From the NCBI RefSeq assembly GCF_020731145.1, contig NZ_JAJFZN010000002.1:496001-560000 (forward strand): a stretch of DNA of 64,000 nt, written 5' to 3'. The first letter of the stretch is position 1, and every line of letters starts with the position of its first letter. Below the pieces are notes generated by a model. The model was not told the origin of the DNA, ran no database searches, and saw only the letters and a program-made list of their open reading frames with translations. Shown in pieces: positions 1-64,000 of the stretch. The position numbers were made by a program, and so were the translations under genes. This stretch comes from Sneathiella sp. HT1-7 (lineage in GTDB: Bacteria; Pseudomonadota; Alphaproteobacteria; Sneathiellales; Sneathiellaceae).

Positions 1-854
1 GCAAATTCATATATCTCCTCAATCGTGAGGCCTGTTATCTCGGCGGCCCATTCCGGTGTCCGGGTTTTAAGATGCTCTTCCAGCTCAGCCGCGCCTTTGG
101 TGTATTTTTCCATATAGGCGCGATCAGTCATGCCTTCCGCGAACATGATATGCATGACCGCACAGGCAAGCGCGCCGTCTGTACCGGGCCGGAGGCAGAG
201 ATGCATGTCGGCGGTTGCCGCCGTCGGATTGCGATAGGGGTCGATGACGACAATCTTCGCCCCTCTCTCTTTGCGGGCGCGGGTCGCATGGGTCATCACA
301 TTGACTTGGGTGTGAACAGCATTAGTCCCCCAGATGACCACAAGATCGGATTTTGCCATTTCTCTTGGATCGGTCCCGTGCAGCGATCCGGTTCCAACAT
401 TCCAGCCGGTCCAGGCCAGCATGGTGCAGATTGTGGACTGCTGCCGCGAATATTTTTTGACATGGCGCAGCCGGTTGATCCCGTCCCGTTGCACAAGCCC
501 CATTGTTCCCGCATAATAGTAGGGCCAAATGGTTTCGCTGCCATACTCGGCTTCGCGTTTCAGGAACGCATCTGCTACTTCATCAAGGGCGTCGTCCCAG
601 CTGATTTGTTGCCATTCGCCGCTGCCTTTCGGGCCAACCCGACGCATGGGATGCATCAGACGGTCGGGATGATGGGTCCGCTCTGTATAGCGGGCGACCT
701 TCGCGCAGATTACGCCGGCGGTGTATGTGTTGTCTTCCGCGCCGCGTACCCGGCCGATTTGCTGCGGTCCCAGCCGTTCAATCTCCAACGCGCATGTGGA
801 CGGGCAGTCATGCGGACAGGCGGAGGGGAGAATTTCTGGAGCAATGCTTGTCAT
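1..854 (-). CDS. Molybdopterin-dependent oxidoreductase, 5' part only
   Basis: The first 284 codons of a DMSO-reductase-superfamily enzyme; the rest runs off the left edge. Translation of the minus strand from the ATG at 854 gives an N-terminal 4Fe-4S site (C-x3-C-x3-C around residues 13-21, then a fourth Cys in GVICAKV near 50), followed by the molybdopterin domain (TDPREMAKSDLVVIWG, then VVIDPYRNPTA near 220). These enzymes move electrons or oxygen to or from small substrates through a bis-MGD cofactor. There is no Tat signal at the N-terminus, so it is probably cytoplasmic, as in formate-dehydrogenase/nitrate-reductase-like or thiosulfate-reductase-like members. The substrate cannot be told from this part. 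A long frame on the opposite strand is its shadow. Confidence 0.9.
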   Translation of the reverse strand, partial: MTSIAPEILPSACPHDCPSTCALEIERLGPQQIGRVRGAEDNTYTAGVICAKVARYTERTHHPDRLMHPMRRVGPKGSGEWQQISWDDALDEVADAFLKREAEYGSETIWPYYYAGTMGLVQRDGINRLRHVKKYSRQQSTICTMLAWTGWNVGTGSLHGTDPREMAKSDLVVIWGTNAVHTQVNVMTHATRARKERGAKIVVIDPYRNPTAATADMHLCLRPGTDGALACAVMHIMFAEGMTDRAYMEKYTKGAAELEEHLKTRTPEWAAEITGLTIEEIYEF

Positions 855-1049
855 GGGCTGCTTTTCTTTAGTTTTTGCTTTGGCGGTAGGCGTTTTTTGC
901 GATCGATGGTTGGCAGATAGATTAGTGAGATATTGAAAGCGCTGCAATCCATGGCGATGAAAAAGGTGATTTTTTGGTGAATAGGCTGGAATTGGCGGGT
1001 CGGGCAAGATATATCGGGGCGTGGGATAACCCGGTGAAAGCACAGATAT

Positions 1050-1787
1050 TTGAAGTTATTTAAGAAAATACTGAAAAGCAACGGCGCCAAGGCTGTGATC
1101 AGCCTGTTGGCGGCGGGTTATATCTGGCTTGTCCACCGCACCAGTCACTGGGAGGTTATCAATGGGCAGGCACCGCACGCCCTGATGAGCGAAGGCAAAC
1201 CCTTTATCCTTGCCTTCTGGCATGGTCGCCTGTTGATGATGCCGATCTCCGTTCAGCGCAAGACGCCGGTTCATGTCATGATCTCCCACCATGGCGATGG
1301 GGAGATTATCGCCCGCACGATTAAGCATTGGGGACAGGAGAGTATAAGAGGGTCCGCGACAAAGGGTGCGGCGGCTGCGGTTAAGCAGATGCTGAAGATC
1401 CTGAAAAAGGGGGAGGTGGCGGTTATTACTCCGGACGGGCCGCGCGGGCCACGTATGCGCGCGCAGGAGGGAGTCGTTCGTCTTGCGGCCATGTCCGGTT
1501 TGCCGGTCTATCCGGTTAGCTTCTCAACCACGCGGGGTAGAATACTTGGTAGCTGGGATCGCTTTCTCCTCGCCGCGCCGTTCAGCCGGGGCGTTGTTAT
1601 CTGGGGTGATGGGGTCGAGGTACCACGGAGAGATGAAAACGGTGCCTATCAGCAGGCGCGCGATGCAATTGAGAACAGCCTCAACGAAATTACTCATGCT
1701 GCAGATAAGGCCTGCGGGCGGGAGCCAGTCGCTCCGGAATCTCGTGATAAGCCCGTGAAGCCGCATAAGAAGACAGCAGAACTCTGA
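1050..1787 (+). CDS. DUF374 lysophospholipid acyltransferase-like protein
   Basis: A 245-residue protein of the DUF374 family, related to the PlsC/LPLAT acyltransferases. Visible motifs are FWHGRLLMMP near 55, the catalytic-type HHGDGE near 77, and TPDGPRGPRM near 127, which matches the family's substrate-binding block. A hydrophobic segment near residues 14-28 suggests a membrane-associated protein. The only usable start in frame is TTG at 1050, because a stop lies just upstream; the ribosome site is weak. It overlaps waaA by one base (TGATG-type junction), and this gene order before waaA is common in Alphaproteobacteria. It probably acts on a lipid A or other envelope lipid; the actual acyl acceptor is not known. 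The last ~30 residues are basic and probably flexible. Confidence 0.85.
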   Translation: MKLFKKILKSNGAKAVISLLAAGYIWLVHRTSHWEVINGQAPHALMSEGKPFILAFWHGRLLMMPISVQRKTPVHVMISHHGDGEIIARTIKHWGQESIRGSATKGAAAAVKQMLKILKKGEVAVITPDGPRGPRMRAQEGVVRLAAMSGLPVYPVSFSTTRGRILGSWDRFLLAAPFSRGVVIWGDGVEVPRRDENGAYQQARDAIENSLNEITHAADKACGREPVAPESRDKPVKPHKKTAEL

Positions 1788-3058
1788 TGCAGATGGCCCT
1801 CTATAATGGCCTGCTGTGGATTGGCACGCCGATCCTCAACCGGCATTTGAAAAAGCGACTCGCGGTGGGCAAAGAAGACCCGGAGCGGTTCCCGGAACGC
1901 TTGGGGAATGCTTCTCGCACGCGACCGGAAGGGCAGCTCATCTGGATACATGCCGCGTCCGTTGGGGAGTCGGTTTCGGCTCTGTCGCTGATTGACGGGC
2001 TGTTGAAGCGGTCGCCTGAGCGGCATATTCTGGTAACGACCGGCACCCGCACTTCGGCGGAGATTATGGCGAACCGCCTGCCGGATCGTGCCATTCACCA
2101 GTATGTCCCGATTGACAAGAAAGACGCGGTGCAACGGTTCCTTGATCACTGGCGACCGGACATGGCAATCTGGATGGAGTCGGAAATCTGGCCCAATCTG
2201 ATCGTTGAAAGTGCCGGTCGCGGGATTCCGATGATGATGGCAAATGCGCGGATCACGGAAAAGTCCTATCGAACCTGGCGGAAATCTTTCGGCTTCTCGA
2301 GAAAACTGCTCGGCTGTTTTCGCTTTTGTTCTGCCCAATCGGAAGAAACCGCCGCGTGGCTGCGCGATCTTGGGGCGAATTCTGTGGAATGTTTTGGTAA
2401 CCTCAAATTTGCCGCTGAACCCTTGCCGGTTGATCCTGAGGCGATTGAAAGCATGGAGGTCGCGGTTGGAGCCAGACCGCTTTGGCTTGCAGCTAGTACC
2501 CACCGGGGGGAAGAAACGTTCATCCTCTCGGCAAATTGTCGGCTTTTGGAGACATATCCGCACCTGCTAACCTTGATTGTCCCGCGCCATCCCGAACGAG
2601 GCGCGGAAGTGGCGGCGCTCGCGGTGGAGCAGGGGATTGCGGTGGTGCAGCGGTCCGATGGCAATACAATTGAGGCTGGAACTCAAGTTTATATTGCGGA
2701 CACCATTGGAGAGCTTGGCCTTTTTTATCGGATTGCACCGATTGTCTTTATCGGTGGATCGTTAGTGCCGACGGGCGGGCAGAACCCGCTGGAGGCAGCG
2801 CGACTTGATTGTGCGTTGCTGCACGGGCCGCATATGGATAATTTCACTGATGTAATGCAGAGTTTCGATAAGCATGATGCGAGCCTGACTGTCACAGATG
2901 CTCAAACACTGGCAAAATCCGTTGGCGATTTGTTAGGCGATCCAGCGCTACGGGCGGAGATGGTAATCCGCGCGGGCAAGGTTGTCGCGGGCGGCACTGA
3001 AACACTGCAGAAGACGCTCGCCAGGATCGAAGATCTCCTCGCGGGAGGGATGCAATGA
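1787..3058 (+). CDS. waaA: 3-deoxy-D-manno-octulosonic acid (Kdo) transferase
   Basis: A 423-residue GT30 glycosyltransferase that adds Kdo from CMP-Kdo to the lipid A precursor at the inner face of the cytoplasmic membrane. The first residues give a short membrane anchor; the N-terminal domain has WIHAASVGE near 46, with the acceptor-activating Glu, and WMESEIWPNL near 128; the C-terminal nucleotide-binding domain has IVPRHPERG near 263 and GGSLVPTGGQNPLEAA near 323, all hallmarks of WaaA. The ATG overlaps the DUF374 stop and its own end overlaps lpxK by four bases (ATGA), so the three genes are translationally coupled. Length is usual for the family. Confidence 0.97.
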   Translation: MQMALYNGLLWIGTPILNRHLKKRLAVGKEDPERFPERLGNASRTRPEGQLIWIHAASVGESVSALSLIDGLLKRSPERHILVTTGTRTSAEIMANRLPDRAIHQYVPIDKKDAVQRFLDHWRPDMAIWMESEIWPNLIVESAGRGIPMMMANARITEKSYRTWRKSFGFSRKLLGCFRFCSAQSEETAAWLRDLGANSVECFGNLKFAAEPLPVDPEAIESMEVAVGARPLWLAASTHRGEETFILSANCRLLETYPHLLTLIVPRHPERGAEVAALAVEQGIAVVQRSDGNTIEAGTQVYIADTIGELGLFYRIAPIVFIGGSLVPTGGQNPLEAARLDCALLHGPHMDNFTDVMQSFDKHDASLTVTDAQTLAKSVGDLLGDPALRAEMVIRAGKVVAGGTETLQKTLARIEDLLAGGMQ

Positions 3059-4038
3059 AAACGCCCCAGTTCTGGCAGCGCGATAGCAAAAGTTTGCTTC
3101 CCGATCTTTTGACGCCGGTTGCCTGGCTATATGGAGGGATCAGCCGTTGTCACCGTGCTTCGCAAAAGTCAGCACAGGTTTCCGCGCCGGTAATCTGTGT
3201 CGGCAATGTGGTGGCCGGGGGCGCGGGAAAGACACCGGTTGCCATCGCTGTCGCTCGGCTGTTTCTGGCTGAAGGGAAGAGACCGCACTTTCTGACACGG
3301 GGATATGGCGGAAGCCTGATGGGCCCTATCCGTGTTGTGCTCGATGTGCATACATTTCAAGAGGTGGGGGATGAGCCTTTGATCCTTGCCGAGACAGCAC
3401 CGACATGGGTTGCTAAGGACAGGGTTGCTGGTGCGCGTGCCGCGGCGGAGGCAGGGGCGGATGTGATTATCATGGATGACGGTTTTCAGAACCCGACGCT
3501 TGAAAAGGATTTCTCGCTCCTCGTGTTGGATGCAGAGTATGGCGTAGGGAACGGGCGATTGATTCCTGCGGGGCCGCTTCGGGAAACCCTTGCTGCGGGG
3601 CTTTGTCGAGCCGACGCAGTTATCCTTGTTGGCGAAAATCCAGATAATAACTTAAAAAACCAATTAAATAATATAAAACCGGTGTTTAAGTCTAGATTAG
3701 TTCCGCGTGAATCCATCGATGGGATCAGCGGAGAGAAGGTGGTTGCCTTTGCCGGTATCGGCCGCCCTGAGAAATTTTTTCAGAGCCTTAAAGACGCTGG
3801 ATGTGGATTAATAAATCACTTTAGCTATGCCGATCATCATATTTATAAAAAAGAAGAAATTATGAGTATGGTTGAGGCGGCAGCGACGGAAAATGCGGCT
3901 CTGGTTACGACCCGAAAGGACTATGTCAGGCTGTCGCTAGAGGCAAAGATGATGGTTACCGTTTTTGATGTTGATATGACTTTTGCTGCGCCGGATAAAC
4001 TGAAAACTCTTCTACTTTCGGTTCTGAAGAAAGGGTAG
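3055..4038 (+). CDS. lpxK: Tetraacyldisaccharide 4'-kinase
   Basis: A 327-residue LpxK, the membrane-bound P-loop kinase that phosphorylates the 4' position of the tetraacyldisaccharide to make lipid IVA. The Walker A segment is GNVVAGGAGKTPVA (near 51-64), with the typical FLTRGYGG near 79 and the IIMDDGFQNPTL block near 139. The start ATG lies inside the end of waaA (ATGA overlap). Two stretches inside the gene, about 3640-3700 and 3800-3870, are clearly richer in A/T than the neighbours and encode Asn/Lys-rich segments; the reading frame stays intact and the family motifs lie outside them. The next gene starts 3 bases after the stop. Confidence 0.97.
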   Translation: MKTPQFWQRDSKSLLPDLLTPVAWLYGGISRCHRASQKSAQVSAPVICVGNVVAGGAGKTPVAIAVARLFLAEGKRPHFLTRGYGGSLMGPIRVVLDVHTFQEVGDEPLILAETAPTWVAKDRVAGARAAAEAGADVIIMDDGFQNPTLEKDFSLLVLDAEYGVGNGRLIPAGPLRETLAAGLCRADAVILVGENPDNNLKNQLNNIKPVFKSRLVPRESIDGISGEKVVAFAGIGRPEKFFQSLKDAGCGLINHFSYADHHIYKKEEIMSMVEAAATENAALVTTRKDYVRLSLEAKMMVTVFDVDMTFAAPDKLKTLLLSVLKKG

Positions 4039-4041
4039 TAC

Positions 4042-4911
4042 TTGGAGAAAATTTCCACCAAATATCGCCTGGAATGGATAGCCGTTAGAATCATGATGGC
4101 TATTTTTCGACTGCTGGGCCGGGATCGGGCCGCTCGTTTTGGCGGCTGGCTGGCCCGTAAAGTAGGTCCGCGCATGCACGTTCACCGTCTTGCACGGGAG
4201 AATATGAAAATGGCTCTTCCTGGCATGACAGACCGTGATGTTGAGAAAAATCTTTTCAGTATGTGGGACAATCTTGGCCGAAATGTCGGGGAGATTCCGT
4301 TTAACCGGGAAATTCTTGATGATACGGAAGCTGTTGAGATTGTCGGGGAGGAATATTTGACCGCTCATGTCGAAAATGGCAAGGCGGCCTTTTTTGTGAC
4401 GGCCCACTATGGCCCCTGGGAACTTGTTGCATTGGTGGGGCGGCGGTTCGGAAAGCGCGCGACTGGTATTTATCGCGCAGCTAACAATCCGCTTGTTGAA
4501 AAATATTTTCAGGAAATGCGCGCCGATCCAAGTTATCGTTTTGTGCCGAAAGGGAATGAAGGCGCGCGCACCATTTTAAAAGCGGCGCGGAACGGCGGGG
4601 CGATTGTCCTTCTCAATGATCAGAAGCTGAATACCGGCGTTGCGGTGCCTTTCTTCGGGCACGAAGCCATGACCGCTCCAGCGGTGGCTGAGATTGCCTG
4701 CAAGATGGATGTGCCCGTTTATCCAATGCGTGCCGAACGGTTGGAGGGCGGGCGCCGCCGCCTGACCATCTATCCCGCGCTTGAAACATCGCGCATGGGC
4801 GACCGGAAAGCGGATGTCTTTGCGCTTTTGAAGGCGATCAATGAGACGTATGAGCAATGGATAACCGAGCGGCCGGACCACTGGTTCTGGGTCCATAACC
4901 GCTGGTCCTGA
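4042..4911 (+). CDS. LpxL/HtrB-type lipid A acyltransferase
   Basis: A 289-residue member of the LpxL/LpxM (HtrB) family, which transfers a secondary acyl chain from acyl-ACP to Kdo2-lipid A. The catalytic H-x4-E motif is HYGPWE near residue 116, followed by GIYRAANNP and the AIVLLNDQ and VPFFGHEAMT blocks typical of the family. An amphipathic or membrane-bound N-terminus (near 14-24) fits an inner-membrane enzyme. The chosen start is TTG at 4042 with an AAAGGG ribosome site eight bases before it; no better start lies near. It closes the lipid A operon and runs tail to tail with the dehydrogenase gene eight bases further on. Which acyl position it fills cannot be read from sequence. Confidence 0.92.
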   Translation: MEKISTKYRLEWIAVRIMMAIFRLLGRDRAARFGGWLARKVGPRMHVHRLARENMKMALPGMTDRDVEKNLFSMWDNLGRNVGEIPFNREILDDTEAVEIVGEEYLTAHVENGKAAFFVTAHYGPWELVALVGRRFGKRATGIYRAANNPLVEKYFQEMRADPSYRFVPKGNEGARTILKAARNGGAIVLLNDQKLNTGVAVPFFGHEAMTAPAVAEIACKMDVPVYPMRAERLEGGRRRLTIYPALETSRMGDRKADVFALLKAINETYEQWITERPDHWFWVHNRWS

Positions 4912-4919
4912 ACTGCTTC

Positions 4920-5987
4920 TTAACTTGCGAGAGCGAGCTCAGCCTTTTCATTGCGAACACGTTCTAACCGCTCTAATGCAATTTTATCGGCGATCTCGGC
5001 GGTTGTTACCTTTTCACGCTTTGCCCTCTCGAAAATACTGAGGCATGTGTCATATATGCCTGCGACCTGCTGCATTGCTTTCTCGCGGTCAAACTGCGGT
5101 CCTTCATGGCTGATGATGATGATGCCGCCCGCGTTGATTGCGTAATCCGGTGCATAGAGGATGCCGTTTTCCATAAGCATTTTCGCGTGACGATCTTCTG
5201 CCAGTTGATTATTGGCGGACCCGGCAATAACACGGGCCTTCAACCTGCGGATCGTGTCGTCATTGAGAATGGCGCCAAGCGCGCATGGGGCGAAGACATC
5301 AACTTCCTGATCATAGATCGCATCGAGGGGGACGGCGGTCGCACCGAGATTTTGCACGGCTTTTTCGACAGCGGCTTTATTAAGATCGGTGACAATCAGT
5401 TCAGCGTCGGCCTCCTTTAACAGCTCGCACAGCCCATATCCGACATTGCCAAGACCCTGCACTGCGACTTTAACGCCGGAAAGGTCACTCTTGTTCAGTT
5501 CGAGTTTAACCGCTGCACGCAGGCCATGGAAAACACCCCAAGCTGTCGCGGGAGAGGGGTCGCCACTATTTCCTTCAGTAATTCCAGCAATATGTCGGGT
5601 GGATCGGCGGGCGATTTCAAGATCTGGCACGGTGGTGCCGACATCTTCCGCCGCGATATAGGTGCCGCCCAGTTGACCGACGGCACGACCGAAGGCTTCA
5701 AACAGTTCTGGTGTCTTATCTGTGTGGGCGTTGCCTATGATGACCGACTTGCCGCCGCCAAGATTAACCCCGGCGAGGGAGGATTTATATGTCATTCCGC
5801 GGGAGAGGCGGAGGACATCGGCGATGGCCTCTTCCTCGCTTTTGTAATCCCACATGCGCGTTCCGCCAAGTGCTGGGCCGAGGGTGGTGTCATGAACGGC
5901 GATAATTGCCTTTAGCCCCGACTTCTGATCATGGAAAAACAGAACATCTTCGTGATTGTCGAACTCTTTCGCAGAAAATACTGTCAT
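4920..5987 (-). CDS. Leucine dehydrogenase-like amino acid dehydrogenase
   Basis: A 355-residue member of the Glu/Leu/Phe/Val dehydrogenase family, closest in layout to leucine dehydrogenase. It would deaminate a branched-chain amino acid to the 2-oxo acid with NAD. The glycine-rich substrate site and catalytic Lys lie in YKSSLAGVNLGGGKSVIIG (near 68-88); GPALGGTRMW near 41 precedes it; the NAD fold starts at VAVQGLGNVGYGL near 173. I chose the ATG at 5987, with a GGGG ribosome site ten bases upstream; a TTG four codons earlier is less likely. It stands alone, with a 220-bp upstream region that carries a long inverted repeat (6097-6189). Valine or phenylalanine dehydrogenase activity cannot be excluded. 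Confidence 0.9.
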   Translation of the reverse strand: MTVFSAKEFDNHEDVLFFHDQKSGLKAIIAVHDTTLGPALGGTRMWDYKSEEEAIADVLRLSRGMTYKSSLAGVNLGGGKSVIIGNAHTDKTPELFEAFGRAVGQLGGTYIAAEDVGTTVPDLEIARRSTRHIAGITEGNSGDPSPATAWGVFHGLRAAVKLELNKSDLSGVKVAVQGLGNVGYGLCELLKEADAELIVTDLNKAAVEKAVQNLGATAVPLDAIYDQEVDVFAPCALGAILNDDTIRRLKARVIAGSANNQLAEDRHAKMLMENGILYAPDYAINAGGIIIISHEGPQFDREKAMQQVAGIYDTCLSIFERAKREKVTTAEIADKIALERLERVRNEKAELALAS

Positions 5988-6096
5988 TACAAGCCCCAAA
6001 AAATATTTAGCTAATATAGCGTTCTAAGCTTGATATTTTCTTAAATTTGCACGAAATCAATTCAAATTTTGCCCATATTGAAAGTTCGCAGCATCC

Positions 6097-6189
6097 TTGC
6101 GCCAAATTCGGGAAAGGATTTGCAAAATTTCCACCTGAAGCATGGAAAAGAAATAAATAATCTGCCCTGATAACGCTGATTTGGCGCAA
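6097..6189. repeat. Widely spaced 10-bp inverted repeat
   Basis: TTGCGCCAAA at 6097-6106 and its exact reverse complement TTTGGCGCAA at 6180-6189, 73 bases apart, in the intergenic region upstream of the leucine-dehydrogenase-like gene. The spacing is about seven helical turns, so two dimers of one regulator bound at both sites could loop the DNA. This is inference; no regulator is identified. Confidence 0.4.
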
Positions 6190-6208
6190 AATCGCCTATT
6201 CAGGCGCT

Positions 6209-7318
6209 TCACAATCGCTCAGTTTGATCGAGCATTTCCATTACAGCCTCTCCAATTCGCAAGCTGGCGGTTAGTCCGGGACTTTCCATTCCAAAGAGAT
6301 TAACCAGCCCCGGAATATTGTGATTCTGCTCGCCAGATAAGACAAAATCGGCGGCGGCGCCGTCCGGGGTCTGAACTTTCGGGCGAATGCCGGAATAGGC
6401 TGGGATCAAGCTGTCATCGGGCAGCGCCGGGAAATATCGGCGGATCGCTTCATAAAAATCTGTGCAGCGGGCAGGATCAACTTCATAGTCGATTTGGTCG
6501 ATCCATTCCTGATCGGGTCCAAACCGGATTTGCCCTGCAAGATCAAGAGTCACATGAATACCGAGGCTCGCCGTATTTGGCACCGGATATATGAGATGCG
6601 AGAAGGGCGCGCGCGCTGTCATGGTGAAATAGCTGCCCTTGGTCAGATAGCGCGTGGGAATATGTGCCGGCGCAAGGCCTGAAATACTCGCGGCGATCTC
6701 TTGCGCAGAGAGCCCCGCCGAATTAATCAGGTTACGGCATTGAACAGTTGTCCCATCTGCAGTGACTGCGAACCCTTCCTTCGTTCTTTCGGCCGTCTCG
6801 AACGGCGTGTTATAGGCAATGGCGCTGCCGTTATCCTCTATCTCCCCCACATAGGCGAGCATGAGCTGGTGACTGTCGATAATCCCGGTGGACGGGGAGA
6901 GAAGGGCGGCTGCGCAGTTGAGCGTAGGTTCCATCTTTATGGCCGCATCCTGCGAAAGATATTCTATGTCATCAACGTCATTGGCGGCCGCCTTCGCCGC
7001 CAGAGAATCGAGGGTTTCCAGCTCCGCCTCCGACGTGGCGACTATCAGCTTGCCGCATCGCTGATGTGGGATATGGCGGGCTACGCAATAGTCATAAAGC
7101 CGCTTCTTCCCTTCGACACAAAAGCGCGCCTTCAGGCTGTCTTTAGGATAGTAGATACCCGCGTGGATAACCTCGCTGTTACGCGACGACGTTTCCTCCC
7201 CGAAATGCGCTGATCTTTCCAAAACAAGCACGTCACGGCCCGCTACCGCAAGGGTCCGGGCGATGGCGAGGCCGATAACGCCGGCGCCAATTACGATATT
7301 TTCAACATCCAAAGACAT
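6209..7318 (-). CDS. L-2-hydroxyglutarate oxidase-like FAD oxidoreductase
   Basis: A 369-residue DAO-superfamily flavoprotein most like the L-2-hydroxyglutarate dehydrogenase/oxidase (LhgO/LhgD) group. The FAD-binding dinucleotide fold is IVIGAGVIGLAIA near residue 8; SRNSEVIHAGIYYPKDSLKA near 45-64 is the family block that carries the flavin-proximal His; the C-terminal FAD contact is FGMESPGLTASL near 345. The chosen start is ATG at 7318 with an AGGGA site upstream; an in-frame TTG nine codons earlier is possible but poorer. It is divergent from the DUF3179 gene. Members of this group recover 2-oxoglutarate from L-2-hydroxyglutarate; the exact substrate here is inferred. Confidence 0.85.
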   Translation of the reverse strand: MSLDVENIVIGAGVIGLAIARTLAVAGRDVLVLERSAHFGEETSSRNSEVIHAGIYYPKDSLKARFCVEGKKRLYDYCVARHIPHQRCGKLIVATSEAELETLDSLAAKAAANDVDDIEYLSQDAAIKMEPTLNCAAALLSPSTGIIDSHQLMLAYVGEIEDNGSAIAYNTPFETAERTKEGFAVTADGTTVQCRNLINSAGLSAQEIAASISGLAPAHIPTRYLTKGSYFTMTARAPFSHLIYPVPNTASLGIHVTLDLAGQIRFGPDQEWIDQIDYEVDPARCTDFYEAIRRYFPALPDDSLIPAYSGIRPKVQTPDGAAADFVLSGEQNHNIPGLVNLFGMESPGLTASLRIGEAVMEMLDQTERL

Positions 7319-7394
7319 AGCCGTCCCTAACAGTTTTCCCTTCAATCACAAAGGGTTGATTTTTAAATCTGTGTCAATATTCCTAGAATAAGGC

Positions 7395-8393
7395 ATGCAA
7401 CGAATTTATGCTCTCCTTCTTCTAAGCTTTTTTGCACCACTCCTTGGCGCCGTAGACGCGTCCGCAAATCCAGAGCTATGGGCGAAGTTCTGGCCAGACA
7501 CAGATTTTTCTAAAAGCGACGTGCCATTTGATGAAATTCGAAATGGCGGTGTCCCGAAGGACGGCATTCCGGCAATCGATAACCCGGCGTTCATTCCGGT
7601 TGCCGAGGCCGACCATCTTAAATCGACCGAACCGGTGATTGGTGTCGTAGTGAATGGGGAGGCAAAGGCCTATCCGCTTCAGGTCCTTATCTGGCATGAA
7701 ATTGTGAATGATGAAATTGGCGGTGTTCCAATTGCAGTGACCTTTTGCCCGCTTTGTAATGCGTCACTTGTCTTTGACCGTCGCATAACCCATCCTTCGA
7801 GGGGAGATATGATCCTCGATTTCGGGACAACCGGGAAACTCCGCCATTCTGATCTAGTCATGTACGATCGGCAGACGGAAAGTTGGTGGCAGCAGTTCGT
7901 AGGCCAGGCGATTATCGGGGAACTCACCGGGATGGAGCTGGATATGCTGCCGGTGAGAATCGAATCTTTCGCCAAGTTCAGGGAAAGAATGCCAAATGGT
8001 CAAATTCTTGTTCCGAATGATGAAAATTTTCGTCGTTACGGACTAAATCCGTATCAGCAATATGACAGCGCCTGGCAACCTTTCATGTATAATGGGGACT
8101 TGCCGGAAAATGTTGCGGCGCTTTCGCGGGTCGTTGTTGCCGAAGGGCGCGCCTGGGCGCTCGATTTCCTGCGGCAGGAAAAGCAGATTGAAACTTCCAA
8201 CGGCCTCCTTCTAAAATGGGAGAAAGGGCAGAATTCTGCGCTTGATGCGGGAGTTATCGGGGAGGGGGTTGATATCGGTAATGTAACGGTTCGTCGTCAG
8301 ACGGAGACGGGTTACATTGATATTGTCTATACCGTCGATTTCGCCTTTGCTCATCACGCCTTCCACCCCGATCAGCCGATCGTTCATGAATGA
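7395..8393 (+). CDS. DUF3179 exported protein
   Basis: A 332-residue protein of the DUF3179 family. Residues 1-23 form a signal peptide (hydrophobic LLLLSFFAPLLGAV then an Ala-x-Ala-type end), so the protein is exported. The conserved core reads KAYPLQVLIWHEIVND near 90-105, then TFCPLCNASLVFDR with two cysteines near 118-125, and the TGKLRHSDLVMYDRQTESWW block near 146-165. The function of the family is unknown. It is transcribed alone and divergently from the flavoprotein gene. Confidence 0.85.
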   Translation: MQRIYALLLLSFFAPLLGAVDASANPELWAKFWPDTDFSKSDVPFDEIRNGGVPKDGIPAIDNPAFIPVAEADHLKSTEPVIGVVVNGEAKAYPLQVLIWHEIVNDEIGGVPIAVTFCPLCNASLVFDRRITHPSRGDMILDFGTTGKLRHSDLVMYDRQTESWWQQFVGQAIIGELTGMELDMLPVRIESFAKFRERMPNGQILVPNDENFRRYGLNPYQQYDSAWQPFMYNGDLPENVAALSRVVVAEGRAWALDFLRQEKQIETSNGLLLKWEKGQNSALDAGVIGEGVDIGNVTVRRQTETGYIDIVYTVDFAFAHHAFHPDQPIVHE

Positions 8394-8543
8394 GCGAGAT
8401 TTCCATCTTCCGTCAACTTTTTGTAAATCCGATCTGGATATGATGCTTGTCTTGTACCGGTGGCTGGTTTACTAAATTACCGCATCATATCAGATGTTGG
8501 AAGCTAGTTGGCGGCGGTGAGAATTGCTGGGGGCGAATAAAAC

Positions 8544-9425
8544 GTGTCAAACGTGACGGTGACTTTGGACGACTCAAATTCTGAAAAAGATCAGCAGCCC
8601 ACTCGTGCGCATATAATTGTGGTGGGAAATGCAAAAGGCGGATCCGGGAAATCCACAACCGCCATGCATATCATCATTTCCTTGCTGACGATGGGCTTCA
8701 AGGTCGGGGCCATTGATCTTGACGGTAAGCAGAAAACCCTTGGGCGATATATCGAGAACCGGCAAAGCTTCATAACGAAGAAAAATCTTCAACTGCCGAT
8801 GCCGTCGCTTAAGGTGATCGAGCCGAGCCCGAAGAAGAATATGGACGAGGCACAATCGGATGAGCGCGCAAGATTTGTTGGGGCTCTACAGGAACTCGTC
8901 TATGAAAATAACTTCGTTGTCGTCGATTGCCCGGGTGCTGACAGCTTCATTTCCAAACTGGGCCATTCCTTTGCAGATACCCTGCTGACACCGATGAACG
9001 ACAGCTTTATCGACCTTGATTTGCTAGCGACGGTTAATGGGTCCAGCCTCGAGGTTGAAAAACCAAGCTGGTATAGCGAAATGGTCTGGGAACAGCGTAA
9101 ACGTCGGGCATTGATCGATAATCACAAGATTGACTGGGTGGTGATGCGCAACCGGCTTTCTCATACGGATGCCCATAATAAGCGCCATATCGAGAAAATC
9201 CTGAAAAAACTGGCGGCGCGCATTTCCTTTCGCGCGGCCCCCGGTTTCGGTGAACGAGTGGTATTTCGCGAGCTTTTTCTCAAGGGCCTGACAATGCTCG
9301 ATTTGAACAAGAAGGGCGTTGGCGTTAAGATGTCCATGAGCCATGTGGCGGCGCGCCATGAATTGCGCCATTTAATCAAGTCGCTGAATTTGCCGGGCGT
9401 TGAAGACAAAGTCGAAAAACTATAG
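8544..9425 (+). CDS. mipZ: MipZ, ParA-like division-plane ATPase
   Basis: A 293-residue ParA/MinD-type ATPase of the MipZ branch. In Caulobacter MipZ forms a gradient from the ParB-bound origins and blocks FtsZ assembly near the poles, placing the septum at midcell. The deviant Walker A is GNAKGGSGKSTTA (near 28-40), preceded by the MipZ-like IIVVGN strand; AIDLDGKQKTLGRYIENR follows near 56, and FVVVDCPGADS near 124 is the Walker B region. The start is GTG at 8544; GTG two codons later is an alternative. It is monocistronic or weakly linked to the ArsR gene 28 bases downstream. Confidence 0.94.
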   Translation: MSNVTVTLDDSNSEKDQQPTRAHIIVVGNAKGGSGKSTTAMHIIISLLTMGFKVGAIDLDGKQKTLGRYIENRQSFITKKNLQLPMPSLKVIEPSPKKNMDEAQSDERARFVGALQELVYENNFVVVDCPGADSFISKLGHSFADTLLTPMNDSFIDLDLLATVNGSSLEVEKPSWYSEMVWEQRKRRALIDNHKIDWVVMRNRLSHTDAHNKRHIEKILKKLAARISFRAAPGFGERVVFRELFLKGLTMLDLNKKGVGVKMSMSHVAARHELRHLIKSLNLPGVEDKVEKL

Positions 9426-9453
9426 CCACGGTCGAGCGTGAAAGAGATCCAAA

Positions 9454-9780
9454 ATGATGGAGACTGAAGAAGCCGCAGTCGCGCTTGCGAAGCTTGGTCA
9501 TCCTGTCCGGTTGAGGATTATGCAGTATCTGGTGCAGGCAGGGGAGGCCGGATTGGCCGTGGGTGAGATACAGGCACTTCTGGATATTCCCGCATCAACC
9601 TTGTCCCATCATATTTCCCATCTTGTCAGCGGCGGACTGATCCGGCAGGAGCGAGAAAGTCGCACCTTGCGCTGTTTCGTCAATTATAAAAAGGTGGAAG
9701 GGCTGGTTGAGCTTCTAACCGATAAATGCTGCATGGGCGTTGACCTCCCTAAGGCCGAGATTTTGGCCGAAGAAGGCTAA
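9454..9780 (+). CDS. ArsR-family winged-helix transcriptional regulator
   Basis: A 108-residue ArsR/SmtB-type repressor. The winged-helix fold covers most of the protein: LAKLGHPVRLRIMQYLVQAG near 9-28, recognition helix around DIPASTLSHHISHLVSGGLI near 48-67, and wing RQERESRTLRCFV after it. No metal-binding CxC in the recognition helix; a Cys lies in the wing and two adjacent Cys (DKCCMG) lie near the C-terminus, so a thiol- or soft-metal-based switch is possible. The next gene is a PF03773 permease, and a perfect inverted repeat sits between them (9798-9819). It probably represses that permease. Confidence 0.9.
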   Translation: MMETEEAAVALAKLGHPVRLRIMQYLVQAGEAGLAVGEIQALLDIPASTLSHHISHLVSGGLIRQERESRTLRCFVNYKKVEGLVELLTDKCCMGVDLPKAEILAEEG

Positions 9781-9797
9781 TCAAGCCAAAATTCCTA

Positions 9798-9819
9798 TAT
9801 TTCGACAATTATCGAAATA
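9798..9819. promoter_or_regulatory. Candidate ArsR operator
   Basis: TATTTCGA (9798-9805) and its exact complement TCGAAATA (9812-9819) form an 8-bp inverted repeat around a 6-base spacer, between the ArsR-type gene and the permease. Its size and symmetry fit an ArsR dimer site. It lies about 60 bases before the permease start, where a promoter would be. Confidence 0.6.
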
Positions 9820-9879
9820 ACTTCTTGCAAAGTTTCAGAGTCGGTGTTACCTGTTTATTAATTCGACTAATCTGGAAAT

Positions 9880-10938
9880 ATGAATATGTCTCTTAATGAA
9901 GCTTTACAAAATCTATCTCACGGTAAGTCCCGTTTATGGGCTCTGCTAAGTGACCGGGTTATTCTTACGGCACTTTTTATAGTCCTTCTGGTGGCGGTTT
10001 TCGATCCTGCCAATCTCCCCGTCAGTCTGCTATTTTTATGGGACGCAGTTGTTGGTATGGCGCCTTTCTTTGCCCTTGCCATCGGCCTTGCGGCCTACTT
10101 TTCGGCAACCGGAGCCGATAATCTGATCGCGCGGGCTTTCTCCGGATCACCCATGACGGCGATCGCCGCCGCGTCGGTGGTTGGGGCGCTTTCTCCCTTT
10201 TGCTCCTGCGGGGTTATCCCGCTTGTCGCGTCTCTTTTGACCGCCGGAGTTCCGCTCGCGCCGGTGATGGCTTTCTGGATCGCGTCACCAATCATGGACC
10301 CGGAAATTTTTGTGCTGACCTCCGTCGGAATCGGCTTCGAGTTCGCGGTTGGTAAAGCTGTAATTGCCATTTTACTCGGCCTGTTTGCCGGGGCTTCTGT
10401 ATATCTCCTGCAACGAAAGGGATGGGCACTTGATCCGTTGAAGGGGGAACTTTCTGGCTGCCGCAAGAAAATATCGCTCACCGGTCCGGTCGAGGTTGAG
10501 TGGAAGTTCTGGCAAAATTCAGATCGTACGCGGCAGTTCGCCAGTGCGGCAGCGTCCAACGGTTGGCTGATCGGTCGCTGGTTGATCCTTGCCTTCCTCA
10601 TCGAGAGTCTGATGGTGACCTATATCCCCACCAGCTTTATCGAGGCGTTTGTCGGGCAGGATAATCTCTTCGCCATTCCTCTGGCTGTTTTGGTAGGTAT
10701 CCCAAGCTATCTGAACGGATACGCCGCCATTCCGCTGGTCAGTGGTCTTCTCGATCTGGGTATGTCTCAGGGTGCGGCGATGGCCTTTATGACGGCTGGA
10801 GCAGTTTCTTCTATTCCGGCGGCAATCGCGGTTTTCGGCCTGGTTAAGAAGCCTGTGTTCGGTCTGTATCTCTTCCTCGGTATTTCAGGGTCGGTCGTGA
10901 CCGGTATCGCTTGGCAGTTGTTGAGTAAAGCCCTCTAA
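9880..10938 (+). CDS. PF03773-family permease (ArsP/SO_0444-like)
   Basis: A 352-residue integral membrane protein with about eight to ten hydrophobic segments and the family's signature SPFCSCGVIPL near residue 105, where paired cysteines line a presumed soft-metal or thiol-ligand path. A second repeat of the fold begins near 260 (IPLAVLVGIPSYLNGYAAIPL). PF03773 includes the organoarsenical exporter ArsP and less well known permeases. The neighbour ArsR regulator with its dyad suggests inducible efflux, but no arsenate reductase or methylase is near, so the substrate stays open. Confidence 0.85.
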   Translation: MNMSLNEALQNLSHGKSRLWALLSDRVILTALFIVLLVAVFDPANLPVSLLFLWDAVVGMAPFFALAIGLAAYFSATGADNLIARAFSGSPMTAIAAASVVGALSPFCSCGVIPLVASLLTAGVPLAPVMAFWIASPIMDPEIFVLTSVGIGFEFAVGKAVIAILLGLFAGASVYLLQRKGWALDPLKGELSGCRKKISLTGPVEVEWKFWQNSDRTRQFASAAASNGWLIGRWLILAFLIESLMVTYIPTSFIEAFVGQDNLFAIPLAVLVGIPSYLNGYAAIPLVSGLLDLGMSQGAAMAFMTAGAVSSIPAAIAVFGLVKKPVFGLYLFLGISGSVVTGIAWQLLSKAL

Positions 10939-11021
10939 AAGGGGTATTCAATGCTCCGGAGATAGCGTGCTGAAAGGCAAAGGCCCTACCTCGTATCCGT
11001 CAGAGAACCTCAACAATATGA

Positions 11022-11049
11022 TAGCCGGCCCTTTTAATGGGGCCGGCTA
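11022..11049 (+). terminator. Hairpin after the permease gene
   Basis: TAGCCGGCCC (11022-11031) pairs exactly with GGGCCGGCTA (11040-11049) around an 8-base loop; the strand then reads AT-rich (ATTTATTATTA). A likely intrinsic terminator with an imperfect T tract, about 85 bases after the permease stop. Confidence 0.65.
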
Positions 11050-11153
11050 ATTTATTATTAACCTTTAATCTATACGCTTTTCACCATAGCGATAGGTCTC
11101 CTTGTTTTCCGTGGGGTTAATGACGAGACAAATTCGCGGAAAAGGAGGAGCGT

Positions 11154-11522
11154 ATGTTAAGCTTTATTAACCATACCAGACATTTTCTCATTCGTAATGT
11201 CGGCATGCGCTCTGTCATTTCTTTTGGACTTGCAGTGCTCTTTATCGCAGCCACGTTGGTTTCATTCCAAGTGACAGACGCAACAGCCCAGAATGTGTGC
11301 TTTGAGCGAACCGCACTAATGAAGCATTTGGGCGGCAAATTTGAAGAAGCACCGGTTGCGGCGGGCCTTGCTGCGAATGGAAGCGTGCTTGAACTGTTTT
11401 CGAGCCCCGATGGTGTTACCTGGACAATTGTTTTGACGCAACCGAATGGCGCAACCTGTGTGATGGCGTCGGGTGAATCTTGGGTAGGCATGAAAAAGCC
11501 CAAGAAGGGCAAGGTTAGCTAG
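11154..11522 (+). CDS. Small exported protein of unknown function
   Basis: A 122-residue protein. The start ATG follows an excellent ribosome site (AAAGGAGGAG at 11140-11149). An N-terminal hydrophobic stretch (near 22-41) ending in ATAQN looks like a signal peptide with cleavage near residue 45, leaving a mature domain of about 77 residues. The mature part holds two Cys (near 47 and 103) that could form a disulfide, and a TWTIVLTQPNG segment. I do not recognise a named family, though similar short exported proteins occur across Alphaproteobacteria. It is transcribed alone and followed by a strong terminator. Confidence 0.75.
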   Translation: MLSFINHTRHFLIRNVGMRSVISFGLAVLFIAATLVSFQVTDATAQNVCFERTALMKHLGGKFEEAPVAAGLAANGSVLELFSSPDGVTWTIVLTQPNGATCVMASGESWVGMKKPKKGKVS

Positions 11523-11588
11523 TCGCATATACATGCGTATTTAAAAGCGCGTAGCGTCATGTATGGCTTTGTGATGTATATGGATGGG

Positions 11589-11618
11589 AAAGGGCTGGAT
11601 CGTTTGATCCGGCCCTTT
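11589..11618 (+). terminator. Intrinsic terminator
   Basis: Stem AAAGGGC-T-GGATC (11589-11601), loop GTTT, stem GATCC-G-GCCCTTT (11606-11618) with one G-T pair, followed by TT and CG. It ends the transcript of the small exported protein. Confidence 0.85.
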
Positions 11619-11709
11619 TTCGTTCAATAATAGGGGGCTATACAGATTTTCAAAATCCGCGTAGCTTGCATCTGTAATTTTCGGGACATCAGATAAAAAG
11701 GAAAAATAG

Positions 11710-12093
11710 ATGATCGGTTACATAACCCTGGGAACGAATGACATTGATAAAGCCGCGGAGTTTTATGAGGCACTGCTCGGTGAAATCGGGGCGAAGCGCG
11801 TCGTCAATGAAGATCACCTGAAAATGTGGAGTGTGGCGCGAGGCCAGCCCATGCTTGGCGTTATCAAGCCGCATGACGGGAAGCCAGCAACATTTGGCAA
11901 TGGGACAATGTCGGCGCTGTTGCTGGATAGCCCTGAAACGGTGTCAAAGATGCACGCCAAAGCGCTTGAGCTTGGTGCGACGGACGAAGGTGCGCCGGGA
12001 CCGCGCGGCGCTGGTCAACTATTCTTCGGGTACTTCCGCGATCAGGAAGGGCACAAGCTTGCCTTTTACGCACCAAATAAAGCGAAGGATTGA
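11710..12093 (+). CDS. VOC (glyoxalase-fold) protein
   Basis: A 127-residue vicinal-oxygen-chelate-fold protein. MIGYITLGTNDIDKAAEFYEALLGEIGAKR opens the first beta-alpha-beta-beta-beta module (first strand and helix), and GQLFFGYFRDQEGHKLAFYA closes the second. Such proteins act as lyases, dioxygenases or antibiotic-binding proteins; the usual metal His in the first strand is replaced here by Thr, so the metal site, and activity, are uncertain. AAAAAGGAAA upstream serves as ribosome site. It runs tail to tail into the phosphomannomutase gene. Confidence 0.85.
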   Translation: MIGYITLGTNDIDKAAEFYEALLGEIGAKRVVNEDHLKMWSVARGQPMLGVIKPHDGKPATFGNGTMSALLLDSPETVSKMHAKALELGATDEGAPGPRGAGQLFFGYFRDQEGHKLAFYAPNKAKD

Positions 12094-12096
12094 CGC

Positions 12097-13476
12097 CTAG
12101 AAAGTGGGCGCATCCACCTCCGCGTTTAATAGTGCTTGTTGAAGCTGGGATTTGAGGCGGGACAACCCTTCATCATTCTTGGCTTCACAGCGCGCGACCA
12201 GAACGGCCTGCGTATTTGACGCACGCAGCAACCACCAGCCATCCTCCGTACTAACCCGAACGCCATCAATATCGGAATAATTGGCACCAGCCGCCGCAAG
12301 GGCATCCTGAATGCGGGTGACGGCGCCGAATTTTTCTTCATCCGGACAGGCAAAGCGCAGTTCCGGCGTATTGATCATTTCCGGGAGCTCATCACGCATC
12401 TCATCCAGGGACTGAGCGCTCGCTCCAACAATATTGAGCAGACGGAGCGCGACATAGAGCGCATCGTCATAGCCATAGTAGCGGTCATTGTAAAAGATAT
12501 GACCGCTCATCTCCCCGGCGAGAGGGGCGTTCACTTCCTGCATTTTGGATTTGATCAGTGAATGGCCGGTCCGCCACATGATCGGCTCTCCGCCGAGATC
12601 GCGTATGGTATCAAATAGGATCTGGCTCGCCTTCACATCGGCAATAATCGGAGCGCCAGGGCTGTTGGCGAGAATTTCCTTTGAAAGGACGGCGAGCAAC
12701 TGATCGCCCCAGAGAATACGTCCCTGTCCATCGACAACACCGATGCGGTCACCGTCGCCGTCAAAGGCGATACCGAGATCGGCGTTCACACCCTTTACAG
12801 TGTTGATCAGGTCTTCGAGGTTTTCAGCGACCGTTGGGTCGGGGTGATGATTTGGGAAGCTGCCGTCGATTTCATCAAAAAGCAGCATATGGCTACCGGG
12901 AAGCTTGGCGACCAGCTTGCGTAATCCCTCGCCGGTGACACCATTGCCGCAATCCCAGACGACATTCAGGTCGCGACCGCCGACGAAATCCTGCAACAGT
13001 CGGGCGAGATACTCTTCCATAATGGGGTGGTCAATAACGCGTCCCGAACCTTCTTCAAATGGGCCAGAGACGCTTAATTTTCCAAGTTCCTGTATCTGTT
13101 CGCCATAGAAAGATTTGCCGCCCAGCATCATCTTGAAGCCGTTATGGCTTGGTGGGTTGTGGGAGCCGGTGATCATGATCCCGCCGCCAGATTTCAGGGC
13201 ATAAGTGGCGTAATAGAGCATCGGGGTCGGACCCATACCGATATCGAAAACATCAATTCCTGTTGAGGTCAAACCCTTGATCAGGGCTGTCTTCAGCTTC
13301 GGGGATGTTTTGCGCCCGTCATAGCCAATGGCGACATTCTCATATCCCCCTTGGTTGAGAAGGGTTCCAAAGCTGCGGCCGATGGCTTCGGCGTCCTCAT
13401 CAAATAGGGTTTCATCGATGATCCCCCGGATATCATATTCGCGCAAAATGGTTGGGTTGAACTCATGCTTGGTCAT
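12097..13476 (-). CDS. Phosphomannomutase/phosphoglucomutase
   Basis: A 459-residue alpha-D-phosphohexomutase of the AlgC/ManB type. Four domains can be placed: phosphoserine loop MITGSHNPPSHNGFK near 100-114, metal loop AFDGDGDRIGVVD near 239-251, sugar-binding loop GEMSGHIFYND near 318-328, and a phosphate-binding C-terminal domain near 410-425. It interconverts mannose- or glucose-6-phosphate and the 1-phosphate, feeding GDP-mannose and UDP-glucose. It stands first in reading-order after ugd and galU on the same strand, which together supply UDP-glucose and UDP-glucuronate for exopolysaccharide or lipid A decoration. Confidence 0.94.
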   Translation of the reverse strand: MTKHEFNPTILREYDIRGIIDETLFDEDAEAIGRSFGTLLNQGGYENVAIGYDGRKTSPKLKTALIKGLTSTGIDVFDIGMGPTPMLYYATYALKSGGGIMITGSHNPPSHNGFKMMLGGKSFYGEQIQELGKLSVSGPFEEGSGRVIDHPIMEEYLARLLQDFVGGRDLNVVWDCGNGVTGEGLRKLVAKLPGSHMLLFDEIDGSFPNHHPDPTVAENLEDLINTVKGVNADLGIAFDGDGDRIGVVDGQGRILWGDQLLAVLSKEILANSPGAPIIADVKASQILFDTIRDLGGEPIMWRTGHSLIKSKMQEVNAPLAGEMSGHIFYNDRYYGYDDALYVALRLLNIVGASAQSLDEMRDELPEMINTPELRFACPDEEKFGAVTRIQDALAAAGANYSDIDGVRVSTEDGWWLLRASNTQAVLVARCEAKNDEGLSRLKSQLQQALLNAEVDAPTF

Positions 13477-13504
13477 TTAATGTTACTTCCCGGATTTCCT
13501 GAAC

Positions 13505-14812
13505 TTACGTCGGGCGCCCAATGCTGCGATAGGTAAACCCTTTGATAGCCATATCATGAGGATCATAAATATTCCGTAAATCTACCATGACAGGCGTCTT
13601 CATCATGGATTTGACCCGCTTGAGGTCCAATGCCCGAAATTCATTCCATTCGGTGATGATGACAAGGGCATCCGCCCCCTCAATTGTGGCGTAAGAGCTG
13701 TCGCAGAATTCCACGTCGTCGAGGAGCTTGCGCGCTTCTTCCATGCCCTCGGGATCATAGGCTCGGACGACGGCTCCGGCCTTGACCAATGCCGGAATGA
13801 TATCAAGGCTCGGGCTCTCGCGCATATCGTCGGTGTTGGGCTTGAAAGTGAGGCCGAGGACGGCAATTTTTCTGCTTGATACGGATCCTCCGCAGGCGTC
13901 GACTATTCGTGCGGCCATGTCCATTTTGCGTTTTTCATTGATATCGATGACGGTATCGACAATGCGCATTGGGGCCTCTGCCTCGACCGAGGTCTGGTAA
14001 AGCGCGCGGGTATCTTTGGGAAAGCAGGAGCCGCCAAAACCGGGGCCGGGGTGGAGGAATTTCGCGCCAATTCGCCCGTCCAGTCCAATGCCGCGCGCGA
14101 CATCATGGACATTCGCGCCAACTTTCTCGCAAAGGTCCGCAATTTCATTGATGAAAGTGATTTTGGTCGCAAGGAAGGCATTACCCGCATATTTCGTAAG
14201 CTCGGAGCTTTCTAGACTGGTAAAGACAAGAGGTGTCTGGAATAGAGAAAGCGGTCGGTAAATCGCCGACATCACCTCCTGCGCACGGGGCTCCGTCGTG
14301 CCGACGATCACGCGGTCGGGTCTCATGAAATCCTCGATCGCGGCGCCTTCACGCAAGAATTCGGGATTGGAAACTACATCAAAGTCCGCGTCCGGATTGG
14401 TCTCATGCAGAATGCGTTCTACCTCCCTGCCGGTCCCGACGGGAACCGTGGACTTGGTAACAACCACCGTGTAGCCGGAGAGGGCGGCGGCAATTTCTTT
14501 CGCCGCAGCATAGACATAGGTGAGATCAGCCTGCCCGTCGCCGCGGCGGCTTGGCGTGCCGACGGCAATAAAGACGGCATCCGCGCCGGCCACAGCGCTT
14601 TTCAGGTCCGTCCCGAATTTGAGATAGCCCGAGCGGGTGTTCTTCTCGATCATCGCCTGCAGGCCGGGCTCGAATATTGGCACCTCACCAGCATTAAGGC
14701 TGTCAATTTTCCCTGCATCCGTATCGATACAGATCACATCATGCCCGAATTCCGAAAAGCAGGTACCAGAGACCAGCCCGACATAGCCTGTCCCAATCAC
14801 AGCGATATGCAT
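13505..14812 (-). CDS. UDP-glucose 6-dehydrogenase
   Basis: A 435-residue UDP-glucose/GDP-mannose dehydrogenase family enzyme that oxidises UDP-glucose twice to UDP-glucuronate with NAD. The N-terminal NAD fold starts IAVIGTGYVGLVSGTCFSE; the catalytic Cys is in GFGGSCFPKDTRAL (near 254-267) and the central-domain ELTKYAGNAFLATKITF is near 203-219. Gene ugd/udg-type. It sits 28 bases before the phosphomannomutase gene and 37 bases behind galU, so the three are probably cotranscribed. UDP-glucose rather than GDP-mannose is favoured by the adjacent galU. Confidence 0.94.
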   Translation of the reverse strand: MHIAVIGTGYVGLVSGTCFSEFGHDVICIDTDAGKIDSLNAGEVPIFEPGLQAMIEKNTRSGYLKFGTDLKSAVAGADAVFIAVGTPSRRGDGQADLTYVYAAAKEIAAALSGYTVVVTKSTVPVGTGREVERILHETNPDADFDVVSNPEFLREGAAIEDFMRPDRVIVGTTEPRAQEVMSAIYRPLSLFQTPLVFTSLESSELTKYAGNAFLATKITFINEIADLCEKVGANVHDVARGIGLDGRIGAKFLHPGPGFGGSCFPKDTRALYQTSVEAEAPMRIVDTVIDINEKRKMDMAARIVDACGGSVSSRKIAVLGLTFKPNTDDMRESPSLDIIPALVKAGAVVRAYDPEGMEEARKLLDDVEFCDSSYATIEGADALVIITEWNEFRALDLKRVKSMMKTPVMVDLRNIYDPHDMAIKGFTYRSIGRPT

Positions 14813-14849
14813 CGCAAAATCTCCGTACTATTAGTCGTGAGATGATATA

Positions 14850-15731
14850 CTACAGTTTATTGGCGATTTTTTTGACAATGTTCATTAAATCGACCTTCAT
14901 GTCTTCGCGATGGAGCGCGAAGGCGATATTTGCCTCTAAAAATCCAATTTTATCGCCGCAGTCATATCGGGTGCCGTCAAATTTCATGCCGAAGAACGGA
15001 TCGCCGCCGAGCATGGTGGAGAGCGCATCAGTGAGTTGGATTTCATTGCCGGCACCGCGGGCCTGGTTTTCAAGGAGGTCAAATATATTTGGCTCCAGAA
15101 TATAGCGCCCAATGACCGCAAGATTGGAAGGAGCGTCCGCCGGGGCGGGTTTTTCCACGAGGCTCTTAATCTCGATCAGGTTTCCATTTTCCGCGCCCGG
15201 ACCCAAAATACCGTAGCGGGAGGTATGTTCTTCAGGGACTTCCATTACCGCCAGCATATTGCCGCCGCCAATCTTTTCGCGCGCCTCAGTCATCTGGGCA
15301 AGGCAGGGGGTGTCAGCCAATATCAGGTCGTCGGCGAGAATAACGGCGAACGGTTCATCCCCCACCAGGCGTTTCGCGCACCAGACCGCATGGCCGAGAC
15401 CAAGCGGTTCCTGCTGGCGGATATAGGCGATGGAGCCCGCTTTCGGCACGCCTTCCTGTATTTCCCGGAGAACATCATGTTTATGCCGCTCGTTCAGGAC
15501 GCTTTCCAATTCATAGGACCGGTCGAAATGGTCCTCGATGATGGTCTTGCCGCGTCCAGTGACAAAAATGAACTCCTCGATGCCTGCATCCCGCGCTTCT
15601 TCAACGGCATATTGGATAAGCGGCTTATCGACGACAGGGAGCATTTCCTTCGGCATGGCCTTCGTTGCTGGAAGAAATCTTGTTCCAAGTCCCCCGACAG
15701 GGAACACGGCTTTGCGAACTTTTTTTGGCAT
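14850..15731 (-). CDS. galU: UTP-glucose-1-phosphate uridylyltransferase
   Basis: A 293-residue GalU, making UDP-glucose from UTP and glucose-1-phosphate. The nucleotidyltransferase signature VFPVGGLGTRFLPATKAMPKE is at 9-29 (shown as start VFPVGGLGTRF), PLIQYAVEEA near 37, and ILADDLI near 128 is the metal-binding block; YDCGDKIGFLEAN near 262 is the GalU-type C-terminal motif. Length is normal. First gene of the galU-ugd-phosphomannomutase run. Confidence 0.95.
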   Translation of the reverse strand: MPKKVRKAVFPVGGLGTRFLPATKAMPKEMLPVVDKPLIQYAVEEARDAGIEEFIFVTGRGKTIIEDHFDRSYELESVLNERHKHDVLREIQEGVPKAGSIAYIRQQEPLGLGHAVWCAKRLVGDEPFAVILADDLILADTPCLAQMTEAREKIGGGNMLAVMEVPEEHTSRYGILGPGAENGNLIEIKSLVEKPAPADAPSNLAVIGRYILEPNIFDLLENQARGAGNEIQLTDALSTMLGGDPFFGMKFDGTRYDCGDKIGFLEANIAFALHREDMKVDLMNIVKKIANKL

Positions 15732-15802
15732 GCTGATCTGACCCGATGATTGTACTATAAAATTTATGGCATTTCGCCTGCCGCTAAGGCAACCCCTGAT
15801 TT

Positions 15803-16504
15803 TCAGGTTTTGAGCAGAACTTCCTTTGCTTCATTGAGTTTAGCGGCCATGTAATCGGATCCATTATGATCAGGGTGAAATTTCTTCATCAACCTGCGGT
15901 GGGCTGCCTTGATGTCCGAAATTGAGGCGTCACTGCCAAGTTCAAGAATTTCAAATGCCTCCCGCCGGGTCATTGGTCCGTCGCTACTTGTCGCCCGGGT
16001 GCGTTCTTCCTTTGACTGGCTTTCACCGCCTTCTGCCTCGAAATCTTCATCAAAATTACGGGCGATGAAACTTTCCAGAATCGCTATGGTTTGCTCGTCA
16101 TCGGCGCATTCGTGATGAAACTCACCAAGCTCCGCACGGCTAAGGGAGGAGAGTTGCCGCCCTTCGAATTGTCCGCGCAAGATCATGGCATCCATCTCGC
16201 CGGTGTCGTGGTTAAGGGAGGCCTGCAGCCAATCTGTCTCCACATCTGATTGTTGCCCGGTAGAGGGACGGCGGGAGCTAAACAGGGGTTTACTTCTGAG
16301 GAAAAACAACGCGGCAAAGACCAGCGGTGGGGCATAGGCAAAGCGACCCGTCAGGACAAAAAATCCGGCAAGAACGGAGCAGATGATGACAGCGGAAATT
16401 CTGAGTGCCTTGACAAGCTTTTTAGGATCGGCAGTTGCAATAGCCTGGCTGCCGATCATCACAGCCAGAAGTAGCGAAACACCAATGATGAAATAGGCCA
16501 GCAT
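15803..16504 (-). CDS. Membrane-anchored J-domain protein
   Basis: A 233-residue protein with two hydrophobic N-terminal segments (about 2-19 and 32-65) and a C-terminal J domain near 178-233, in which HRRLMKKFHPDHNGSDY holds the HPD tripeptide that stimulates DnaK. The middle part is acidic and holds a conserved-looking ETDWLQASLNHDTGEMDAMI block (near 98-117) seen in related DnaJ-like proteins. It is probably a DnaK co-chaperone working at the inner membrane (topology resembling DjlA or TIM14-like proteins). The von Willebrand A gene lies 3 bases upstream, so the two are cotranscribed. Confidence 0.85.
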   Translation of the reverse strand: MLAYFIIGVSLLLAVMIGSQAIATADPKKLVKALRISAVIICSVLAGFFVLTGRFAYAPPLVFAALFFLRSKPLFSSRRPSTGQQSDVETDWLQASLNHDTGEMDAMILRGQFEGRQLSSLSRAELGEFHHECADDEQTIAILESFIARNFDEDFEAEGGESQSKEERTRATSSDGPMTRREAFEILELGSDASISDIKAAHRRLMKKFHPDHNGSDYMAAKLNEAKEVLLKT

Positions 16505-16507
16505 GGG

Positions 16508-17215
16508 TTACTTTATCTGCTGTAGGAGGAGCTTTGCCTCGCCGCCAGATTTCTTGCTGAAATCGCTGAGGGCCTTGCGCCCTCCGGCGGCATAGGCAGC
16601 AACAGCCCGAAGCAAGTTGCGGAGTGTAGCTGCGCTGGCACTGTCAAAACGACAATAGGCCCCGCCCGAAAGCCGTGCCATCTGGCGGAAGCAATTTTCC
16701 GCGATCGTGTCATGTCCTTCCTGAAACAGGAATATCGGAACCTTCAACATCCCGAGCTGCCCGGCGAGATGGCAGAGCTGGTCCGCATCTTCCTCCATGC
16801 AGTCACCTATATAGACAAGGGCATTGACGCGGTCCTTTTTCGTCTGGCGGAGGGTATGTTTCAGCACTTTCTCGATCTGTGTATGGCCGCCAAGGCAGAA
16901 CACGCGAGACATCGGACGGATTAGGGCCTGACTGTCGGTCGTCCATTTGGTTGCCTTGAATTCGCCAAAGCCCCGAAAAAAGGCGATCTGAAGTTCCAGC
17001 CCGCCGATTGAGCCGGCCTCTTCGAACATTTCATGTTGTAGATGCGATGCTCTGTCCCAGGTTGGTTGGCGGCTTGCCGTGGCGTCGATCGAGAATATCA
17101 GCCGTCCGTTCTTGCCTGTCGGTGCCCGCACCGGGGCGGCCGCGACTTTCTTCAAAAACTCGGTGACGTCATCCTTGCCGGACTTTTTATCAGATTTCTC
17201 TATATTTTTGGCCAA
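16508..17215 (-). CDS. Von Willebrand factor A domain protein
   Basis: A 235-residue cytoplasmic protein with a VWA fold. The metal-ion (MIDAS) motif appears as SIDATAS near 43-49 (D-x-T-x-S), and NALVYIGDCMEED near 133 provides the later Asp. The N-terminus is lysine-rich and probably flexible. VWA proteins usually bind partners or metals in assemblies such as chaperones or tellurite-resistance-like complexes. The tight pairing with the J-domain gene suggests joint action, perhaps as a substrate adaptor, but no experiment is known to me for this pair. Confidence 0.8.
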   Translation of the reverse strand: MAKNIEKSDKKSGKDDVTEFLKKVAAAPVRAPTGKNGRLIFSIDATASRQPTWDRASHLQHEMFEEAGSIGGLELQIAFFRGFGEFKATKWTTDSQALIRPMSRVFCLGGHTQIEKVLKHTLRQTKKDRVNALVYIGDCMEEDADQLCHLAGQLGMLKVPIFLFQEGHDTIAENCFRQMARLSGGAYCRFDSASAATLRNLLRAVAAYAAGGRKALSDFSKKSGGEAKLLLQQIK

Positions 17216-17358
17216 GCCGAGCTTTCCCCATTTGCCGATCCTTACCCCTTAGATAGGTGTTTTTGAAGAAAAATTCAATTCAAAGGCAATTAGGCTTGCT
17301 CTTCGGCGGACCGCGGGACAAGAATGATTAAAAAAGTGAGTTGATACGGAGACAGCCA

Positions 17359-18630
17359 ATGAAAACCGACCCTTTCTGGTGGGATGCCGCAAGGCCGGAA
17401 CCCACCGGCACAGTGTTGCCGGACGGCGTCAGTGATGTGCTGATCATCGGCGGCGGCTATACGGGGCTGTCGGCGGCGCTCACTCTTGCCAAAAAGGGAC
17501 AGAAGGTCACGGTTCTTGATGCGGAAATGCCGGGATATGGTGCCAGCGGACGCAATGGCGGCATGATCGGCAATTTACTCAAACCTGGGCTTTCCGGCCT
17601 GATCAACAGCTATGGCGCGGAAAAAGGCTGTGCCATTTATAAGGAAGCGTTGGCTTCCGTTGATTTTATTGCAGAGCGGATTAATGAGGAGGGGATCGAC
17701 TGCGATCTAGCACTGACCGGCCGCTTTTACCCCGCCGTGCTTGAGAAACATTATCGCCGCATGAGCCACGATTTTGAGGTTCGGCAAAAATATCTCGATA
17801 TTCCCGAAGAGATGGTCGGGGCGAATGATTATGGAGAGGATGTCGATAGTGCCGGATATAAGGGCGGGCTTAGGCAGCATCATACGGGCGGGTTACATCC
17901 GGCGAAATATGTGACGGGCCTGACGAATGCCGCAATGCGGGCCGGGGCGCAGATCATTGCGCCGCTCCGGGCGGAAGAAGTTACAAAAAAACCAACAGGC
18001 TTTGCGGTCCGCACCGCGCGAGGTGAACTGGCGGCGCGGGCGTTGCTGATCGCTACCAATGGCTATGGCGGCGGGCTCCTTCCCTATATACAGAAACGTG
18101 TTTTCCCGGTCGGGAGCACCATGATCGCGACCGAGGAACTTTCCGAGAATCTGGTCGCTAGCCTGTTTCCGACAAAACGGATGATTACGGATACGCGCAA
18201 GATGCTGAGCTACTACCGTCCCTCACCAGATGGACGCAGGGTGCTGCTTGGTGCGCGTCCGACCATCTTTCCCGCCACTCCGGAGGTGCAGGCCCGCTCC
18301 CTCAAAAAGGCGCTGGATCAGATATTTCCGGCGCTCCGGTCGACGGCGGTCAGCCATGTCTGGTCCGGTAATGTCGCCTATGACTTTGCCGCCATGCCGA
18401 CGATCGGGGAGCATGAAGGTATTTTCTACGCCATGGGTTATTGCGGCTCGGGCGTGGCGATGTCGGGTTATTTCGGACATAAGGCTGCGCTTAAAATTCT
18501 CGGTGATCCGGACGGGGAGACAGCCTTTGACGGCTTGCCGCTGGAGGATCGTTTCTATTATAACGGCAGGCCCTGGTTCCTGCCTGTCGCCATGATGGGC
18601 TACCGCGTCCGCGATTATTTTGGTTTCTGA
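17359..18630 (+). CDS. FAD-dependent amine/amino acid oxidase (DAO family)
   Basis: A 423-residue flavoprotein of the DadA/PuuB type. FAD fold DVLIIGGGYTGLSAALTLAKKG near 28-49 (first part DVLIIGGGYTGLS); GASGRNGGMIG near 62 is the flavin-contacting block of gamma-glutamylputrescine- and glycine-oxidase-like enzymes; GYCGSGVAMSGY near 365 is the C-terminal FAD contact. The start ATG 17359 has a GGAG site; an in-frame TTG at 17341 is rejected. It overlaps the MATE gene by one base. Substrate not determinable; polyamine-derived amines or N-methyl amino acids are the usual ones. Confidence 0.87.
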   Translation: MKTDPFWWDAARPEPTGTVLPDGVSDVLIIGGGYTGLSAALTLAKKGQKVTVLDAEMPGYGASGRNGGMIGNLLKPGLSGLINSYGAEKGCAIYKEALASVDFIAERINEEGIDCDLALTGRFYPAVLEKHYRRMSHDFEVRQKYLDIPEEMVGANDYGEDVDSAGYKGGLRQHHTGGLHPAKYVTGLTNAAMRAGAQIIAPLRAEEVTKKPTGFAVRTARGELAARALLIATNGYGGGLLPYIQKRVFPVGSTMIATEELSENLVASLFPTKRMITDTRKMLSYYRPSPDGRRVLLGARPTIFPATPEVQARSLKKALDQIFPALRSTAVSHVWSGNVAYDFAAMPTIGEHEGIFYAMGYCGSGVAMSGYFGHKAALKILGDPDGETAFDGLPLEDRFYYNGRPWFLPVAMMGYRVRDYFGF

Positions 18631-19958
18631 TGACAGTATCCGCTTTTTTCTCCCTGCCGAGCCACCGCGAGACATGGCGTCTGGTTTGGCCGATTATCCT
18701 GTCCAATTCCTCCGTTCCGCTGCTGGGGGCCGTGGATACCGCCGTTGTCGGCCATCTGCCCGAGGCCCATTATATTGGCTCGGTCGCCATAGGCGCGCTT
18801 ATTTTCAGCTTCCTCTATTGGGGGTTCGGGTTTCTCCGTATGGGGACGACGGGATTTGTTGCCCAGGCCTCCGGTGAGGGGGATGCGACGGAAATCCGCT
18901 CGGTCCTCGCGCGGGCGATCATCCTTTCTACGATCATCGCCGTCGTTGTCCTGCTTATACAGGGATTGGTCCTGTGGCTGTCGCTTTTGATGATCGAAGG
19001 TTCGCCCCTCGTTGAGGGCGGGGCGGCGGATTATTTCTATGTCCGAATCTGGGGTGCGCCGGCGGTTCTTGCCAATTATGCGTTGATGGGGTTCTTTATC
19101 GGCATCCGCAATACGAAAGCGGCGCTCACCGTTCAGATATTCATGAACGGCCTGAATATCATTCTCGACTTGATCTTTGTTATCGGTTTTGGCTGGAATG
19201 TCATCGGTGTCGCGGCGGCGACGGCGATTTCAGAATCCCTGGCGCTTCTGCTGGGGCTCTATATCGTCCGGCGGGAACTTGCGCAGATTGGTGGTGTATG
19301 GAAACGCTCAGCGATCCTGTCCCTTGCCAAGATGGGACGGCTTCTGGCTGTCAATCTTGATATTTTCATCCGCACCATTCTGTTGATCTTCGCCTTCGCC
19401 TATTTCACCGCCCAAGCCGCGAAAGAGGGGGATGTCACGCTGGCGGCCGTCGCGGTGCTGATGAATTTCATCCATTTCATGGCCTTCGGTCTGGACGGCT
19501 TCGCTTTCGCGGCGGAGGGGATGATCGGTACGGCCATCGGGGCGAAGCGGCCTGACAAGCTGCGGGAGATTGTCTATGTCACCGGATTTTGGGCGCTGAT
19601 CGTTGCCTGCCTTTATGCGCTGGTTTATCTGGTGTTTGGTTCCGCGATTATCGATTTACTTACTGGCATTGATGATGTGCGCGCGCGCGCGAATGAGTTT
19701 CTTCCTTGGCTCATTTTCATGCCGCTGGTTGCTATCTGGTCCTATCAGATCGACGGTATTTTCATCGGCGCGGTGCAGTCGAAGGAGATGCGCAATGGCA
19801 TGATCATTTCCTTCATTGCCTATATGGCGGCGATGCATGTTTTTGGCGAGCAGTGGGGGACGCAGGGGCTCTGGGGGGCGCTGGTCGTGTTCTTCGTTGT
19901 TCGGGCCGTGACGCTGGCCGTCGTCTATCCGCGCGTGGAACGGCGGGCGAGGGCCTGA
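18630..19958 (+). CDS. MATE family efflux transporter (DinF-like)
   Basis: A 442-residue, twelve-segment membrane protein of the multidrug and toxic compound extrusion family. The N-terminal half opens with WPIILSNSSVPLLGAVDTAVVGHL near 16-39 and the second half repeats it near 245-270 (FTAQAAKEGDVTLAAVAVL); the layout matches the DinF subgroup. It would export cationic or other small molecules using a Na+ or H+ gradient. Translational coupling to the flavin oxidase (TGATG) suggests that substrate or product of that enzyme is exported, but this is inference. Confidence 0.9.
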   Translation: MTVSAFFSLPSHRETWRLVWPIILSNSSVPLLGAVDTAVVGHLPEAHYIGSVAIGALIFSFLYWGFGFLRMGTTGFVAQASGEGDATEIRSVLARAIILSTIIAVVVLLIQGLVLWLSLLMIEGSPLVEGGAADYFYVRIWGAPAVLANYALMGFFIGIRNTKAALTVQIFMNGLNIILDLIFVIGFGWNVIGVAAATAISESLALLLGLYIVRRELAQIGGVWKRSAILSLAKMGRLLAVNLDIFIRTILLIFAFAYFTAQAAKEGDVTLAAVAVLMNFIHFMAFGLDGFAFAAEGMIGTAIGAKRPDKLREIVYVTGFWALIVACLYALVYLVFGSAIIDLLTGIDDVRARANEFLPWLIFMPLVAIWSYQIDGIFIGAVQSKEMRNGMIISFIAYMAAMHVFGEQWGTQGLWGALVVFFVVRAVTLAVVYPRVERRARA

Positions 19959-19964
19959 GCGCTA

Positions 19965-21005
19965 TTACTTTGCCTGACCGGTCAGACGCCGCTCGATTGC
20001 GGAGAATGCCATAGGCACCAGCGCGATGATCAGGCTGATCCGGATAACATGCATGGTGGAGACGAAGGCAACGTCAATCCCAAGGGCGAGGGCGACCAGT
20101 GACATCTCCGCAAGGCCACCGGGGCTGAGGGCGAGAATTATTCCAGGAATACTAACGCCGATGGTCTCGGCAAAGAAATAGGCGAAGATGGCGGCAATCA
20201 GAACCATCAAGGTGGTTGAGGCGAAGCTGAGCCCGATGACATGCCGGATGTCGCGAAAACGGGTGCCAAGAAAACGCGCGCCAATCGCTGTTCCAATCAC
20301 CAATTGCGACGCATAGACAAGTATCATCGGGGGCGAAACGTCCGTTATCCCGGCCATTTGAAAGGCTGCCGTCGCCAACAGAGGTCCCATCAGGTGATAG
20401 GCAGGCAGGCGGCATAGATAGCCGCCACCATAGCCGATCAGCGTCGCAACGAGCAGCCAGCCGTCCCCTGCAATATCCTGAATTGAGCCGAACAGTGACA
20501 CGGTCTGGGCCGTCCCTTCCAATGTGACCCCATAGCGGAAGATCATCGGAACAGTCATCACCAGGATCAGGATGCGTGATGCATGAATCAGCGCGATTGT
20601 CGGGCCATGGCCGCCCTTCGCCTCACCAACTTCATACATGACGTTTAGACCGCCGGGAGCCGCGGAGAAGTAGGCAGTGGTGGGATCAAATTTACCCACA
20701 CGGCGATAGAAGATATAGACCAGCGCCATCGATATCACGACGCTCACTACAAGGAGGAGGAGCCCGCCGCTCCAACGGCCCATGGTGGTAAATGTCTCTG
20801 TTGTAAAGCCACTGCCAAGCATGACGCCGAGGATTGCGGTCATTATTTTACGTAAGGTTCCATTTACCGCGAGATTGAAACCGCGCAGCGCCGCGATAGT
20901 GGAGAACACCATCGAGCCCAGCATCCAGGCGAGCGGGAGATCGGCAATAAAAAAGAGGGCCCCGCCAATCCCGCCGATGAGGAGTGCAGTAGCAGTACGT
21001 TTCAC
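19965..21005 (-). CDS. AbrB-family membrane protein (ammonia monooxygenase-like)
   Basis: A 346-residue integral membrane protein of the AbrB/PF05145 family, often mis-named transcriptional regulator or ammonia monooxygenase. Two homologous halves are visible: the first opens LIGGIGGALFFIADLPLAWMLG, the second near 180-205 repeats LLVATLIGYGGGYLCRLPAYHLMGPLL; both keep the G-P/W-x-LG pattern of the repeat. About ten membrane segments. ISMALVYIFYRRVGKFDPTTAYFSAAPGG (part near 90) and ALSPGGLAEMSL near 265 are the family's paired motifs. Function unknown, probably transport. It follows the threonine-synthase-like gene by one base. Confidence 0.85.
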   Translation of the reverse strand: MKRTATALLIGGIGGALFFIADLPLAWMLGSMVFSTIAALRGFNLAVNGTLRKIMTAILGVMLGSGFTTETFTTMGRWSGGLLLLVVSVVISMALVYIFYRRVGKFDPTTAYFSAAPGGLNVMYEVGEAKGGHGPTIALIHASRILILVMTVPMIFRYGVTLEGTAQTVSLFGSIQDIAGDGWLLVATLIGYGGGYLCRLPAYHLMGPLLATAAFQMAGITDVSPPMILVYASQLVIGTAIGARFLGTRFRDIRHVIGLSFASTTLMVLIAAIFAYFFAETIGVSIPGIILALSPGGLAEMSLVALALGIDVAFVSTMHVIRISLIIALVPMAFSAIERRLTGQAK

Positions 21006-21006
21006 G

Positions 21007-22230
21007 TCAGTTCTGCCCCATCGCGCTGTAATCGATTGCTTTGTTCCGGTTGAGCGATGTTCCGGCTTTCGGCATCGGATATTTCAATCCCGTTGCACAA
21101 TTAAACAGGACGGTATTGTCGGTATCCGAAACAAGACCTTTGGCGCGCGCAAGCTGATAGGCGGCATAGGTTGCAGCTCCTTCCGGACAGAGAAGAAGGC
21201 CGTCTCTCCCGGCAACGGTGGCGCGTGCATCTTCGATTGCGGCATCGGACACGGCAATCGCGGCGCCGCCACTTGCCCGGACGGCGCGCAGTATCAGGAA
21301 GTCGCCGATGGCCGCCGGAACCCGTATCCCCGCGGCCACGGTATGCGCATCCTCCCACAGCTCGGCATGTTCCTTGCCCTCTTCATAGGCCCGCACGATC
21401 GGCGCGCAGCCTTCTGCCTGAACAGCGAACATCTTGGGTCTTTTTGAGCCGATCCAGCCGATTGCCTCCAACTCGTCAAAGGCTTTCCACATACCGATCA
21501 ATCCCGTGCCGCCTCCGGTGGGGTAGAAAATGGCATCCGGCAATTCCCAATTAAACTGTTCTGCAAGTTCCAGCCCCATGGTTTTCTTGCCTTCAATGCG
21601 GTATGGCTCCTTTAGGGTGGAGACATCAAACCACCCCGTTGCAGCCTTTCCCTCCCCAACAATCTTTCCGCAGTCGTTGATCAACCCGTTGACGCGAAAC
21701 AGGTTTGCTCCTTGAAGGCCTGTTTCCGACATATTGATTTCCGGTGTGTCGGACGGACAGAAAATATAGCTTTCCATCCCTGCGCGTGCGGCATATGCGC
21801 TTAGGGCAGCGCCGGCATTTCCATTCGTCGGCATGGCCGTTTTGCGGACGCCGAGTTCCTTGGCCATACTGACCGCCATAACAAGGCCGCGGGCCTTGAA
21901 GGAACCCGTCGGCAGGCGGCTTTCATCTTTGACATAGAGGGGCGCGTCGCCGGAAAGGGATATCAGCGGTGTGGTAATCTCTCCCAAAGAGACAATATTT
22001 TCTGTCCGCCGAACGGGAAGAAATTCACGGTATCTCCAAATATCCTGTGGGCGGGTTGCGAGGGTTTCCTTGGTGAGTGCTTCCTTCAGCTTTGCAAGGT
22101 CATATCGCACAAGAAGTGGCCAGCCATCGTCTGACAGGTTATGGAGCGTGTCAGCGGGGTAGATCTTCCCGGTCATGCTGCATTCAAGATGAGAAACAAA
22201 GGTTGGGCGGTCTGCAGTCAGATTGTTCAT
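21007..22230 (-). CDS. Threonine synthase-like PLP enzyme
   Basis: A 407-residue fold-type II PLP enzyme of the threonine synthase/TrpB superfamily. The PLP lysine is in PTGSFKARG near 105; the phosphate-binding glycine loop FYPTGGGTGLIG near 236; SPTL-like PTNGNAGAALSAYAA near 127. An N-terminal segment resembles a small zinc-ribbon-less leader (HLECSMTGKIYPAD) as in archaeal-type ThrC. I chose the ATG at 22230 rather than the TTG six codons upstream. It could be true threonine synthase or a paralogue that acts on another phosphorylated or small amino acid (cysteate synthase-like). The neighbours are not threonine genes, which favours a side role. Confidence 0.8.
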   Translation of the reverse strand: MNNLTADRPTFVSHLECSMTGKIYPADTLHNLSDDGWPLLVRYDLAKLKEALTKETLATRPQDIWRYREFLPVRRTENIVSLGEITTPLISLSGDAPLYVKDESRLPTGSFKARGLVMAVSMAKELGVRKTAMPTNGNAGAALSAYAARAGMESYIFCPSDTPEINMSETGLQGANLFRVNGLINDCGKIVGEGKAATGWFDVSTLKEPYRIEGKKTMGLELAEQFNWELPDAIFYPTGGGTGLIGMWKAFDELEAIGWIGSKRPKMFAVQAEGCAPIVRAYEEGKEHAELWEDAHTVAAGIRVPAAIGDFLILRAVRASGGAAIAVSDAAIEDARATVAGRDGLLLCPEGAATYAAYQLARAKGLVSDTDNTVLFNCATGLKYPMPKAGTSLNRNKAIDYSAMGQN

Positions 22231-22234
22231 TATG

Positions 22235-22963
22235 TTACACCTGTTCAAGGAGTGTTGTCATGCCGAGATGGTCAAATACTTGGGCGTGCTGGGCAAGGAG
22301 GGAGGTTCTCTTCGCCCTGATGTTTGCATCCGTTATATTTTGCCGGATAAAATCATGAAGGTCCATTCCGGGCGCGAGGGAATCGCGAAGATGGGACTGA
22401 AGGGCCTGTTGATCCAGAATCGGGAAGGGTGCCCCCTCACAACCAATGCCGCCGAGTATGACTGGCGACCCGTCCAAAAGCAGGCTTCCATGGAGGCTGA
22501 TATAAGCGTGGACGGTGTCGATGGTTCCATGCTGCGTACAAGATATATCGATCCCATCCATCCTGACGAAGCGGTAGTTCTGCCCAATGGCTTCGGTTTC
22601 GTGCATACGGGTGAGTTCTTGCTCGTTCAGCCAGGTGATATGGGCATTTGTGATAGCACCCGGAGCGGCGTGCAGGGCCGCGGCGACCGATCCGTATCCG
22701 GAAAAATGCGCCGAATAGCTGCAGCAGATGTCATGGAGTTTCGCCGCCGTCACCGGAATATGAAGATCTGGCGACGTGCCGTATTTACGGAGCAGCTGTA
22801 CCGGCGATCCGTTGGAGCCGCAAGCAAGCACCGGTATTCTCCCGCCAAAATCTGTCTCCGGCGGTAGGTCTTGTGCCGCGCCGCCGGAAAAGAGGAAGGA
22901 GCCCGCGGGCCTCGGATAGGGATAGCCGAGGGCGCGGGCGATATCGTCGGGAAGAGGGGGCAC
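22235..22963 (-). CDS. Unknown protein with gamma-glutamylcyclotransferase-like start
   Basis: A 242-residue protein of unknown function, GTG start at 22963. The segment RIPVLACGSNGSPVQLLRKYG (near 42-62) resembles the YGSN-type loop that begins gamma-glutamylcyclotransferase-fold proteins, but the rest does not match well. No signal or membrane segment. Many His, Cys and short polar motifs (CCSYSAHFSGYGSVAAALHA). It lies between the SDR gene (9 bases upstream on the transcript) and the threonine-synthase-like gene (4 bases downstream), so all four genes 23740-19965 form one probable operon. Confidence 0.65.
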   Translation of the reverse strand: MPPLPDDIARALGYPYPRPAGSFLFSGGAAQDLPPETDFGGRIPVLACGSNGSPVQLLRKYGTSPDLHIPVTAAKLHDICCSYSAHFSGYGSVAAALHAAPGAITNAHITWLNEQELTRMHETEAIGQNYRFVRMDGIDISCTQHGTIDTVHAYISLHGSLLLDGSPVILGGIGCEGAPFPILDQQALQSHLRDSLAPGMDLHDFIRQNITDANIRAKRTSLLAQHAQVFDHLGMTTLLEQV

Positions 22964-22972
22964 CAGCGCGGA

Positions 22973-23740
22973 TTAGGCGCCCAGATGCATGCCGCCGTCG
23001 ACGATGACAATTTCGCCGGTGATCATGTGGCCACCTTCGGTAAAGCAAAGAACAGCGTCGGCAATATCCTCCGGCTGGCAGACGGCTTTCAGCGGTACAT
23101 CGCGGACCAGCTTCTTTTTGTAGGCGTCATATTTATCCTCGCCATAACCCTGCAAGAGCCAGCGGGTTTCAATAAAGCCGGGGCAGATGGAATTGACGCG
23201 GATTTCCGGTCCCATCGTCCGGGCGAGGGCCTTGGTCATCGAGTTAAGCGCCCCCTTAGAGGCGACATAGGCGATGCTGGAGCCGATGCCGTTTGTTCCG
23301 GCGACGGAGGATATCATGACGATCGAGCCCTTGCCGGTTTTCTTCATATAGGGAGCGACGGCGCGGGACATCTGGAACGGTCCGATGGTGTTGACGCTGT
23401 AGATATCATGGAAATCATCGGCGCTCAGCCCGTCGAGATCGCTATGGGCGACGAATTTCGTCTTACCCGCATTGTTGACCAGCACGTCGAGCCGACCCCA
23501 TTTTTCCGCCGCGGCCTTGGCCATGGCATGGCAGTCGTCGTCCTTGGAAACGTCGCCCTGAAACAAAAGCGTCTCGACGCCCTTGGCGGCGCAGGCTGCT
23601 TCAGTTTCTTCGGCTTCCTTCAGGCTTTTTGTATAGTTGATCACAACATTATAGCCCTTGTCCGCGAGCGCGAGGGCGATCGCGGCCCCTGCGCCTGTGG
23701 CAGATCCGGTAACAATGGCAACTTTATTGGATGGTGACAT
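22973..23740 (-). CDS. Short-chain dehydrogenase/reductase
   Basis: A 255-residue classical SDR. NAD(P)-binding TGSATGAG near 11-18, structural NNAG near 89, catalytic Ser in VMISSVAG near 140 and Y-x3-K in AYVASKGAL near 155-163; C-terminal MITGEIVIVDGGMHLG is FabG-like. It reduces or oxidises a hydroxyl/oxo group with a pyridine nucleotide; the substrate is not readable. First gene of the operon with the unknown protein, the threonine-synthase-like enzyme and the AbrB-family membrane protein. Confidence 0.88.
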   Translation of the reverse strand: MSPSNKVAIVTGSATGAGAAIALALADKGYNVVINYTKSLKEAEETEAACAAKGVETLLFQGDVSKDDDCHAMAKAAAEKWGRLDVLVNNAGKTKFVAHSDLDGLSADDFHDIYSVNTIGPFQMSRAVAPYMKKTGKGSIVMISSVAGTNGIGSSIAYVASKGALNSMTKALARTMGPEIRVNSICPGFIETRWLLQGYGEDKYDAYKKKLVRDVPLKAVCQPEDIADAVLCFTEGGHMITGEIVIVDGGMHLGA

Positions 23741-23826
23741 GATATTTCCCGTTGTTTTTATTTATATCCGGCCGACAGATTACCCAAGTTTGGCCGTGAC
23801 ATAAACGAGAAAATACCAGCCCGCCC

Positions 23827-24252
23827 TTATGCTGTCTTTTTAAAGGCCCCTGTCAGGACTTTGGCGACAACAATGCCCGCGATCATCGCCCCGACAAAGA
23901 CAAAAATCTTCGGGTTGCCATAGGCGAGAGAACTGAGCGCCGGACCGGGACACAGACCGCCGAGACCCCAGCCAAGACCGAAAAGAACGGCGCCAGAGAT
24001 GAGATATTTATCCAGATCCGTCTTAGTGGGCAGCTTGAATTCCTTGCCAAAGAAAGGGGAGGGCTGCTTCAGGATGAAACGGAAAGTGATGACGGTGACA
24101 AGAACGCCGCCGCCCATTACAAAGGCAAGACTCGGGTCCCAGTTGCCTGTCAGATCGAGAAAGCCAATGACCTTGCCGGGGCTGACCATGCCGGAGAGAG
24201 CGAGGCCAAACCCGAATAGAAGGCCGGATATCAGACTGATGATATTGAACAT
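23827..24252 (-). CDS. pmpB: YeeE/YedE-type membrane protein, PmpB-like
   Basis: A 141-residue membrane protein with four hydrophobic segments, matching the shorter PmpB half of the PmpAB pair found in BigR operons (Rhizobiales, Xylella). The N-terminal LISGLLFGFGLALSGMVSPGKVIGF and GWGLGGLCPGPALSSL near 98 are the YeeE/YedE signatures; the latter has the conserved Cys proposed to handle sulfur species. It probably moves thiosulfate or another sulfane-sulfur compound across the inner membrane with PmpA, whose gene ends two bases upstream. Confidence 0.85.
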   Translation of the reverse strand: MFNIISLISGLLFGFGLALSGMVSPGKVIGFLDLTGNWDPSLAFVMGGGVLVTVITFRFILKQPSPFFGKEFKLPTKTDLDKYLISGAVLFGLGWGLGGLCPGPALSSLAYGNPKIFVFVGAMIAGIVVAKVLTGAFKKTA

Positions 24253-24254
24253 GG

Positions 24255-24698
24255 TTAGCCTCCCACTACGGTGCGCATGATGAAAACAGTAACAACCGCG
24301 ACAGCCATGAAAATCATGACAGCGGTCAGGGATCGCAGCGAAAGACGGCCGAGACCGCAGATGCCATGCCCGCTGGTGCAGCCCGCACCGACATAGGTAC
24401 CAGCTCCGACCAGAAGCCCTGCAACGACAAGAAGGGCATAATGAGCATTGTCAGAAAGTTGATAGGGATTGATGTTCAGAAATGACATATCACCACCGAA
24501 GAGAGGATAAGCGGCGGCTCCGACGATGAGCCCGGCAATAAACAGGATCCGCCAGAGAGCGTCATTTGATTGAGGAGGAATTAGGTTAGATAGAATTCCG
24601 CTGATTCCGGCAATCCGGCCCGCCATAAGCAGTAACGTCGCGGCAATCCCGAGGATAATGCCTCCGATCAGTGAACTATAGGGCGTAAAGTTTTCCAT
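24255..24698 (-). CDS. pmpA: YeeE/YedE-type membrane protein, PmpA-like
   Basis: A 147-residue membrane protein, the larger PmpA half. YSSLIGGIILGIAATLLLM near 5-23 is followed by the RIAGISGIL block and by GAGTYVGAGCTSGHGICGLGRLS near 95-115, which carries the cysteines of the YeeE/YedE signature. The frame stays open upstream through the regulator gene, but the real start is the ATG at 24698, one base after the regulator's stop. Part of the bigR-pmpA-pmpB operon. Confidence 0.85.
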   Translation of the reverse strand: MENFTPYSSLIGGIILGIAATLLLMAGRIAGISGILSNLIPPQSNDALWRILFIAGLIVGAAAYPLFGGDMSFLNINPYQLSDNAHYALLVVAGLLVGAGTYVGAGCTSGHGICGLGRLSLRSLTAVMIFMAVAVVTVFIMRTVVGG

Positions 24699-24699
24699 T

Positions 24700-25014
24700 T
24701 CAGAATTGTCCTTGTCTGTCTGTCTTACAATATAGCGCGTACAGAACGGAAATGACCTGTCTGGCCTCGTCTCCGTCGAGAGAGTAAAAAATTGTTTGAC
24801 CCTCACGTCGGGTCTGTACAAACCCATCCTTTCGGAGCAGGGCAAGTTGTTGTGATACAGAAGAGGAGCGCATATCCAGTGCCTCCGCCAATTCATTGAC
24901 TGAGATCTCTCCCTCACTCATCCGGCAGAGCAGCAATAGCCGGGTTTCACTCGACAAGGCCTTCATCAGGTTGCTGGCACGGGAGGCGGAATGTTTCATA
25001 TCTTTAATCTTCAT
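24700..25014 (-). CDS. bigR: BigR-like ArsR-family regulator
   Basis: A 104-residue winged-helix repressor of the BigR/SqrR branch of the ArsR family. In Xylella and Rhodobacter these proteins sense persulfides through two Cys, and derepress sulfide-detoxifying genes. Here Cys residues lie in LLLLCRMSEG (near 34) and near the end (ALYCKTD), at the expected places for the dithiol switch. The recognition helix is RSSSVSQQLALLRKDG. The start is ATG 25014; a longer in-frame reading exists but lacks a ribosome site. It is divergent from the MBL-fold hydrolase gene and likely controls both through the dyads between them. Confidence 0.85.
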   Translation of the reverse strand: MKIKDMKHSASRASNLMKALSSETRLLLLCRMSEGEISVNELAEALDMRSSSVSQQLALLRKDGFVQTRREGQTIFYSLDGDEARQVISVLYALYCKTDRQGQF

Positions 25015-25056
25015 GCTTGTATATCTACGTATATATGAATATATTGTCAAGCATGA
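25011..25056. promoter_or_regulatory. Divergent BigR operator region
   Basis: TCATGCTTG (25011-25019) and CAAGCATGA (25048-25056) are exact 9-bp reverse complements; between them the 28 bases are AT-rich and hold a second dyad, ATATAT-GA-ATATAT (25031-25044). AT-rich dyads of this kind are what BigR-type repressors bind. The ATG of the regulator gene is inside the left arm, so binding would also cover the translation start. Confidence 0.6.
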
Positions 25057-25103
25057 TGAAAAATTACAAAGTAACTTCCTGCGACTTACCCGGAGAGGAG
25101 CGA

Positions 25104-25967
25104 ATGATGAATCCAGATGTAAAGGCATTCTTTCACAAGCCAACGTTTACTGTCAGCTATGTTGTGTCAGATCCGGACAGCCGGAAGGCTATTATTATCG
25201 ATAGTGCACTGGATTACGATAACGCATCCGGGCGGACGGCGACGACAGCGGCCGATGAGGTCATCGATTTTGTAAAGGCGCAGGAACTGGATGTTGAATG
25301 GATACTGGAAACCCATGTCCATGCAGACCATCTGACCGCTGCACCTTATTTACAGGAAAAGCTGGGGGGCATCATCGGAATCGGCGGTGTCGTAAAGGAA
25401 GTCCAGTCGACCTTTAAAAAGGTCTTCAATTGCGGCGACGAAGTTGCGGACGATGGATCACAGTTTCAGCATTTGTTCCAGGATGGTGAGACCGTTGAGG
25501 TTGGCGGTATGACCATCGAAGTGATGGCGACGCCGGGCCACACACCAGCCTGTATCATTTATAAAATCGGCGATGCCGTGTTCGTTGGGGATACATTGTT
25601 TATGCCTGACTTTGGTACGGCTCGGTGTGATTTTCCGGGAGGAGATGCACGGACATTATATCGCTCTATCCAGAAGATTTTTTCCTATCCCCCGGAAACG
25701 CGGCTCTTTATGTGCCATGATTATGGGCCAAATGGTCGGGATTACGCGTGGGAGACATCGGTTGCCGAGCAGCGCGCGAACAATATCCACATCCATGACG
25801 GAATATCAGAAGAAGAGTTCGTGAAAATGCGAACAGAACGCGATGCGACTCTTTCTATGCCGGTGCTGATCTTGCCGTCTATCCAGGTCAATATGCGTGC
25901 CGGGCATTTCCCCGAAGCCGAGGAAAACGGCGTTTCCTATCTGAAGGTCCCGTTAAATGCCCTTTAG
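25104..25967 (+). CDS. blh: Persulfide-dioxygenase-like metallo-hydrolase
   Basis: A 287-residue metallo-beta-lactamase-fold protein of the ETHE1/Blh group, which oxidises glutathione persulfide to sulfite with one iron. Metal motif THVHADHLTAAPYL (near 70) is H-x-H-x-D-H; GHTPACIIYKIG near 140 and GDTLFMPDFG near 161 give the further His and the bridging Asp, and MCHDYGPNGRDYAWET near 206 matches the persulfide-dioxygenase C-terminal His region. The start ATG 25104 follows GGAGAGGAG. Divergent from bigR-pmpAB, so this is a sulfide/persulfide detoxification locus. No sqr gene is in the window. Confidence 0.88.
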   Translation: MMNPDVKAFFHKPTFTVSYVVSDPDSRKAIIIDSALDYDNASGRTATTAADEVIDFVKAQELDVEWILETHVHADHLTAAPYLQEKLGGIIGIGGVVKEVQSTFKKVFNCGDEVADDGSQFQHLFQDGETVEVGGMTIEVMATPGHTPACIIYKIGDAVFVGDTLFMPDFGTARCDFPGGDARTLYRSIQKIFSYPPETRLFMCHDYGPNGRDYAWETSVAEQRANNIHIHDGISEEEFVKMRTERDATLSMPVLILPSIQVNMRAGHFPEAEENGVSYLKVPLNAL

Positions 25968-25971
25968 CGGG

Positions 25972-27294
25972 TCAGGAGTTGCTGTTCTGTGCGATATAGT
26001 TTGGAAGCCGTAAATCCGGTGCGACGACGAAACAGGAGAAACGTCGCTCTGCCAGGTTGCTGCAGGCTTTGCGAGCCTCCGCCTCTTCAAAGCCGATAAG
26101 TTGCGCTCGGTAGAAAGGCTTGCCGTCAGAAATAGCTTTCTCAATATTAACGCGCCTTCCTTCCAGAATACCGCCAGCCTGAGCGGCGGCCTTATAGACT
26201 TGATCGCGGGCGGTGGTCATCAGGCTGTATGCGCCAATCTGGATGGCCCAGTTAGTATTCTCCAATGGCCGTGGCTGGAAGGCGGAAGGCTGTGCGCGGG
26301 TGCTCTTCACTGCGTCAACATTGCGAACATGTGAATAACTCGTGGAAGCTTTGTTCACGACGGGCAGGGGAGTGGCTGCGGTGCTGGCAACCTTGATTTC
26401 TGCGGTTCCGCTATGAGGCGTGCCAAGCGCAATTTGTAATGGTTTGTCAATCGGCAGCGGGACGACGGTCGGGTGCAATTGTTCAATCTGGCCGAACCCT
26501 TTATCGAGGAGGGCGGCCATATGGATATCGCGGCTTTTCGCGCTGCGTCCGCCAAAAACGACGCCGACCAGCCGGTTGGAGCCACGTTTGGCGGAGGCAA
26601 CCAGATTAAAGCCGGACGCGCGAATATAGCCGGTTTTGATACCGTCCGCACCCTTGTACTTCTTCAGGAGGTTGTTGTGATTTTTAAAGGCCTTGCCCTT
26701 GTAGTCAAATTTCTCCAGAGACATGAAATGATAATACTGCGGAAAATCATGAATCAGGGCAGCGCCCAAAATGGCCATGTCGCGGGCTGTGCTCTTTTGT
26801 CGCCGGTTGGGAAGGCCACTGGCGTTGCGAAAGCTCGTCCGTCTCATGCCGAGTGTTTTGGCTTTCGCCGTCATGTCACGGGCAAAGGCGGCTTCCGTCT
26901 TGGCCATGCTTTCGGCGAGAACTGTCGCGGCGTCGTTCGCAGATTTAGTAATCAGGCCGAACATTGCGTCGCGCACAGTGATCTGCTGACCCTTTTTCAG
27001 TCCCAGCTTCGTCGGCGCCTGACCGGCCGCACGGGCAGAGACAGGCAGTTTCTGATCCAGCCGGAGTTTGCCACGCTGAAGCGCATCGAAAGTCATGTAA
27101 AGGGTCATGATTTTGGTAAGGGATGCAGGGTATAGCCGATCATCGGCATTGCGTGAATAAAGCACTTCGCCTGTACGGCTGTCCATGACAACGGCGGCGT
27201 AGCGGGCCTCTGCGGCAGTCGGTATAGTCATCATCACAGTCAGGAGAAGCAAGATGCCACCAACCAGCTGAGACAATACTCGTCCCTTTGCCAT
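25972..27294 (-). CDS. D-alanyl-D-alanine carboxypeptidase with SPOR domain
   Basis: A low-molecular-weight penicillin-binding protein (S11 peptidase, PBP5/6 type) of 440 residues when read from the ATG at 27294. A signal peptide covers the first 30 residues (VGGILLLLTVMMTIPTAAEA). Catalytic motifs are SLTKIM near 57 (S-x-x-K), SANDAA near 116 (S-x-N) and IKTGYI near 217 (K-T-G). After a linker, residues about 350-430 form a SPOR domain (NWAIQIGAY...FVVAP), which binds denuded peptidoglycan at division sites. It trims pentapeptide stems in the periplasm. The frame is open for 67 codons upstream, and TTG at 27303 has a better ribosome site, so the exact start is uncertain. Confidence 0.9.
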   Translation of the reverse strand: MAKGRVLSQLVGGILLLLTVMMTIPTAAEARYAAVVMDSRTGEVLYSRNADDRLYPASLTKIMTLYMTFDALQRGKLRLDQKLPVSARAAGQAPTKLGLKKGQQITVRDAMFGLITKSANDAATVLAESMAKTEAAFARDMTAKAKTLGMRRTSFRNASGLPNRRQKSTARDMAILGAALIHDFPQYYHFMSLEKFDYKGKAFKNHNNLLKKYKGADGIKTGYIRASGFNLVASAKRGSNRLVGVVFGGRSAKSRDIHMAALLDKGFGQIEQLHPTVVPLPIDKPLQIALGTPHSGTAEIKVASTAATPLPVVNKASTSYSHVRNVDAVKSTRAQPSAFQPRPLENTNWAIQIGAYSLMTTARDQVYKAAAQAGGILEGRRVNIEKAISDGKPFYRAQLIGFEEAEARKACSNLAERRFSCFVVAPDLRLPNYIAQNSNS

Positions 27295-27615
27295 GGCAAG
27301 CAATTTTATCCGGAGATTTTCCTGTCCGGCACTGAACGTCGCTGTTGTTGAAACCTTTACCAACGGCTTACCTATAATACTATGAATACGAATACGATTA
27401 CGCACGGAATTTCCCGTTCCTGAGGGAGTGTAAAAAATTCGGCGAATCATGTCCATCAAAATCCCGATAAATTTTTTATCTCTGTATCTCAACAAAATAA
27501 CTTATCCTCTTGATGTGTGTGTATTATCGCATTTTTGTGATTTATCCTTTTTATCTTACAGGCGGATGGTTAATATCTGGTAAGCATTATTAATTTAATT
27601 GACTGGAGAGGGCCG
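27295..27615. other. Intergenic gap between divergent genes
   Basis: About 320 bases between the carboxypeptidase and lipoprotein starts. It holds a short degenerate direct repeat near 27379-27396 (GAATAC-GAATAC-GATTAC), AT-rich runs at 27440-27600 that must contain the two outward promoters, and a clear GGAGAGGG ribosome site at 27604-27611 for the lipoprotein. I see no RNA gene. Confidence 0.5.
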
Positions 27616-28305
27616 ATGAACGTCGTATCTACAAGTCTGCGGGTTCTGTGCCTGTCCATTTTGCTCGCTTCCTGTACTTCGGACGGGGGAACGAACAACC
27701 CGATCTTCCGGCCTTTCCAATGGTTTTCCTATGCCAATGGGGATGATATCCGCGCCAACTGCGAACCTGGGCGCAATGCCCGCTATCGGATGATCTACAA
27801 CGCAATATATGATGAGCAGGTGCGAACCTATGACATCCTCCAAATTACGACATCTGAATCCGCGACCCAGACAACGCGCGCGTTCCGTGGCGGTATCAAT
27901 GTGGATTGGCTGCTCGCGGCCGGAGGCACTAGTGGGCCGCAGGCGACCCATGAAAGCAAGGAGGTGATCAGCCTTAAGGATCTGATTGCTATTGAGCAGG
28001 CACTGATCAAATCCGGATTTGAGCAACCCGCCATCAAGGGGCAGATCCTCTATTCCGATGAGTTCTACTGGATTGCTATGGTTTGCCGGGATGGCAACTT
28101 TAAATATTATGCCTGGACAGATGACAATGCGGACATAGCCAACCTACCTTTCCGCGAGGTTCTGTCGAAAGGGGATAAAACCGGCGTGCCATTTCAGGAA
28201 CCCTATGTGCCTGTGGTTTTCGGTCGGTCATCGCGATACTACAATGGCGGGCGGGACAGCACATATTTCACGTTACAGGTTGGCGATAATGGTTTGGATC
28301 TTTGA
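27616..28305 (+). CDS. Lipoprotein of unknown function
   Basis: A 229-residue lipoprotein. Signal peptide with lipobox LLASC places the acylated Cys near residue 19. The mature part has CEPGRNARYRMIYNAIYDEQVRTYDI near 48-73 (shown in part), a Gly/Thr-rich stretch around TRAFRGGINVDWLLAAGG, and a C-terminal FTLQVGDNG; no family is recognised, but the DILQITTSES block and YFTLQVGD end suggest a conserved alphaproteobacterial lipoprotein. Probably attached to the outer or inner membrane. Transcribed alone. Confidence 0.75.
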   Translation: MNVVSTSLRVLCLSILLASCTSDGGTNNPIFRPFQWFSYANGDDIRANCEPGRNARYRMIYNAIYDEQVRTYDILQITTSESATQTTRAFRGGINVDWLLAAGGTSGPQATHESKEVISLKDLIAIEQALIKSGFEQPAIKGQILYSDEFYWIAMVCRDGNFKYYAWTDDNADIANLPFREVLSKGDKTGVPFQEPYVPVVFGRSSRYYNGGRDSTYFTLQVGDNGLDL

Positions 28306-28430
28306 AGAGGCTGACTTTTTCAAGATTTTGGTGTGAAATTTTTGTTGCATTTGCGGGTTTTTCAAAAAAATCAGGCGTTATTTTTTAAAATATTATAATT
28401 AAATCAATAGATTATTATACTTTCTATTCT

Positions 28431-28447
28431 TTGTTGCACTGCACAAA
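28431..28447. promoter_or_regulatory. PhaR-like operator 1
   Basis: TTGTTGCACTGCACAAA fits the dyad TTG-n-TGCA-n-TGCA-n-CAA with one mismatch. It lies just upstream of the phasin promoter's -35 box. TGC/GCA-rich dyads of this type are what PhaR of Paracoccus and Rhodobacter binds in phasin promoters (recalled knowledge). Confidence 0.65.
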
Positions 28448-28454
28448 AAAATCA

Positions 28455-28482
28455 TTGACATTTATCAGCACCCTATTATATA
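28455..28482 (+). promoter_or_regulatory. Phasin promoter
   Basis: A consensus -35 TTGACA (28455-28460) and a -10 TATATA (28477-28482) 16 bases apart (TATACA at 18 is the alternative). Transcription should start near 28489, just before operator 2, giving a leader of about 57 bases to the phasin ATG. Confidence 0.65.
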
Positions 28483-28491
28483 CAGGTGACA

Positions 28492-28508
28492 TTGTTGCAG
28501 TGCAGCAA
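28492..28508. promoter_or_regulatory. PhaR-like operator 2
   Basis: TTGTTGCAGTGCAGCAA matches the dyad TTG-n-TGCA-n-TGCA-n-CAA completely and covers the expected transcription start, so a bound repressor would block the promoter. A partial half-site (TTGTTGCA) also occurs at 28342-28349. Confidence 0.7.
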
Positions 28509-28545
28509 AAGAAATTTTGAGACGCTAATCAGAAAGGTTAAGTCA

Positions 28546-29106
28546 ATGACAAAGAAAGCCACTACAAACGCAACCGTTGACCCGGCTGTCGTTACTAAGG
28601 AAATTGAAGAAATGGTCGCAACCGGCCGCAAGTCGCTTCAGGAAGCCTTTATTAATGGAACTGAAGCTGCTGAAAAAGCATTCAAGTCCAACACCGAAAC
28701 ATTCAAGACCAATTACGAAAAGGCAATTGCCGAAGGTAAGACCGGTTTTGAAAAAGCTATCAAGTCTCTTGAAGGTTCGCAGTTCTATGACAAGAACAGC
28801 TCAGAGGCTTTCGTAAAGGCAAGCAACGCAGCCGTCGAGAAAAGCGAAAAAATCGGCGCGGAAATGATCGACTTCGGTACAGGTCAGCTGCAGGAAGTTT
28901 TCAACGTCACGAAAACAATTGCTGAAACAGAAGATGTTGCCAAGGCTGTCGAAATTCAGACTGAATTCGCTCGCACATCCATGCAGAGCTACATGTCTGA
29001 AGTAGGCAAGCTGAACTCTCTCATTGCGGAAGCTGCGAAATCAGTTGTTGAGCCATTTGGCGCACAGTATGCAGCCAGCCTTGATATGTTTTCGAAGCCG
29101 GCTTAA
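28546..29106 (+). CDS. Phasin family protein
   Basis: A 186-residue, Ala/Lys/Glu-rich, almost wholly helical protein of the phasin (PF09361-type) family, which coats polyhydroxyalkanoate granules. The pattern EKAFKSNTETFKTNYEKAIAEGK near 46-68 (in part) and the amphipathic YMSEVGKLNSLIAEAAKSVVEPF end are typical. The ATG 28546 has an AAAGG site; the open frame extends 20 codons upstream through the promoter and is not used. Two PhaR-like operators flank its promoter, which agrees with granule-dependent control. Confidence 0.9.
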   Translation: MTKKATTNATVDPAVVTKEIEEMVATGRKSLQEAFINGTEAAEKAFKSNTETFKTNYEKAIAEGKTGFEKAIKSLEGSQFYDKNSSEAFVKASNAAVEKSEKIGAEMIDFGTGQLQEVFNVTKTIAETEDVAKAVEIQTEFARTSMQSYMSEVGKLNSLIAEAAKSVVEPFGAQYAASLDMFSKPA

Positions 29107-29132
29107 CGCCAGCTGACATTTCAAGCGTCTTG

Positions 29133-29162
29133 AAAAGGCCCGGATTCTTCCGGGCCTTTTTT
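29133..29162 (+). terminator. Intrinsic terminator after phasin
   Basis: Perfect 12-bp stem AAAAGGCCCGGA (29133-29144) / TCCGGGCCTTTT (29149-29160), loop TTCT, followed by TT. A strong Rho-independent terminator 27 bases after the phasin stop. Confidence 0.92.
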
Positions 29163-29336
29163 CGTGCCCAAACGAAAGTTGGTCACTTTTTTATAAAATT
29201 TTGCCTTCGGTAATAATATTTTTTGAATTTCCTGATAAGATATATACTTAAATAAGTGGGCGTAGGGTTATAGTTAAAGCCAGACTGGCGTAGCAAGATG
29301 GAGCGAAAGAATATTATCATATCTGGTTGGATAAAA

Positions 29337-29675
29337 ATGAAGATGAGCGGCAACGATAAAAAAGACGAAGACGACCGGGGTACGGGAACAGGCCTAGTCA
29401 CCAAGACAAAGCCTAAAACCAAAAAACCGTCTCTTTGGCGTGTGTTGTTGTTGAATGATGATTACACCCCGATGGAGTTCGTTGTCTTTGTGCTCCAGAA
29501 GTTCTTCAATATGGATGAGCAAACCGCTGTTCAGGTGATGCTACATGTTCATCAGAAGGGCGTCGGTAATTGCGGGGTGTTCCCGTATGAAATTGCCGAG
29601 ACCAAGGTTGCCCAGGTCATTGATTATGCACGCGAAAATCAACACCCCTTACAATGTACGATGGAGAAAGAATAG
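29337..29675 (+). CDS. clpS: ATP-dependent Clp protease adaptor
   Basis: ClpS, about 112 residues, delivers N-end-rule substrates to ClpAP. The core [28 protein letters not shown] (in part, [13 protein letters not shown] near 40) holds the Asn-Asp pair that binds the N-degron amino group, and [13 protein letters not shown] the His-lined pocket. I place the start at ATG 29337 (GGATAAAA before it); the frame is open further to 29298 and ATG 29343 also fits the family. It overlaps clpA by one base. Confidence 0.93.
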
Positions 29676-32038
29676 TGCCCGGATTTTCCAACTCACTTGA
29701 AGAAACTCTACATCGTGCAATGGCATTGGCGACATCTCGCCGACATGAATTCGCGATGCTGGAGCATTTACTTTTTTCCCTGACCGAGGACCAGGACGCC
29801 GCCGCCGTGATGCGTGCGTGCAATGTGGATGTTGATCTGCTGCGTCGGGACCTTGAGACATTTATCACCGACGAACTGGATGATTTGGTCATGGACGGCT
29901 TTGTCGAGGCGCGCCCAACGCTGAGTTTCCAGCGGGTGGTTCAGCGCGCGTTGATCAATGTGGAAAGCTCTGGCCGGGAAGAGGTGACAGGCGCCAACGT
30001 TCTGGTCGCGATCTTCTCTGAACGGGAGAGTCATGCGGCCTACTTCCTGCAGAAGCAGGAGATGACCCGCCTCGACGCGATCAGCTACATTAGCCATGGC
30101 GTTGCCAAGGCACCAGGCAAGGAATCGGCCCGTGCTATTCGAGGAGTAGAGGGAGATTATAAGGCCGAAAAGGAAGAAACTCCACCGCAAGAGGAAAAAG
30201 CTGAAAACCTCGAAGCGCTGGACGCTTACTGCGTTAATCTGAATGAGAAGGCGGCTGCGGGCAAGATTGACCCGCTGATTGGTCGCGCCGATGAGGTGGA
30301 GCGGACGATCCAGGTTCTCTGCCGCCGGTCCAAGAACAACCCGCTTTATGTGGGTGATCCCGGTGTTGGCAAGACGGCCATTGCCGAAGGCCTTGCTCGT
30401 CGGATTGTTCATGGGGATGTGCCAAGCGTACTGTTGCCTGCCGTCATCTATTCCCTCGATATGGGATCGCTGCTGGCGGGTACCCGTTATCGCGGTGATT
30501 TTGAGGAACGGCTGAAGGCAGTCATCTCTGAGCTTCAGGGGCTGGACGATGCCATCCTCTTTATCGATGAAATCCACACTATTGTTGGCGCAGGTGCGAC
30601 AAGTGGTGGGGCGATGGATGCCTCCAACCTTCTCAAGCCGGCACTCGCCAGCGGGGAAATCCGCTGCATCGGGTCGACGACTTATAAGGAATTCCGCAGT
30701 CATTTCGAAAAAGACCGGGCACTGTTGCGGCGGTTCCAGAAGATTGATGTTCGCGAACCGACGGTCGAGGATAGCATCAAGATCCTGAAGGGACTGAAAC
30801 CCTATTTCGAGGAGTATCACAAGATCCGCTACACGGCGGAGGCCATTCGCACGGCCGTGGAACTCTCCGCGCGCTATATCAATGACCGCAAGTTACCGGA
30901 CAAGGCGATCGATGTGATCGACGAGGTGGGTGCGGCGCAGATGTTGAAAGCAGAAAGCAAGCGCAAGAAAACCATCGGTGTGAAAGATGTCGAGGCTGTG
31001 GTCGCCAAAATCGCACGGATACCGCCGAAATCGGTCTCCAAGGAAGACACAGTCAACCTGCGCAAGCTCGATGTTGACTTACAACGCGTTGTCTTCGGTC
31101 AGGATGCAGCGATTGATGCGCTGGCAAGTTCCATCAAACTGGCGCGCGCGGGTTTGCGCGAACCTGAAAAGCCTATCGGTTCTTATCTCTTCTCCGGTCC
31201 GACCGGTGTTGGTAAGACTGAAGTTGCACGGCAGCTAGCCTCTATCATGGGACTCAACCTGATCCGCTTCGATATGTCTGAGTATATGGAGCGGCATACG
31301 GTCAGCCGCCTGATTGGCGCACCCCCGGGCTATGTCGGGTTTGATCAGGGTGGTCTCTTGACCGACGCCATTGATCAGCAACCGCATTCGGTCCTTCTGT
31401 TGGATGAGATCGAGAAGGCGCATCCGGATCTATTTAATATTCTTCTGCAGGTCATGGATCATGGCAAGCTGACGGATAACAACGGCAAACAGGTGGATTT
31501 CCGAAATGTGGTTCTGATCATGACGACCAATGCGGGCGCTCATGAAATGACCAAGCAGGCCATTGGTTTTGGCAATGATGTGCGCGAGGGCGAGGATGAG
31601 GAAGCGATTAAACGTCTCTTCACCCCGGAATTCCGCAACCGTCTCGATGCGACCATTCCTTTTGCACCGCTGCCGCCGGAAGTTGTCTCCCGTGTTGTCG
31701 AAAAGTTCGTTCTGCAGCTTGAAACACAGTTACAGGATCGGAATGTCACGATTTCGCTGTCTGACACCGCCGCGACATGGCTCGCCAAGAAGGGTTATGA
31801 CGTCAATTATGGCGCCCGGCCACTTGCCCGGGTTATTCAGGAGAGTATCAAGAAGCCGCTGTCCGAAGAACTGCTCTTTGGCAAGCTGGCGAAAGGTGGA
31901 CATGTCTCTGTTGGTGTGAAGGCAGGGGAGCTTACTTTTAGGGTCGAAAGCGCCGCCGAGTTGAGCCGCAAGGAGGAAGCGGACAAGAAGGTGGCGAAGA
32001 AGGGACCCAAAAAAGATAAGGAACTGGCTGAAAAGTAA
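29675..32038 (+). CDS. clpA: Clp protease ATP-binding subunit ClpA
   Basis: A 787-residue Hsp100 unfoldase of the ClpA type. An N-terminal double Clp repeat ([18 protein letters not shown] at the start) is followed by D1 with Walker [14 protein letters not shown] near 227-239, and by D2 with Walker [13 protein letters not shown] near 507. The D2 loop [11 protein letters not shown] is normal. The GTG at 29675 (TAGTG junction with clpS, GGAGAAAG ribosome site) gives the canonical [13 protein letters not shown] start; the ATG 21 bases upstream is rejected. The C-terminus is a Lys-rich tail of about 20 residues. It feeds ClpP, whose gene is not here. Confidence 0.97.
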
Positions 32039-32056
32039 TCTGCCGTTCCAGAACGC

Positions 32057-32087
32057 AATAAAGGCGGGAAAATTTCCCGCCTTTATT
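32057..32087. terminator. Bidirectional terminator
   Basis: Stem AATAAAGGCGGGAA (32057-32070) with complement TTCCCGCCTTTATT (32074-32087), a very short loop; AT flanks on both sides. Placed between the convergent clpA and di-iron oxygenase genes. Confidence 0.85.
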
Positions 32088-32101
32088 AATGCAGTCTTTG
32101 G

Positions 32102-33205
32102 TTATTTCTGGCCGATGACCCTACGGCCCTGATTGAGGCCCTTGAGAAGTTCAATCCCTTCATCGGCGATAGCATAGCCAACCATATCCTCGTTCTCGCC
32201 GGCCATTTCCTCCATATCCACCCAATGGGAGTAGATCGGACGGGTCCGCTCAGTGATGATCCCTGATTTCAGCAGGGTCTTGACCAGAACGCGGAAGATG
32301 TTTGTGGATTCTTTTAGCGTGTCACGGCGATCTTCATCCGTGAATACTTCGCGGCAGGCGTCGCGCACCCATTCCCAGTCCAGCCCAAATTGATCATAAA
32401 TGACCCGTTTTTGGCGGATATTGATCAGATTGAAGAGAACGGTCTCGAAACATTGGGCAGCCCAATCTTCAACCCGGTCTTGCTCTTCTTTTGACAATTT
32501 TGGGATGGTTCTATCGGCCCAGATCTTGCCGAATTTATGGTGGAAGGCCTCGTCGGTCATCACCAGCTGGGTCAGCCGTTTCAGAAGTGGGTCGTTCGTC
32601 TTCGCATGGATATTCGCAAACGCGCCCATGGCCAAGCCTTCGACCAGCATTTGCATGCCGACCAGCTTTTTGTAAACTTCTTCGGCGCCGACAAGTTCAT
32701 TCAGAAGGACGCCGAAAGCTTCGCCGATCTGATAGGGGCGACCCCAGCGGGTGCTGATATAGCGGCTGAACGCAGTGACGTGGCGGGCCTCTTCACGGGT
32801 CTGGTTAGAGGCATATTCCTGTGCCCCCGGATCGACCATGATATGGCAAAGGCTGGCGCTTAAGGAAAGCGCACCCTGTTCACCATGCAGGATAGTAGAG
32901 AGGCTCCAACGGGTACTTTCATTGGCGAGCTTGATTTTTTGACCTTCATCCAGCTTATCGGCCACGGCGCTTTGCAGTTCCGGGATAGTTTCGGGCGGCA
33001 TGATATATTCGGCGTTGATGTCAAAGGGGCTCGAAAAATCGAGATAGGTGGAATCCATGGGATCCCAGAAATGATCATGGGTTGCTGAAATAATGCCATC
33101 GAAAGCATCTGTACGCGTCCCATAACGGTCCACTTCCAGCATTGCCGGAAAGTCGTCGCGGTTCACGGTATCGTAAATCGGATCGTGCGTAATATGGTCG
33201 GTCAT
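32102..33205 (-). CDS. AurF-like di-iron oxygenase, ferritin-like superfamily
   Basis: A 367-residue cytoplasmic, helix-rich protein with two iron-ligand motifs of the E/D-E-x2-H type: EEARHVTAF near 139 and MTDEAFHHKFG near 218, plus further Glu (ESTRWSLSTILHGEQG near 95-110, NELVGAEEVYKKL near 170). This pattern is seen in p-aminobenzoate N-oxygenase (AurF) and related non-haem di-iron enzymes, so I read it as an oxygenase or oxidase. The substrate is unknown. It stands alone with a near-perfect 22-bp dyad 50 bases before its ATG. Confidence 0.75.
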   Translation of the reverse strand: MTDHITHDPIYDTVNRDDFPAMLEVDRYGTRTDAFDGIISATHDHFWDPMDSTYLDFSSPFDINAEYIMPPETIPELQSAVADKLDEGQKIKLANESTRWSLSTILHGEQGALSLSASLCHIMVDPGAQEYASNQTREEARHVTAFSRYISTRWGRPYQIGEAFGVLLNELVGAEEVYKKLVGMQMLVEGLAMGAFANIHAKTNDPLLKRLTQLVMTDEAFHHKFGKIWADRTIPKLSKEEQDRVEDWAAQCFETVLFNLINIRQKRVIYDQFGLDWEWVRDACREVFTDEDRRDTLKESTNIFRVLVKTLLKSGIITERTRPIYSHWVDMEEMAGENEDMVGYAIADEGIELLKGLNQGRRVIGQK

Positions 33206-33255
33206 GTTGGCTCCCTTGCACCTGTTTTCGCCGGCAGCGTCTTTCGCGGCTGCTC

Positions 33256-33277
33256 TTTACGTTTACGTAAACGTCAA
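33256..33277. promoter_or_regulatory. Palindromic operator candidate
   Basis: The 16 bases at 33259-33274 (ACGTTTAC / GTAAACGT) are a perfect palindrome, and the symmetry extends to 33256-33277 with a single mismatch (TTT...CAA). It begins 51 bases upstream of the di-iron gene's ATG. Such TTTACGTTTACGTAAA-like dyads are known for MerR- and TetR-type catabolic regulators such as LiuR (recalled, not checked). Confidence 0.6.
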
Positions 33278-33346
33278 TATGACATACATCAAATTTAGGG
33301 ATTTTTCAACAACAGATTTCGGACGATAGTGGCTTCGTCAAAAAAT

Positions 33347-34501
33347 CTAGCGGGAATTTTCGCTACGAAAGGGGGAATGCTCGGCAAGATAATTGATCTC
33401 TGCCTCAACCTGTTTTGTCTCCGCCTTCAGGTAATCGGAGACTGCATCATGAAAGCCCGGATCGCGCATCCAATGGGCGGAGTAGGTCTCCGTTGGTAAA
33501 TAGCCGCGGGCGAGCTTGTGCGGCCCTTGCGCCCCGGCCTCCACCCGTCTGATGCCATGTTTAATCGCATAATCTATGGCGCGGTAATAACAGGTTTCGA
33601 AATGCAGGAATCGGTGATCCTCTGTGCAGCCCCAATAGCGGCCATAGAGGCAATCACTGCTTTTCAGGTTTAGCGCGCCGGCAATGTAGCGTCCGTCTCG
33701 GCTGACCATAAAGAGCACAACCGCTTCGCCAAGGCGCTCCCCCAGCAGGCTAAAAAATTCGCGGTTTAGATAGGGCGTCCCCCATTTGCGATTTCCTGTG
33801 TCGATATAGAAATGATAAAAGGCGTCCCAATGCGCCTCACCAATGTCATTCCCCGTAAGAATTTCGAATTCCAGATCATTTTCCGTTGCCCCCTTGCGTT
33901 CTTTCCGGATGGCCTTTCGCTTGCGGGAGGACAGCTGCGCAAGGAAATCGTCAAACGTCTCGTAATTTTCATTCACCCAATGGAACTGCTCGCCCGTGCG
34001 GATGAGAAAGCCTTCCTGCTCCATCAACTCGCGTTCCTCAGGTTCCAGAAAGGTCGCATGAACTGAGGAGAGGTTGAGTTTGTCCGCCACCTGTTTTGTC
34101 CCTTGCAGGAGGAGACGTTGATGTACCAACCGTTCCGGCCCCTCCGGCACGAGAAGACGAGGGCCCGTCACAGGGGAGAAGGGCACCGAAAGCTGCAGTT
34201 TCGGGTAATAGCGTCCGCCTGCGCGCTCGTAGGCATGGGCCCAGCTATGATCGAAGACATATTCCCCCTGGCTGTGTCCCTTCACATACATTGGGGCGAT
34301 CCCGGCAATCGTGCCATTCAGTTCCAATGCGAGGTGATAAGGCATCCAGCCACTATCAGCGGAGACGGAGCCGCTATCCTCCAGTGCTTTCAGGAACTGG
34401 TGGGTGACGAAGGGATGATCCGTTGTCAGGCAGGCATTCCAATCGGCCTCCCGTATCTCGGCAATGGATTGAAGGGTTTTAATCAAAGGAGTGTCAGACA
34501 T
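33347..34501 (-). CDS. FemAB/GNAT-fold acyltransferase (COG3146)
   Basis: A 384-residue protein of the COG3146 group, wrongly called peptidoglycan biosynthesis protein in databases, built of two GNAT domains like FemX/Fem-type aminoacyl transferases. The N-terminal half has WNACLTTDHPFVTHQFLKALE near 21-41 (in part) and the conserved HSWAHAYERAGGRYYPKLQ block near 84; the C-terminal GNAT core has KSSDCLYGRYWGCTEDHRFLHFE near 280 and RRVEAGAQGPHKLARGY near 322. Length is typical. Function is uncertain; a lipid- or aminoacyl-transfer role is inferred. Confidence 0.8.
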   Translation of the reverse strand: MSDTPLIKTLQSIAEIREADWNACLTTDHPFVTHQFLKALEDSGSVSADSGWMPYHLALELNGTIAGIAPMYVKGHSQGEYVFDHSWAHAYERAGGRYYPKLQLSVPFSPVTGPRLLVPEGPERLVHQRLLLQGTKQVADKLNLSSVHATFLEPEERELMEQEGFLIRTGEQFHWVNENYETFDDFLAQLSSRKRKAIRKERKGATENDLEFEILTGNDIGEAHWDAFYHFYIDTGNRKWGTPYLNREFFSLLGERLGEAVVLFMVSRDGRYIAGALNLKSSDCLYGRYWGCTEDHRFLHFETCYYRAIDYAIKHGIRRVEAGAQGPHKLARGYLPTETYSAHWMRDPGFHDAVSDYLKAETKQVEAEINYLAEHSPFRSENSR

Positions 34502-34696
34502 ACGGCCCGGAAAACTGAAATAGGAGCGCCCTTTGCTACTGTAACAGATATCTTTTTTCGCTGCGGGAAGAATTCAAGAAAATTTCCCAGAAAATACTTT
34601 TGGTTTAATGACTTGAAAAAAATACAACTTATATATGTATAAGAGAGGAGATTATTTACTCGGAGATTGCTCCGGCAGACGTAATTGGAGATGAAC

Positions 34697-34897
34697 ATGG
34701 ATTGGATAAAAGTCGGTATTAGCGCACTACTCGGCGGTGCGGTTGCCGCCGCTATCACGGCGTTTCTTGTTATATATTTCGATAAACCCGCCGCGAATCC
34801 TAAAGGCGGGAACTTGATGGAACAGCTAACCGGAAGTAGCAAGATGGATAATCGTCAGCAGGGCGAACAATTCCCTATGCAAAAGCACGGACGGTAA
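34697..34897 (+). CDS. Small single-pass membrane protein
   Basis: A 66-residue protein: a short polar N-terminus, one hydrophobic helix (VGISALLGGAVAAAITAFLVIYF, near 5-27), then a Gly/Gln/Lys-rich tail of about 40 residues. GGAG precedes the ATG by six bases; a plausible promoter lies upstream, with TTGAAA at 34613-34618 and TATA-rich dyad CTTATA-TATG-TATAAG at 34628-34643. No family recognised; it is at the limit of what can be called. Confidence 0.5.
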   Translation: MDWIKVGISALLGGAVAAAITAFLVIYFDKPAANPKGGNLMEQLTGSSKMDNRQQGEQFPMQKHGR

Positions 34898-35070
34898 AAC
34901 ACTCGTGGCATGTTAGGTGAGCCAAACACTTGTCAAATGAAGATCACTCTAAGGGCTCAAAATTTTGGCACGTTTAGGAATAAATCAAGCAACAAAGTTA
35001 TTGCTCCGATGGCACTCATACATCAAATGTGTTTTTGAGCTGTGCTCATGCGTTAATGGCTGATTTAAGG

Positions 35071-35093
35071 GGGGAGCGTTTATCGCGCTCCCC
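35071..35093 (-). terminator. Possible terminator hairpin
   Basis: GGGGAGCG (35071-35078) pairs with CGCTCCCC (35086-35093); T/A flanks are short (CCTTTT on one side, CCTTAAAT on the other). It starts 8 bases past the RidA stop, so it may end that transcript. Confidence 0.5.
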
Positions 35094-35100
35094 TTTTCCC

Positions 35101-35568
35101 TTAGCTGATCTCGAAAACCGCGTCGATTTCGACCGCGACATTCATCGGCAGGGCATTGGTGCCGACGGCGAAGCGGGCGTGGCGACCCTTATCGCCGAAA
35201 ACCTCAACCATCAGGTCAGAGGCCCCATTTACAACCTTCGGCTGTTCGCCAAAGCCGTCGATGCAATTGACGAAGCCGCTCAGCTTCACGCAGCGTACCA
35301 CCTTGTCGAGATTGCCGCCGCAGGCTTCTTTCACCTGAGAGAGGATATTGAGGCCGCACACCCGGGCGCAGGCCATACCTTCTTCTGTTGTGAAGTCCTT
35401 GCCGACCTTGCCCTGATAGGCGATCTTGCCGTCAACGAAAGGCACCTGTCCGGAAACGAAAACCAGATTTCCTGTCTTCACAAACGGGACGTAATTTGCC
35501 GCTGGGGCTGTTGCGCCCGGAATTTCGATACCGAGCTCCGCCAAATGGGCGTCAATCTTGCCAGTCAT
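35101..35568 (-). CDS. RidA/YjgF family protein
   Basis: A 155-residue member of the RidA/YjgF/UK114 family, which hydrolyses reactive 2-enamines/imines made by PLP enzymes. NLVFVSGQVPFVDG near 34-47 starts the fold, LSGFVNCIDGF near 96 and RFAVGTNALPMNVAVEIDAVF near 130 hold the Arg and Glu of the active cleft, though the trimeric core is the divergent subtype. It is 32 bases downstream of the aldehyde dehydrogenase, so the two are likely cotranscribed. Confidence 0.88.
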   Translation of the reverse strand: MTGKIDAHLAELGIEIPGATAPAANYVPFVKTGNLVFVSGQVPFVDGKIAYQGKVGKDFTTEEGMACARVCGLNILSQVKEACGGNLDKVVRCVKLSGFVNCIDGFGEQPKVVNGASDLMVEVFGDKGRHARFAVGTNALPMNVAVEIDAVFEIS

Positions 35569-35600
35569 TCTATACCTCTTGTTTTGAATTATGCGTTAAA

Positions 35601-37073
35601 TCAACCCCCCGGACGGCCACCGCCGCCCGCGGTGATCCGGATGCCGACATTCTTCGTTTGAACATAGTTGAGCAGCGCTTCCTGCCCTTTTTCCCGGCCG
35701 TAGCCGGACCGCTTCATGCCGCCGAAAGGTGTTTCAATCCCGCCGGCGAACCATTCATTAACAAAGACCTGGCCGGCGACCAGTTGGTCTGCCGCCCAAT
35801 GCGCCGTTGCGAGGTCCTTGGTGTATACGCCTGCGCAAAGGCCATAGTCAGTCCCATTTGCGAGTGCGAGGGCCTCTTCCGGGTCATCATAGGTGAGGAT
35901 GGAAAGCACAGGGCCGAAAACCTCTTCCCGCGCGATGGTCATGTTCGGCGCAACATTAGCAAAGACCGTAGGTTCGATAAAATGCCCGGGAAGTTCGTTA
36001 TGTTTCCGTCCGCCGGAAACAGCCTCTGCACCAGCCTGAGAAGCGGCGAGGCACATACCCTCTATCTTGTCAGCCTGCGCGGCTGAAATCACTGGTGTGA
36101 GATCATGGCCATCGATGCCGGGACCAATAGAGAGAGATTTCGCCTTTGCGGCCATTTTCTCAACGACTTCAGCCTGAAGGGACTTTGGCACGATCAGGCG
36201 CGATTGCGCGGAGCAAACCTGTCCAGCATGGCTGAAAATTCCGCTAGCGGTGGAGTTGATGGCCTGATCAACGTCAGCATCCTTGAACAGGACACCCGCG
36301 GATTTACCGCCGAGTTCCATGACGCAGGGGATGACACGCTCCGCCGCCGCACGCAGGATCGACTGGCCCGTCGCGACTGAACCGGTAAAGACAATATGAT
36401 CGATATCGGGATGTGAGACGAGCGCCGCGCCACACTCATGGCCATAGCCACAGAGGATATTCACTGCGCCTTTTGGCACCCCGGCGCGATGACATGCCTC
36501 GGCAATAAAATAGGTGGAAACGGGGGAGAGTTCCGGTGACTTCAGAACGACAGTGTTTGCGGTTGCAAGGGCGCAGGCAACGGACCGCGCGGCAATCTGC
36601 AGCGGGAAGTTCCAAGGCACGATCTGTGCCGAGACGCCGAAGGGAGTGGGAATTGTGTAATCCACATAATCTGCGCCGAGCGGGATCATCCGTCCTTCCA
36701 GCTTATCGGCAAGGCCTCCGTAATAGGTGAAATAACGTGCCGCGGCCAATGCCTCATTCTTGCCACCTGCGAGGGTTTTTCCGTTATCGAGACATTCTGC
36801 AAGGGCAATCTCATCGGCCATTTCTGTCATATGCCGGGCAATCTCAAACATCAGCGCGCCGCGGTTTGTCGGGCGCATATTGTAAAGCTCCCGGGTCTCA
36901 AAACAGGCGCGGGCCGCGGAGACAGCCGTGTCTACATCGGATTGTCGCGCCTGCGCCACCTCAGCGATAATCTGGCCTGTTGCAGGGTTTTCAATCTCGA
37001 TACGACCGCCATCTATGGCGTCTACCCATTCACCGTTTATGTAGTTCTGCCAGAATTTTTTTATCTCGCTCAT
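35601..37073 (-). CDS. Aldehyde dehydrogenase
   Basis: A 490-residue NAD(P)-dependent aldehyde dehydrogenase. Oxyanion-Asn QIVPWNFPL near 145-153, cofactor site FTGSVATGQSI near 225-235, general-base Glu in MELGGKS near 248, nucleophile Cys in GQVCSAQS near 283, and conserved EVFGPVLSI near 383. A C-terminal Gly/Arg-rich tail (ITAGGGGRPGG) is unusual but short. It sits with RidA; the substrate may be an aminoaldehyde or a semialdehyde but is not readable. Confidence 0.92.
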   Translation of the reverse strand: MSEIKKFWQNYINGEWVDAIDGGRIEIENPATGQIIAEVAQARQSDVDTAVSAARACFETRELYNMRPTNRGALMFEIARHMTEMADEIALAECLDNGKTLAGGKNEALAAARYFTYYGGLADKLEGRMIPLGADYVDYTIPTPFGVSAQIVPWNFPLQIAARSVACALATANTVVLKSPELSPVSTYFIAEACHRAGVPKGAVNILCGYGHECGAALVSHPDIDHIVFTGSVATGQSILRAAAERVIPCVMELGGKSAGVLFKDADVDQAINSTASGIFSHAGQVCSAQSRLIVPKSLQAEVVEKMAAKAKSLSIGPGIDGHDLTPVISAAQADKIEGMCLAASQAGAEAVSGGRKHNELPGHFIEPTVFANVAPNMTIAREEVFGPVLSILTYDDPEEALALANGTDYGLCAGVYTKDLATAHWAADQLVAGQVFVNEWFAGGIETPFGGMKRSGYGREKGQEALLNYVQTKNVGIRITAGGGGRPGG

Positions 37074-37126
37074 GGCTTGCCTTCTTTGCTTTCTATTTTT
37101 GCGATTTCTATCACGGCGATAGGCCG

Positions 37127-37148
37127 AGAGCCAGCCCGGGCTGGCTCT
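37127..37148. repeat. Perfect 22-bp palindrome
   Basis: AGAGCCAGCCC (37127-37137) is followed directly by its complement GGGCTGGCTCT (37138-37148), no spacer. It lies between the divergent aldehyde dehydrogenase (start 37073) and adenylate cyclase (start 37233) genes, with no T tract, so it is not a typical terminator. Confidence 0.8.
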
Positions 37149-37232
37149 GACGGTAAAAATTTCAATTTCGACTTTTATAAATGTAGAGTAAGCCTATATC
37201 AACGGGACCAATCAAAGCAGTCAGGTGCACTC

Positions 37233-38495
37233 ATGGGTCTTATGAATAATGTGGATGGCGAGAATCGGTGTGGCCATTTTCAGGCCGATGACGAGAATGG
37301 GGAACTGTTCGCTTGGCTCATCCAAGCCGGTTTGACGGGGACACGTGTCCGGGATGTCTTTACAGAATTTTGTGAGCGGTTGAATACGCGGGGGGTTCAG
37401 CTCAAGCGCGGGAATATCGCGCTGAGTGCGATCCATCCGCAGGTCAGTGCGTTCATGTATACCTGGCGGCGTGGCGATGGGCTTGTAACAAACACAAACT
37501 TCCTGCATTCGGACATTCCCGGGGAAGGTTGGTTCTCCAGCCCCTTTTTCTTTATGCTGGCGAACAATATTCCCTTTCTACACCGGCCGCTATCGAAGGA
37601 CAATGAGCTCGATTTTCCGGTTCTTGTCGAGTTTCGGGACGAGGGGCTAACGGACTGGTTCTGCCAGATATTTGATTTCGGCTGGGGTTTTGAGAACCAG
37701 AATTTGGAAACGTCCGCTGGCCTGATTACAAGCTGGGCGAGCGATCGACCGGGCGGCTTTACTGAGGAGGAATTTGCCATTCTTAGTAAGGCGATCCCCT
37801 TATTCGGCCTTGCCATCAAGGGGATTGCATCGTTCCGAACAGCCAGATCGATGCTGGAAACCTATATCGGGCGGGACACAGCGGGGAAGGTTCTCTCTGG
37901 TCAGGTGCGGCGCGGCTCTGTCGACAGTATCAATGCTGTGCTTATTTATGCGGACCTGAAAGGCTTCACCAAACTTTCCGATACCATTGAAAAAGGCGAT
38001 CTGGTGGAAATGCTGGATCACTATCTCGCCAAAATGGCCAGCCCGATTGAGGCGGCTGGCGGAGAGATCCTCAAATTCATGGGGGACGGTGTTCTTGCAA
38101 GCTTTGATCTGACCTCGGCGGATGATCAGGCGGTAATGGATATATGTAAGACAGCTCTCGACGTGACTGAGACAATGGCGGAAGGCGTTAAACTTCTCAA
38201 TCGAAATAGGCGAGAGGCTGGCAAACCGACAATGGAACTCGATATCGCCTTACATGTTGGCGAGGTGATGTATGGCAATGTAGGTTCTGAAACGCGGCTC
38301 GATTTTACCGTCATAGGACCGGCGGTGAATGAAGTCAGCCGAATTGAGGCCCTCTGCGATAAACTTGGGACGAACCTGCTCGCGTCCGGCGATTTCATGC
38401 GGACCTGTAGTAACGTATCCTTACCACTCCGGTCCTGCGGATATCACGAATTGCGCGGCGTACGCGAACCGATAGAGCTTTTTTGCCGCGACTAA
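37233..38495 (+). CDS. Class III adenylate cyclase with sensor-like N-terminus
   Basis: A 420-residue cytoplasmic protein. The C-terminal catalytic domain (about 230-420) has metal Asp in VLIYADLKGFTKLSD near 236, second Asp in ILKFMGDGVLASF near 277 with the adenine-contacting Lys, and LDFTVIGPAVNEVSRIEAL near 351-369 with the transition-state Asn and Arg. All residues for cyclase activity are present and suggest ATP rather than GTP. The N-terminal 200 residues (GLTGTRVRDVFTEFCERLN etc.) are a GAF-like sensor of a type common in Alphaproteobacteria. It starts at ATG 37233; the frame upstream is rejected. It converges on the GGDEF gene. Confidence 0.9.
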   Translation: MGLMNNVDGENRCGHFQADDENGELFAWLIQAGLTGTRVRDVFTEFCERLNTRGVQLKRGNIALSAIHPQVSAFMYTWRRGDGLVTNTNFLHSDIPGEGWFSSPFFFMLANNIPFLHRPLSKDNELDFPVLVEFRDEGLTDWFCQIFDFGWGFENQNLETSAGLITSWASDRPGGFTEEEFAILSKAIPLFGLAIKGIASFRTARSMLETYIGRDTAGKVLSGQVRRGSVDSINAVLIYADLKGFTKLSDTIEKGDLVEMLDHYLAKMASPIEAAGGEILKFMGDGVLASFDLTSADDQAVMDICKTALDVTETMAEGVKLLNRNRREAGKPTMELDIALHVGEVMYGNVGSETRLDFTVIGPAVNEVSRIEALCDKLGTNLLASGDFMRTCSNVSLPLRSCGYHELRGVREPIELFCRD

Positions 38496-38520
38496 TTCGA
38501 TACGTCAGGTAACGCGACGA

Positions 38521-39237
38521 TCAAGAGGCGCGCGTTACCTTCTTGTTCGCCTTCTTATTCTCATACATGGCGTGGTCCGCGGCTTTCATCAGGTCGCAAT
38601 ATGACTTGTCGCCAGTGTAGGGAATAACCCCCATACTGGCTTTCAGAAAGATTTTCCGTCCACGCGCCGGAATGGAGGTGGCGCTGATTTCACGCTGAAT
38701 GGCCAGGGCGCGAGCTTTGCCGTTTTCGGTGTTTGTCCGGGTCAGGACAAAAACGAACTCATCTCCGCCGATGCGGGCGACAAAATCCGAACTGCGAAGG
38801 TTATGCTGTAGATTCGCGGCGAATTTCTGTAGTGCAATATCGCCTGTGTCGTGACCGAAGCGGTCATTGATTTCCTTGAAATCATTCAGATCTAGGAAGG
38901 CGACAACTCCTTCTTCACCGTGCCGTTGCGCAGAGGCAAGAGCCCGGGTCATGAATTCCTGCAAGCCCCGACGATTATGTAGACCGGTCAGTTCGTCCGT
39001 GGTGGAAAGGGCCTCCAACTCCCGGATCCGATGCTGCTGCTCTGTTATATGCTGTTCAGCACTTGCGGCATAGGCAATGACCCGATTAATCAGCTGCCAG
39101 TGTTTGGCCGGTGCCTGTCGTCTCAGGCTGGACTGGAGGGCCGTGGAAAGATCTTCCAGTTGCGAGCCAATTTCCGCCTCAAACCCCGGTGGGTGATCTG
39201 TTTGAACGGACGATATATGTGTCATGGACGATGACAT
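38521..39237 (-). CDS. GGDEF diguanylate cyclase
   Basis: A 238-residue diguanylate cyclase with a helical N-terminal half and a full GGDEF domain near 80-235. The catalytic motif is RIGGDEFVFV (near 155); RSSD five residues upstream fits the RxxD product-inhibition I-site; TDELTGLHNRRGL near 82-94 is the start of the domain. It makes cyclic di-GMP. GAGGAG ribosome site upstream. It runs tail to tail with the adenylate cyclase gene, with 25 bases between. Confidence 0.92.
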   Translation of the reverse strand: MSSSMTHISSVQTDHPPGFEAEIGSQLEDLSTALQSSLRRQAPAKHWQLINRVIAYAASAEQHITEQQHRIRELEALSTTDELTGLHNRRGLQEFMTRALASAQRHGEEGVVAFLDLNDFKEINDRFGHDTGDIALQKFAANLQHNLRSSDFVARIGGDEFVFVLTRTNTENGKARALAIQREISATSIPARGRKIFLKASMGVIPYTGDKSYCDLMKAADHAMYENKKANKKVTRAS

Positions 39238-39589
39238 AACTCTAGTCTCCTCACAAAAGCCGCTCTGGAAGCTACATTGGTTGTGCCTTTTTATAATCCA
39301 GGTCGGCGTAAACTACTGCCCCAATAAAAGCAACTACCATGCCAATATTTGAGCTTATAAAAATCGTTTAAAATCAATGCATTGAGCTAAAAAATAAAGA
39401 TTTTCTTCATATTTTAGACAAAATTGTGGGGAATTTTATGCCTTTCAGATCGGAATAATTGACCTACATAGATAGAATACTCCCATCTTCCACGATAAGC
39501 CTTCACAGTCGCAAAATTGAGGTATATTACTGGCCTTTATGGATTTTAGGCGGCCTGCGCAGCTCAGTTAAAATGGATTAATAGTTGAA
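39238..39589. other. Intergenic gap between divergent genes
   Basis: About 350 AT-rich bases between the GGDEF and eipB starts. Several TATA-like and TTGA-like hexamers can be found but none pair convincingly. A TTAA-N6-TTAA sequence (39568-39581) just before eipB resembles a CtrA site but has the wrong spacing. No RNA gene or repeat seen. Confidence 0.5.
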
Positions 39590-40396
39590 ATGAAATGGTC
39601 TAAAGTTGTTTTCACGCTTGTTGGTATCGGCTTGACCGGTATTGCCGGATTTACTTCCGCGGCACCGCTGCAACTGGCGTCTCATCAGGCCGTATATGAC
39701 CTCCACATGGAAGATATTGGTGAGAACAGTGGCCTTGAAGGCGTTCGCGGGCGCATTGTCATGAAGGTTGAGCAGCAATGTGATGGCCTGATTGTGAACC
39801 AGCGTATGCTGCTGGAAATGATCAATTTTGAAGGTAATGTCATTGTCTCTGATTACAGCCAGTCGACTTGGGAAGATAATGACGGCCGGATGATGCGCTT
39901 TGACATGTCGAATATGCTGAACGGACAACTGATTGAGAAATACAGCGGTATTGCCGAGCATCGCGAGAATGGCACGGTTGTCGAGTTCGGCGATCCTGAT
40001 CAGCCCGATCTGGAACTACCCAGCGATGTCATTTTCCCAGGCGAGCATACGCGAATGGTTTTGAAAGCCGCCGCCGCCGGCAAGAACCTGATTTCCGCGA
40101 AAGTTTATGACGGCAATGGGGAAGATGGGCTTTCTGACACTCTTGCTGTGATCGGCAAGGGGCAGACGCTCCTGGAACCGTCTGAAGCGGAGGAGGAACT
40201 GAAGGGGCAGGTTTTCTGGCCACTACAGATATCTTTCTTTGATCTGAGGCAGCAACAAACCGAACCGGATTATAGAATTGCCATGAAAATCTTCGGCAAC
40301 GGTGTCGCTACGGATTTGCATCTTGATTACAGCGATTTTTCGCTGCGCGGAGAGATTGCGGAATTAACTTTCCTGACGTCGGAGAAATGTTCCTGA
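39590..40396 (+). CDS. eipB: EipB family periplasmic cell-envelope integrity protein (DUF1849)
   Basis: A 268-residue exported protein of the EipB/DUF1849 family. In Brucella EipB is a beta-spiral periplasmic protein needed for envelope stability. The signal peptide ends near SAAPLQLA (about residue 25); LASHQAVYDLHM opens the mature part; the two mature cysteines, in EQQCDGLIVNQR near 66 and EKCS at the end, match the conserved disulfide pair. Probable start ATG at 39590. It ends 11 bases before dinB, tail to tail. Confidence 0.88.
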   Translation: MKWSKVVFTLVGIGLTGIAGFTSAAPLQLASHQAVYDLHMEDIGENSGLEGVRGRIVMKVEQQCDGLIVNQRMLLEMINFEGNVIVSDYSQSTWEDNDGRMMRFDMSNMLNGQLIEKYSGIAEHRENGTVVEFGDPDQPDLELPSDVIFPGEHTRMVLKAAAAGKNLISAKVYDGNGEDGLSDTLAVIGKGQTLLEPSEAEEELKGQVFWPLQISFFDLRQQQTEPDYRIAMKIFGNGVATDLHLDYSDFSLRGEIAELTFLTSEKCS

Positions 40397-40407
40397 TCCA
40401 GGGGCGG

Positions 40408-41685
40408 TCAATTTTTGCCGGTCAGGCCACGTCCTTTGGTGATGACTGCATCTCCAAATTTATCTCGCAGCTTGTCAATTGCGGCCTCAACCTCTTTGTC
40501 GTGCCCGGAATTGCCGCTTAAGAGGTCGGGTCTATCGGCGTCATCAAGCTCGCCAAAACTACTGATACCCACCCCGATAAGCCGAAAGTTATGGCCCGGC
40601 ACCGCCTTCTGGAGGAGCGGGCGCACTTCCCGGTAGAGTGTTTCCGCGAGTTGCGTAGGTTGGGTGAGGGTATGGCTGCGGGTCAGGGTCTTGAAATTGC
40701 CGGTTTTGAGTTTCAGCGTGATCGTCTTACCTGCTTTATTAGATTTTTTAAGGCGCTTGGAGACTTTTTCGCAGAGTGGCCACAGTCGAGCTAGCAAAAT
40801 ATCGATATCCGAAATATCCGTGGCAAATGTGGTCTCTGCGGAGATGCTCTTGGCGCGGAGGTCAGCTTTCACGCGGCGTTCATCCTCTCCGCGCGAAAGG
40901 TGATAGAGGCGGCTTCCCATCACTCCATAACGCGCCACCAGTTCCGCTTTCTCGCGATGCTGCAATTGGCCGATGGTGCTGATGCCTTCTGCCGCAAGTT
41001 TACGATTAAGTGCTTTACCGACGCCCCAAATGTCGCTGACCGGTCGGGGATTTAGAAAATCTATCGCCTCCGCTCGGCCGATGACGGCAAATCCGTTTGG
41101 CTTATCAATGTCTGAGGCGAGCTTGGCGAGATATTTATTATAACTAAGCCCGACGGAGACGGTGATCCCGATTTTCTTCTCCACCTCTCGCGCGAGCCAA
41201 GCCATAGATTGCGCTGCGTTCCGATGGTGCAGCCGTTCGGTGCCAGATAGATTAAGAAACGCTTCATCAAGGGAGAGGGGCTCCACATCCGGTGTCAGCA
41301 TATCAAACAGGGCGCGAATTTCTCTGCTGACGACGACGTATTTCGCCATATCCGGCGGGATAATGACCGCATCGGGACATAATTTTTTGGCCTTGAACAG
41401 CGGCATGGCCGACCGCACCCCTGACATCCGGGCGATATAGCAGCAGGTGGAGACAACGGCGCGTGGGCTGTCATGGCAGATGATGAGCGGCTTGGCGTTC
41501 AGCTCTGGGTTATCGCGTTTCTCCACAGATGCATAAAAGGCATCGCAATCGACATGGGCGATGGAAAGGTCGAACAATTCCGCATGGCGGAGGAGCTTCG
41601 GCGACCGGCAGGCAGGGCAGCGTTTGCCGTCGCGCGCAGAATTTTCTTCCAGGATTGTCAGGCAGTTGCGGCAAAGGCTGTCCAT
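40408..41685 (-). CDS. dinB: DNA polymerase IV with N-terminal zinc-ribbon-like extension
   Basis: A 425-residue Y-family translesion polymerase. The catalytic domain has IAHVDCDAFYASVEKR near 43-58 (first Asp), PLSLDEAFLNL near 134 (acidic pair) and the little-finger region near 240-350. Unlike E. coli DinB, it begins with about 40 extra residues holding C-x2-C (CRNC) and C-x2-C (CPAC), likely a small zinc ribbon. A variant CYIARMSGVRSAM replaces the usual AxYxAR. It is expressed with the HAD and DUF3572 genes. Confidence 0.93.
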   Translation of the reverse strand: MDSLCRNCLTILEENSARDGKRCPACRSPKLLRHAELFDLSIAHVDCDAFYASVEKRDNPELNAKPLIICHDSPRAVVSTCCYIARMSGVRSAMPLFKAKKLCPDAVIIPPDMAKYVVVSREIRALFDMLTPDVEPLSLDEAFLNLSGTERLHHRNAAQSMAWLAREVEKKIGITVSVGLSYNKYLAKLASDIDKPNGFAVIGRAEAIDFLNPRPVSDIWGVGKALNRKLAAEGISTIGQLQHREKAELVARYGVMGSRLYHLSRGEDERRVKADLRAKSISAETTFATDISDIDILLARLWPLCEKVSKRLKKSNKAGKTITLKLKTGNFKTLTRSHTLTQPTQLAETLYREVRPLLQKAVPGHNFRLIGVGISSFGELDDADRPDLLSGNSGHDKEVEAAIDKLRDKFGDAVITKGRGLTGKN

Positions 41686-41695
41686 AGCGCCTCTG

Positions 41696-42367
41696 TCAGT
41701 ACTCGCCTGTCTCGATATGGCGGATAATATGTGCGCTGATCTCTGGCCAGTTATAGAGGCGGCTGTGGCTATGTTCCGCGGGCCCCAGAAGATCGGATAG
41801 CCGTGGATCGGCTATATAATGCAGACGGTGGACATGCGCGGCATGCTCATTAACGGAGCTATGATTATGCGGAATATCATCAATAAAATAGGCTGGAGCG
41901 TTTAACCCCTCTGTCAGGAAACGGACAACCTGTCCCTTGCTGCCGACATTGGCGATCAGAGGGAAATCCATCCCTTTGTCCTTGAGGCCTAACAGTCGCT
42001 TGGCTGCATATTTGGGCGGGACGTTACTGAGGACGACAATCTGCGCATGATCTTGGAGGCTGGCAAGTCCCTCTGCCGCGCCATCGACGGCGGGAAGAAC
42101 GGCGCAGCGTTGATCGAAAAAGTCGGACAGAAGGACACCGACCTCTGTTTGGTCAATCGGTTCTTTATCGGCAATACGACGGATATTGCCGGTGAGGGCA
42201 AAAGACGACCAGTCGAAATAAAGATCAAGCGATTTGAGGAAATCTTCAAGCCCGATCATGAAGTTAAACAGGACTTCATCCGCATCTGTGATGATAAGCG
42301 GACGGTCGCGGTCGATCGTTAGTTCCTCTAGCTGCGGGCGGACTTCATCGTGGATACCGGTAAACAT
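41696..42367 (-). CDS. HAD-superfamily hydrolase
   Basis: A 223-residue HAD phosphatase-like protein. Motif I is IITDADEVLFNF (D-x-D-x-V near 24-30), motif II VVLSNVP near 110, motif III a Lys near 135 (VGSKGQVVRF), and motif IV YFIDDIPHNHSSV near 152-164. The substrate is not readable. The start is ATG 42367 rather than a longer upstream frame. It lies between dinB and the DUF3572 gene with gaps of 10 and 2 bases. Confidence 0.85.
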   Translation of the reverse strand: MFTGIHDEVRPQLEELTIDRDRPLIITDADEVLFNFMIGLEDFLKSLDLYFDWSSFALTGNIRRIADKEPIDQTEVGVLLSDFFDQRCAVLPAVDGAAEGLASLQDHAQIVVLSNVPPKYAAKRLLGLKDKGMDFPLIANVGSKGQVVRFLTEGLNAPAYFIDDIPHNHSSVNEHAAHVHRLHYIADPRLSDLLGPAEHSHSRLYNWPEISAHIIRHIETGEY

Positions 42368-42369
42368 AT

Positions 42370-42645
42370 TTAATAATCCTCTACCGGCGCACCGGGTAAA
42401 AACTGACGCGCCCGAATGATGCCAGTAGGATCCAGCTTCTCGCTTGCGCAAAAATCGATTAAGATATCCTCATGCATCAGCAAAAAATCAAGTACACCGG
42501 CCAGAATCTCCGGATTTTCGGCTGAGCTGGCGAGAGTGCCAGTGTCAATACCGGTTTCCGCGAGCATCCAGCTCATGGTTTTTTCCTGTTCTGCAATAAA
42601 AGTGAGCGCCTGCAGCGCGATTATTTCGGATTTTTCGTGATTCAT
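42370..42645 (-). CDS. DUF3572 protein
   Basis: A 91-residue, mostly helical cytoplasmic protein of the DUF3572 family, found almost only in Alphaproteobacteria and commonly beside divK. LQALTFIAEQEKTMSWMLAETG near 12-33 (in part) and the end ARQFLPGAPVEDY are characteristic. The frame is open upstream but the ATG at 42645 gives the usual family length. Function unknown. Confidence 0.85.
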   Translation of the reverse strand: MNHEKSEIIALQALTFIAEQEKTMSWMLAETGIDTGTLASSAENPEILAGVLDFLLMHEDILIDFCASEKLDPTGIIRARQFLPGAPVEDY

Positions 42646-42810
42646 AAAATTTTCTGTGCTTGAAACCCTGTATGGTAAGGGAAAATTAAACATATTTCTG
42701 TTTATTGTGAATGAATGATAGCCCCATGTGCAGGAAATCGAAAGCTCTCTCTGGGTCTATGTAAACCGTCTCACTTTGGCGATTGTACTTGTGAATTGGA
42801 CATACTGAAA

Positions 42811-43173
42811 ATGAAGACAGTGTTGATTGTCGAAGATAACGACTTAAATATGAAGTTATTCCACGATCTGCTGGAAGCGCATGGTTACAACACCATCCAG
42901 ACAAAAGATGGAATGGAAGCTTTGAGCCTCGCGCGGGAGCATATGCCGGATCTGATCCTGATGGATATTCAGTTGCCGGAAGTTTCCGGGCTGGAAGTGA
43001 CGAAATGGATTAAAGAGGATGAGACGTTGAAGTCAATTCCTGTTATCGCCGTCACTGCTTTTGCAATGAAGGGGGACGAAGAAAAAATCCGCGAGGGGGG
43101 CTGTGAGGCCTATGTCGCGAAACCAATCTCCGTCGAGAATTTCCTGAATACAGTTAAAGAATTTTTGAGCTAG
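42811..43173 (+). CDS. divK: Single-domain response regulator DivK
   Basis: A 120-residue receiver domain without output domain. [23 protein letters not shown] (in part) gives the acidic pair near 8-9, [13 protein letters not shown] near 50-62 the phosphoacceptor Asp53, [15 protein letters not shown] the Thr/Ala switch, and [13 protein letters not shown] the conserved Lys near 105. The sequence and the pleD neighbour identify DivK, which in Caulobacter controls DivL-CckA-CtrA and cell fate. It starts at ATG 42811; the pleD ATG follows 3 bases after its stop. Confidence 0.93.
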
Positions 43174-43176
43174 ATT

Positions 43177-44586
43177 ATGTCTGCACGCATCCTGGTCGTC
43201 GACGATGTTATCCCGAACGTTAAAATACTCGAGGCAAAACTGTCTGTCGAATATTATGACGTGGTAACGGCATACAACGGCCCTGATGCACTGGAGATCG
43301 CGCAGTCACAGCTGCCTGATCTTATCCTGCTCGATGTTATGATGCCGCAGATGGACGGCTTTGAAGTCTGTCGGTGTCTGAAGGCCGACCAACGCACGGC
43401 GCATATCCCGGTTGTGATGGTCACGGCGCTCAGCGAAGCTGCGGACCGTGTTCAAGGGCTGGAATCCGGTGCAGATGATTTCTTGACAAAACCGGTTGAT
43501 GATCTCGCTCTGTTTGCGCGGGTAAAGTCTCTTTTGCGCCTTAAAATGATGATGGATGAATTCCGCCTGCGCGAAGAGACCAGTTCGGAATTGGGCGTGA
43601 TCAGTATGTCCGACCGCAAGGAAGAAGCCATTCAGCGGGCCCGAATACTGGTTATCGACGACAACGAATATTCGGTCCGCATGATGAAGGATATTTACGC
43701 GGAAACCTACGATATTACGCTTGAACCGGATATGGAAGAGGCACTGGTGCTGCTCCGTGGTGGCGACTATGACCTTGCGGTTGTCAGCCTCGATTCTGCA
43801 AATTACGATCCGCTGCGGCTCTGCTCTAAAATCCGGAGTCTTGAGGAAACGCGGCAATTACCCATTCTGACGCTGGTAGATGATTCGGACCGGGACAAGC
43901 TTATCAAAGGCATGGAAATCGGCGTTAATGACTATGTGATGCGCCCTATTGATGCGAATGAATTAATTGTCCGGACACGGACCCAAATCCTTCGCAAGCA
44001 GTATCAGGACCGGTTGCGACACAATTTCCATCGTAGCATGGAACTGGCGGTGACAGACAGCCTGACCGGTCTGTATAACCGTCGCTATATGTCAAATCAT
44101 CTCGATGCATTGCTGCAGAGGGCGAAACTGGATTATAAACCTGTCTGCGTCATGATCATGGACATTGATTTCTTTAAACGGGTTAATGATACCCACGGCC
44201 ATGATGTGGGCGATGAGGTGATCCGCGAATTCTCCGAGCGTATTGGCGCAAGTGTTCGCGGTATTGATCTTGCCTGCCGCTATGGCGGAGAAGAATTTGT
44301 CGTGGTTATGCCCGACACGGACCTTTCCGTTGCCTCGACTGTCTCCGAACGCCTGCGCAGGCAGATTTCTGAAAAGCCGTTCTCCGCGAGCAAAGGAGCT
44401 CTGGAGCTTGACCTGACCTGTTCAATTGGTGTTACCGTCTCGAAAGAGGAGGAAAACTCCGACCGTCTACTTAAGCGGGCGGATGAAGCGCTCTACAAGG
44501 CGAAAGGGGATGGCCGCAATCGTGTGGTCGTTGCCCCGTCTAATGTCGAGACTTTTGATAGAGCGCCGGGTGTCGTCGCGCGCTGA
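43177..44586 (+). CDS. pleD: PleD response regulator/diguanylate cyclase
   Basis: A 469-residue PleD. Two receiver domains come first: REC1 with ILVVDDVIPNVKIL and phosphoacceptor in LILLDVMMPQMDGFE near 50-60, and REC2 near 150-275, with LVIDDNEYSV near 158 but an altered acceptor region (VVSLDSANYD), so it is an adaptor domain. The GGDEF domain has LTGLYNRRYM near 300 and the variant motif GGEEFVVV near 368, which is the active form. DivK and PleD together make the polar-development pathway from DivJ/PleC to cyclic di-GMP. Confidence 0.95.
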   Translation: MSARILVVDDVIPNVKILEAKLSVEYYDVVTAYNGPDALEIAQSQLPDLILLDVMMPQMDGFEVCRCLKADQRTAHIPVVMVTALSEAADRVQGLESGADDFLTKPVDDLALFARVKSLLRLKMMMDEFRLREETSSELGVISMSDRKEEAIQRARILVIDDNEYSVRMMKDIYAETYDITLEPDMEEALVLLRGGDYDLAVVSLDSANYDPLRLCSKIRSLEETRQLPILTLVDDSDRDKLIKGMEIGVNDYVMRPIDANELIVRTRTQILRKQYQDRLRHNFHRSMELAVTDSLTGLYNRRYMSNHLDALLQRAKLDYKPVCVMIMDIDFFKRVNDTHGHDVGDEVIREFSERIGASVRGIDLACRYGGEEFVVVMPDTDLSVASTVSERLRRQISEKPFSASKGALELDLTCSIGVTVSKEEENSDRLLKRADEALYKAKGDGRNRVVVAPSNVETFDRAPGVVAR

Positions 44587-44610
44587 CAGGCGCGTTTTTT
44601 CCAACAAAAA

Positions 44611-44632
44611 AGGCCGCATCAATTTGCGGCCT
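44611..44632. terminator. Terminator between pleD and rpmG
   Basis: AGGCCGCA (44611-44618) pairs with TGCGGCCT (44625-44632), loop TCAATT. On the minus strand it is followed by a run of six T (bases 44605-44610 are A), on the plus strand by GTTTT. It serves both convergent genes. Confidence 0.85.
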
Positions 44633-44655
44633 GTTTTCATTCAGCGTGAGAAAGC

Positions 44656-44823
44656 CTATTTGATCTTGGCTTCCTTGAATTCCACATGCTTGCGGACAAC
44701 GGGATCGTATTTGCGTACGACCATTTTTTCCGTCAAGGTGCGCGGGTTCTTCTTGGTCACATAAAAGAAACCAGTATCCGCTGTGCTTACCAGCCTTATT
44801 TTCAATGTTGTCGGCTTAGCCAT
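44656..44823 (-). CDS. rpmG: 50S ribosomal protein L33
   Basis: A 55-residue protein read from the minus strand: it starts [18 protein letters not shown] and ends EFKEAKIK, with [10 protein letters not shown] in the centre. L33 has this size and basic fold; it lacks the zinc-binding cysteines (C- form), which is common in Alphaproteobacteria. It is a lone gene, with its own terminator shared with pleD. Confidence 0.95.
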
Positions 44824-44935
44824 GTCCGAAACTCCAGTCGTTCCCGCAGAAAGGCGGGCAAAAATAATAATCGAAGCCCGGAAAATACGGATTTAATTGG
44901 CGAAGTCAAGCGGATGCTTGGAAAATTCGCTTTTT

Positions 44936-46093
44936 TTAGGCCTTGCGTGACCGGCGCAGGTGATTGGCGGCAACAAGGACGAACAGCAGGCAGGCGGCGG
45001 CGAAAGTCAACGGCATGCCGTGCGGTTTGATTATCTCCATCGCCACACCTGCCAAAACGGGACCTAGCAGGCTGCCAAGGCCCCAGAGCATGCCGACTGC
45101 CGCCGTTGCGGTGACCAGATCACCGCCCTTGAATTGCTGGCCCATGATAACAAGGGCAATGGTGTAGGTGCCGACGACCCCGCCGCCCCAGACAATTAAG
45201 AGCGGCCAGAGCAGGTAGGGAGTTAAAATGACAAGGGGGAGGATCAGGGCGCCAAGGACCCCGACGATACCACAGATGAGAATCACCAGGGTTCGGTCAA
45301 ACCGGTCCGCCAGCCAGCCGATGGGAACCTGCAGCAGGATATTGCCGGCGAGCAGGGCGCTCGTCATCAGCACGGCAATTCCCAGAACCTGTCCGTTCTT
45401 TACGCCATAGACGGGCAGCAAAGTCAGCACCGATCCGTCGAAGAAGGCAACGAGTATAGTTGCCGCGCTGATCATTGGCGCAATCTTTATAAAGGAGAAA
45501 ATGGAATAGCTGCTTTTCTCCCCAAGGTCCGGGAACCGGTCGCCGACGATAAGAAACGCGAATCCGGCGCTGAGGACGATCAGGCTGGCGACGATGAAGG
45601 GCAGGCTCCCCTCCGCGCCAAGAAAATTGATCAGCACCGGGCCAAAGGCAAATCCGCAGGTCATGGAGGAGACATAAATCGCAATGGTCCGCCCGCGGGT
45701 TTTCTCCCGCGCGATTTTATTGAGCCATGTTTCACTGATCAGGAACAGAATGGCCATCGACAGACCGATCATCAGCCGCAGGAAAAACCAGAAATAGATG
45801 TTGTCCGACAGGGATAGCGCCCAGATGGAGACAGCGGAGATCAGCAGTGCCCCCCACAGCATCTTCCCTGACCCGACGACGCGTGTGCAGGCCGGGACCG
45901 CCGGGGACGCCAGCAGGAAGGAAAGGGCAGGCATGGCTCCCATCAGGCCAATGACATCGCTGCCATAGCCCCGCTTCTCCATGAGCAGGGAAACGAGGGG
46001 TATCGAAAGACTAAGGGAGACTGCCATCGCCGTTACAGCGGCAATCACGGCAATTAGGGCGCGCCGGTTATCCACCAGCGCGGCATCAGTCAT
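44936..46093 (-). CDS. MFS transporter
   Basis: A 385-residue, twelve-segment transporter of the major facilitator superfamily. The N-terminal half shows GLMGAMPALSFLLASP near 44-60 and the loop REKTRGRTIAIYVSSM near 135 (the conserved 2-3 and 4-5-type motifs); the second half starts near LLAGNILLQVPIGWLADRFDRTLVIL (in part) with the D-R-x-D-R-type pattern GWLADRFDR near 260. Substrate unknown. The gene overlaps the following Nudix gene by eight bases, so they are cotranscribed. Confidence 0.85.
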   Translation of the reverse strand: MTDAALVDNRRALIAVIAAVTAMAVSLSLSIPLVSLLMEKRGYGSDVIGLMGAMPALSFLLASPAVPACTRVVGSGKMLWGALLISAVSIWALSLSDNIYFWFFLRLMIGLSMAILFLISETWLNKIAREKTRGRTIAIYVSSMTCGFAFGPVLINFLGAEGSLPFIVASLIVLSAGFAFLIVGDRFPDLGEKSSYSIFSFIKIAPMISAATILVAFFDGSVLTLLPVYGVKNGQVLGIAVLMTSALLAGNILLQVPIGWLADRFDRTLVILICGIVGVLGALILPLVILTPYLLWPLLIVWGGGVVGTYTIALVIMGQQFKGGDLVTATAAVGMLWGLGSLLGPVLAGVAMEIIKPHGMPLTFAAACLLFVLVAANHLRRSRKA

Positions 46094-46742
46094 TGTCGTG
46101 ATTGCGGATAAAGGGTTTGCCCTTGTAATAAGTGAAGATTGGAACGTTGCCAGATTGACGGGGCAGCGGCGCTGCGGCCCGTTTTATTTTCCGGTCAATC
46201 TCGTCGAGGACGAATTCTGTTACGTCGATCAGCGGGACGCGATGGGTCTCGGATAGTGGAATCCAGTGCAAATCGACTAACTCGCCCGAGCCACCAAGGT
46301 CGCCACCGGTTATATGCTTGGCATCAACGGTGAGAAATCGCGTATTGAAACGAATGGGGCTTTTTGGTGGCGTGATGGCGCGGGCGATAAAATCTAGCTG
46401 TGACAGGTCCGGCACGAGTTGATCGCCCTGAAGATCACCAATGATCAGGCCGGTTTCCTCATGGGTTTCGCGTACGGCCGCCGCTGCGACCGCATGGGCC
46501 ATGCCGGCGGGCTGTGAAAGCATCTTCTCGATATCCGGCGCAAGTGGGGCAAGTGGTGTCATGCTTGCGTCGGACTTGTCTACGCGGCCCCCCGGAAAAA
46601 CATAAACATCCGGCAGGAACCTGTGGGCCTTTGATCGACGACCCATCAGAACATATAGATCATCGGCGCGCTGTTCATAGATGACAAGGCTGGCGGCATG
46701 CCGGGGCTTAACCGGCTGCAGTTGGCGGGTGAATTTTGTCAT
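46086..46742 (-). CDS. Nudix hydrolase (second of tandem pair)
   Basis: A 218-residue Nudix protein. FPGGRVDKSD near 48-57 opens the Nudix box and AVRETHEETGL near 96-106 (RE-x2-EE-x-GU) closes it, with an unusually long insertion between. It resembles the CoA- or nucleoside-diphosphate-linked NUDIX group with C-terminal helical extension (DLHWIPLSE, TEFVLDEIDRKIK). It shares about the same plan as its upstream neighbour (46739-47458) and overlaps it ATGA-fashion. Substrate unknown. Confidence 0.85.
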   Translation of the reverse strand: MTKFTRQLQPVKPRHAASLVIYEQRADDLYVLMGRRSKAHRFLPDVYVFPGGRVDKSDASMTPLAPLAPDIEKMLSQPAGMAHAVAAAAVRETHEETGLIIGDLQGDQLVPDLSQLDFIARAITPPKSPIRFNTRFLTVDAKHITGGDLGGSGELVDLHWIPLSETHRVPLIDVTEFVLDEIDRKIKRAAAPLPRQSGNVPIFTYYKGKPFIRNHDND

Positions 46743-47458
46743 TCTTCACCATAGATTCGTTTGCCATGGCGCATCATGAACATAGGAACAGGCACTTTTG
46801 GATCCTGCGGGGGACGATCATTGAGGAATTTTTCGGCGTATCCTAGAATATTTTCGGTAATGAGTGGTATATCAAGATTTAATGCGTCCTTGATCGTTAC
46901 CCAGCGAATATCGAGCAACTCACCTGATCCCTTTATATCGCCTTCCAATGTTTCTGCATCGGCCACGAAAAACCGTGTGTTAAAGCGCTTCTTGCGTGAC
47001 GGCGGCGTCACTGCGCGGGCGATATAGTCGAGCTTTGATAAGTCGGGCCCGCAAGTGGTCGTGCCAAACTCGTTCCAAACCTGCACACGGGATTTTCTTG
47101 GGCGTGAATAATTTCCGGCAAGACGAAGGCCCGTTTCCTCAAATGTTTCACGAATGGCGGCAATGGCAAGTGCACGGGCGCGGGCCGGAGTGCATCCGCC
47201 GCGCAGCAGCCGTTCCATCACATCCTCGCGCAGGTCTTCGGCGGGGGGAATGCGGCTGTCACTGGCGTCCACGCGGCCACCGGGGAAAACGTAAGTGTTG
47301 GGCATGAAGCTATGTCGCCCGCTGCGCTCTCCCATCAGGATTTCAACATTTTTGCTGCTTTGCCGATACAGGATCAGGGTGGCGGCATCTTTGGGGCGAG
47401 GGGCTTTACTACCGTCGGTACGGCTTTCGGCGACGCTTCTTTTTTTCTCAGTACTCAT
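46739..47458 (-). CDS. Nudix hydrolase (first of tandem pair)
   Basis: A 239-residue Nudix protein. FPGGRVDASDS near 64-74 and AAIRETFEETGLRL near 112-125 form the Nudix box. Like its downstream paralogue it has the long inserted loop and a C-terminal helical block (DIRWVTIKDALNLDIPLI). The start is ATG 47458; the frame extends over 60 codons upstream but those residues look like noise. The tandem arrangement suggests duplication, and the ends of both proteins differ. Confidence 0.85.
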   Translation of the reverse strand: MSTEKKRSVAESRTDGSKAPRPKDAATLILYRQSSKNVEILMGERSGRHSFMPNTYVFPGGRVDASDSRIPPAEDLREDVMERLLRGGCTPARARALAIAAIRETFEETGLRLAGNYSRPRKSRVQVWNEFGTTTCGPDLSKLDYIARAVTPPSRKKRFNTRFFVADAETLEGDIKGSGELLDIRWVTIKDALNLDIPLITENILGYAEKFLNDRPPQDPKVPVPMFMMRHGKRIYGEE

Positions 47459-47520
47459 AATCGTTGGACTTCCATTTTTCGTCCAACTATGCACCTGCCA
47501 GCCGGGCAAGTCCAGAAAGT

Positions 47521-47904
47521 TTAAGTGAAATCGCCGCCAAAACCATGCATCTGGCGGGCCCATTGAATACCGATCAGTGCGCCCTTGATCCTGGGCAGCA
47601 ACCACAGCGCCGAGACTAGGGAAACAGGGAGCCAGATGGTAAGCTGTATCCATGTTGCCGGGCTGTAGACCTGTTCAACTGTCAGCATGCCAGAGAGGAC
47701 AAAATGGAGCACGATGAGCATGGTGAAATAAGGCGGTGCATCGTCGGCGCGCTGGTGATGTAATTCCAGTCCGCAAGCGTCGCAGGTATGATTGACCTTG
47801 ATATATTTTCCGAAAACATGACCTTTGCCGCAATCCGGGCAGCGTTGTCGTAGACCATTCATCATGGCCTGCCATACCGATCTTGAAGCTGACATTATTT
47901 CCAT
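47521..47904 (-). CDS. DUF983 membrane protein with zinc ribbon
   Basis: A 127-residue protein of the DUF983 family. Two C-x2-C pairs (CPDCGKGHVFGKYIKVNHTCDACG, near 22-45, in part) form a zinc ribbon; two hydrophobic segments follow near 55-75 and 85-105. In many Alphaproteobacteria DUF983 genes sit with cytochrome oxidase assembly or nudix genes. Function unknown. 62 bases upstream of the Nudix pair. Confidence 0.85.
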   Translation of the reverse strand: MEIMSASRSVWQAMMNGLRQRCPDCGKGHVFGKYIKVNHTCDACGLELHHQRADDAPPYFTMLIVLHFVLSGMLTVEQVYSPATWIQLTIWLPVSLVSALWLLPRIKGALIGIQWARQMHGFGGDFT

Positions 47905-48002
47905 CTTTTCCCTACTTTTCTCACTCTAATACGCTGCATACTAGCATCAGATATGCTTGAAATGTATTATGAAAAGGGCTTTGCGACACTCTGCCGCAGC
48001 GG

Positions 48003-50303
48003 TCAATCGCTTTGTTGACGGCGTTTTGCCCGCTTTTTCCCCTTGGGGAGCGTACGTTTTTTCTTTTTAACCGGTTTTCGGGTGGGTGGTTTTCCCCCGC
48101 CTCTGGTTTTACGGTCTGTCACCGGACGGCGGCGAGGGGAGGGGGCGCCCTCTCGTCCATCGTCAATCTCGACAATCATGCTGCCTGTCGCGATATCCAC
48201 TTCGCGCAGGCGCACGGCTAGACGGTCGGCGAGGCGGAAAACTTGGCCCGTTCGCTTGCCGACCAGCATATGCTTTTCGGGGTCGAAATTGAAAAAATCA
48301 CTGCCGAGGGTCGATATGGGGGCCAGTGCGTCGGCGCCGGTGTCATCCAGAGATAGGAACAGCCCGGCGCGGGTAACACCGGAGACTTTGGCTTGAAAAA
48401 TCTCTCCCACCTTGTTGGCAAGGAAGACGGCGGTAAACCGATCCGTTGTTTCACGCTCAGCCACCATGGCGCGTCGTTCGGTTGCCGAAATCAAAGTGCC
48501 GATCTCGGTAAATTCCAGCGCTTCCTCTTCCTTCAGGCCGCCATCGCCGAGCTTGAGCGCCGCGATCAGGCTGCGGTGAACCAGCAAATCAGCATAGCGC
48601 CGGATGGGGGAGGTGAAATGTGCATAATTTGAGAGATGCAGTCCAAAATGATGCAGGTTCTCCGGGCTGTAGACCGCCTGCGACTGGCTGCGCAGGACCA
48701 ACGAGCTTACCAGTTCCCGGTCGATCTCGTTATCAGCTTGAGCGAGGATACGATTGAATGTTTCCGTCGTGACAACCTGCCCTTTCGCAAAGCTGATATT
48801 CATCTCCGCAAGTGTTTCATGCAGGCCGATCATTTTGTCGGTCGCCGGAGGTTCATGCACACGGAACATGCAAGGACGCTTCATCTGAGTCAGCGTTTCC
48901 GCCGCCGAGACATTGGCCTGGATCATGAATTCTTCGATCAGCATATGCGCCTCGAACCGTTCACGCTTGTGCACGGCCTTGATAAAGCCGTCATCGCCAA
49001 ACTCTATTTGCCTTTCAGGCAGGTCAAGGTTAAGGGGATGGCGCCGGGCCTTTGCTTTTTTAAGCGCAGCGTAGGCCCCATACAGCGGCTCAATCACCTC
49101 GGCGGCGAGCATATCAGTCTTGTCGTCGAATTCACCCTCATGGGCGTTCTGGGCTTGTCGGTAGGTGAGGGAGGCAACAGATCGGATCAGGCCGCGCATG
49201 AATTTATGCCGCAGCTTATTACCCTCTGCATCGAACCACATTTGCACTGCCATCACCGGTCGGTCGACGTTCTCATGCAGGGAACAGAGATCGCTGGAAA
49301 GTTCGTGCGGCAGCATCGGCACCACACGGTCCGGGAAATAGACGCTGTTGCCGCGCTCCTTCGCTGTTCTGTCGAGGGCGGAGCCATGGGTCACGTAATG
49401 GGCGACATCAGCAATGGCGACAATCGCCTGCCAGCCGCCCTTGTTCTTTGGGTCGTCATCCGGTGCGGCCCAGACCGCATCATCCCGATCGCGGGCATCC
49501 GCCGGATCGATTGTGATCAGGGGCAGGCCGCGCAAATCGGTGCGCTTACCAAGTGTGACCGGCTTCGCCGCCAGAGCTTCATTGATGGCATCGTCACTAA
49601 ACTTGTCCGGGATGCCATGGGCGTGGATTGCAATCAGGCTGAGGGACGCCGCATCCCCCATGGGGCCAACGCGTTGTGTCACCCTCCCTTCCGGCAGGGC
49701 GTGGGTTTTGCCCGGCAGGATATCGCAGAGCACGACTTCACCTGTTTGCGCTCCCATCGAGTTTTCGTCGCGGACGACAACCTCTTTCTTGAGCTTGCGG
49801 TTGGTTGGCTGTACGCGGCCGTCCTTGCCTATTTTGGTATAAACGCCGAGCACGGGACCTGCAGAGGCTTCCAGGCGGCGGATAACGCGGGCTTCATAAG
49901 TTCCGTCTTTCTGTCGCGCGAGACGGGCAAGCAGGCGATCGCCTACGCCCGGCGCCTGTGTTCGTCCGGGATGCAGCACATAAATAAGCGGTGGTTTGCT
50001 ATCCTCTTGCCAACTGACGGGCTTGGCAATGGGCTCCCCGTCCTTGTCGATCCGATCCACCTCGATCACTGTGACAGACGGCAAGGCGCCCGCCGGGGCA
50101 AGCTCCCGTTTGCGTCCACGCTCCAGTTGACCTTCTTCGACCAGTTCCTTCAGGATTTTTTTCAGGTAAATCCGGTCGGCACCCTTGATATTAAAGGCTC
50201 TGCCGATCTCCCGTTTGCCGACGGGTGTCTCACTCTCATCGATAAAGGCGCGAACCTGTTCCTTGGTCGGCAGATGGTCGCGCGTTGGTTTTTTAGGCGT
50301 CAA
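48003..50303 (-). CDS. rnr: Ribonuclease R
   Basis: A 766-residue 3'-5' exoribonuclease of the RNase II/R family. An N-terminal winged-helix region (FNIKGADRIYLKKILKELVEEGQL) is followed by cold-shock-like domains, the RNB catalytic domain with DPADARDRDDAVW near 264-276 (four Asp binding Mg), and the S1 domain near 640-730. The C-terminal tail is lysine/arginine-rich, as usual in RNase R. It degrades structured RNA in quality control. topA lies 31 bases upstream. Confidence 0.96.
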   Translation of the reverse strand: MTPKKPTRDHLPTKEQVRAFIDESETPVGKREIGRAFNIKGADRIYLKKILKELVEEGQLERGRKRELAPAGALPSVTVIEVDRIDKDGEPIAKPVSWQEDSKPPLIYVLHPGRTQAPGVGDRLLARLARQKDGTYEARVIRRLEASAGPVLGVYTKIGKDGRVQPTNRKLKKEVVVRDENSMGAQTGEVVLCDILPGKTHALPEGRVTQRVGPMGDAASLSLIAIHAHGIPDKFSDDAINEALAAKPVTLGKRTDLRGLPLITIDPADARDRDDAVWAAPDDDPKNKGGWQAIVAIADVAHYVTHGSALDRTAKERGNSVYFPDRVVPMLPHELSSDLCSLHENVDRPVMAVQMWFDAEGNKLRHKFMRGLIRSVASLTYRQAQNAHEGEFDDKTDMLAAEVIEPLYGAYAALKKAKARRHPLNLDLPERQIEFGDDGFIKAVHKRERFEAHMLIEEFMIQANVSAAETLTQMKRPCMFRVHEPPATDKMIGLHETLAEMNISFAKGQVVTTETFNRILAQADNEIDRELVSSLVLRSQSQAVYSPENLHHFGLHLSNYAHFTSPIRRYADLLVHRSLIAALKLGDGGLKEEEALEFTEIGTLISATERRAMVAERETTDRFTAVFLANKVGEIFQAKVSGVTRAGLFLSLDDTGADALAPISTLGSDFFNFDPEKHMLVGKRTGQVFRLADRLAVRLREVDIATGSMIVEIDDGREGAPSPRRRPVTDRKTRGGGKPPTRKPVKKKKRTLPKGKKRAKRRQQSD

Positions 50304-50334
50304 AATATCCGGTTTTCTGTTTTAAACGATAAGT

Positions 50335-52959
50335 TCATTCCGCCGCAGCCGCCGGCTTTTTAGGGGCTGCCTTCTTCTTTGCGGGCGCCTTTTTCTTCGC
50401 CGGTGCCTTTTTCTTTGTGGCGCCGGCTTTCTTGACCAGCTTTGGCTTCTTACCGCTCTTCTCCGCCCGTTCGGCCAGCAGCTTGACGGCTTCGTCCAGT
50501 GTGATCGTCATGGGGTCGGCATCCTTCGGGATGGTCGCATTGATACCGCCATGAGTGACATAGGCCCCGTAGCGCCCGTCTTTCACGTTGATATCCGCCT
50601 CATCTGCCGGATGCTGCCCGACAACCCGAAGCGGCGCTGTCGTGCGACCGCCACCGCGTGTTTTTGCTGCGGCCAGTAGTTCGACCGCACGGTTCATACC
50701 AACGGTCAGCACTTCCATACTGTTTGAAAGCTTGCCGTATTTTCGTTCGCTTTCCACATAAGGGCCATAACGGCCGAGCCCCGCGGTGATCATCTTGCCG
50801 GTTTCCGGATGTGGGCCGATGTCGCGCGGCAGGCCGATGAGTTGGACTGCAAGATCGAAATCGATGGATTCCAGAGGGATATCTTTCGGGATCGAAACGC
50901 GTTTTGGCTTTTTCTTGGGTTCCGGCTCACCAAGCTGCAGATAGGGTCCGTAGGGACCTTTTCGCAGAGTGATCATCAGCTCGCTTGCGGGATCGACGCC
51001 AATTTCTTTCGGGCCATCGTCCGCTGTGCTGTCCGTGTCTTCCGCACTTTCGCCCAGCTTGCGTGTGAAGCGGCAGTCTGGATAGTTGGAACAACCAATA
51101 AAGGCCCCGAAACGGCCGGTCTTCAGGCTGAGGCGGCCATCGTCGCATTTCGGACAGGAACGGGGATCTTTCCCATCCTCGGTCGGGGGGAAAACATGGG
51201 GTGCTAGAACCCGGTTTAGTTCCTCCAGAACATCAGAAACACGAAGTTCTGCAGTGCCTTCTACTAATGTATTAAAGTCAAACCAGAAGTCGCGTAAAAC
51301 CTGTTTCCAATCCATATTCGCGGCGGACACATCATCTAGCTTTTCTTCCAATTGCGCTGTGAAATCATATTCCACATAGCGCGTGAAGAATGACGAGAGA
51401 AAGGCTGTGACGAGCTGCCCCTTGTCTTCGGGGATAAAGCGCTTCTGGTCGATCCGGACGTAATCGCGATCCTGCAAAACAGAAATGATAGAGGCATAGG
51501 TTGATGGTCGGCCGATGCCGAGTTCTTCCAGCTTCTTGACCAGGCTTGCCTCCGAATAGCGGGGTGGCGGCTCGGTGAAATGCTGGTCCTCACGGACTTT
51601 GTCCGTTGCGACATCTTCTCCGGTCTTGACAGCGGGCAGGCGGCTGCCATTTTCGTCATCCGCCACGTCGTCGCGGCCTTCTTCATAGAGTTTGAGGAAG
51701 CCGGGAAAGCGGACGACGCTGCCGGTGGCACGTAATATCTGGCCCTCGCCATCGCTGAAATCAATAGTGGTACGTTCAAGCTGCGCGCTTTCCATCTGGC
51801 TGGCAATTGTCCGCTTCCAGATCAATTCATAGAGCCGCAAATGCTCCTGATCCAGATATTTAGCGACCATTGCCGGCGTGCGCGACAGATCCGTCGGGCG
51901 GATGGCCTCATGGGCCTCCTGCGCATTCTTGGATTTCGATTTATAGAAGCGCGGCTTCTCCGGCACATATTCCTTGCCATACTCGCTGGCGATCACATCG
52001 CGGGCGCTATGCATAGCCTCCATCGCCAGGCTGACACCGTCAGTACGCATATAGGTAATCAGGCCCTGCGTCTCACCGCCGAGGTTGAAGCCTTCATAAA
52101 GCTTTTGCGCGACCATCATCGTCCGTTTCGCCCCATAACCCAGCTTGCGAGAGGCTTCCTGCTGCAGGGTCGAGGTGGTGAAGGGCGGGGAGGGGTTACG
52201 CTTTGTGGGTTTCTGCGTGACATCTGCAATTGAAAAGCTGCCAGCCCGGACTTTTTCCGCGGCTGCCGTCGCGGTTTCTGCATTCGGCAGGGCAAATTTG
52301 TCGAGTTTCTTGTTCGCAAGATGGGTTAGCCGTGCGGTGATCTTGTCCTTTTTGCCGGTCAGGAAATCCGCATCGATCGTCCAGTATTCCTCTGCGGTAA
52401 AGGCTTCGATCTCCAGTTCCCGCTCGCAGATGAGGCGGAGCGCGACGGACTGAACGCGGCCCGCAGATTTCGCGCCCGGCAATTTCCGCCAGAGAACCGG
52501 CGATAGGGTGAAACCCACAAGATAATCGAGTGCTCGGCGCGCCTGTTGTGCATTCACGAGGTTCATATCCAGCTCACGCGGATTAGCGATTCCCTCCAGC
52601 ACGGCGCGCTTGGTGATCTCGTTAAAGACGACGCGGCTGACTTTCGCGTCCTTCAGTTTTTTCTTCTCTTCCATTACCTTCAGCACATGCCAGGCGATGG
52701 CCTCTCCTTCACGATCCGGGTCAGTTGCGAGATAGAGATTTTCCGCGCCGGAAAGCGCATCGGCAATGGCCTTGATATGCTTTGCGGATTTCGCATCATT
52801 CTGATAATGCATGGCAAAATCCTGATCCGGCTCGACTGAGCCATCCTTCGACGGCAGGTCGCGGATATGCCCGTAGGATGCCAGAACCGTATAGTCCGAG
52901 CCCAGATACTTATTAATCGTCTTGGCTTTTGCAGGGGATTCGACAACAACAACGTTCAT
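50335..52959 (-). CDS. topA: DNA topoisomerase I
   Basis: An 874-residue type IA topoisomerase that relaxes negative supercoils. Toprim domain VVVESPAKAKTINKYLG at 3-19 and the acidic triad in DPDREGEAIAWH near 110; the active Tyr is in LITYMRTDGVSL near 300. One clear zinc-ribbon is visible near 640 (CPKC...CSNYPDC); the C-terminus is a Lys/Ala/Pro tail of about 40 residues (KKKAPAKKKAPAKKKAAPKK), common in Alphaproteobacteria and probably DNA-binding. It precedes rnr and follows dprA. Confidence 0.97.
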   Translation of the reverse strand: MNVVVVESPAKAKTINKYLGSDYTVLASYGHIRDLPSKDGSVEPDQDFAMHYQNDAKSAKHIKAIADALSGAENLYLATDPDREGEAIAWHVLKVMEEKKKLKDAKVSRVVFNEITKRAVLEGIANPRELDMNLVNAQQARRALDYLVGFTLSPVLWRKLPGAKSAGRVQSVALRLICERELEIEAFTAEEYWTIDADFLTGKKDKITARLTHLANKKLDKFALPNAETATAAAEKVRAGSFSIADVTQKPTKRNPSPPFTTSTLQQEASRKLGYGAKRTMMVAQKLYEGFNLGGETQGLITYMRTDGVSLAMEAMHSARDVIASEYGKEYVPEKPRFYKSKSKNAQEAHEAIRPTDLSRTPAMVAKYLDQEHLRLYELIWKRTIASQMESAQLERTTIDFSDGEGQILRATGSVVRFPGFLKLYEEGRDDVADDENGSRLPAVKTGEDVATDKVREDQHFTEPPPRYSEASLVKKLEELGIGRPSTYASIISVLQDRDYVRIDQKRFIPEDKGQLVTAFLSSFFTRYVEYDFTAQLEEKLDDVSAANMDWKQVLRDFWFDFNTLVEGTAELRVSDVLEELNRVLAPHVFPPTEDGKDPRSCPKCDDGRLSLKTGRFGAFIGCSNYPDCRFTRKLGESAEDTDSTADDGPKEIGVDPASELMITLRKGPYGPYLQLGEPEPKKKPKRVSIPKDIPLESIDFDLAVQLIGLPRDIGPHPETGKMITAGLGRYGPYVESERKYGKLSNSMEVLTVGMNRAVELLAAAKTRGGGRTTAPLRVVGQHPADEADINVKDGRYGAYVTHGGINATIPKDADPMTITLDEAVKLLAERAEKSGKKPKLVKKAGATKKKAPAKKKAPAKKKAAPKKPAAAAE

Positions 52960-53031
52960 ATCAATACCGCAGACTTTCTACTTATATACAAGGTCTCTCT
53001 TTTGCACGTCATGCCGTGATATATAAAGGTG

Positions 53032-54153
53032 CTATTCGACGATTGAAACCCTGTTTCCGAAATGGCGTTCTATTCTGCCTGCCAGTTCCAGTTCAAGTAA
53101 AATCGTTAAAATCGTTGCAGGGGAGTGTCCGGTGAGGCGGATCAGTTCATCGATTTCGACCGGCGTCGGGCTGAGATAAGAGAGAATATCCGGGCGTAGC
53201 CGATCAAGTTCCTGTTCCGCTGGCTGTACAGGATCGAGGAATGGTAGAAGCGGTTGGTCCGGTTCTTTCAAGGGGCGCTGGCGAATGCTCTGCAACGCAT
53301 CGATGATATCTGTTGCCTCTTCAATCAGCATAGCACCGTTCCGGATAAGGTTGTTTGTTCCTTTTGCACGCGGATCCATGGGGGAACCCGGCACAGCAAA
53401 CACCTCGCGCCCCTGTTCCAGAGCCATGCGCGCGGTAATGAGTGAGCCAGAGCGGGGAGACGCCTCCATTACCAGTACCCCAAGTGCAAGGCCGGAAATA
53501 ATCCGGTTGCGGCGGGGAAAATGACGTGCTTGCGGGACGATGCCCATGGGCTGCTCCGCGATGACGCAGCCGCGTTCGTATATTTCCTCCTGCAGGGCCT
53601 TGTTCTCGCGCGGATACGGATAATCGAGGCCGCCACCGACCACGGCGATGGTTCCGCCCTCCAGTGAAGCCTTATGCGCCGCCGTATCGATGCCGCGCGC
53701 AAGGCCAGACGCGATAATGATATTCGCCTCGGATACGCCACTAGCGATCTGTCCAGTCAGGCGCAGCGCGACAGCGGAAGAGTTGCGGGCGCCGACAACG
53801 GCCAGAATGTCCCTATTTAACAAATGGGCATGGCCGCGAATGGAAATGACGGGCGGCGGATCGGCAATCATACGCAGGGAATGCGGATAATCAGGTTCGC
53901 ATGCGGCGATCATTTGCCCGCCAAAGGTCAAAACGGCGTCCATCTCCCGCGCGGCTTCCCCGGCTGGGCAGACGCGGATCGGTTTTTTGCGACCCCCTTT
54001 TCGCGCGAGATCGGGGAGAGCCTCAAGTGCTTTTGACGCACTGCCGAAACGACCCAGCAACTGAAAAAAGGTGATTGGGCCTACATTCTCGGACCGGATA
54101 AGGCGAAGCCAGGCCAGTCTTTCTTCTGCTGACAGTTCTGTTTGCTGTTCCAT
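53032..54153 (-). CDS. dprA: DNA-processing protein DprA
   Basis: A 373-residue DprA/Smf, which loads RecA onto incoming single-stranded DNA during transformation. The Rossmann core opens ILAVVGARNSSAVALR near 115, holds ASGLARGIDTAAHKAS near 148-163 and GSLITARMALEQGREVFAVPGSP near 230-252 (in part); a C-terminal winged-helix segment ends the protein. The chosen start is ATG 54153; the frame goes on for 8 codons upstream. Whether this organism is competent is unknown. Confidence 0.95.
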   Translation of the reverse strand: MEQQTELSAEERLAWLRLIRSENVGPITFFQLLGRFGSASKALEALPDLARKGGRKKPIRVCPAGEAAREMDAVLTFGGQMIAACEPDYPHSLRMIADPPPVISIRGHAHLLNRDILAVVGARNSSAVALRLTGQIASGVSEANIIIASGLARGIDTAAHKASLEGGTIAVVGGGLDYPYPRENKALQEEIYERGCVIAEQPMGIVPQARHFPRRNRIISGLALGVLVMEASPRSGSLITARMALEQGREVFAVPGSPMDPRAKGTNNLIRNGAMLIEEATDIIDALQSIRQRPLKEPDQPLLPFLDPVQPAEQELDRLRPDILSYLSPTPVEIDELIRLTGHSPATILTILLELELAGRIERHFGNRVSIVE

Positions 54154-54226
54154 TTTTGGAAGATGACAGAAGAACAATTATCGCGTCAATTGAATTTTTC
54201 CACGACATATGCGCGTTATATATTGC

Positions 54227-54877
54227 CTAGGTCTTGTCATCGTCAGTCTCTATGTCGCGAAACTGCGGCGACATGTTGAAAAGGTTTTTAAACGACAAGG
54301 CGTCCGATTTTCTTTCTTCAATTGGTGGTGGATTGGCGGAAACAGACCCTATCGATGGCTCTGCTGCGGGAATGATCAGGGGATCAGGCGCCGCTTCCAA
54401 TCGTTCCATCATATTCTCGAATTTTTCGATTTCCGCCAGAACTTTCATTTCTTTCGCCACGTTGTTGTCCTGCAGTTTCTGTCGTTGAACTGGGGATTTC
54501 ATCATAACGTCGGGCGATCTCTTATTGGATTGGGTCTGCATGGTAGTCCGGGGATTTCGCTTGATCATCTGTCGCCGCCTCAGCTTGCGGGGGTGGCGGT
54601 CATCCTGCCATAGCTCGCGTCGTTTTGCCTTTGGGTCGGGGGCCCTAAAACTGCGCGTGTCTGGTTCTTCGATGGTCGGCGATGGTGCTTCTTGCTGATC
54701 ATCCAGAACCGTTTTATGAAGGATGACAAATTTATTCTGAAAAAAGCTGTGACGCTCGGCGATGTCGGCTTTATGGCGCGTGACATGCGCCGTAAAAGCA
54801 TTCCCTGCCGCGTCCTGCAATTGTTGCAGGCGGAGGACGTTGGCATCCTCAATAAACTGCGTGGCACCCGATTCCAT
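54227..54877 (-). CDS. Charged, mostly disordered hypothetical protein
   Basis: A 216-residue frame on the same strand as plsY and dprA. Its first part reads as protein (MESGATQFIEDANVLRLQQLQDAAGN...), with a helical, Gln/Leu-rich start; from about 90 on it is rich in Lys, Arg, Pro, Asp and Glu and has no recognised domain. The end DIETDDDKT is acidic. The opposite-strand frames overlap it but look unlikely. I cannot name a family, and it may be a poorly conserved or even a spurious call. Confidence 0.55.
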   Translation of the reverse strand: MESGATQFIEDANVLRLQQLQDAAGNAFTAHVTRHKADIAERHSFFQNKFVILHKTVLDDQQEAPSPTIEEPDTRSFRAPDPKAKRRELWQDDRHPRKLRRRQMIKRNPRTTMQTQSNKRSPDVMMKSPVQRQKLQDNNVAKEMKVLAEIEKFENMMERLEAAPDPLIIPAAEPSIGSVSANPPPIEERKSDALSFKNLFNMSPQFRDIETDDDKT

Positions 54878-54952
54878 CGGCTTGTCCTTGATCTCTCAGG
54901 CGTTAATATTCTCTTTTAAATAAGTATAAAGAAAATATAGTTCAACCGATGA

Positions 54953-55606
54953 TCAGGATTTCTTTTTGCCGATATGGGGCTCTTCACCTTTCATTATGCG
55001 ACCGATATTTTCCCGGTGACGGAGAAATATCAGCAAGGCCATTAGCGCGGAGAACTCAATCCGTTGGGTGTCTCCATAAAACGTACCGCCAAGCGGAGAG
55101 AGATCTTGTAGGATATAGATGTAAAGCGGGGCGAGCGCGGCTGCGACCAGCGCCGACAGCGACGAAATCCGGAAAATCAGCGCGGTCACCAGCCAGGTGA
55201 GCGCAACGGCCAATCCGGCGGGCCAGCTTATCGCCAGCATCACACCGATAAAAGTCGCGACACCCTTGCCACCCTTGAATTTCAGCCAGATTGGGTAGAG
55301 GTGGCCGAGAAAAGCTCCACCGCCCGCGAGCACTGCATAATCCTGCGTGAAGAATGTATTGGCGAGAATGACGACAAGAGCCCCTTTGCCACCGTCAAGC
55401 AACAAGGTGGCAAGCGCGAGGCCCTTGTTGCCAGTGCGCAGAACATTTGTCGCACCGATATTGCCAGAGCCAATTTTCCGCACATCTCCAAGCCCGGCCA
55501 TTTTTGTGAGCACCAGCCCGAAGGGGATGGAGCCAATCAAATAGCCGATGACGGCGGCGGCATAAAAGGGCCAAGTATAGCTGAAATCGCCTAAAGGATC
55601 AGGCAT
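54953..55606 (-). CDS. plsY: Glycerol-3-phosphate acyltransferase PlsY
   Basis: A 217-residue inner-membrane protein with about seven segments that acylates glycerol-3-phosphate from acyl-phosphate, the first step of phospholipid synthesis. The hallmark GSGNIGATNVLR is near 46-57; IGSIPFGLVLT near 22 and FKGGKGVATFIG near 108-119 are the other two PlsY motifs. Nine bases downstream of the dihydroorotase-like gene. Confidence 0.96.
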   Translation of the reverse strand: MPDPLGDFSYTWPFYAAAVIGYLIGSIPFGLVLTKMAGLGDVRKIGSGNIGATNVLRTGNKGLALATLLLDGGKGALVVILANTFFTQDYAVLAGGGAFLGHLYPIWLKFKGGKGVATFIGVMLAISWPAGLAVALTWLVTALIFRISSLSALVAAALAPLYIYILQDLSPLGGTFYGDTQRIEFSALMALLIFLRHRENIGRIMKGEEPHIGKKKS

Positions 55607-55615
55607 TCGGGCCTC

Positions 55616-56908
55616 CTACAGCTCAAAAACGGCTTTGCCGCGAACAAAGGTTTTAAGGACGCGGCCTTGCAACAGATGGCCATCGAACGCGGTGTTTTTC
55701 GATTTGGAGAGCAGGGCGTCGCCATCCACCTGCCAGGGTTTTTCCGTGTCGAAAAGGAAAAGATCCGCGTCGGCGCCTTTTCTGATCGCCCCGGCCTCCA
55801 GCCCGAGCAGCTTTGCAGGTGCGACTGTCATGGTATGGAGCAGACGGAGGAGGTCAACATCGCCGTTGTGATAGAGCCGCAGGCTGACCGGCAGCATGGT
55901 CTCCAGTCCGATCACGCCGGGCTTGGCCTGTGCAAATGGCACACGTTTGCTGTCCGCGCTTTGCGGCAGATGCTGGGATGAGATAATATCGATGGTGCCG
56001 TCCTTGATCCCCTCGATCACGGCGAGGCGTTCCTCCTCCTCACGAAGAGGCGGGGAGACGCGGGCGAAGGTACGGTACTCGCCAAGTTCCAGATCATTGA
56101 GCGCGTGATAATGAGGTGCGGTGCCGGCCGTGACATTGAGGCCGTCATTCTTCGCCCGGCGCATAGTGTCGAGGGCATCGCCTGTGCTTAAATGCGCGGC
56201 GTGCCATCGCGCACCGGTCATTTTGACCAGCCGGATATCACGTTCCACCAAAATGGCTTCGGCGCAGGTGGGTACGGATTTGAGACCCATGAAAGTGGCC
56301 GTGCGTCCACCGGTTATCACGCCGCCCGCCGCAAGTGCGGGGTCCTCCGCATGGACAATGATGGGCAGGTCGAACATGGTGGAATAGGCAAGCGCCCGGC
56401 GCATCAGGTTAATATTCTGAATGGCGAACTGGCCATCACTGACGGCGACGACACCTGCCTCGGAGAGAAGGCCCATCTCGGCCATTTCCTCGCCGAGCAG
56501 GCCTTTCGTCAGCGCGCCGGTAATACATACCTTGACCGCACAGGAGTTTTTCGCGCGTCGCTGCACCATTTCAACCAGTGCCGGATCATCGATGACCGGT
56601 TCAGTGGCAGGAAAGGCATTGATGGTGGTCACCCCGCCCGCGGCGGCGGCCATCCCGGCGGTCGCCATGGTTTCGCGGTGTTCCTTGCCGGGCTCGCACA
56701 GATAGGCATGAGCGTCGACAAGGCCGGGGGCAAGGCAGTAGCCGTTGCAATCCTCTATTTTTGCGCCGTCGGGCAACGTGTCTTTGGTGATTTGCGTGCC
56801 CCAGTCGAGAATTTTCCCCTTTTCAATCAGGACTCCGCCTTGGGTGTCCGAGTTTGTTGCCGGGTCCAGCAGGCGGGCATTGATAAGGGCACGGATCGGT
56901 TTGCTCAT
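55616..56908 (-). CDS. Dihydroorotase-like protein, catalytic residues missing
   Basis: A 430-residue protein of the class I dihydroorotase/amidohydrolase family, gene order next to pyrB. Its metal motif is [10 protein letters not shown] near 61-70, where active enzymes have D-x-H-x-H-L-R-E-P-G: the second His is Tyr and the Arg is Cys. The last metal/catalytic Asp block, normally T-D-H-A-P-H, reads SSQHLPQ near 313-319, so Asp is Gln. Conserved structural parts ([33 protein letters not shown]) remain. I infer a noncatalytic PyrC-like subunit (as PyrC' in Pseudomonas, which holds PyrB together). It overlaps pyrB by four bases. Confidence 0.85.
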
Positions 56909-57852
56909 TCCACTATCTCCCGCGATAGAAGGTCAAGGCAAGCCATGCGCACGGCGACCCCCATTTCCACCTGTTCCGATATGGCACTGATGTTCAGATC
57001 ATCGGCAATCTCGGAGTCAATCTCGACGCCCCGGTTCATCGGCCCCGGATGCATGATCAAAGCGTCCTTCTTGGCGACGGATAGCTTTTCCTTATTCAAG
57101 CCAAAGAAATGGAAATATTCGCGGATCGACGGCACGAAGGAGCCTTGCATCCGTTCGGTCTGCAATCGCAGCATCATGACAATATCGGCGTCCTTCAGCC
57201 CTTCGGACATTTTGTTATAAACCTCCACACCCATCTTCGCGGCGTTGGACGGGATCAGGGTGGTCGGCCCGACGATCCGCACCCGCGCGCCCATGATGTT
57301 CAAAAGCGCAATGTTGGAACGGGCGACGCGGCTATGCTGGATATCGCCGCAGATGGCAACAATCAGCCCTTCCAGTCGGCCTTTGCGGCGCCGGATAGTA
57401 AGCGCATCAAGGAGCGCCTGTGTCGGATGTTCATGACTGCCATCACCGCCGTTGATGACGGCGCAATCAACTTTCTGGGCGAGGAGATGCGGCGCGCCCG
57501 AATCACCATGGCGGATCACCAGCACATCTGGGTGCATGGCGTTTAGCGTCATCGCCGTGTCGATCAGGGTTTCGCCTTTTTTCACCGAGCTCGATCCGAC
57601 CGACATATTGATGACATCCGCACCGAGGCGCTTGCCCGCCAGCTCGAACGAGGTTCGGGTCCGAGTGGAGTTTTCAAAGAAGAGGTTGATCTGGGTCTTG
57701 CCGCGCAGGAGATCACGCTTTTTATCTGGCGTGCGGGCGATCTCTGCGTAATGTTCGGCCAAAGAAAGGATTTGATTGATATCGGTTGCATTCAGCCGTG
57801 CGATATCAAGGAGATGCCGATGGGCAAATCGTATGGGATCTGAGTTTGTCAT
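56905..57852 (-). CDS. pyrB: Aspartate carbamoyltransferase catalytic chain
   Basis: A 315-residue ATCase, joining carbamoyl phosphate and aspartate. Carbamoyl-phosphate site [12 protein letters not shown] near 60-71, second site [12 protein letters not shown] near 138-149, and the aspartate site [11 protein letters not shown] near 224-234. The start is ATG 57852; an upstream in-frame start is less likely. The ATGA overlap with the dihydroorotase-like gene couples the two; no pyrI regulatory chain is near. Confidence 0.96.
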
Positions 57853-57908
57853 TAAAAGCCAACTGTATAGCGGCCTTCCCAAAAAGCGACAAGCGCAAGT
57901 TGATTTTT

Positions 57909-58367
57909 TTATCTCATCGCATCGAGCGCGCCCTGAAGGATAAAGGCGGCGGCCATTTTATCGACCGCTTTTGCCCGTTTCTGGCGGGATGCGTCGGCGT
58001 CAATCATGCTGCGGGTGACGGCGACGGTGGACAGGCGCTCATCCCAGAAACACATGGGCAGGTCGAAATATTCCTCAAGATTTTTCTGAAACTGGCGAAT
58101 CGACTGGCAGCGCGGCCCCTCGCTTCCGTCCATATTGACTGGTAGACCAATGACGAAACCGCCGATGGACCATTTCTCGATAATTTTGCGGATTTCTTCC
58201 GCATCCACCTTGAACTTTGTCCGCTTGATTGTCATAAGAGGCGTGCCTATTTTCAAGGCGGGGTCGGAAATGGCCAGACCGATGGTTTTCGTGCCGGGGT
58301 CCATGCCGAGTAGCCGCTTGTCGATGGGCAACAGATGTTTCAAATGGGTGGGGTTGTCGAGAAGCAT
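57909..58367 (-). CDS. ruvX: RuvX/YqgF Holliday junction resolvase-like protein
   Basis: A 152-residue RNase-H-fold protein. [17 protein letters not shown] near 18-34 holds the first catalytic Asp, [21 protein letters not shown] near 68-88 (in part) the YqgF signature, and [12 protein letters not shown] near 105-116 the later acidic site. It has a role in rRNA processing (pre-16S) or resolution. It is divergent from gatC. Confidence 0.93.
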
Positions 58368-58471
58368 TGGTTACGCTAATTTGCAGCCAATGTCGGCTTG
58401 GCGTTCGTTTTAAGTTGGAAACAGTCCGGGCCGACCCTCCGGATAGCTTCTTTTATAGCAAAGGGTGACAG

Positions 58472-58759
58472 ATGTCGCTTGATAAAGCCACTGTGGCTAA
58501 AGTAGCCAACCTGGCCCGCATCAAGATCGAGGAAAAAGACCTCGAACCGATGGCGGCCGAACTGAATAATATCCTGGGCTGGGTTGAACAGCTTGGCGAG
58601 GTGAATACCGATAATGTGGAGCCGATGACCTCGGTTGCCGAGATGAGTCTGCGCTGGCGCGCCGATGAGGTAACCGACGGCGGTTATGCTGAGGATGTCG
58701 TCGCGAACGCGCCGAGCAGTGAAGACGGGTATTTCGCCGTACCGAAAGTGATCGAATAA
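58472..58759 (+). CDS. gatC: Asp-tRNA(Asn)/Glu-tRNA(Gln) amidotransferase subunit C
   Basis: A 95-residue GatC, the small scaffold that holds GatA and Gat[17 protein letters not shown] near 10-25 and [11 protein letters not shown] near 32-42 are typical; the end has the D-x-V-x-A-N-AP-S-x(2)-G-Y-F-x-V-P-K-V-I pattern. It overlaps gatA by one base. First gene of the gatCAB operon, which makes Gln-tRNA(Gln) and Asn-tRNA(Asn) by transamidation. Confidence 0.96.
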
Positions 58760-60237
58760 TGAGTGATCTGACAAAACTGACAATCGCAGAGGCGTTAGGC
58801 GGCCTTGAGAAAGGCGACTTTTCCTCGCGTGAGTTGACAGCTGCCCATATCACGGCGATGACGGCCTCCAAACCGCTGAACGCCTTTATCACCGAAACGC
58901 CGGAGCAGGCGGTCGATGCCGCAACCGCGTCGGATGCACGCCGCGCGAAAGGGGAGGCGGGCAAGCTTGAGGGTATTCCAATCGCCATCAAGGACCTCTT
59001 TTGCACCAAGGGCGTGCTGACCACAGCAGCCTCCCATATTCTCGATGGGTTCACGCCACATTATGAAAGTACCGTCACGGCCAATCTCTGGGATGCGGGT
59101 GCGGTGATGCTCGGCAAGGTCAATCTTGACGAATTCGCCATGGGCTCCTCCAACGAGACCAGCTATTACGGCAATGTAGTCAATCCTTGGCGGCGCGACG
59201 GCGACGATAGTGCGCTTGTGCCGGGCGGTTCGTCCGGTGGTTCGGCCAGTGCGGTTGCCTCATTCAGCGCCATGGGCGCAACGGGAACGGATACCGGCGG
59301 ATCGATCCGCCAGCCTGCGGCCTTCACCGGGATTGTCGGCATGAAGCCAACCTACGGGCGTTGCTCCCGTTGGGGCGTGGTAGCCTTTGCCTCCAGTCTC
59401 GATCAGCCGGGACCTATGGCCCGCAGCGTGCGCGATACAGCGATCATGCTGGAGGCCATGGCCGGGTTCGATGCGAAAGACAGCACAAGTGTGAATATGT
59501 CAGTGCCGAATTTCGAGGACGCTATGACCGGCGATATCAAGGGTCTCAAAATCGGTATCCCGAAGGAATACCGCATTGACGGCTTGAGTGATGAAATTGA
59601 CGCGCTCTGGCAGCAGGGCATCGACTGGCTGAAAGATGCCGGGGCGGAGATTGTCGATATCAGTTTGCCACATACAAAGTACGCACTCCCGGCTTATTAC
59701 ATTATCGCACCGGCGGAGGCGTCCTCCAACCTCGCGCGTTATGACGGCGTGCGCTTCGGCCTCCGGGTTGAGGGGGAAGACCTCAACGACATGTATGCCA
59801 GCACCCGCGCCGAAGGCTTCGGCGCGGAAGTGAAGCGCCGCCTGCTGATTGGCACCTATGCGCTGTCCGCCGGTTATTATGATGCCTATTACCTGAAAGC
59901 GCAGAAAGTCCGCGCCCGCATCGCCGAGGATTTCAAGCAGGCATATCTCAATGTCGATGCAATCCTCACCCCGACGGCGCCCTCGGCCGCCTTTGGCTTC
60001 GGCGAGAAGGGGGATGACCCGCTCGAGATGTATCTCAATGACGTCTTTACCGTTCCGGCGAGCCTTGCCGGTCTTCCCGGCATTTCGGTTCCGGCAGGTC
60101 TTTCCAAGGAAGGTCTTCCGCTTGGCCTGCAACTGTTGGGCAAACCGTTCGATGAGGAAACTGTCTTCCGCGTGGGCGGCGTTCTCGAAGAGGCCGCCGG
60201 CTTTACCGCCACACCGACCGACTGGTGGAGGGGATAA
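58759..60237 (+). CDS. gatA: Amidotransferase subunit A
   Basis: A 492-residue amidase-signature enzyme, releasing ammonia from glutamine for the GatCAB complex. The catalytic Lys-Ser-Ser triad is in [13 protein letters not shown] near 74, [13 protein letters not shown] near 153-165, and [16 protein letters not shown] near 174. Full length. Three bases separate its stop from the gatB ATG; GGAGG inside its end serves gatB. Confidence 0.97.
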
Positions 60238-60239
60238 CG

Positions 60240-61694
60240 ATGGGTATGATTATTCAGGGTGCCACCGGAGATTGGGAGGTCGTGATCGGCCTTGAAATCC
60301 ATGCGCAGGTCACCAGCAAGTCGAAGCTTTTTTCGGGTGCATCCGCCGCCTATGGGGCAGAACCGAACAGCCAGGTTTCCTTCGTTGACGCGGCGATGCC
60401 GGGCATGCTTCCCGTGATCAACGAGATGGCGGTGGAGCAGGCGGTGCGCACGGGACTCGGGCTCAATGCCAAGATAAATAAATTTTCTGTCTTTGATCGG
60501 AAGAACTATTTTTACGCCGATCTGCCGCAGGGCTATCAGATTAGCCAGTTCTTGCAGCCGATCGTCGGAGAGGGAAAAATCCTCATCGACCTGAAGGACG
60601 GGGAGACACGGGAAATAGGGATTACCCGCCTGCATCTGGAGCAGGACGCGGGCAAAAGCCTGCATGACCAGCACCCGAGCCAAACGTTCGTCGATCTTAA
60701 CCGTTCCGGCGTGCCGTTGATGGAAATTGTGTCCGAGCCAGATATGCGTTCGCCCGAGGAAGCGGCGGCCTATGTGAAGAAAATACGCAGTATCGTGCGT
60801 TATCTTGGGACATGTGATGGCAATATGGACGAGGGCTCCATGCGCGCCGACGTCAATGTGTCCGTGCGCAAACCGGGTGATGAGTTTGGTACGCGCTGCG
60901 AGATGAAGAATATCAACTCCGTCCGTTTCATGCAGCAGGCGATCATCTATGAAGCCAACCGCCAGGTTGATATTATCGAGGCGGGCGGCACGGTCGATCA
61001 GGAAACTCGGCTCTACGATCCGGACAAGGGCGAGACCCGGTCCATGCGCTCCAAGGAAGAGGCGCATGACTACCGTTATTTCCCGGATCCGGACTTGCTG
61101 CCGCTTGAATTCGACGGTGCGTTTATCGAGCGCATTCGCGAAACCCTGCCGGAATTACCCGATGATAAAAAGGCGCGCTTTATCAGTGAACTTAGCCTTT
61201 CCGCTTATGACGCGGGCGTGCTGGTTACGGAAAAAGAAGTCGCCGATTATTTCGAGGCGGTGGCCGAGGGACGCGATGCCAAGCTCGCCGCCAACTGGGT
61301 GATCGGCGAGTTGTTCGGCAACCTCAACCGGACGGGGAAGGATCTTTCGGACAGCCCGGTCGAGGCGAAGGCGCTCGGTGAACTGATTGACCTGATTAAA
61401 GATGGGACGATCTCCAACCGTATCGCGAAGGAAGTCTTTGAGGAGATGTTCGATACCGGTAAGGCCGCGGCTGATATTGTCGAGGAAAAAGGCCTGAAAC
61501 AGGTTTCCGATACCGGCGCAATTGAAGCTGCGATTGATGAAGTGATTGCCGCTAACCCCGATAAACTTGCGGAATATCGCGGCGGCAAGGACAAGCTTTT
61601 CGGCTTCTTCATGGGGCAGGTGATGAAAGCGACGCAGGGCAAGGCGAACCCCGGCGTTGTCACCGAAATCCTGCGACCCAAACTCGACGGTTAG
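60240..61694 (+). CDS. gatB: Amidotransferase subunit B
   Basis: A 484-residue GatB, the tRNA-binding kinase/transamidase half of Gat[23 protein letters not shown] near 15-34 (in part), the [12 protein letters not shown] block near 133 and [21 protein letters not shown] near 153-173 (in part) are typical; a YqeY-like C-terminal domain covers about 330-484. ATG 60240 follows GGAGG at 60227-60231; ATG 60246 is an alternative. A terminator follows the stop. Confidence 0.97.
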
Positions 61695-61714
61695 TTCGAC
61701 GAAATAGCAAAGAC

Positions 61715-61744
61715 AAAATGCGGTCGCGTGAGCAGCCGCATTTT
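61715..61744 (+). terminator. Terminator after gatB
   Basis: AAAATGCGG (61715-61723) pairs with CCGCATTTT (61736-61744), loop of 12 bases, then CTTTATCTT. A Rho-independent terminator 20 bases after the gatB stop; its minus-strand side could also end the micro-ORF transcript. Confidence 0.8.
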
Positions 61745-61751
61745 CTTTATC

Positions 61752-61868
61752 TTATGCGTAAGATTGCACCGCCCAGATCAACATTAACGCCGGGAAGGTC
61801 AAGACATAGGCGACTTCACGGAGGTTGGAGAGCCGTTTACTGCGGGCTTTGGTTTTGCGTGAAGACAT
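61752..61868 (-). CDS. 38-residue membrane peptide behind an FNR/FixK-type box
   Basis: A short frame on the minus strand: MSSRKTKARSKRLSNLREVA, then VLTFPALMLIWAVQSYA and stop. Residues 1-17 hold seven Lys/Arg; residues 20-36 form one membrane helix, so the protein would sit N-in. AAGGAT precedes its ATG by about seven bases. A perfect FNR/FixK dyad lies 72 bases upstream (61941-61954), and the gatB terminator gives its end. Size and shape resemble small oxidase- or transporter-associated peptides, but no family is recognised. Confidence 0.6.
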   Translation of the reverse strand: MSSRKTKARSKRLSNLREVAYVLTFPALMLIWAVQSYA

Positions 61869-61940
61869 GATTTATCCTTGAAATACATGAAGAAATTGAA
61901 CTTATGTGCGAGAAAATGTGGTTGTTTCGCATATGCAGCA

Positions 61941-61954
61941 TTGATTTAAATCAA
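61941..61954. promoter_or_regulatory. FNR/FixK-type box
   Basis: TTGATTTAAATCAA is a perfect 14-bp palindrome equal to the FNR/FixK/Anr consensus TTGAT-N4-ATCAA. It lies 72-86 bases before the micro-ORF ATG on the minus strand. With class II activation (centre at -41.5) transcription would start near 61906, leaving a 38-base leader. An oxygen-responsive promoter is inferred. Confidence 0.7.
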
Positions 61955-61957
61955 TGG

Positions 61958-61999
61958 CTTGCCGGATTTACTTCGCGAGCGCAACATTTTTCCGGCAAG
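61958..61999 (-). other. Hairpin between two minus-strand genes
   Basis: CTTGCCGGA (61958-61966) and TCCGGCAAG (61991-61999) are exact complements around 24 bases, just after the stop of the hypothetical gene (62003). No T tract, so a weak terminator or a processing/stability hairpin. Confidence 0.5.
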
Positions 62000-62002
62000 T
62001 CG

Positions 62003-62320
62003 CTAGATCAAGACAATTTCTAACCGGTAGGGTGAGTCCTTTGTGATCTGGATAATCTCTATGTCGTGATTTGTCGGCGTTGATTTACGGTAGGTAACGC
62101 CCCAGGCTGTCACGTCGATGCGGCAGATTAGTCCGTCATATTTCAATGCGACCTGATAGCCAGACGATGGCCCGCGGCACCGGCAGCGGTGATATTTGAA
62201 CGGGGTGAGAATTTCCGGCGGGGGAGACAGCCATTCCACGCTCTCGGTGTCCAGCTTTTGATAGTAGAGGTTTTTATCGTTGATAGTGCTGATCAGGGCG
62301 ATATGGGTTTCCAAGGGCAT
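62003..62320 (-). CDS. Hypothetical protein divergent from recO
   Basis: A 105-residue protein starting at ATG 62320, with an AAGGAAGGAAG ribosome site. It has no membrane segment; a Cys-Arg-Cys-Arg stretch (YHRCRCRGP near 44-52) and the beta-rich YQVALKYDGLICRIDVTAW may bind metal or RNA. No family recognised. A longer in-frame reading upstream overlaps recO and is rejected. Confidence 0.65.
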   Translation of the reverse strand: MPLETHIALISTINDKNLYYQKLDTESVEWLSPPPEILTPFKYHRCRCRGPSSGYQVALKYDGLICRIDVTAWGVTYRKSTPTNHDIEIIQITKDSPYRLEIVLI

Positions 62321-62428
62321 TCTTCCTTCCTTTTTTGTCCCCCTTGGGACGCATAGCCGCTCCGCCTTGTGAGAAAAAGGAGTGCGAATTCTGTTCGGAA
62401 TAACCGCATGATCTGGTAGGCTCATTAA

Positions 62429-63217
62429 ATGCAGTGGAACGATAGTGGCCTTATCCTCAGTGTCCGCAAACACGGGGAAAATAGCGTGATTATTCATGCC
62501 TTTACCCGGAAGCAGGGGCGTTCTTCCGGGCTGGTGCGCGGCGGAGTTGGCCGCCGATTACGCGGTATTTTGCAGCCGGGCAATGAAGTTGAGCTTGAAT
62601 GGCGGAGCCGCCTTTCCGAACAACTTGGGTCTTTCACAGTCGAACTTAAGAAATCCCGGGCAAGCGCCCTGTTTGATATGCCGGATGCGCTCGCAGGCGC
62701 GAGTTCCGCGTTGGCGCTTCTGGATATTGTCTTGCCCGAGCGGGAAGCGCATGGCGCGCTCTTTGATGCAACGCTTTTACTGTTCGATGCACTTGCCGAC
62801 CAGCCGGAAATATGGCCACTTCTGCTGGCGCGTTGGGAACTCGGCCTCTTGACTGAGATTGGTTACGGCCTTGACTTGACCCATTGTGCCGCGACGGGAG
62901 TGACGAGCGATCTTGTCTATGTTTCCCCCAAATCCGGGCGCGCTGTCAGTGCTGGCGCCGGCGCACCCTACCGGGAGAAACTGTTGCCCCTGCCGGCTTT
63001 TCTTGGTGCCCGGTCGCTAGATCCGGACGCCGCAGAGGAGGCGCCTTCAGCAGATATTCTCGGCGGGCTGGAGCTTACCGGCTACTTCATCGGGAAATTT
63101 ATCAGCGAGCATCACCCGAGGGTTCATCTCTCCGCGCGGGAGCGGATGCTGAGTGCTCTCCGGCGTCGTCACGCCCCTCAATCCGGGGAAAAAATACCGG
63201 AAAATGACGAGGCCTAA
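62429..63217 (+). CDS. recO: DNA repair protein RecO
   Basis: A 262-residue RecO. The N-terminal OB fold is MQWNDSGLILSVRKHGENSV (typical MEWRDEG-type start) followed by TRKQGRSSGLVRGG near 31-44; the helical middle and the C-terminal region near 140-230 have CAATGVTSDLVYVSPKSGRAVS, a variant of the zinc region seen in RecO. It loads RecA with RecF/RecR in gap repair. 42 bases upstream of parC. Confidence 0.92.
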   Translation: MQWNDSGLILSVRKHGENSVIIHAFTRKQGRSSGLVRGGVGRRLRGILQPGNEVELEWRSRLSEQLGSFTVELKKSRASALFDMPDALAGASSALALLDIVLPEREAHGALFDATLLLFDALADQPEIWPLLLARWELGLLTEIGYGLDLTHCAATGVTSDLVYVSPKSGRAVSAGAGAPYREKLLPLPAFLGARSLDPDAAEEAPSADILGGLELTGYFIGKFISEHHPRVHLSARERMLSALRRRHAPQSGEKIPENDEA

Positions 63218-63259
63218 TTTTTTCCTCCTCAAACGAAAATCAGGTGGTATATAGGAGGC

Positions 63260-64000
63260 ATGAGTGACCATTCCCCCATTAGACCTGGCGAAATTGTTCC
63301 TACTTCGCTGAAAGACGCCATAAGCGAGCGTTACCTCGCCTATGCGATGTCCACCATCATGTCCCGTTCTCTTCCCGATGTGCGCGACGGGCTGAAACCG
63401 GTTCACCGGCGTCTCCTTTATGCGATGCGGCTGCTCAAGCTCGATCCAGGGTCGGGCTTCAAGAAATGTGCCCGTGTTGTCGGCGATGTGATCGGTAAAT
63501 ATCACCCGCATGGTGACCAGTCGGTTTATGACGCTCTGGTCCGTCTCGCGCAGGAATTTGCGCAGCGTTATACGCTGGTGGAAGGGCAGGGAAATTTCGG
63601 GAATATCGATGGCGATAACGCAGCTGCCATGCGTTATACGGAGGCGCGCCTTACCATCATCGCCGAAATGTTACTTCGTGATATCGATCAGGACACGGTC
63701 GATTTTCGCCCGACTTATGATGGTGAAGATAAAGAGCCAATGGTACTCCCGGCGGCTTTTCCGAATCTGCTCGCCAATGGCTCAGCGGGTATCGCTGTCG
63801 GTATGGCAACCTCTATCCCGCCGCATAACGCCATTGAACTCGCGAATGCGCTTTTGCATTTGATCAAGTATCCGAATGCCGGCATCGACAAGCTGGTGGA
63901 GTTTATTCCGGGTCCTGATTTCCCGACTGGCGGGGAGTTGGTGGAGAAACCGGAAAATATCCGCGAGGCCTATCTCACAGGGCGCGGCAGTTTCCGTCAG
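63260..64000 (+). CDS. parC: DNA topoisomerase IV subunit A, 5' part
   Basis: The first 247 codons of a type IIA topoisomerase subunit; the gene runs off the right edge. [22 protein letters not shown] near 29-50 (in part), [17 protein letters not shown] near 86-102 (quinolone-resistance region) and the active Tyr in [11 protein letters not shown] near 125 identify ParC/GyrA; the [15 protein letters not shown] region with no GyrA-type arrangement and the recO neighbour favour ParC. Its AGGAGG ribosome site lies only one base before the ATG, closer than usual. Confidence 0.92.

Follow-up and report, generated by a model that had tools for sequence, protein, structure and literature searches.

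A conserved micropeptide gene of Sneathiella under an FNR-type box with an abutting putative second operator

On the minus strand of the window (the whole 64 kb stretch of Sneathiella DNA analysed here) lies a small gene which, as judged from its conservation, is real and whose product is probably membrane-spanning. Its promoter contains an FNR/FixK-type box and, directly abutting it, a 15-base element, TGYTGCANNTGCGAA, which is new here and was absent from the earlier, sequence-only reading of this DNA. That reading had proposed a membrane micropeptide under oxygen control that assists a terminal oxidase or a transporter; the conserved, probably membrane-spanning micropeptide and its FNR-type box stood, and the assistance to an oxidase or transporter is a conjecture. 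At a probability of about 40%, we take the product to be an accessory membrane peptide in micro-oxic respiration. Small membrane peptides under oxygen control are a known kind, and the libraries that were searched do not contain this family; the paired operator is more unusual than the peptide family itself. One-helix low-oxygen peptides lie below the size limits of annotation and are thus readily overlooked. In the present case the sequence evidence for a gene and its control is clean, and the genus has cultured species. The features of the locus are listed in Table 1.

Table 1. Features of the micropeptide locus (window coordinates)
Feature	Position	Strand	Remark
Micropeptide gene, 38 codons and stop	61752..61868	minus	Frame list, conservation and codon-level test
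Shine-Dalgarno-like AAGGA	61875..61879	minus	5' of the micropeptide ATG; from sequence
Possible -10 region (CACATTTT)	61913..61920	minus	Inferred; near class II spacing; transcription start expected near 61906
Putative second operator element TGCTGCATATGCGAA	61926..61940	minus	Directly abuts the FNR box
FNR/FixK-type box TTGATTTAAATCAA	61941..61954	minus	Palindrome, 72 bases before the ATG; conserved in relatives
Upstream copy of the element TGTTGCGCTCGCGAA	61972..61986	minus	2 mismatches; 46 bases from the other copy, start to start
Hairpin between the micropeptide gene and gatB, which converge	61706..61752	minus	z -2.69; possibly a shared terminator

The frame encodes a product of 38 aa, MSSRKTKARSKRLSNLREVAYVLTFPALMLIWAVQSYA. 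As had been claimed, it possesses a Shine-Dalgarno-like ribosome site before its ATG and one predicted helix, which is given by both hydropathy and AlphaFold. The hydropathy peak covers residues 16-34, with a charge of +6 on its N-side, and the AlphaFold model is one helix over residues 7-37 (pLDDT about 90 over residues 21-38, mean pLDDT 78.3, pTM 0.37). All 20 orthologues showed a 19-residue hydropathy peak behind a net-positive N-terminus. They are 33-43 aa long and, with the starts chosen in this analysis, begin with ATG in 19 cases and with GTG in one. Each genome contains a single copy, except for an extra fragment in G001.

An intact orthologue was found in 20 of the 24 Sneathiella genomes, by a search of 95 relatives and a profile search of all 24. 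The profile search matched 23 of them, including weak matches in G018 and G022 that were not counted and, in G016, a fragment interrupted by a stop. Whether relatives conserve the frame had been named as one of two points on which the gene could fall; the frame is intact in these 20 and shows coding-frame selection. Over a 23-codon core of the 20 rows, pairwise differences were 0.34, 0.23 and 0.60 at the first, second and third codon positions. The substitution score was 6388 in the real frame, while the best of the other five frames, on the opposite strand, reached 1905. For 15 pairs among six genomes, dN/dS ranged from 0.10 to 0.61. The codon comparisons thus indicate that the frame evolves as a protein, and the conservation together with the codon pattern rules out a chance frame. 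A proline, a tryptophan, an alanine and a serine are invariant across the 20 rows. The orthologue and the FNR box are kept together in 20 of the 24 genomes, which is more than chance.

These results bear on two other readings of the locus. One is that a small RNA is what functions here, the frame being incidental or secondary. The expected transcript is short and a hairpin is present, and a PHB-linked small RNA under PhaR, MmgR, is a precedent in the available portion of PMC12542648. Against this stand the codon-level selection in the coding frame and the poor conservation of the leader after the -10 region, and no Rfam match came near any family's threshold, so that we regard a small RNA as very improbable. 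A known RNA family was likewise rejected, as the two Rfam matches (E 0.26 and 0.6) were far under the gathering scores. The other reading is a general membrane-active stress peptide, dampening energy metabolism like YohP or resembling a type I toxin, which would be made on oxygen loss and have no dedicated partner. The peptide is small, basic and hydrophobic with the site of a stress regulator, 4 of the 24 genomes have lost it or carry it broken, and YohP offers a precedent (PMC12719787); but the purifying selection on specific residues suggests a partner, and a single copy per genome, bar the G001 fragment, does not favour it either. We therefore find a partnerless stress peptide quite unlikely.

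The four exceptions differ in what is left at the locus. In G022 and G007 a histidine-rich frame adjoins gatB in place of the micropeptide (L111 1988-2983; L122 about 1-840). G018 retains only a box remnant with one mismatch, and in G016 the box and element are present while the frame is stop-interrupted. The absence in G007 could be an assembly gap, because the contig ends near the micropeptide place; a whole-genome search of G007 also found no copy. In a gatB tree of 21 rows, in which 4 of 18 inner branches were well supported, G018 is joined to the gene-bearing G006 as its sister at 100/100, and its loss is thus firm. G007 is placed near G000 and G019 with weak support, and the placement of G022 rests on 93 residues. 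The simplest reading of these sequences would be an ancestral gene that was lost one to four times.

Outside Sneathiella, neither the class genomes searched nor the single further genome of its family (G024) yielded a convincing homologue. The search of 95 relatives at E up to 10 gave 25 matches, namely the 20 in the genus and 5 outside at E 0.012-1.16, which we read as chance. Among 385 class genomes at E up to 0.1, 16 matches were obtained, five in Sneathiella and eleven elsewhere (E 0.02-0.095); the eleven were read as chance as a group, without individual checking, several having stops or lying inside long frames. The family has no significant Pfam, NCBIfam or PDB match. Single-member chance matches aside, Pfam and NCBIfam gave only weak matches to PetN of cytochrome b6f, a protein known from cyanobacteria and plastids. 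PetN was the only family matched by more than one member (Pfam 3/20, best E 0.027; NCBIfam 4/20, best E 0.013), but the match is not significant over the 20 members and probably reflects common helix composition. The literature searched held no description of the family, a weak negative that for one query covers the best 10 of 5,715 results.

The perfect FNR box claimed 72 bases upstream was confirmed at its place and is kept in all 20 orthologue promoters. The palindrome TTGAT-N4-ATCAA occurs there with no mismatch in 16, one in 3 and two in 1, and lies 66-91 bases before the start. The exact box TTGATTTAAATCAA has one match in the 64 kb window. With up to 3 mismatches the window contains 4 matches vs 3.09 expected, and the other three are therefore at chance level. 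Across the genome of 3.83 Mb there are 17 sites of TTGATNNNNATCAA, some of which fall inside genes, vs 0 for the reversed control pattern. Further FNR boxes of the same genome lie between hemN and ccoN, near narK-narG and near phaC and, with gene identities read by eye, beside a Crp/FNR-like gene and near ubiT/U/V. A 265-aa Crp/FNR-family protein, with N-terminal cysteines read by eye, is encoded before hemN. At L189 6519-8532 an FNR box followed by TGCTGC precedes phaC, and the cluster there, read by eye, contains fabI, pta and an ackA-like gene.

In class II FNR promoters the centre of the box lies near -41.5. A loose scan with no shuffle control placed the start of the best -10-like hexamer 22-24 bases after the box in 17 of the 20 promoters; in the window this hexamer is weak and begins 21 bases after the box. 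The box spacing read from these sequences may fit a class II FNR promoter. For the FnrN/FixK regulons of Alphaproteobacteria, the available part of PMC4999443 gives the motif TTGANCNNGATCAANG, with cco and hemN among the targets. Our box fits this motif in its TTGA...ATCAANG parts, and cco and hemN are common targets. Unlike these regulons, the rest of the abutting element is outside the motif, and that part of the source names no such peptide.

An element like TGYTGCANNTGCGAA follows the box directly, with zero gap, in 17 of the 20 promoters, those of G009, G006 and G020 being without it. These 17 differ from TGCTGCANNTGCGAA at 3 or fewer of 13 positions, and 7 of them at none. As a control, the upstream stretches of ccoN (26 matches with the short fragment L150 of G006 left out, giving 25 rows that include three second copies) showed 6-11 mismatches at the same place, although only the 16 rows with a box of 0-1 mismatch are a fair comparison. 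The ccoN rows of G013 and G020 begin with TGC-rich, element-like runs at 6 of 13 mismatches, and row L145 has no N-terminus, so that its upstream stretch is not a real promoter. Since the consensus derives from the very promoters of the micropeptide, the test favours them. The second ccoN copies of three genomes (L147, L148, L149) have no convincing upstream FNR box, the best reaching 2-3 mismatches.

Of 367 class genomes, three matched a strict pattern of box plus element, each of them a Sneathiella; G004 and G014, with elements that start with TGTTGC, escaped it. In 6 of the 20 genomes, the window included, a second copy of the element with 1-2 mismatches stands across the box, at a distance of exactly 46 bases upstream; in G023 such a copy lies at 41 bases. 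In 4,000 base shuffles of the upstream stretches, 2 mismatches were reached in 0.1% and fewer in none. A conserved upstream frame over the element was also considered and rejected, as no consistent start codon or frame was seen by eye. A second regulator probably acts at the element together with FNR.

The element recurs beyond the micropeptide. TGYTGCNNNTGCGAA gave 84 matches in the 24 genus genomes, compared with 11 for its reversed control. We read the sequence around nearly all of the 84 and grouped the matches by downstream gene, a few by flanking sequence alone. Ten genomes have it upstream of phaA, 12 ahead of a gene of the nitronate monooxygenase family, 10 in the stretch separating aapJ from metC, and 3 ahead of livH; 11 have it at the micropeptide, the broken G016 copy among them. 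The nitronate monooxygenase group says little on the element, because the whole surrounding stretch is nearly invariant. About two dozen of the other 38 matches fall inside frames over 150 aa, and the remainder are intergenic and occur as single or double sites, such as one that in G004 and G008 lies beside a gene read by eye as nikR. In the two clusters that were read over a long stretch (G004 and G018, with Pfam for G004), the phaA element adjoins phaR, a hydrolase gene and phaB. Ten phaA promoters (L163, L167, L174, L179, L181, L195, L198, L205, L218, L224) share, in addition to the element, a conserved AACGTTATTTCGTA-like stretch just downstream.

PhaR was the first candidate for the second regulator. 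Its core is published as YGCR-N-YGCR (PMC12542648) and also given as GCN3GC (PMC10888616), in the portions of both papers available. Like the PhaR/AniA operators described there, the element is TGC-rich with AT-rich arms, and it occurs in the phaR-phaA-phaB cluster; unlike them, its spacing is TGCA-N2-TGCG. The published core was found in only 2 of the 20 micropeptide upstream regions of 150 bases each, so the second regulator is probably a protein other than PhaR. The phaR clusters of G004 and G018 contain 5 published cores each, 2 of the 5 being at the phaR start.

Because the operator is common to phaA, the main rival is a role of the peptide in carbon storage or redox balance, at the PHB granule, the membrane surface or in acetoacetyl-CoA metabolism, under FNR and the second regulator at low oxygen and excess carbon. 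The genes that share TGYTGCNNNTGCGAA (phaA, nitronate monooxygenase, aapJ/metC and livH) and the FNR box that phaC of the same genome also has would agree with it. But the peptide resembles a membrane helix and not a phasin, and G018 retains the phaA element while its peptide is lost. Moreover, as amino-acid transport genes also have the element, it is not storage-specific. A storage role therefore appears unlikely to us. It falls a little short of an even chance, in our estimate, that this genus-only family, with its FNR box and the operators of an undescribed regulator found also at phaA, amino-acid uptake and nitronate monooxygenase genes, is behind an oxygen-plus-metabolite gate. If true, the element would define a new regulon leading from oxygen loss to carbon storage. 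The common second operator gives direct access to a regulator that may connect oxygen sensing with carbon storage and the uptake of amino acids.

For the accessory role in micro-oxic respiration, we infer the following course of expression and action. FNR, active without oxygen, would bind the box as a class II activator. The second regulator would bind the element in the spacer between the box and the -10 region, and in six genomes also the copy across the box, and it may gate expression, most simply as a repressor. The product would be a one-helix inner-membrane peptide of 33-43 residues, with its basic N-terminus probably in the cytoplasm and the helix reaching the C-terminus. The conserved P-x5-WA-x2-S-Y face of the helix would most likely dock on a membrane protein of micro-oxic respiration, where the peptide may act as an accessory or assembly factor; among candidate partners, cbb3 oxidase ranks first.

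The partner is a guess by context, because the peptide has no homology to a known subunit, no respiratory gene neighbours it in the loci read, and three genomes have ccoN without it. All 17 good genomes, those three among them, have ccoN; thus the peptide is dispensable for having cbb3, and the distribution is compatible with a possible optional accessory role. Nitrate reductase is disfavoured as partner, since narG occurs in 9 of the 24 genomes and does not track the peptide. CydX of cytochrome bd is of similar size and has one helix, and an assembly factor or subunit of this oxidase under low-oxygen control would match the peptide in these respects. But no cyd gene lies beside the micropeptide in the loci read, and cydA was not found in G004, G008, G010, G011 and G014, which are 99-100% complete and all have the peptide, so that a cytochrome bd partner is hardly credible. 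CcoM, a 36-aa subunit of the Pseudomonas stutzeri cbb3 oxidase in the available text of PMC10433244, is similar in size and low-oxygen context; unlike CcoM, the peptide is missing from three genomes with ccoN, and no PDB chain matches its profile at E up to 10, a comparison in which CcoM itself was not directly aligned. Replacement of CcoQ is unsupported, as CcoQ-like frames were seen by eye in G022 and G018.

The micropeptide gene sits between the convergent gatB and an upstream frame of about 107 aa on the same strand (62003-62326, minus), next to recO and parC. The protein of this frame lies beside recO in many loci of the genus and has no Pfam or NCBIfam match. A terminator scan found none at the hairpin of Table 1. 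gatB is convergent and lies downstream within about 0.8 kb in 18 of the 20 loci, and was not seen in the locus stretch examined of G005 and G010. In G001 a duplicated gatB 3' end comes first. At L036 6001-6921 (Sneathiella chungangensis) a partial duplication was observed downstream of the micropeptide gene, in which a copy of the gatB 3' end precedes the C-terminal half of another micropeptide, the latter being in frame with antisense gatB. In one clade (L037, L038, L040, L113) a gene read by eye as encoding a methyl-accepting chemotaxis protein, whose membrane part is multi-helix, adjoins the micropeptide gene divergently, and in some of its members a 123-144 aa protein does so as well. Since the adjoining genes are divergently transcribed, the FNR box may serve both sides in this clade.
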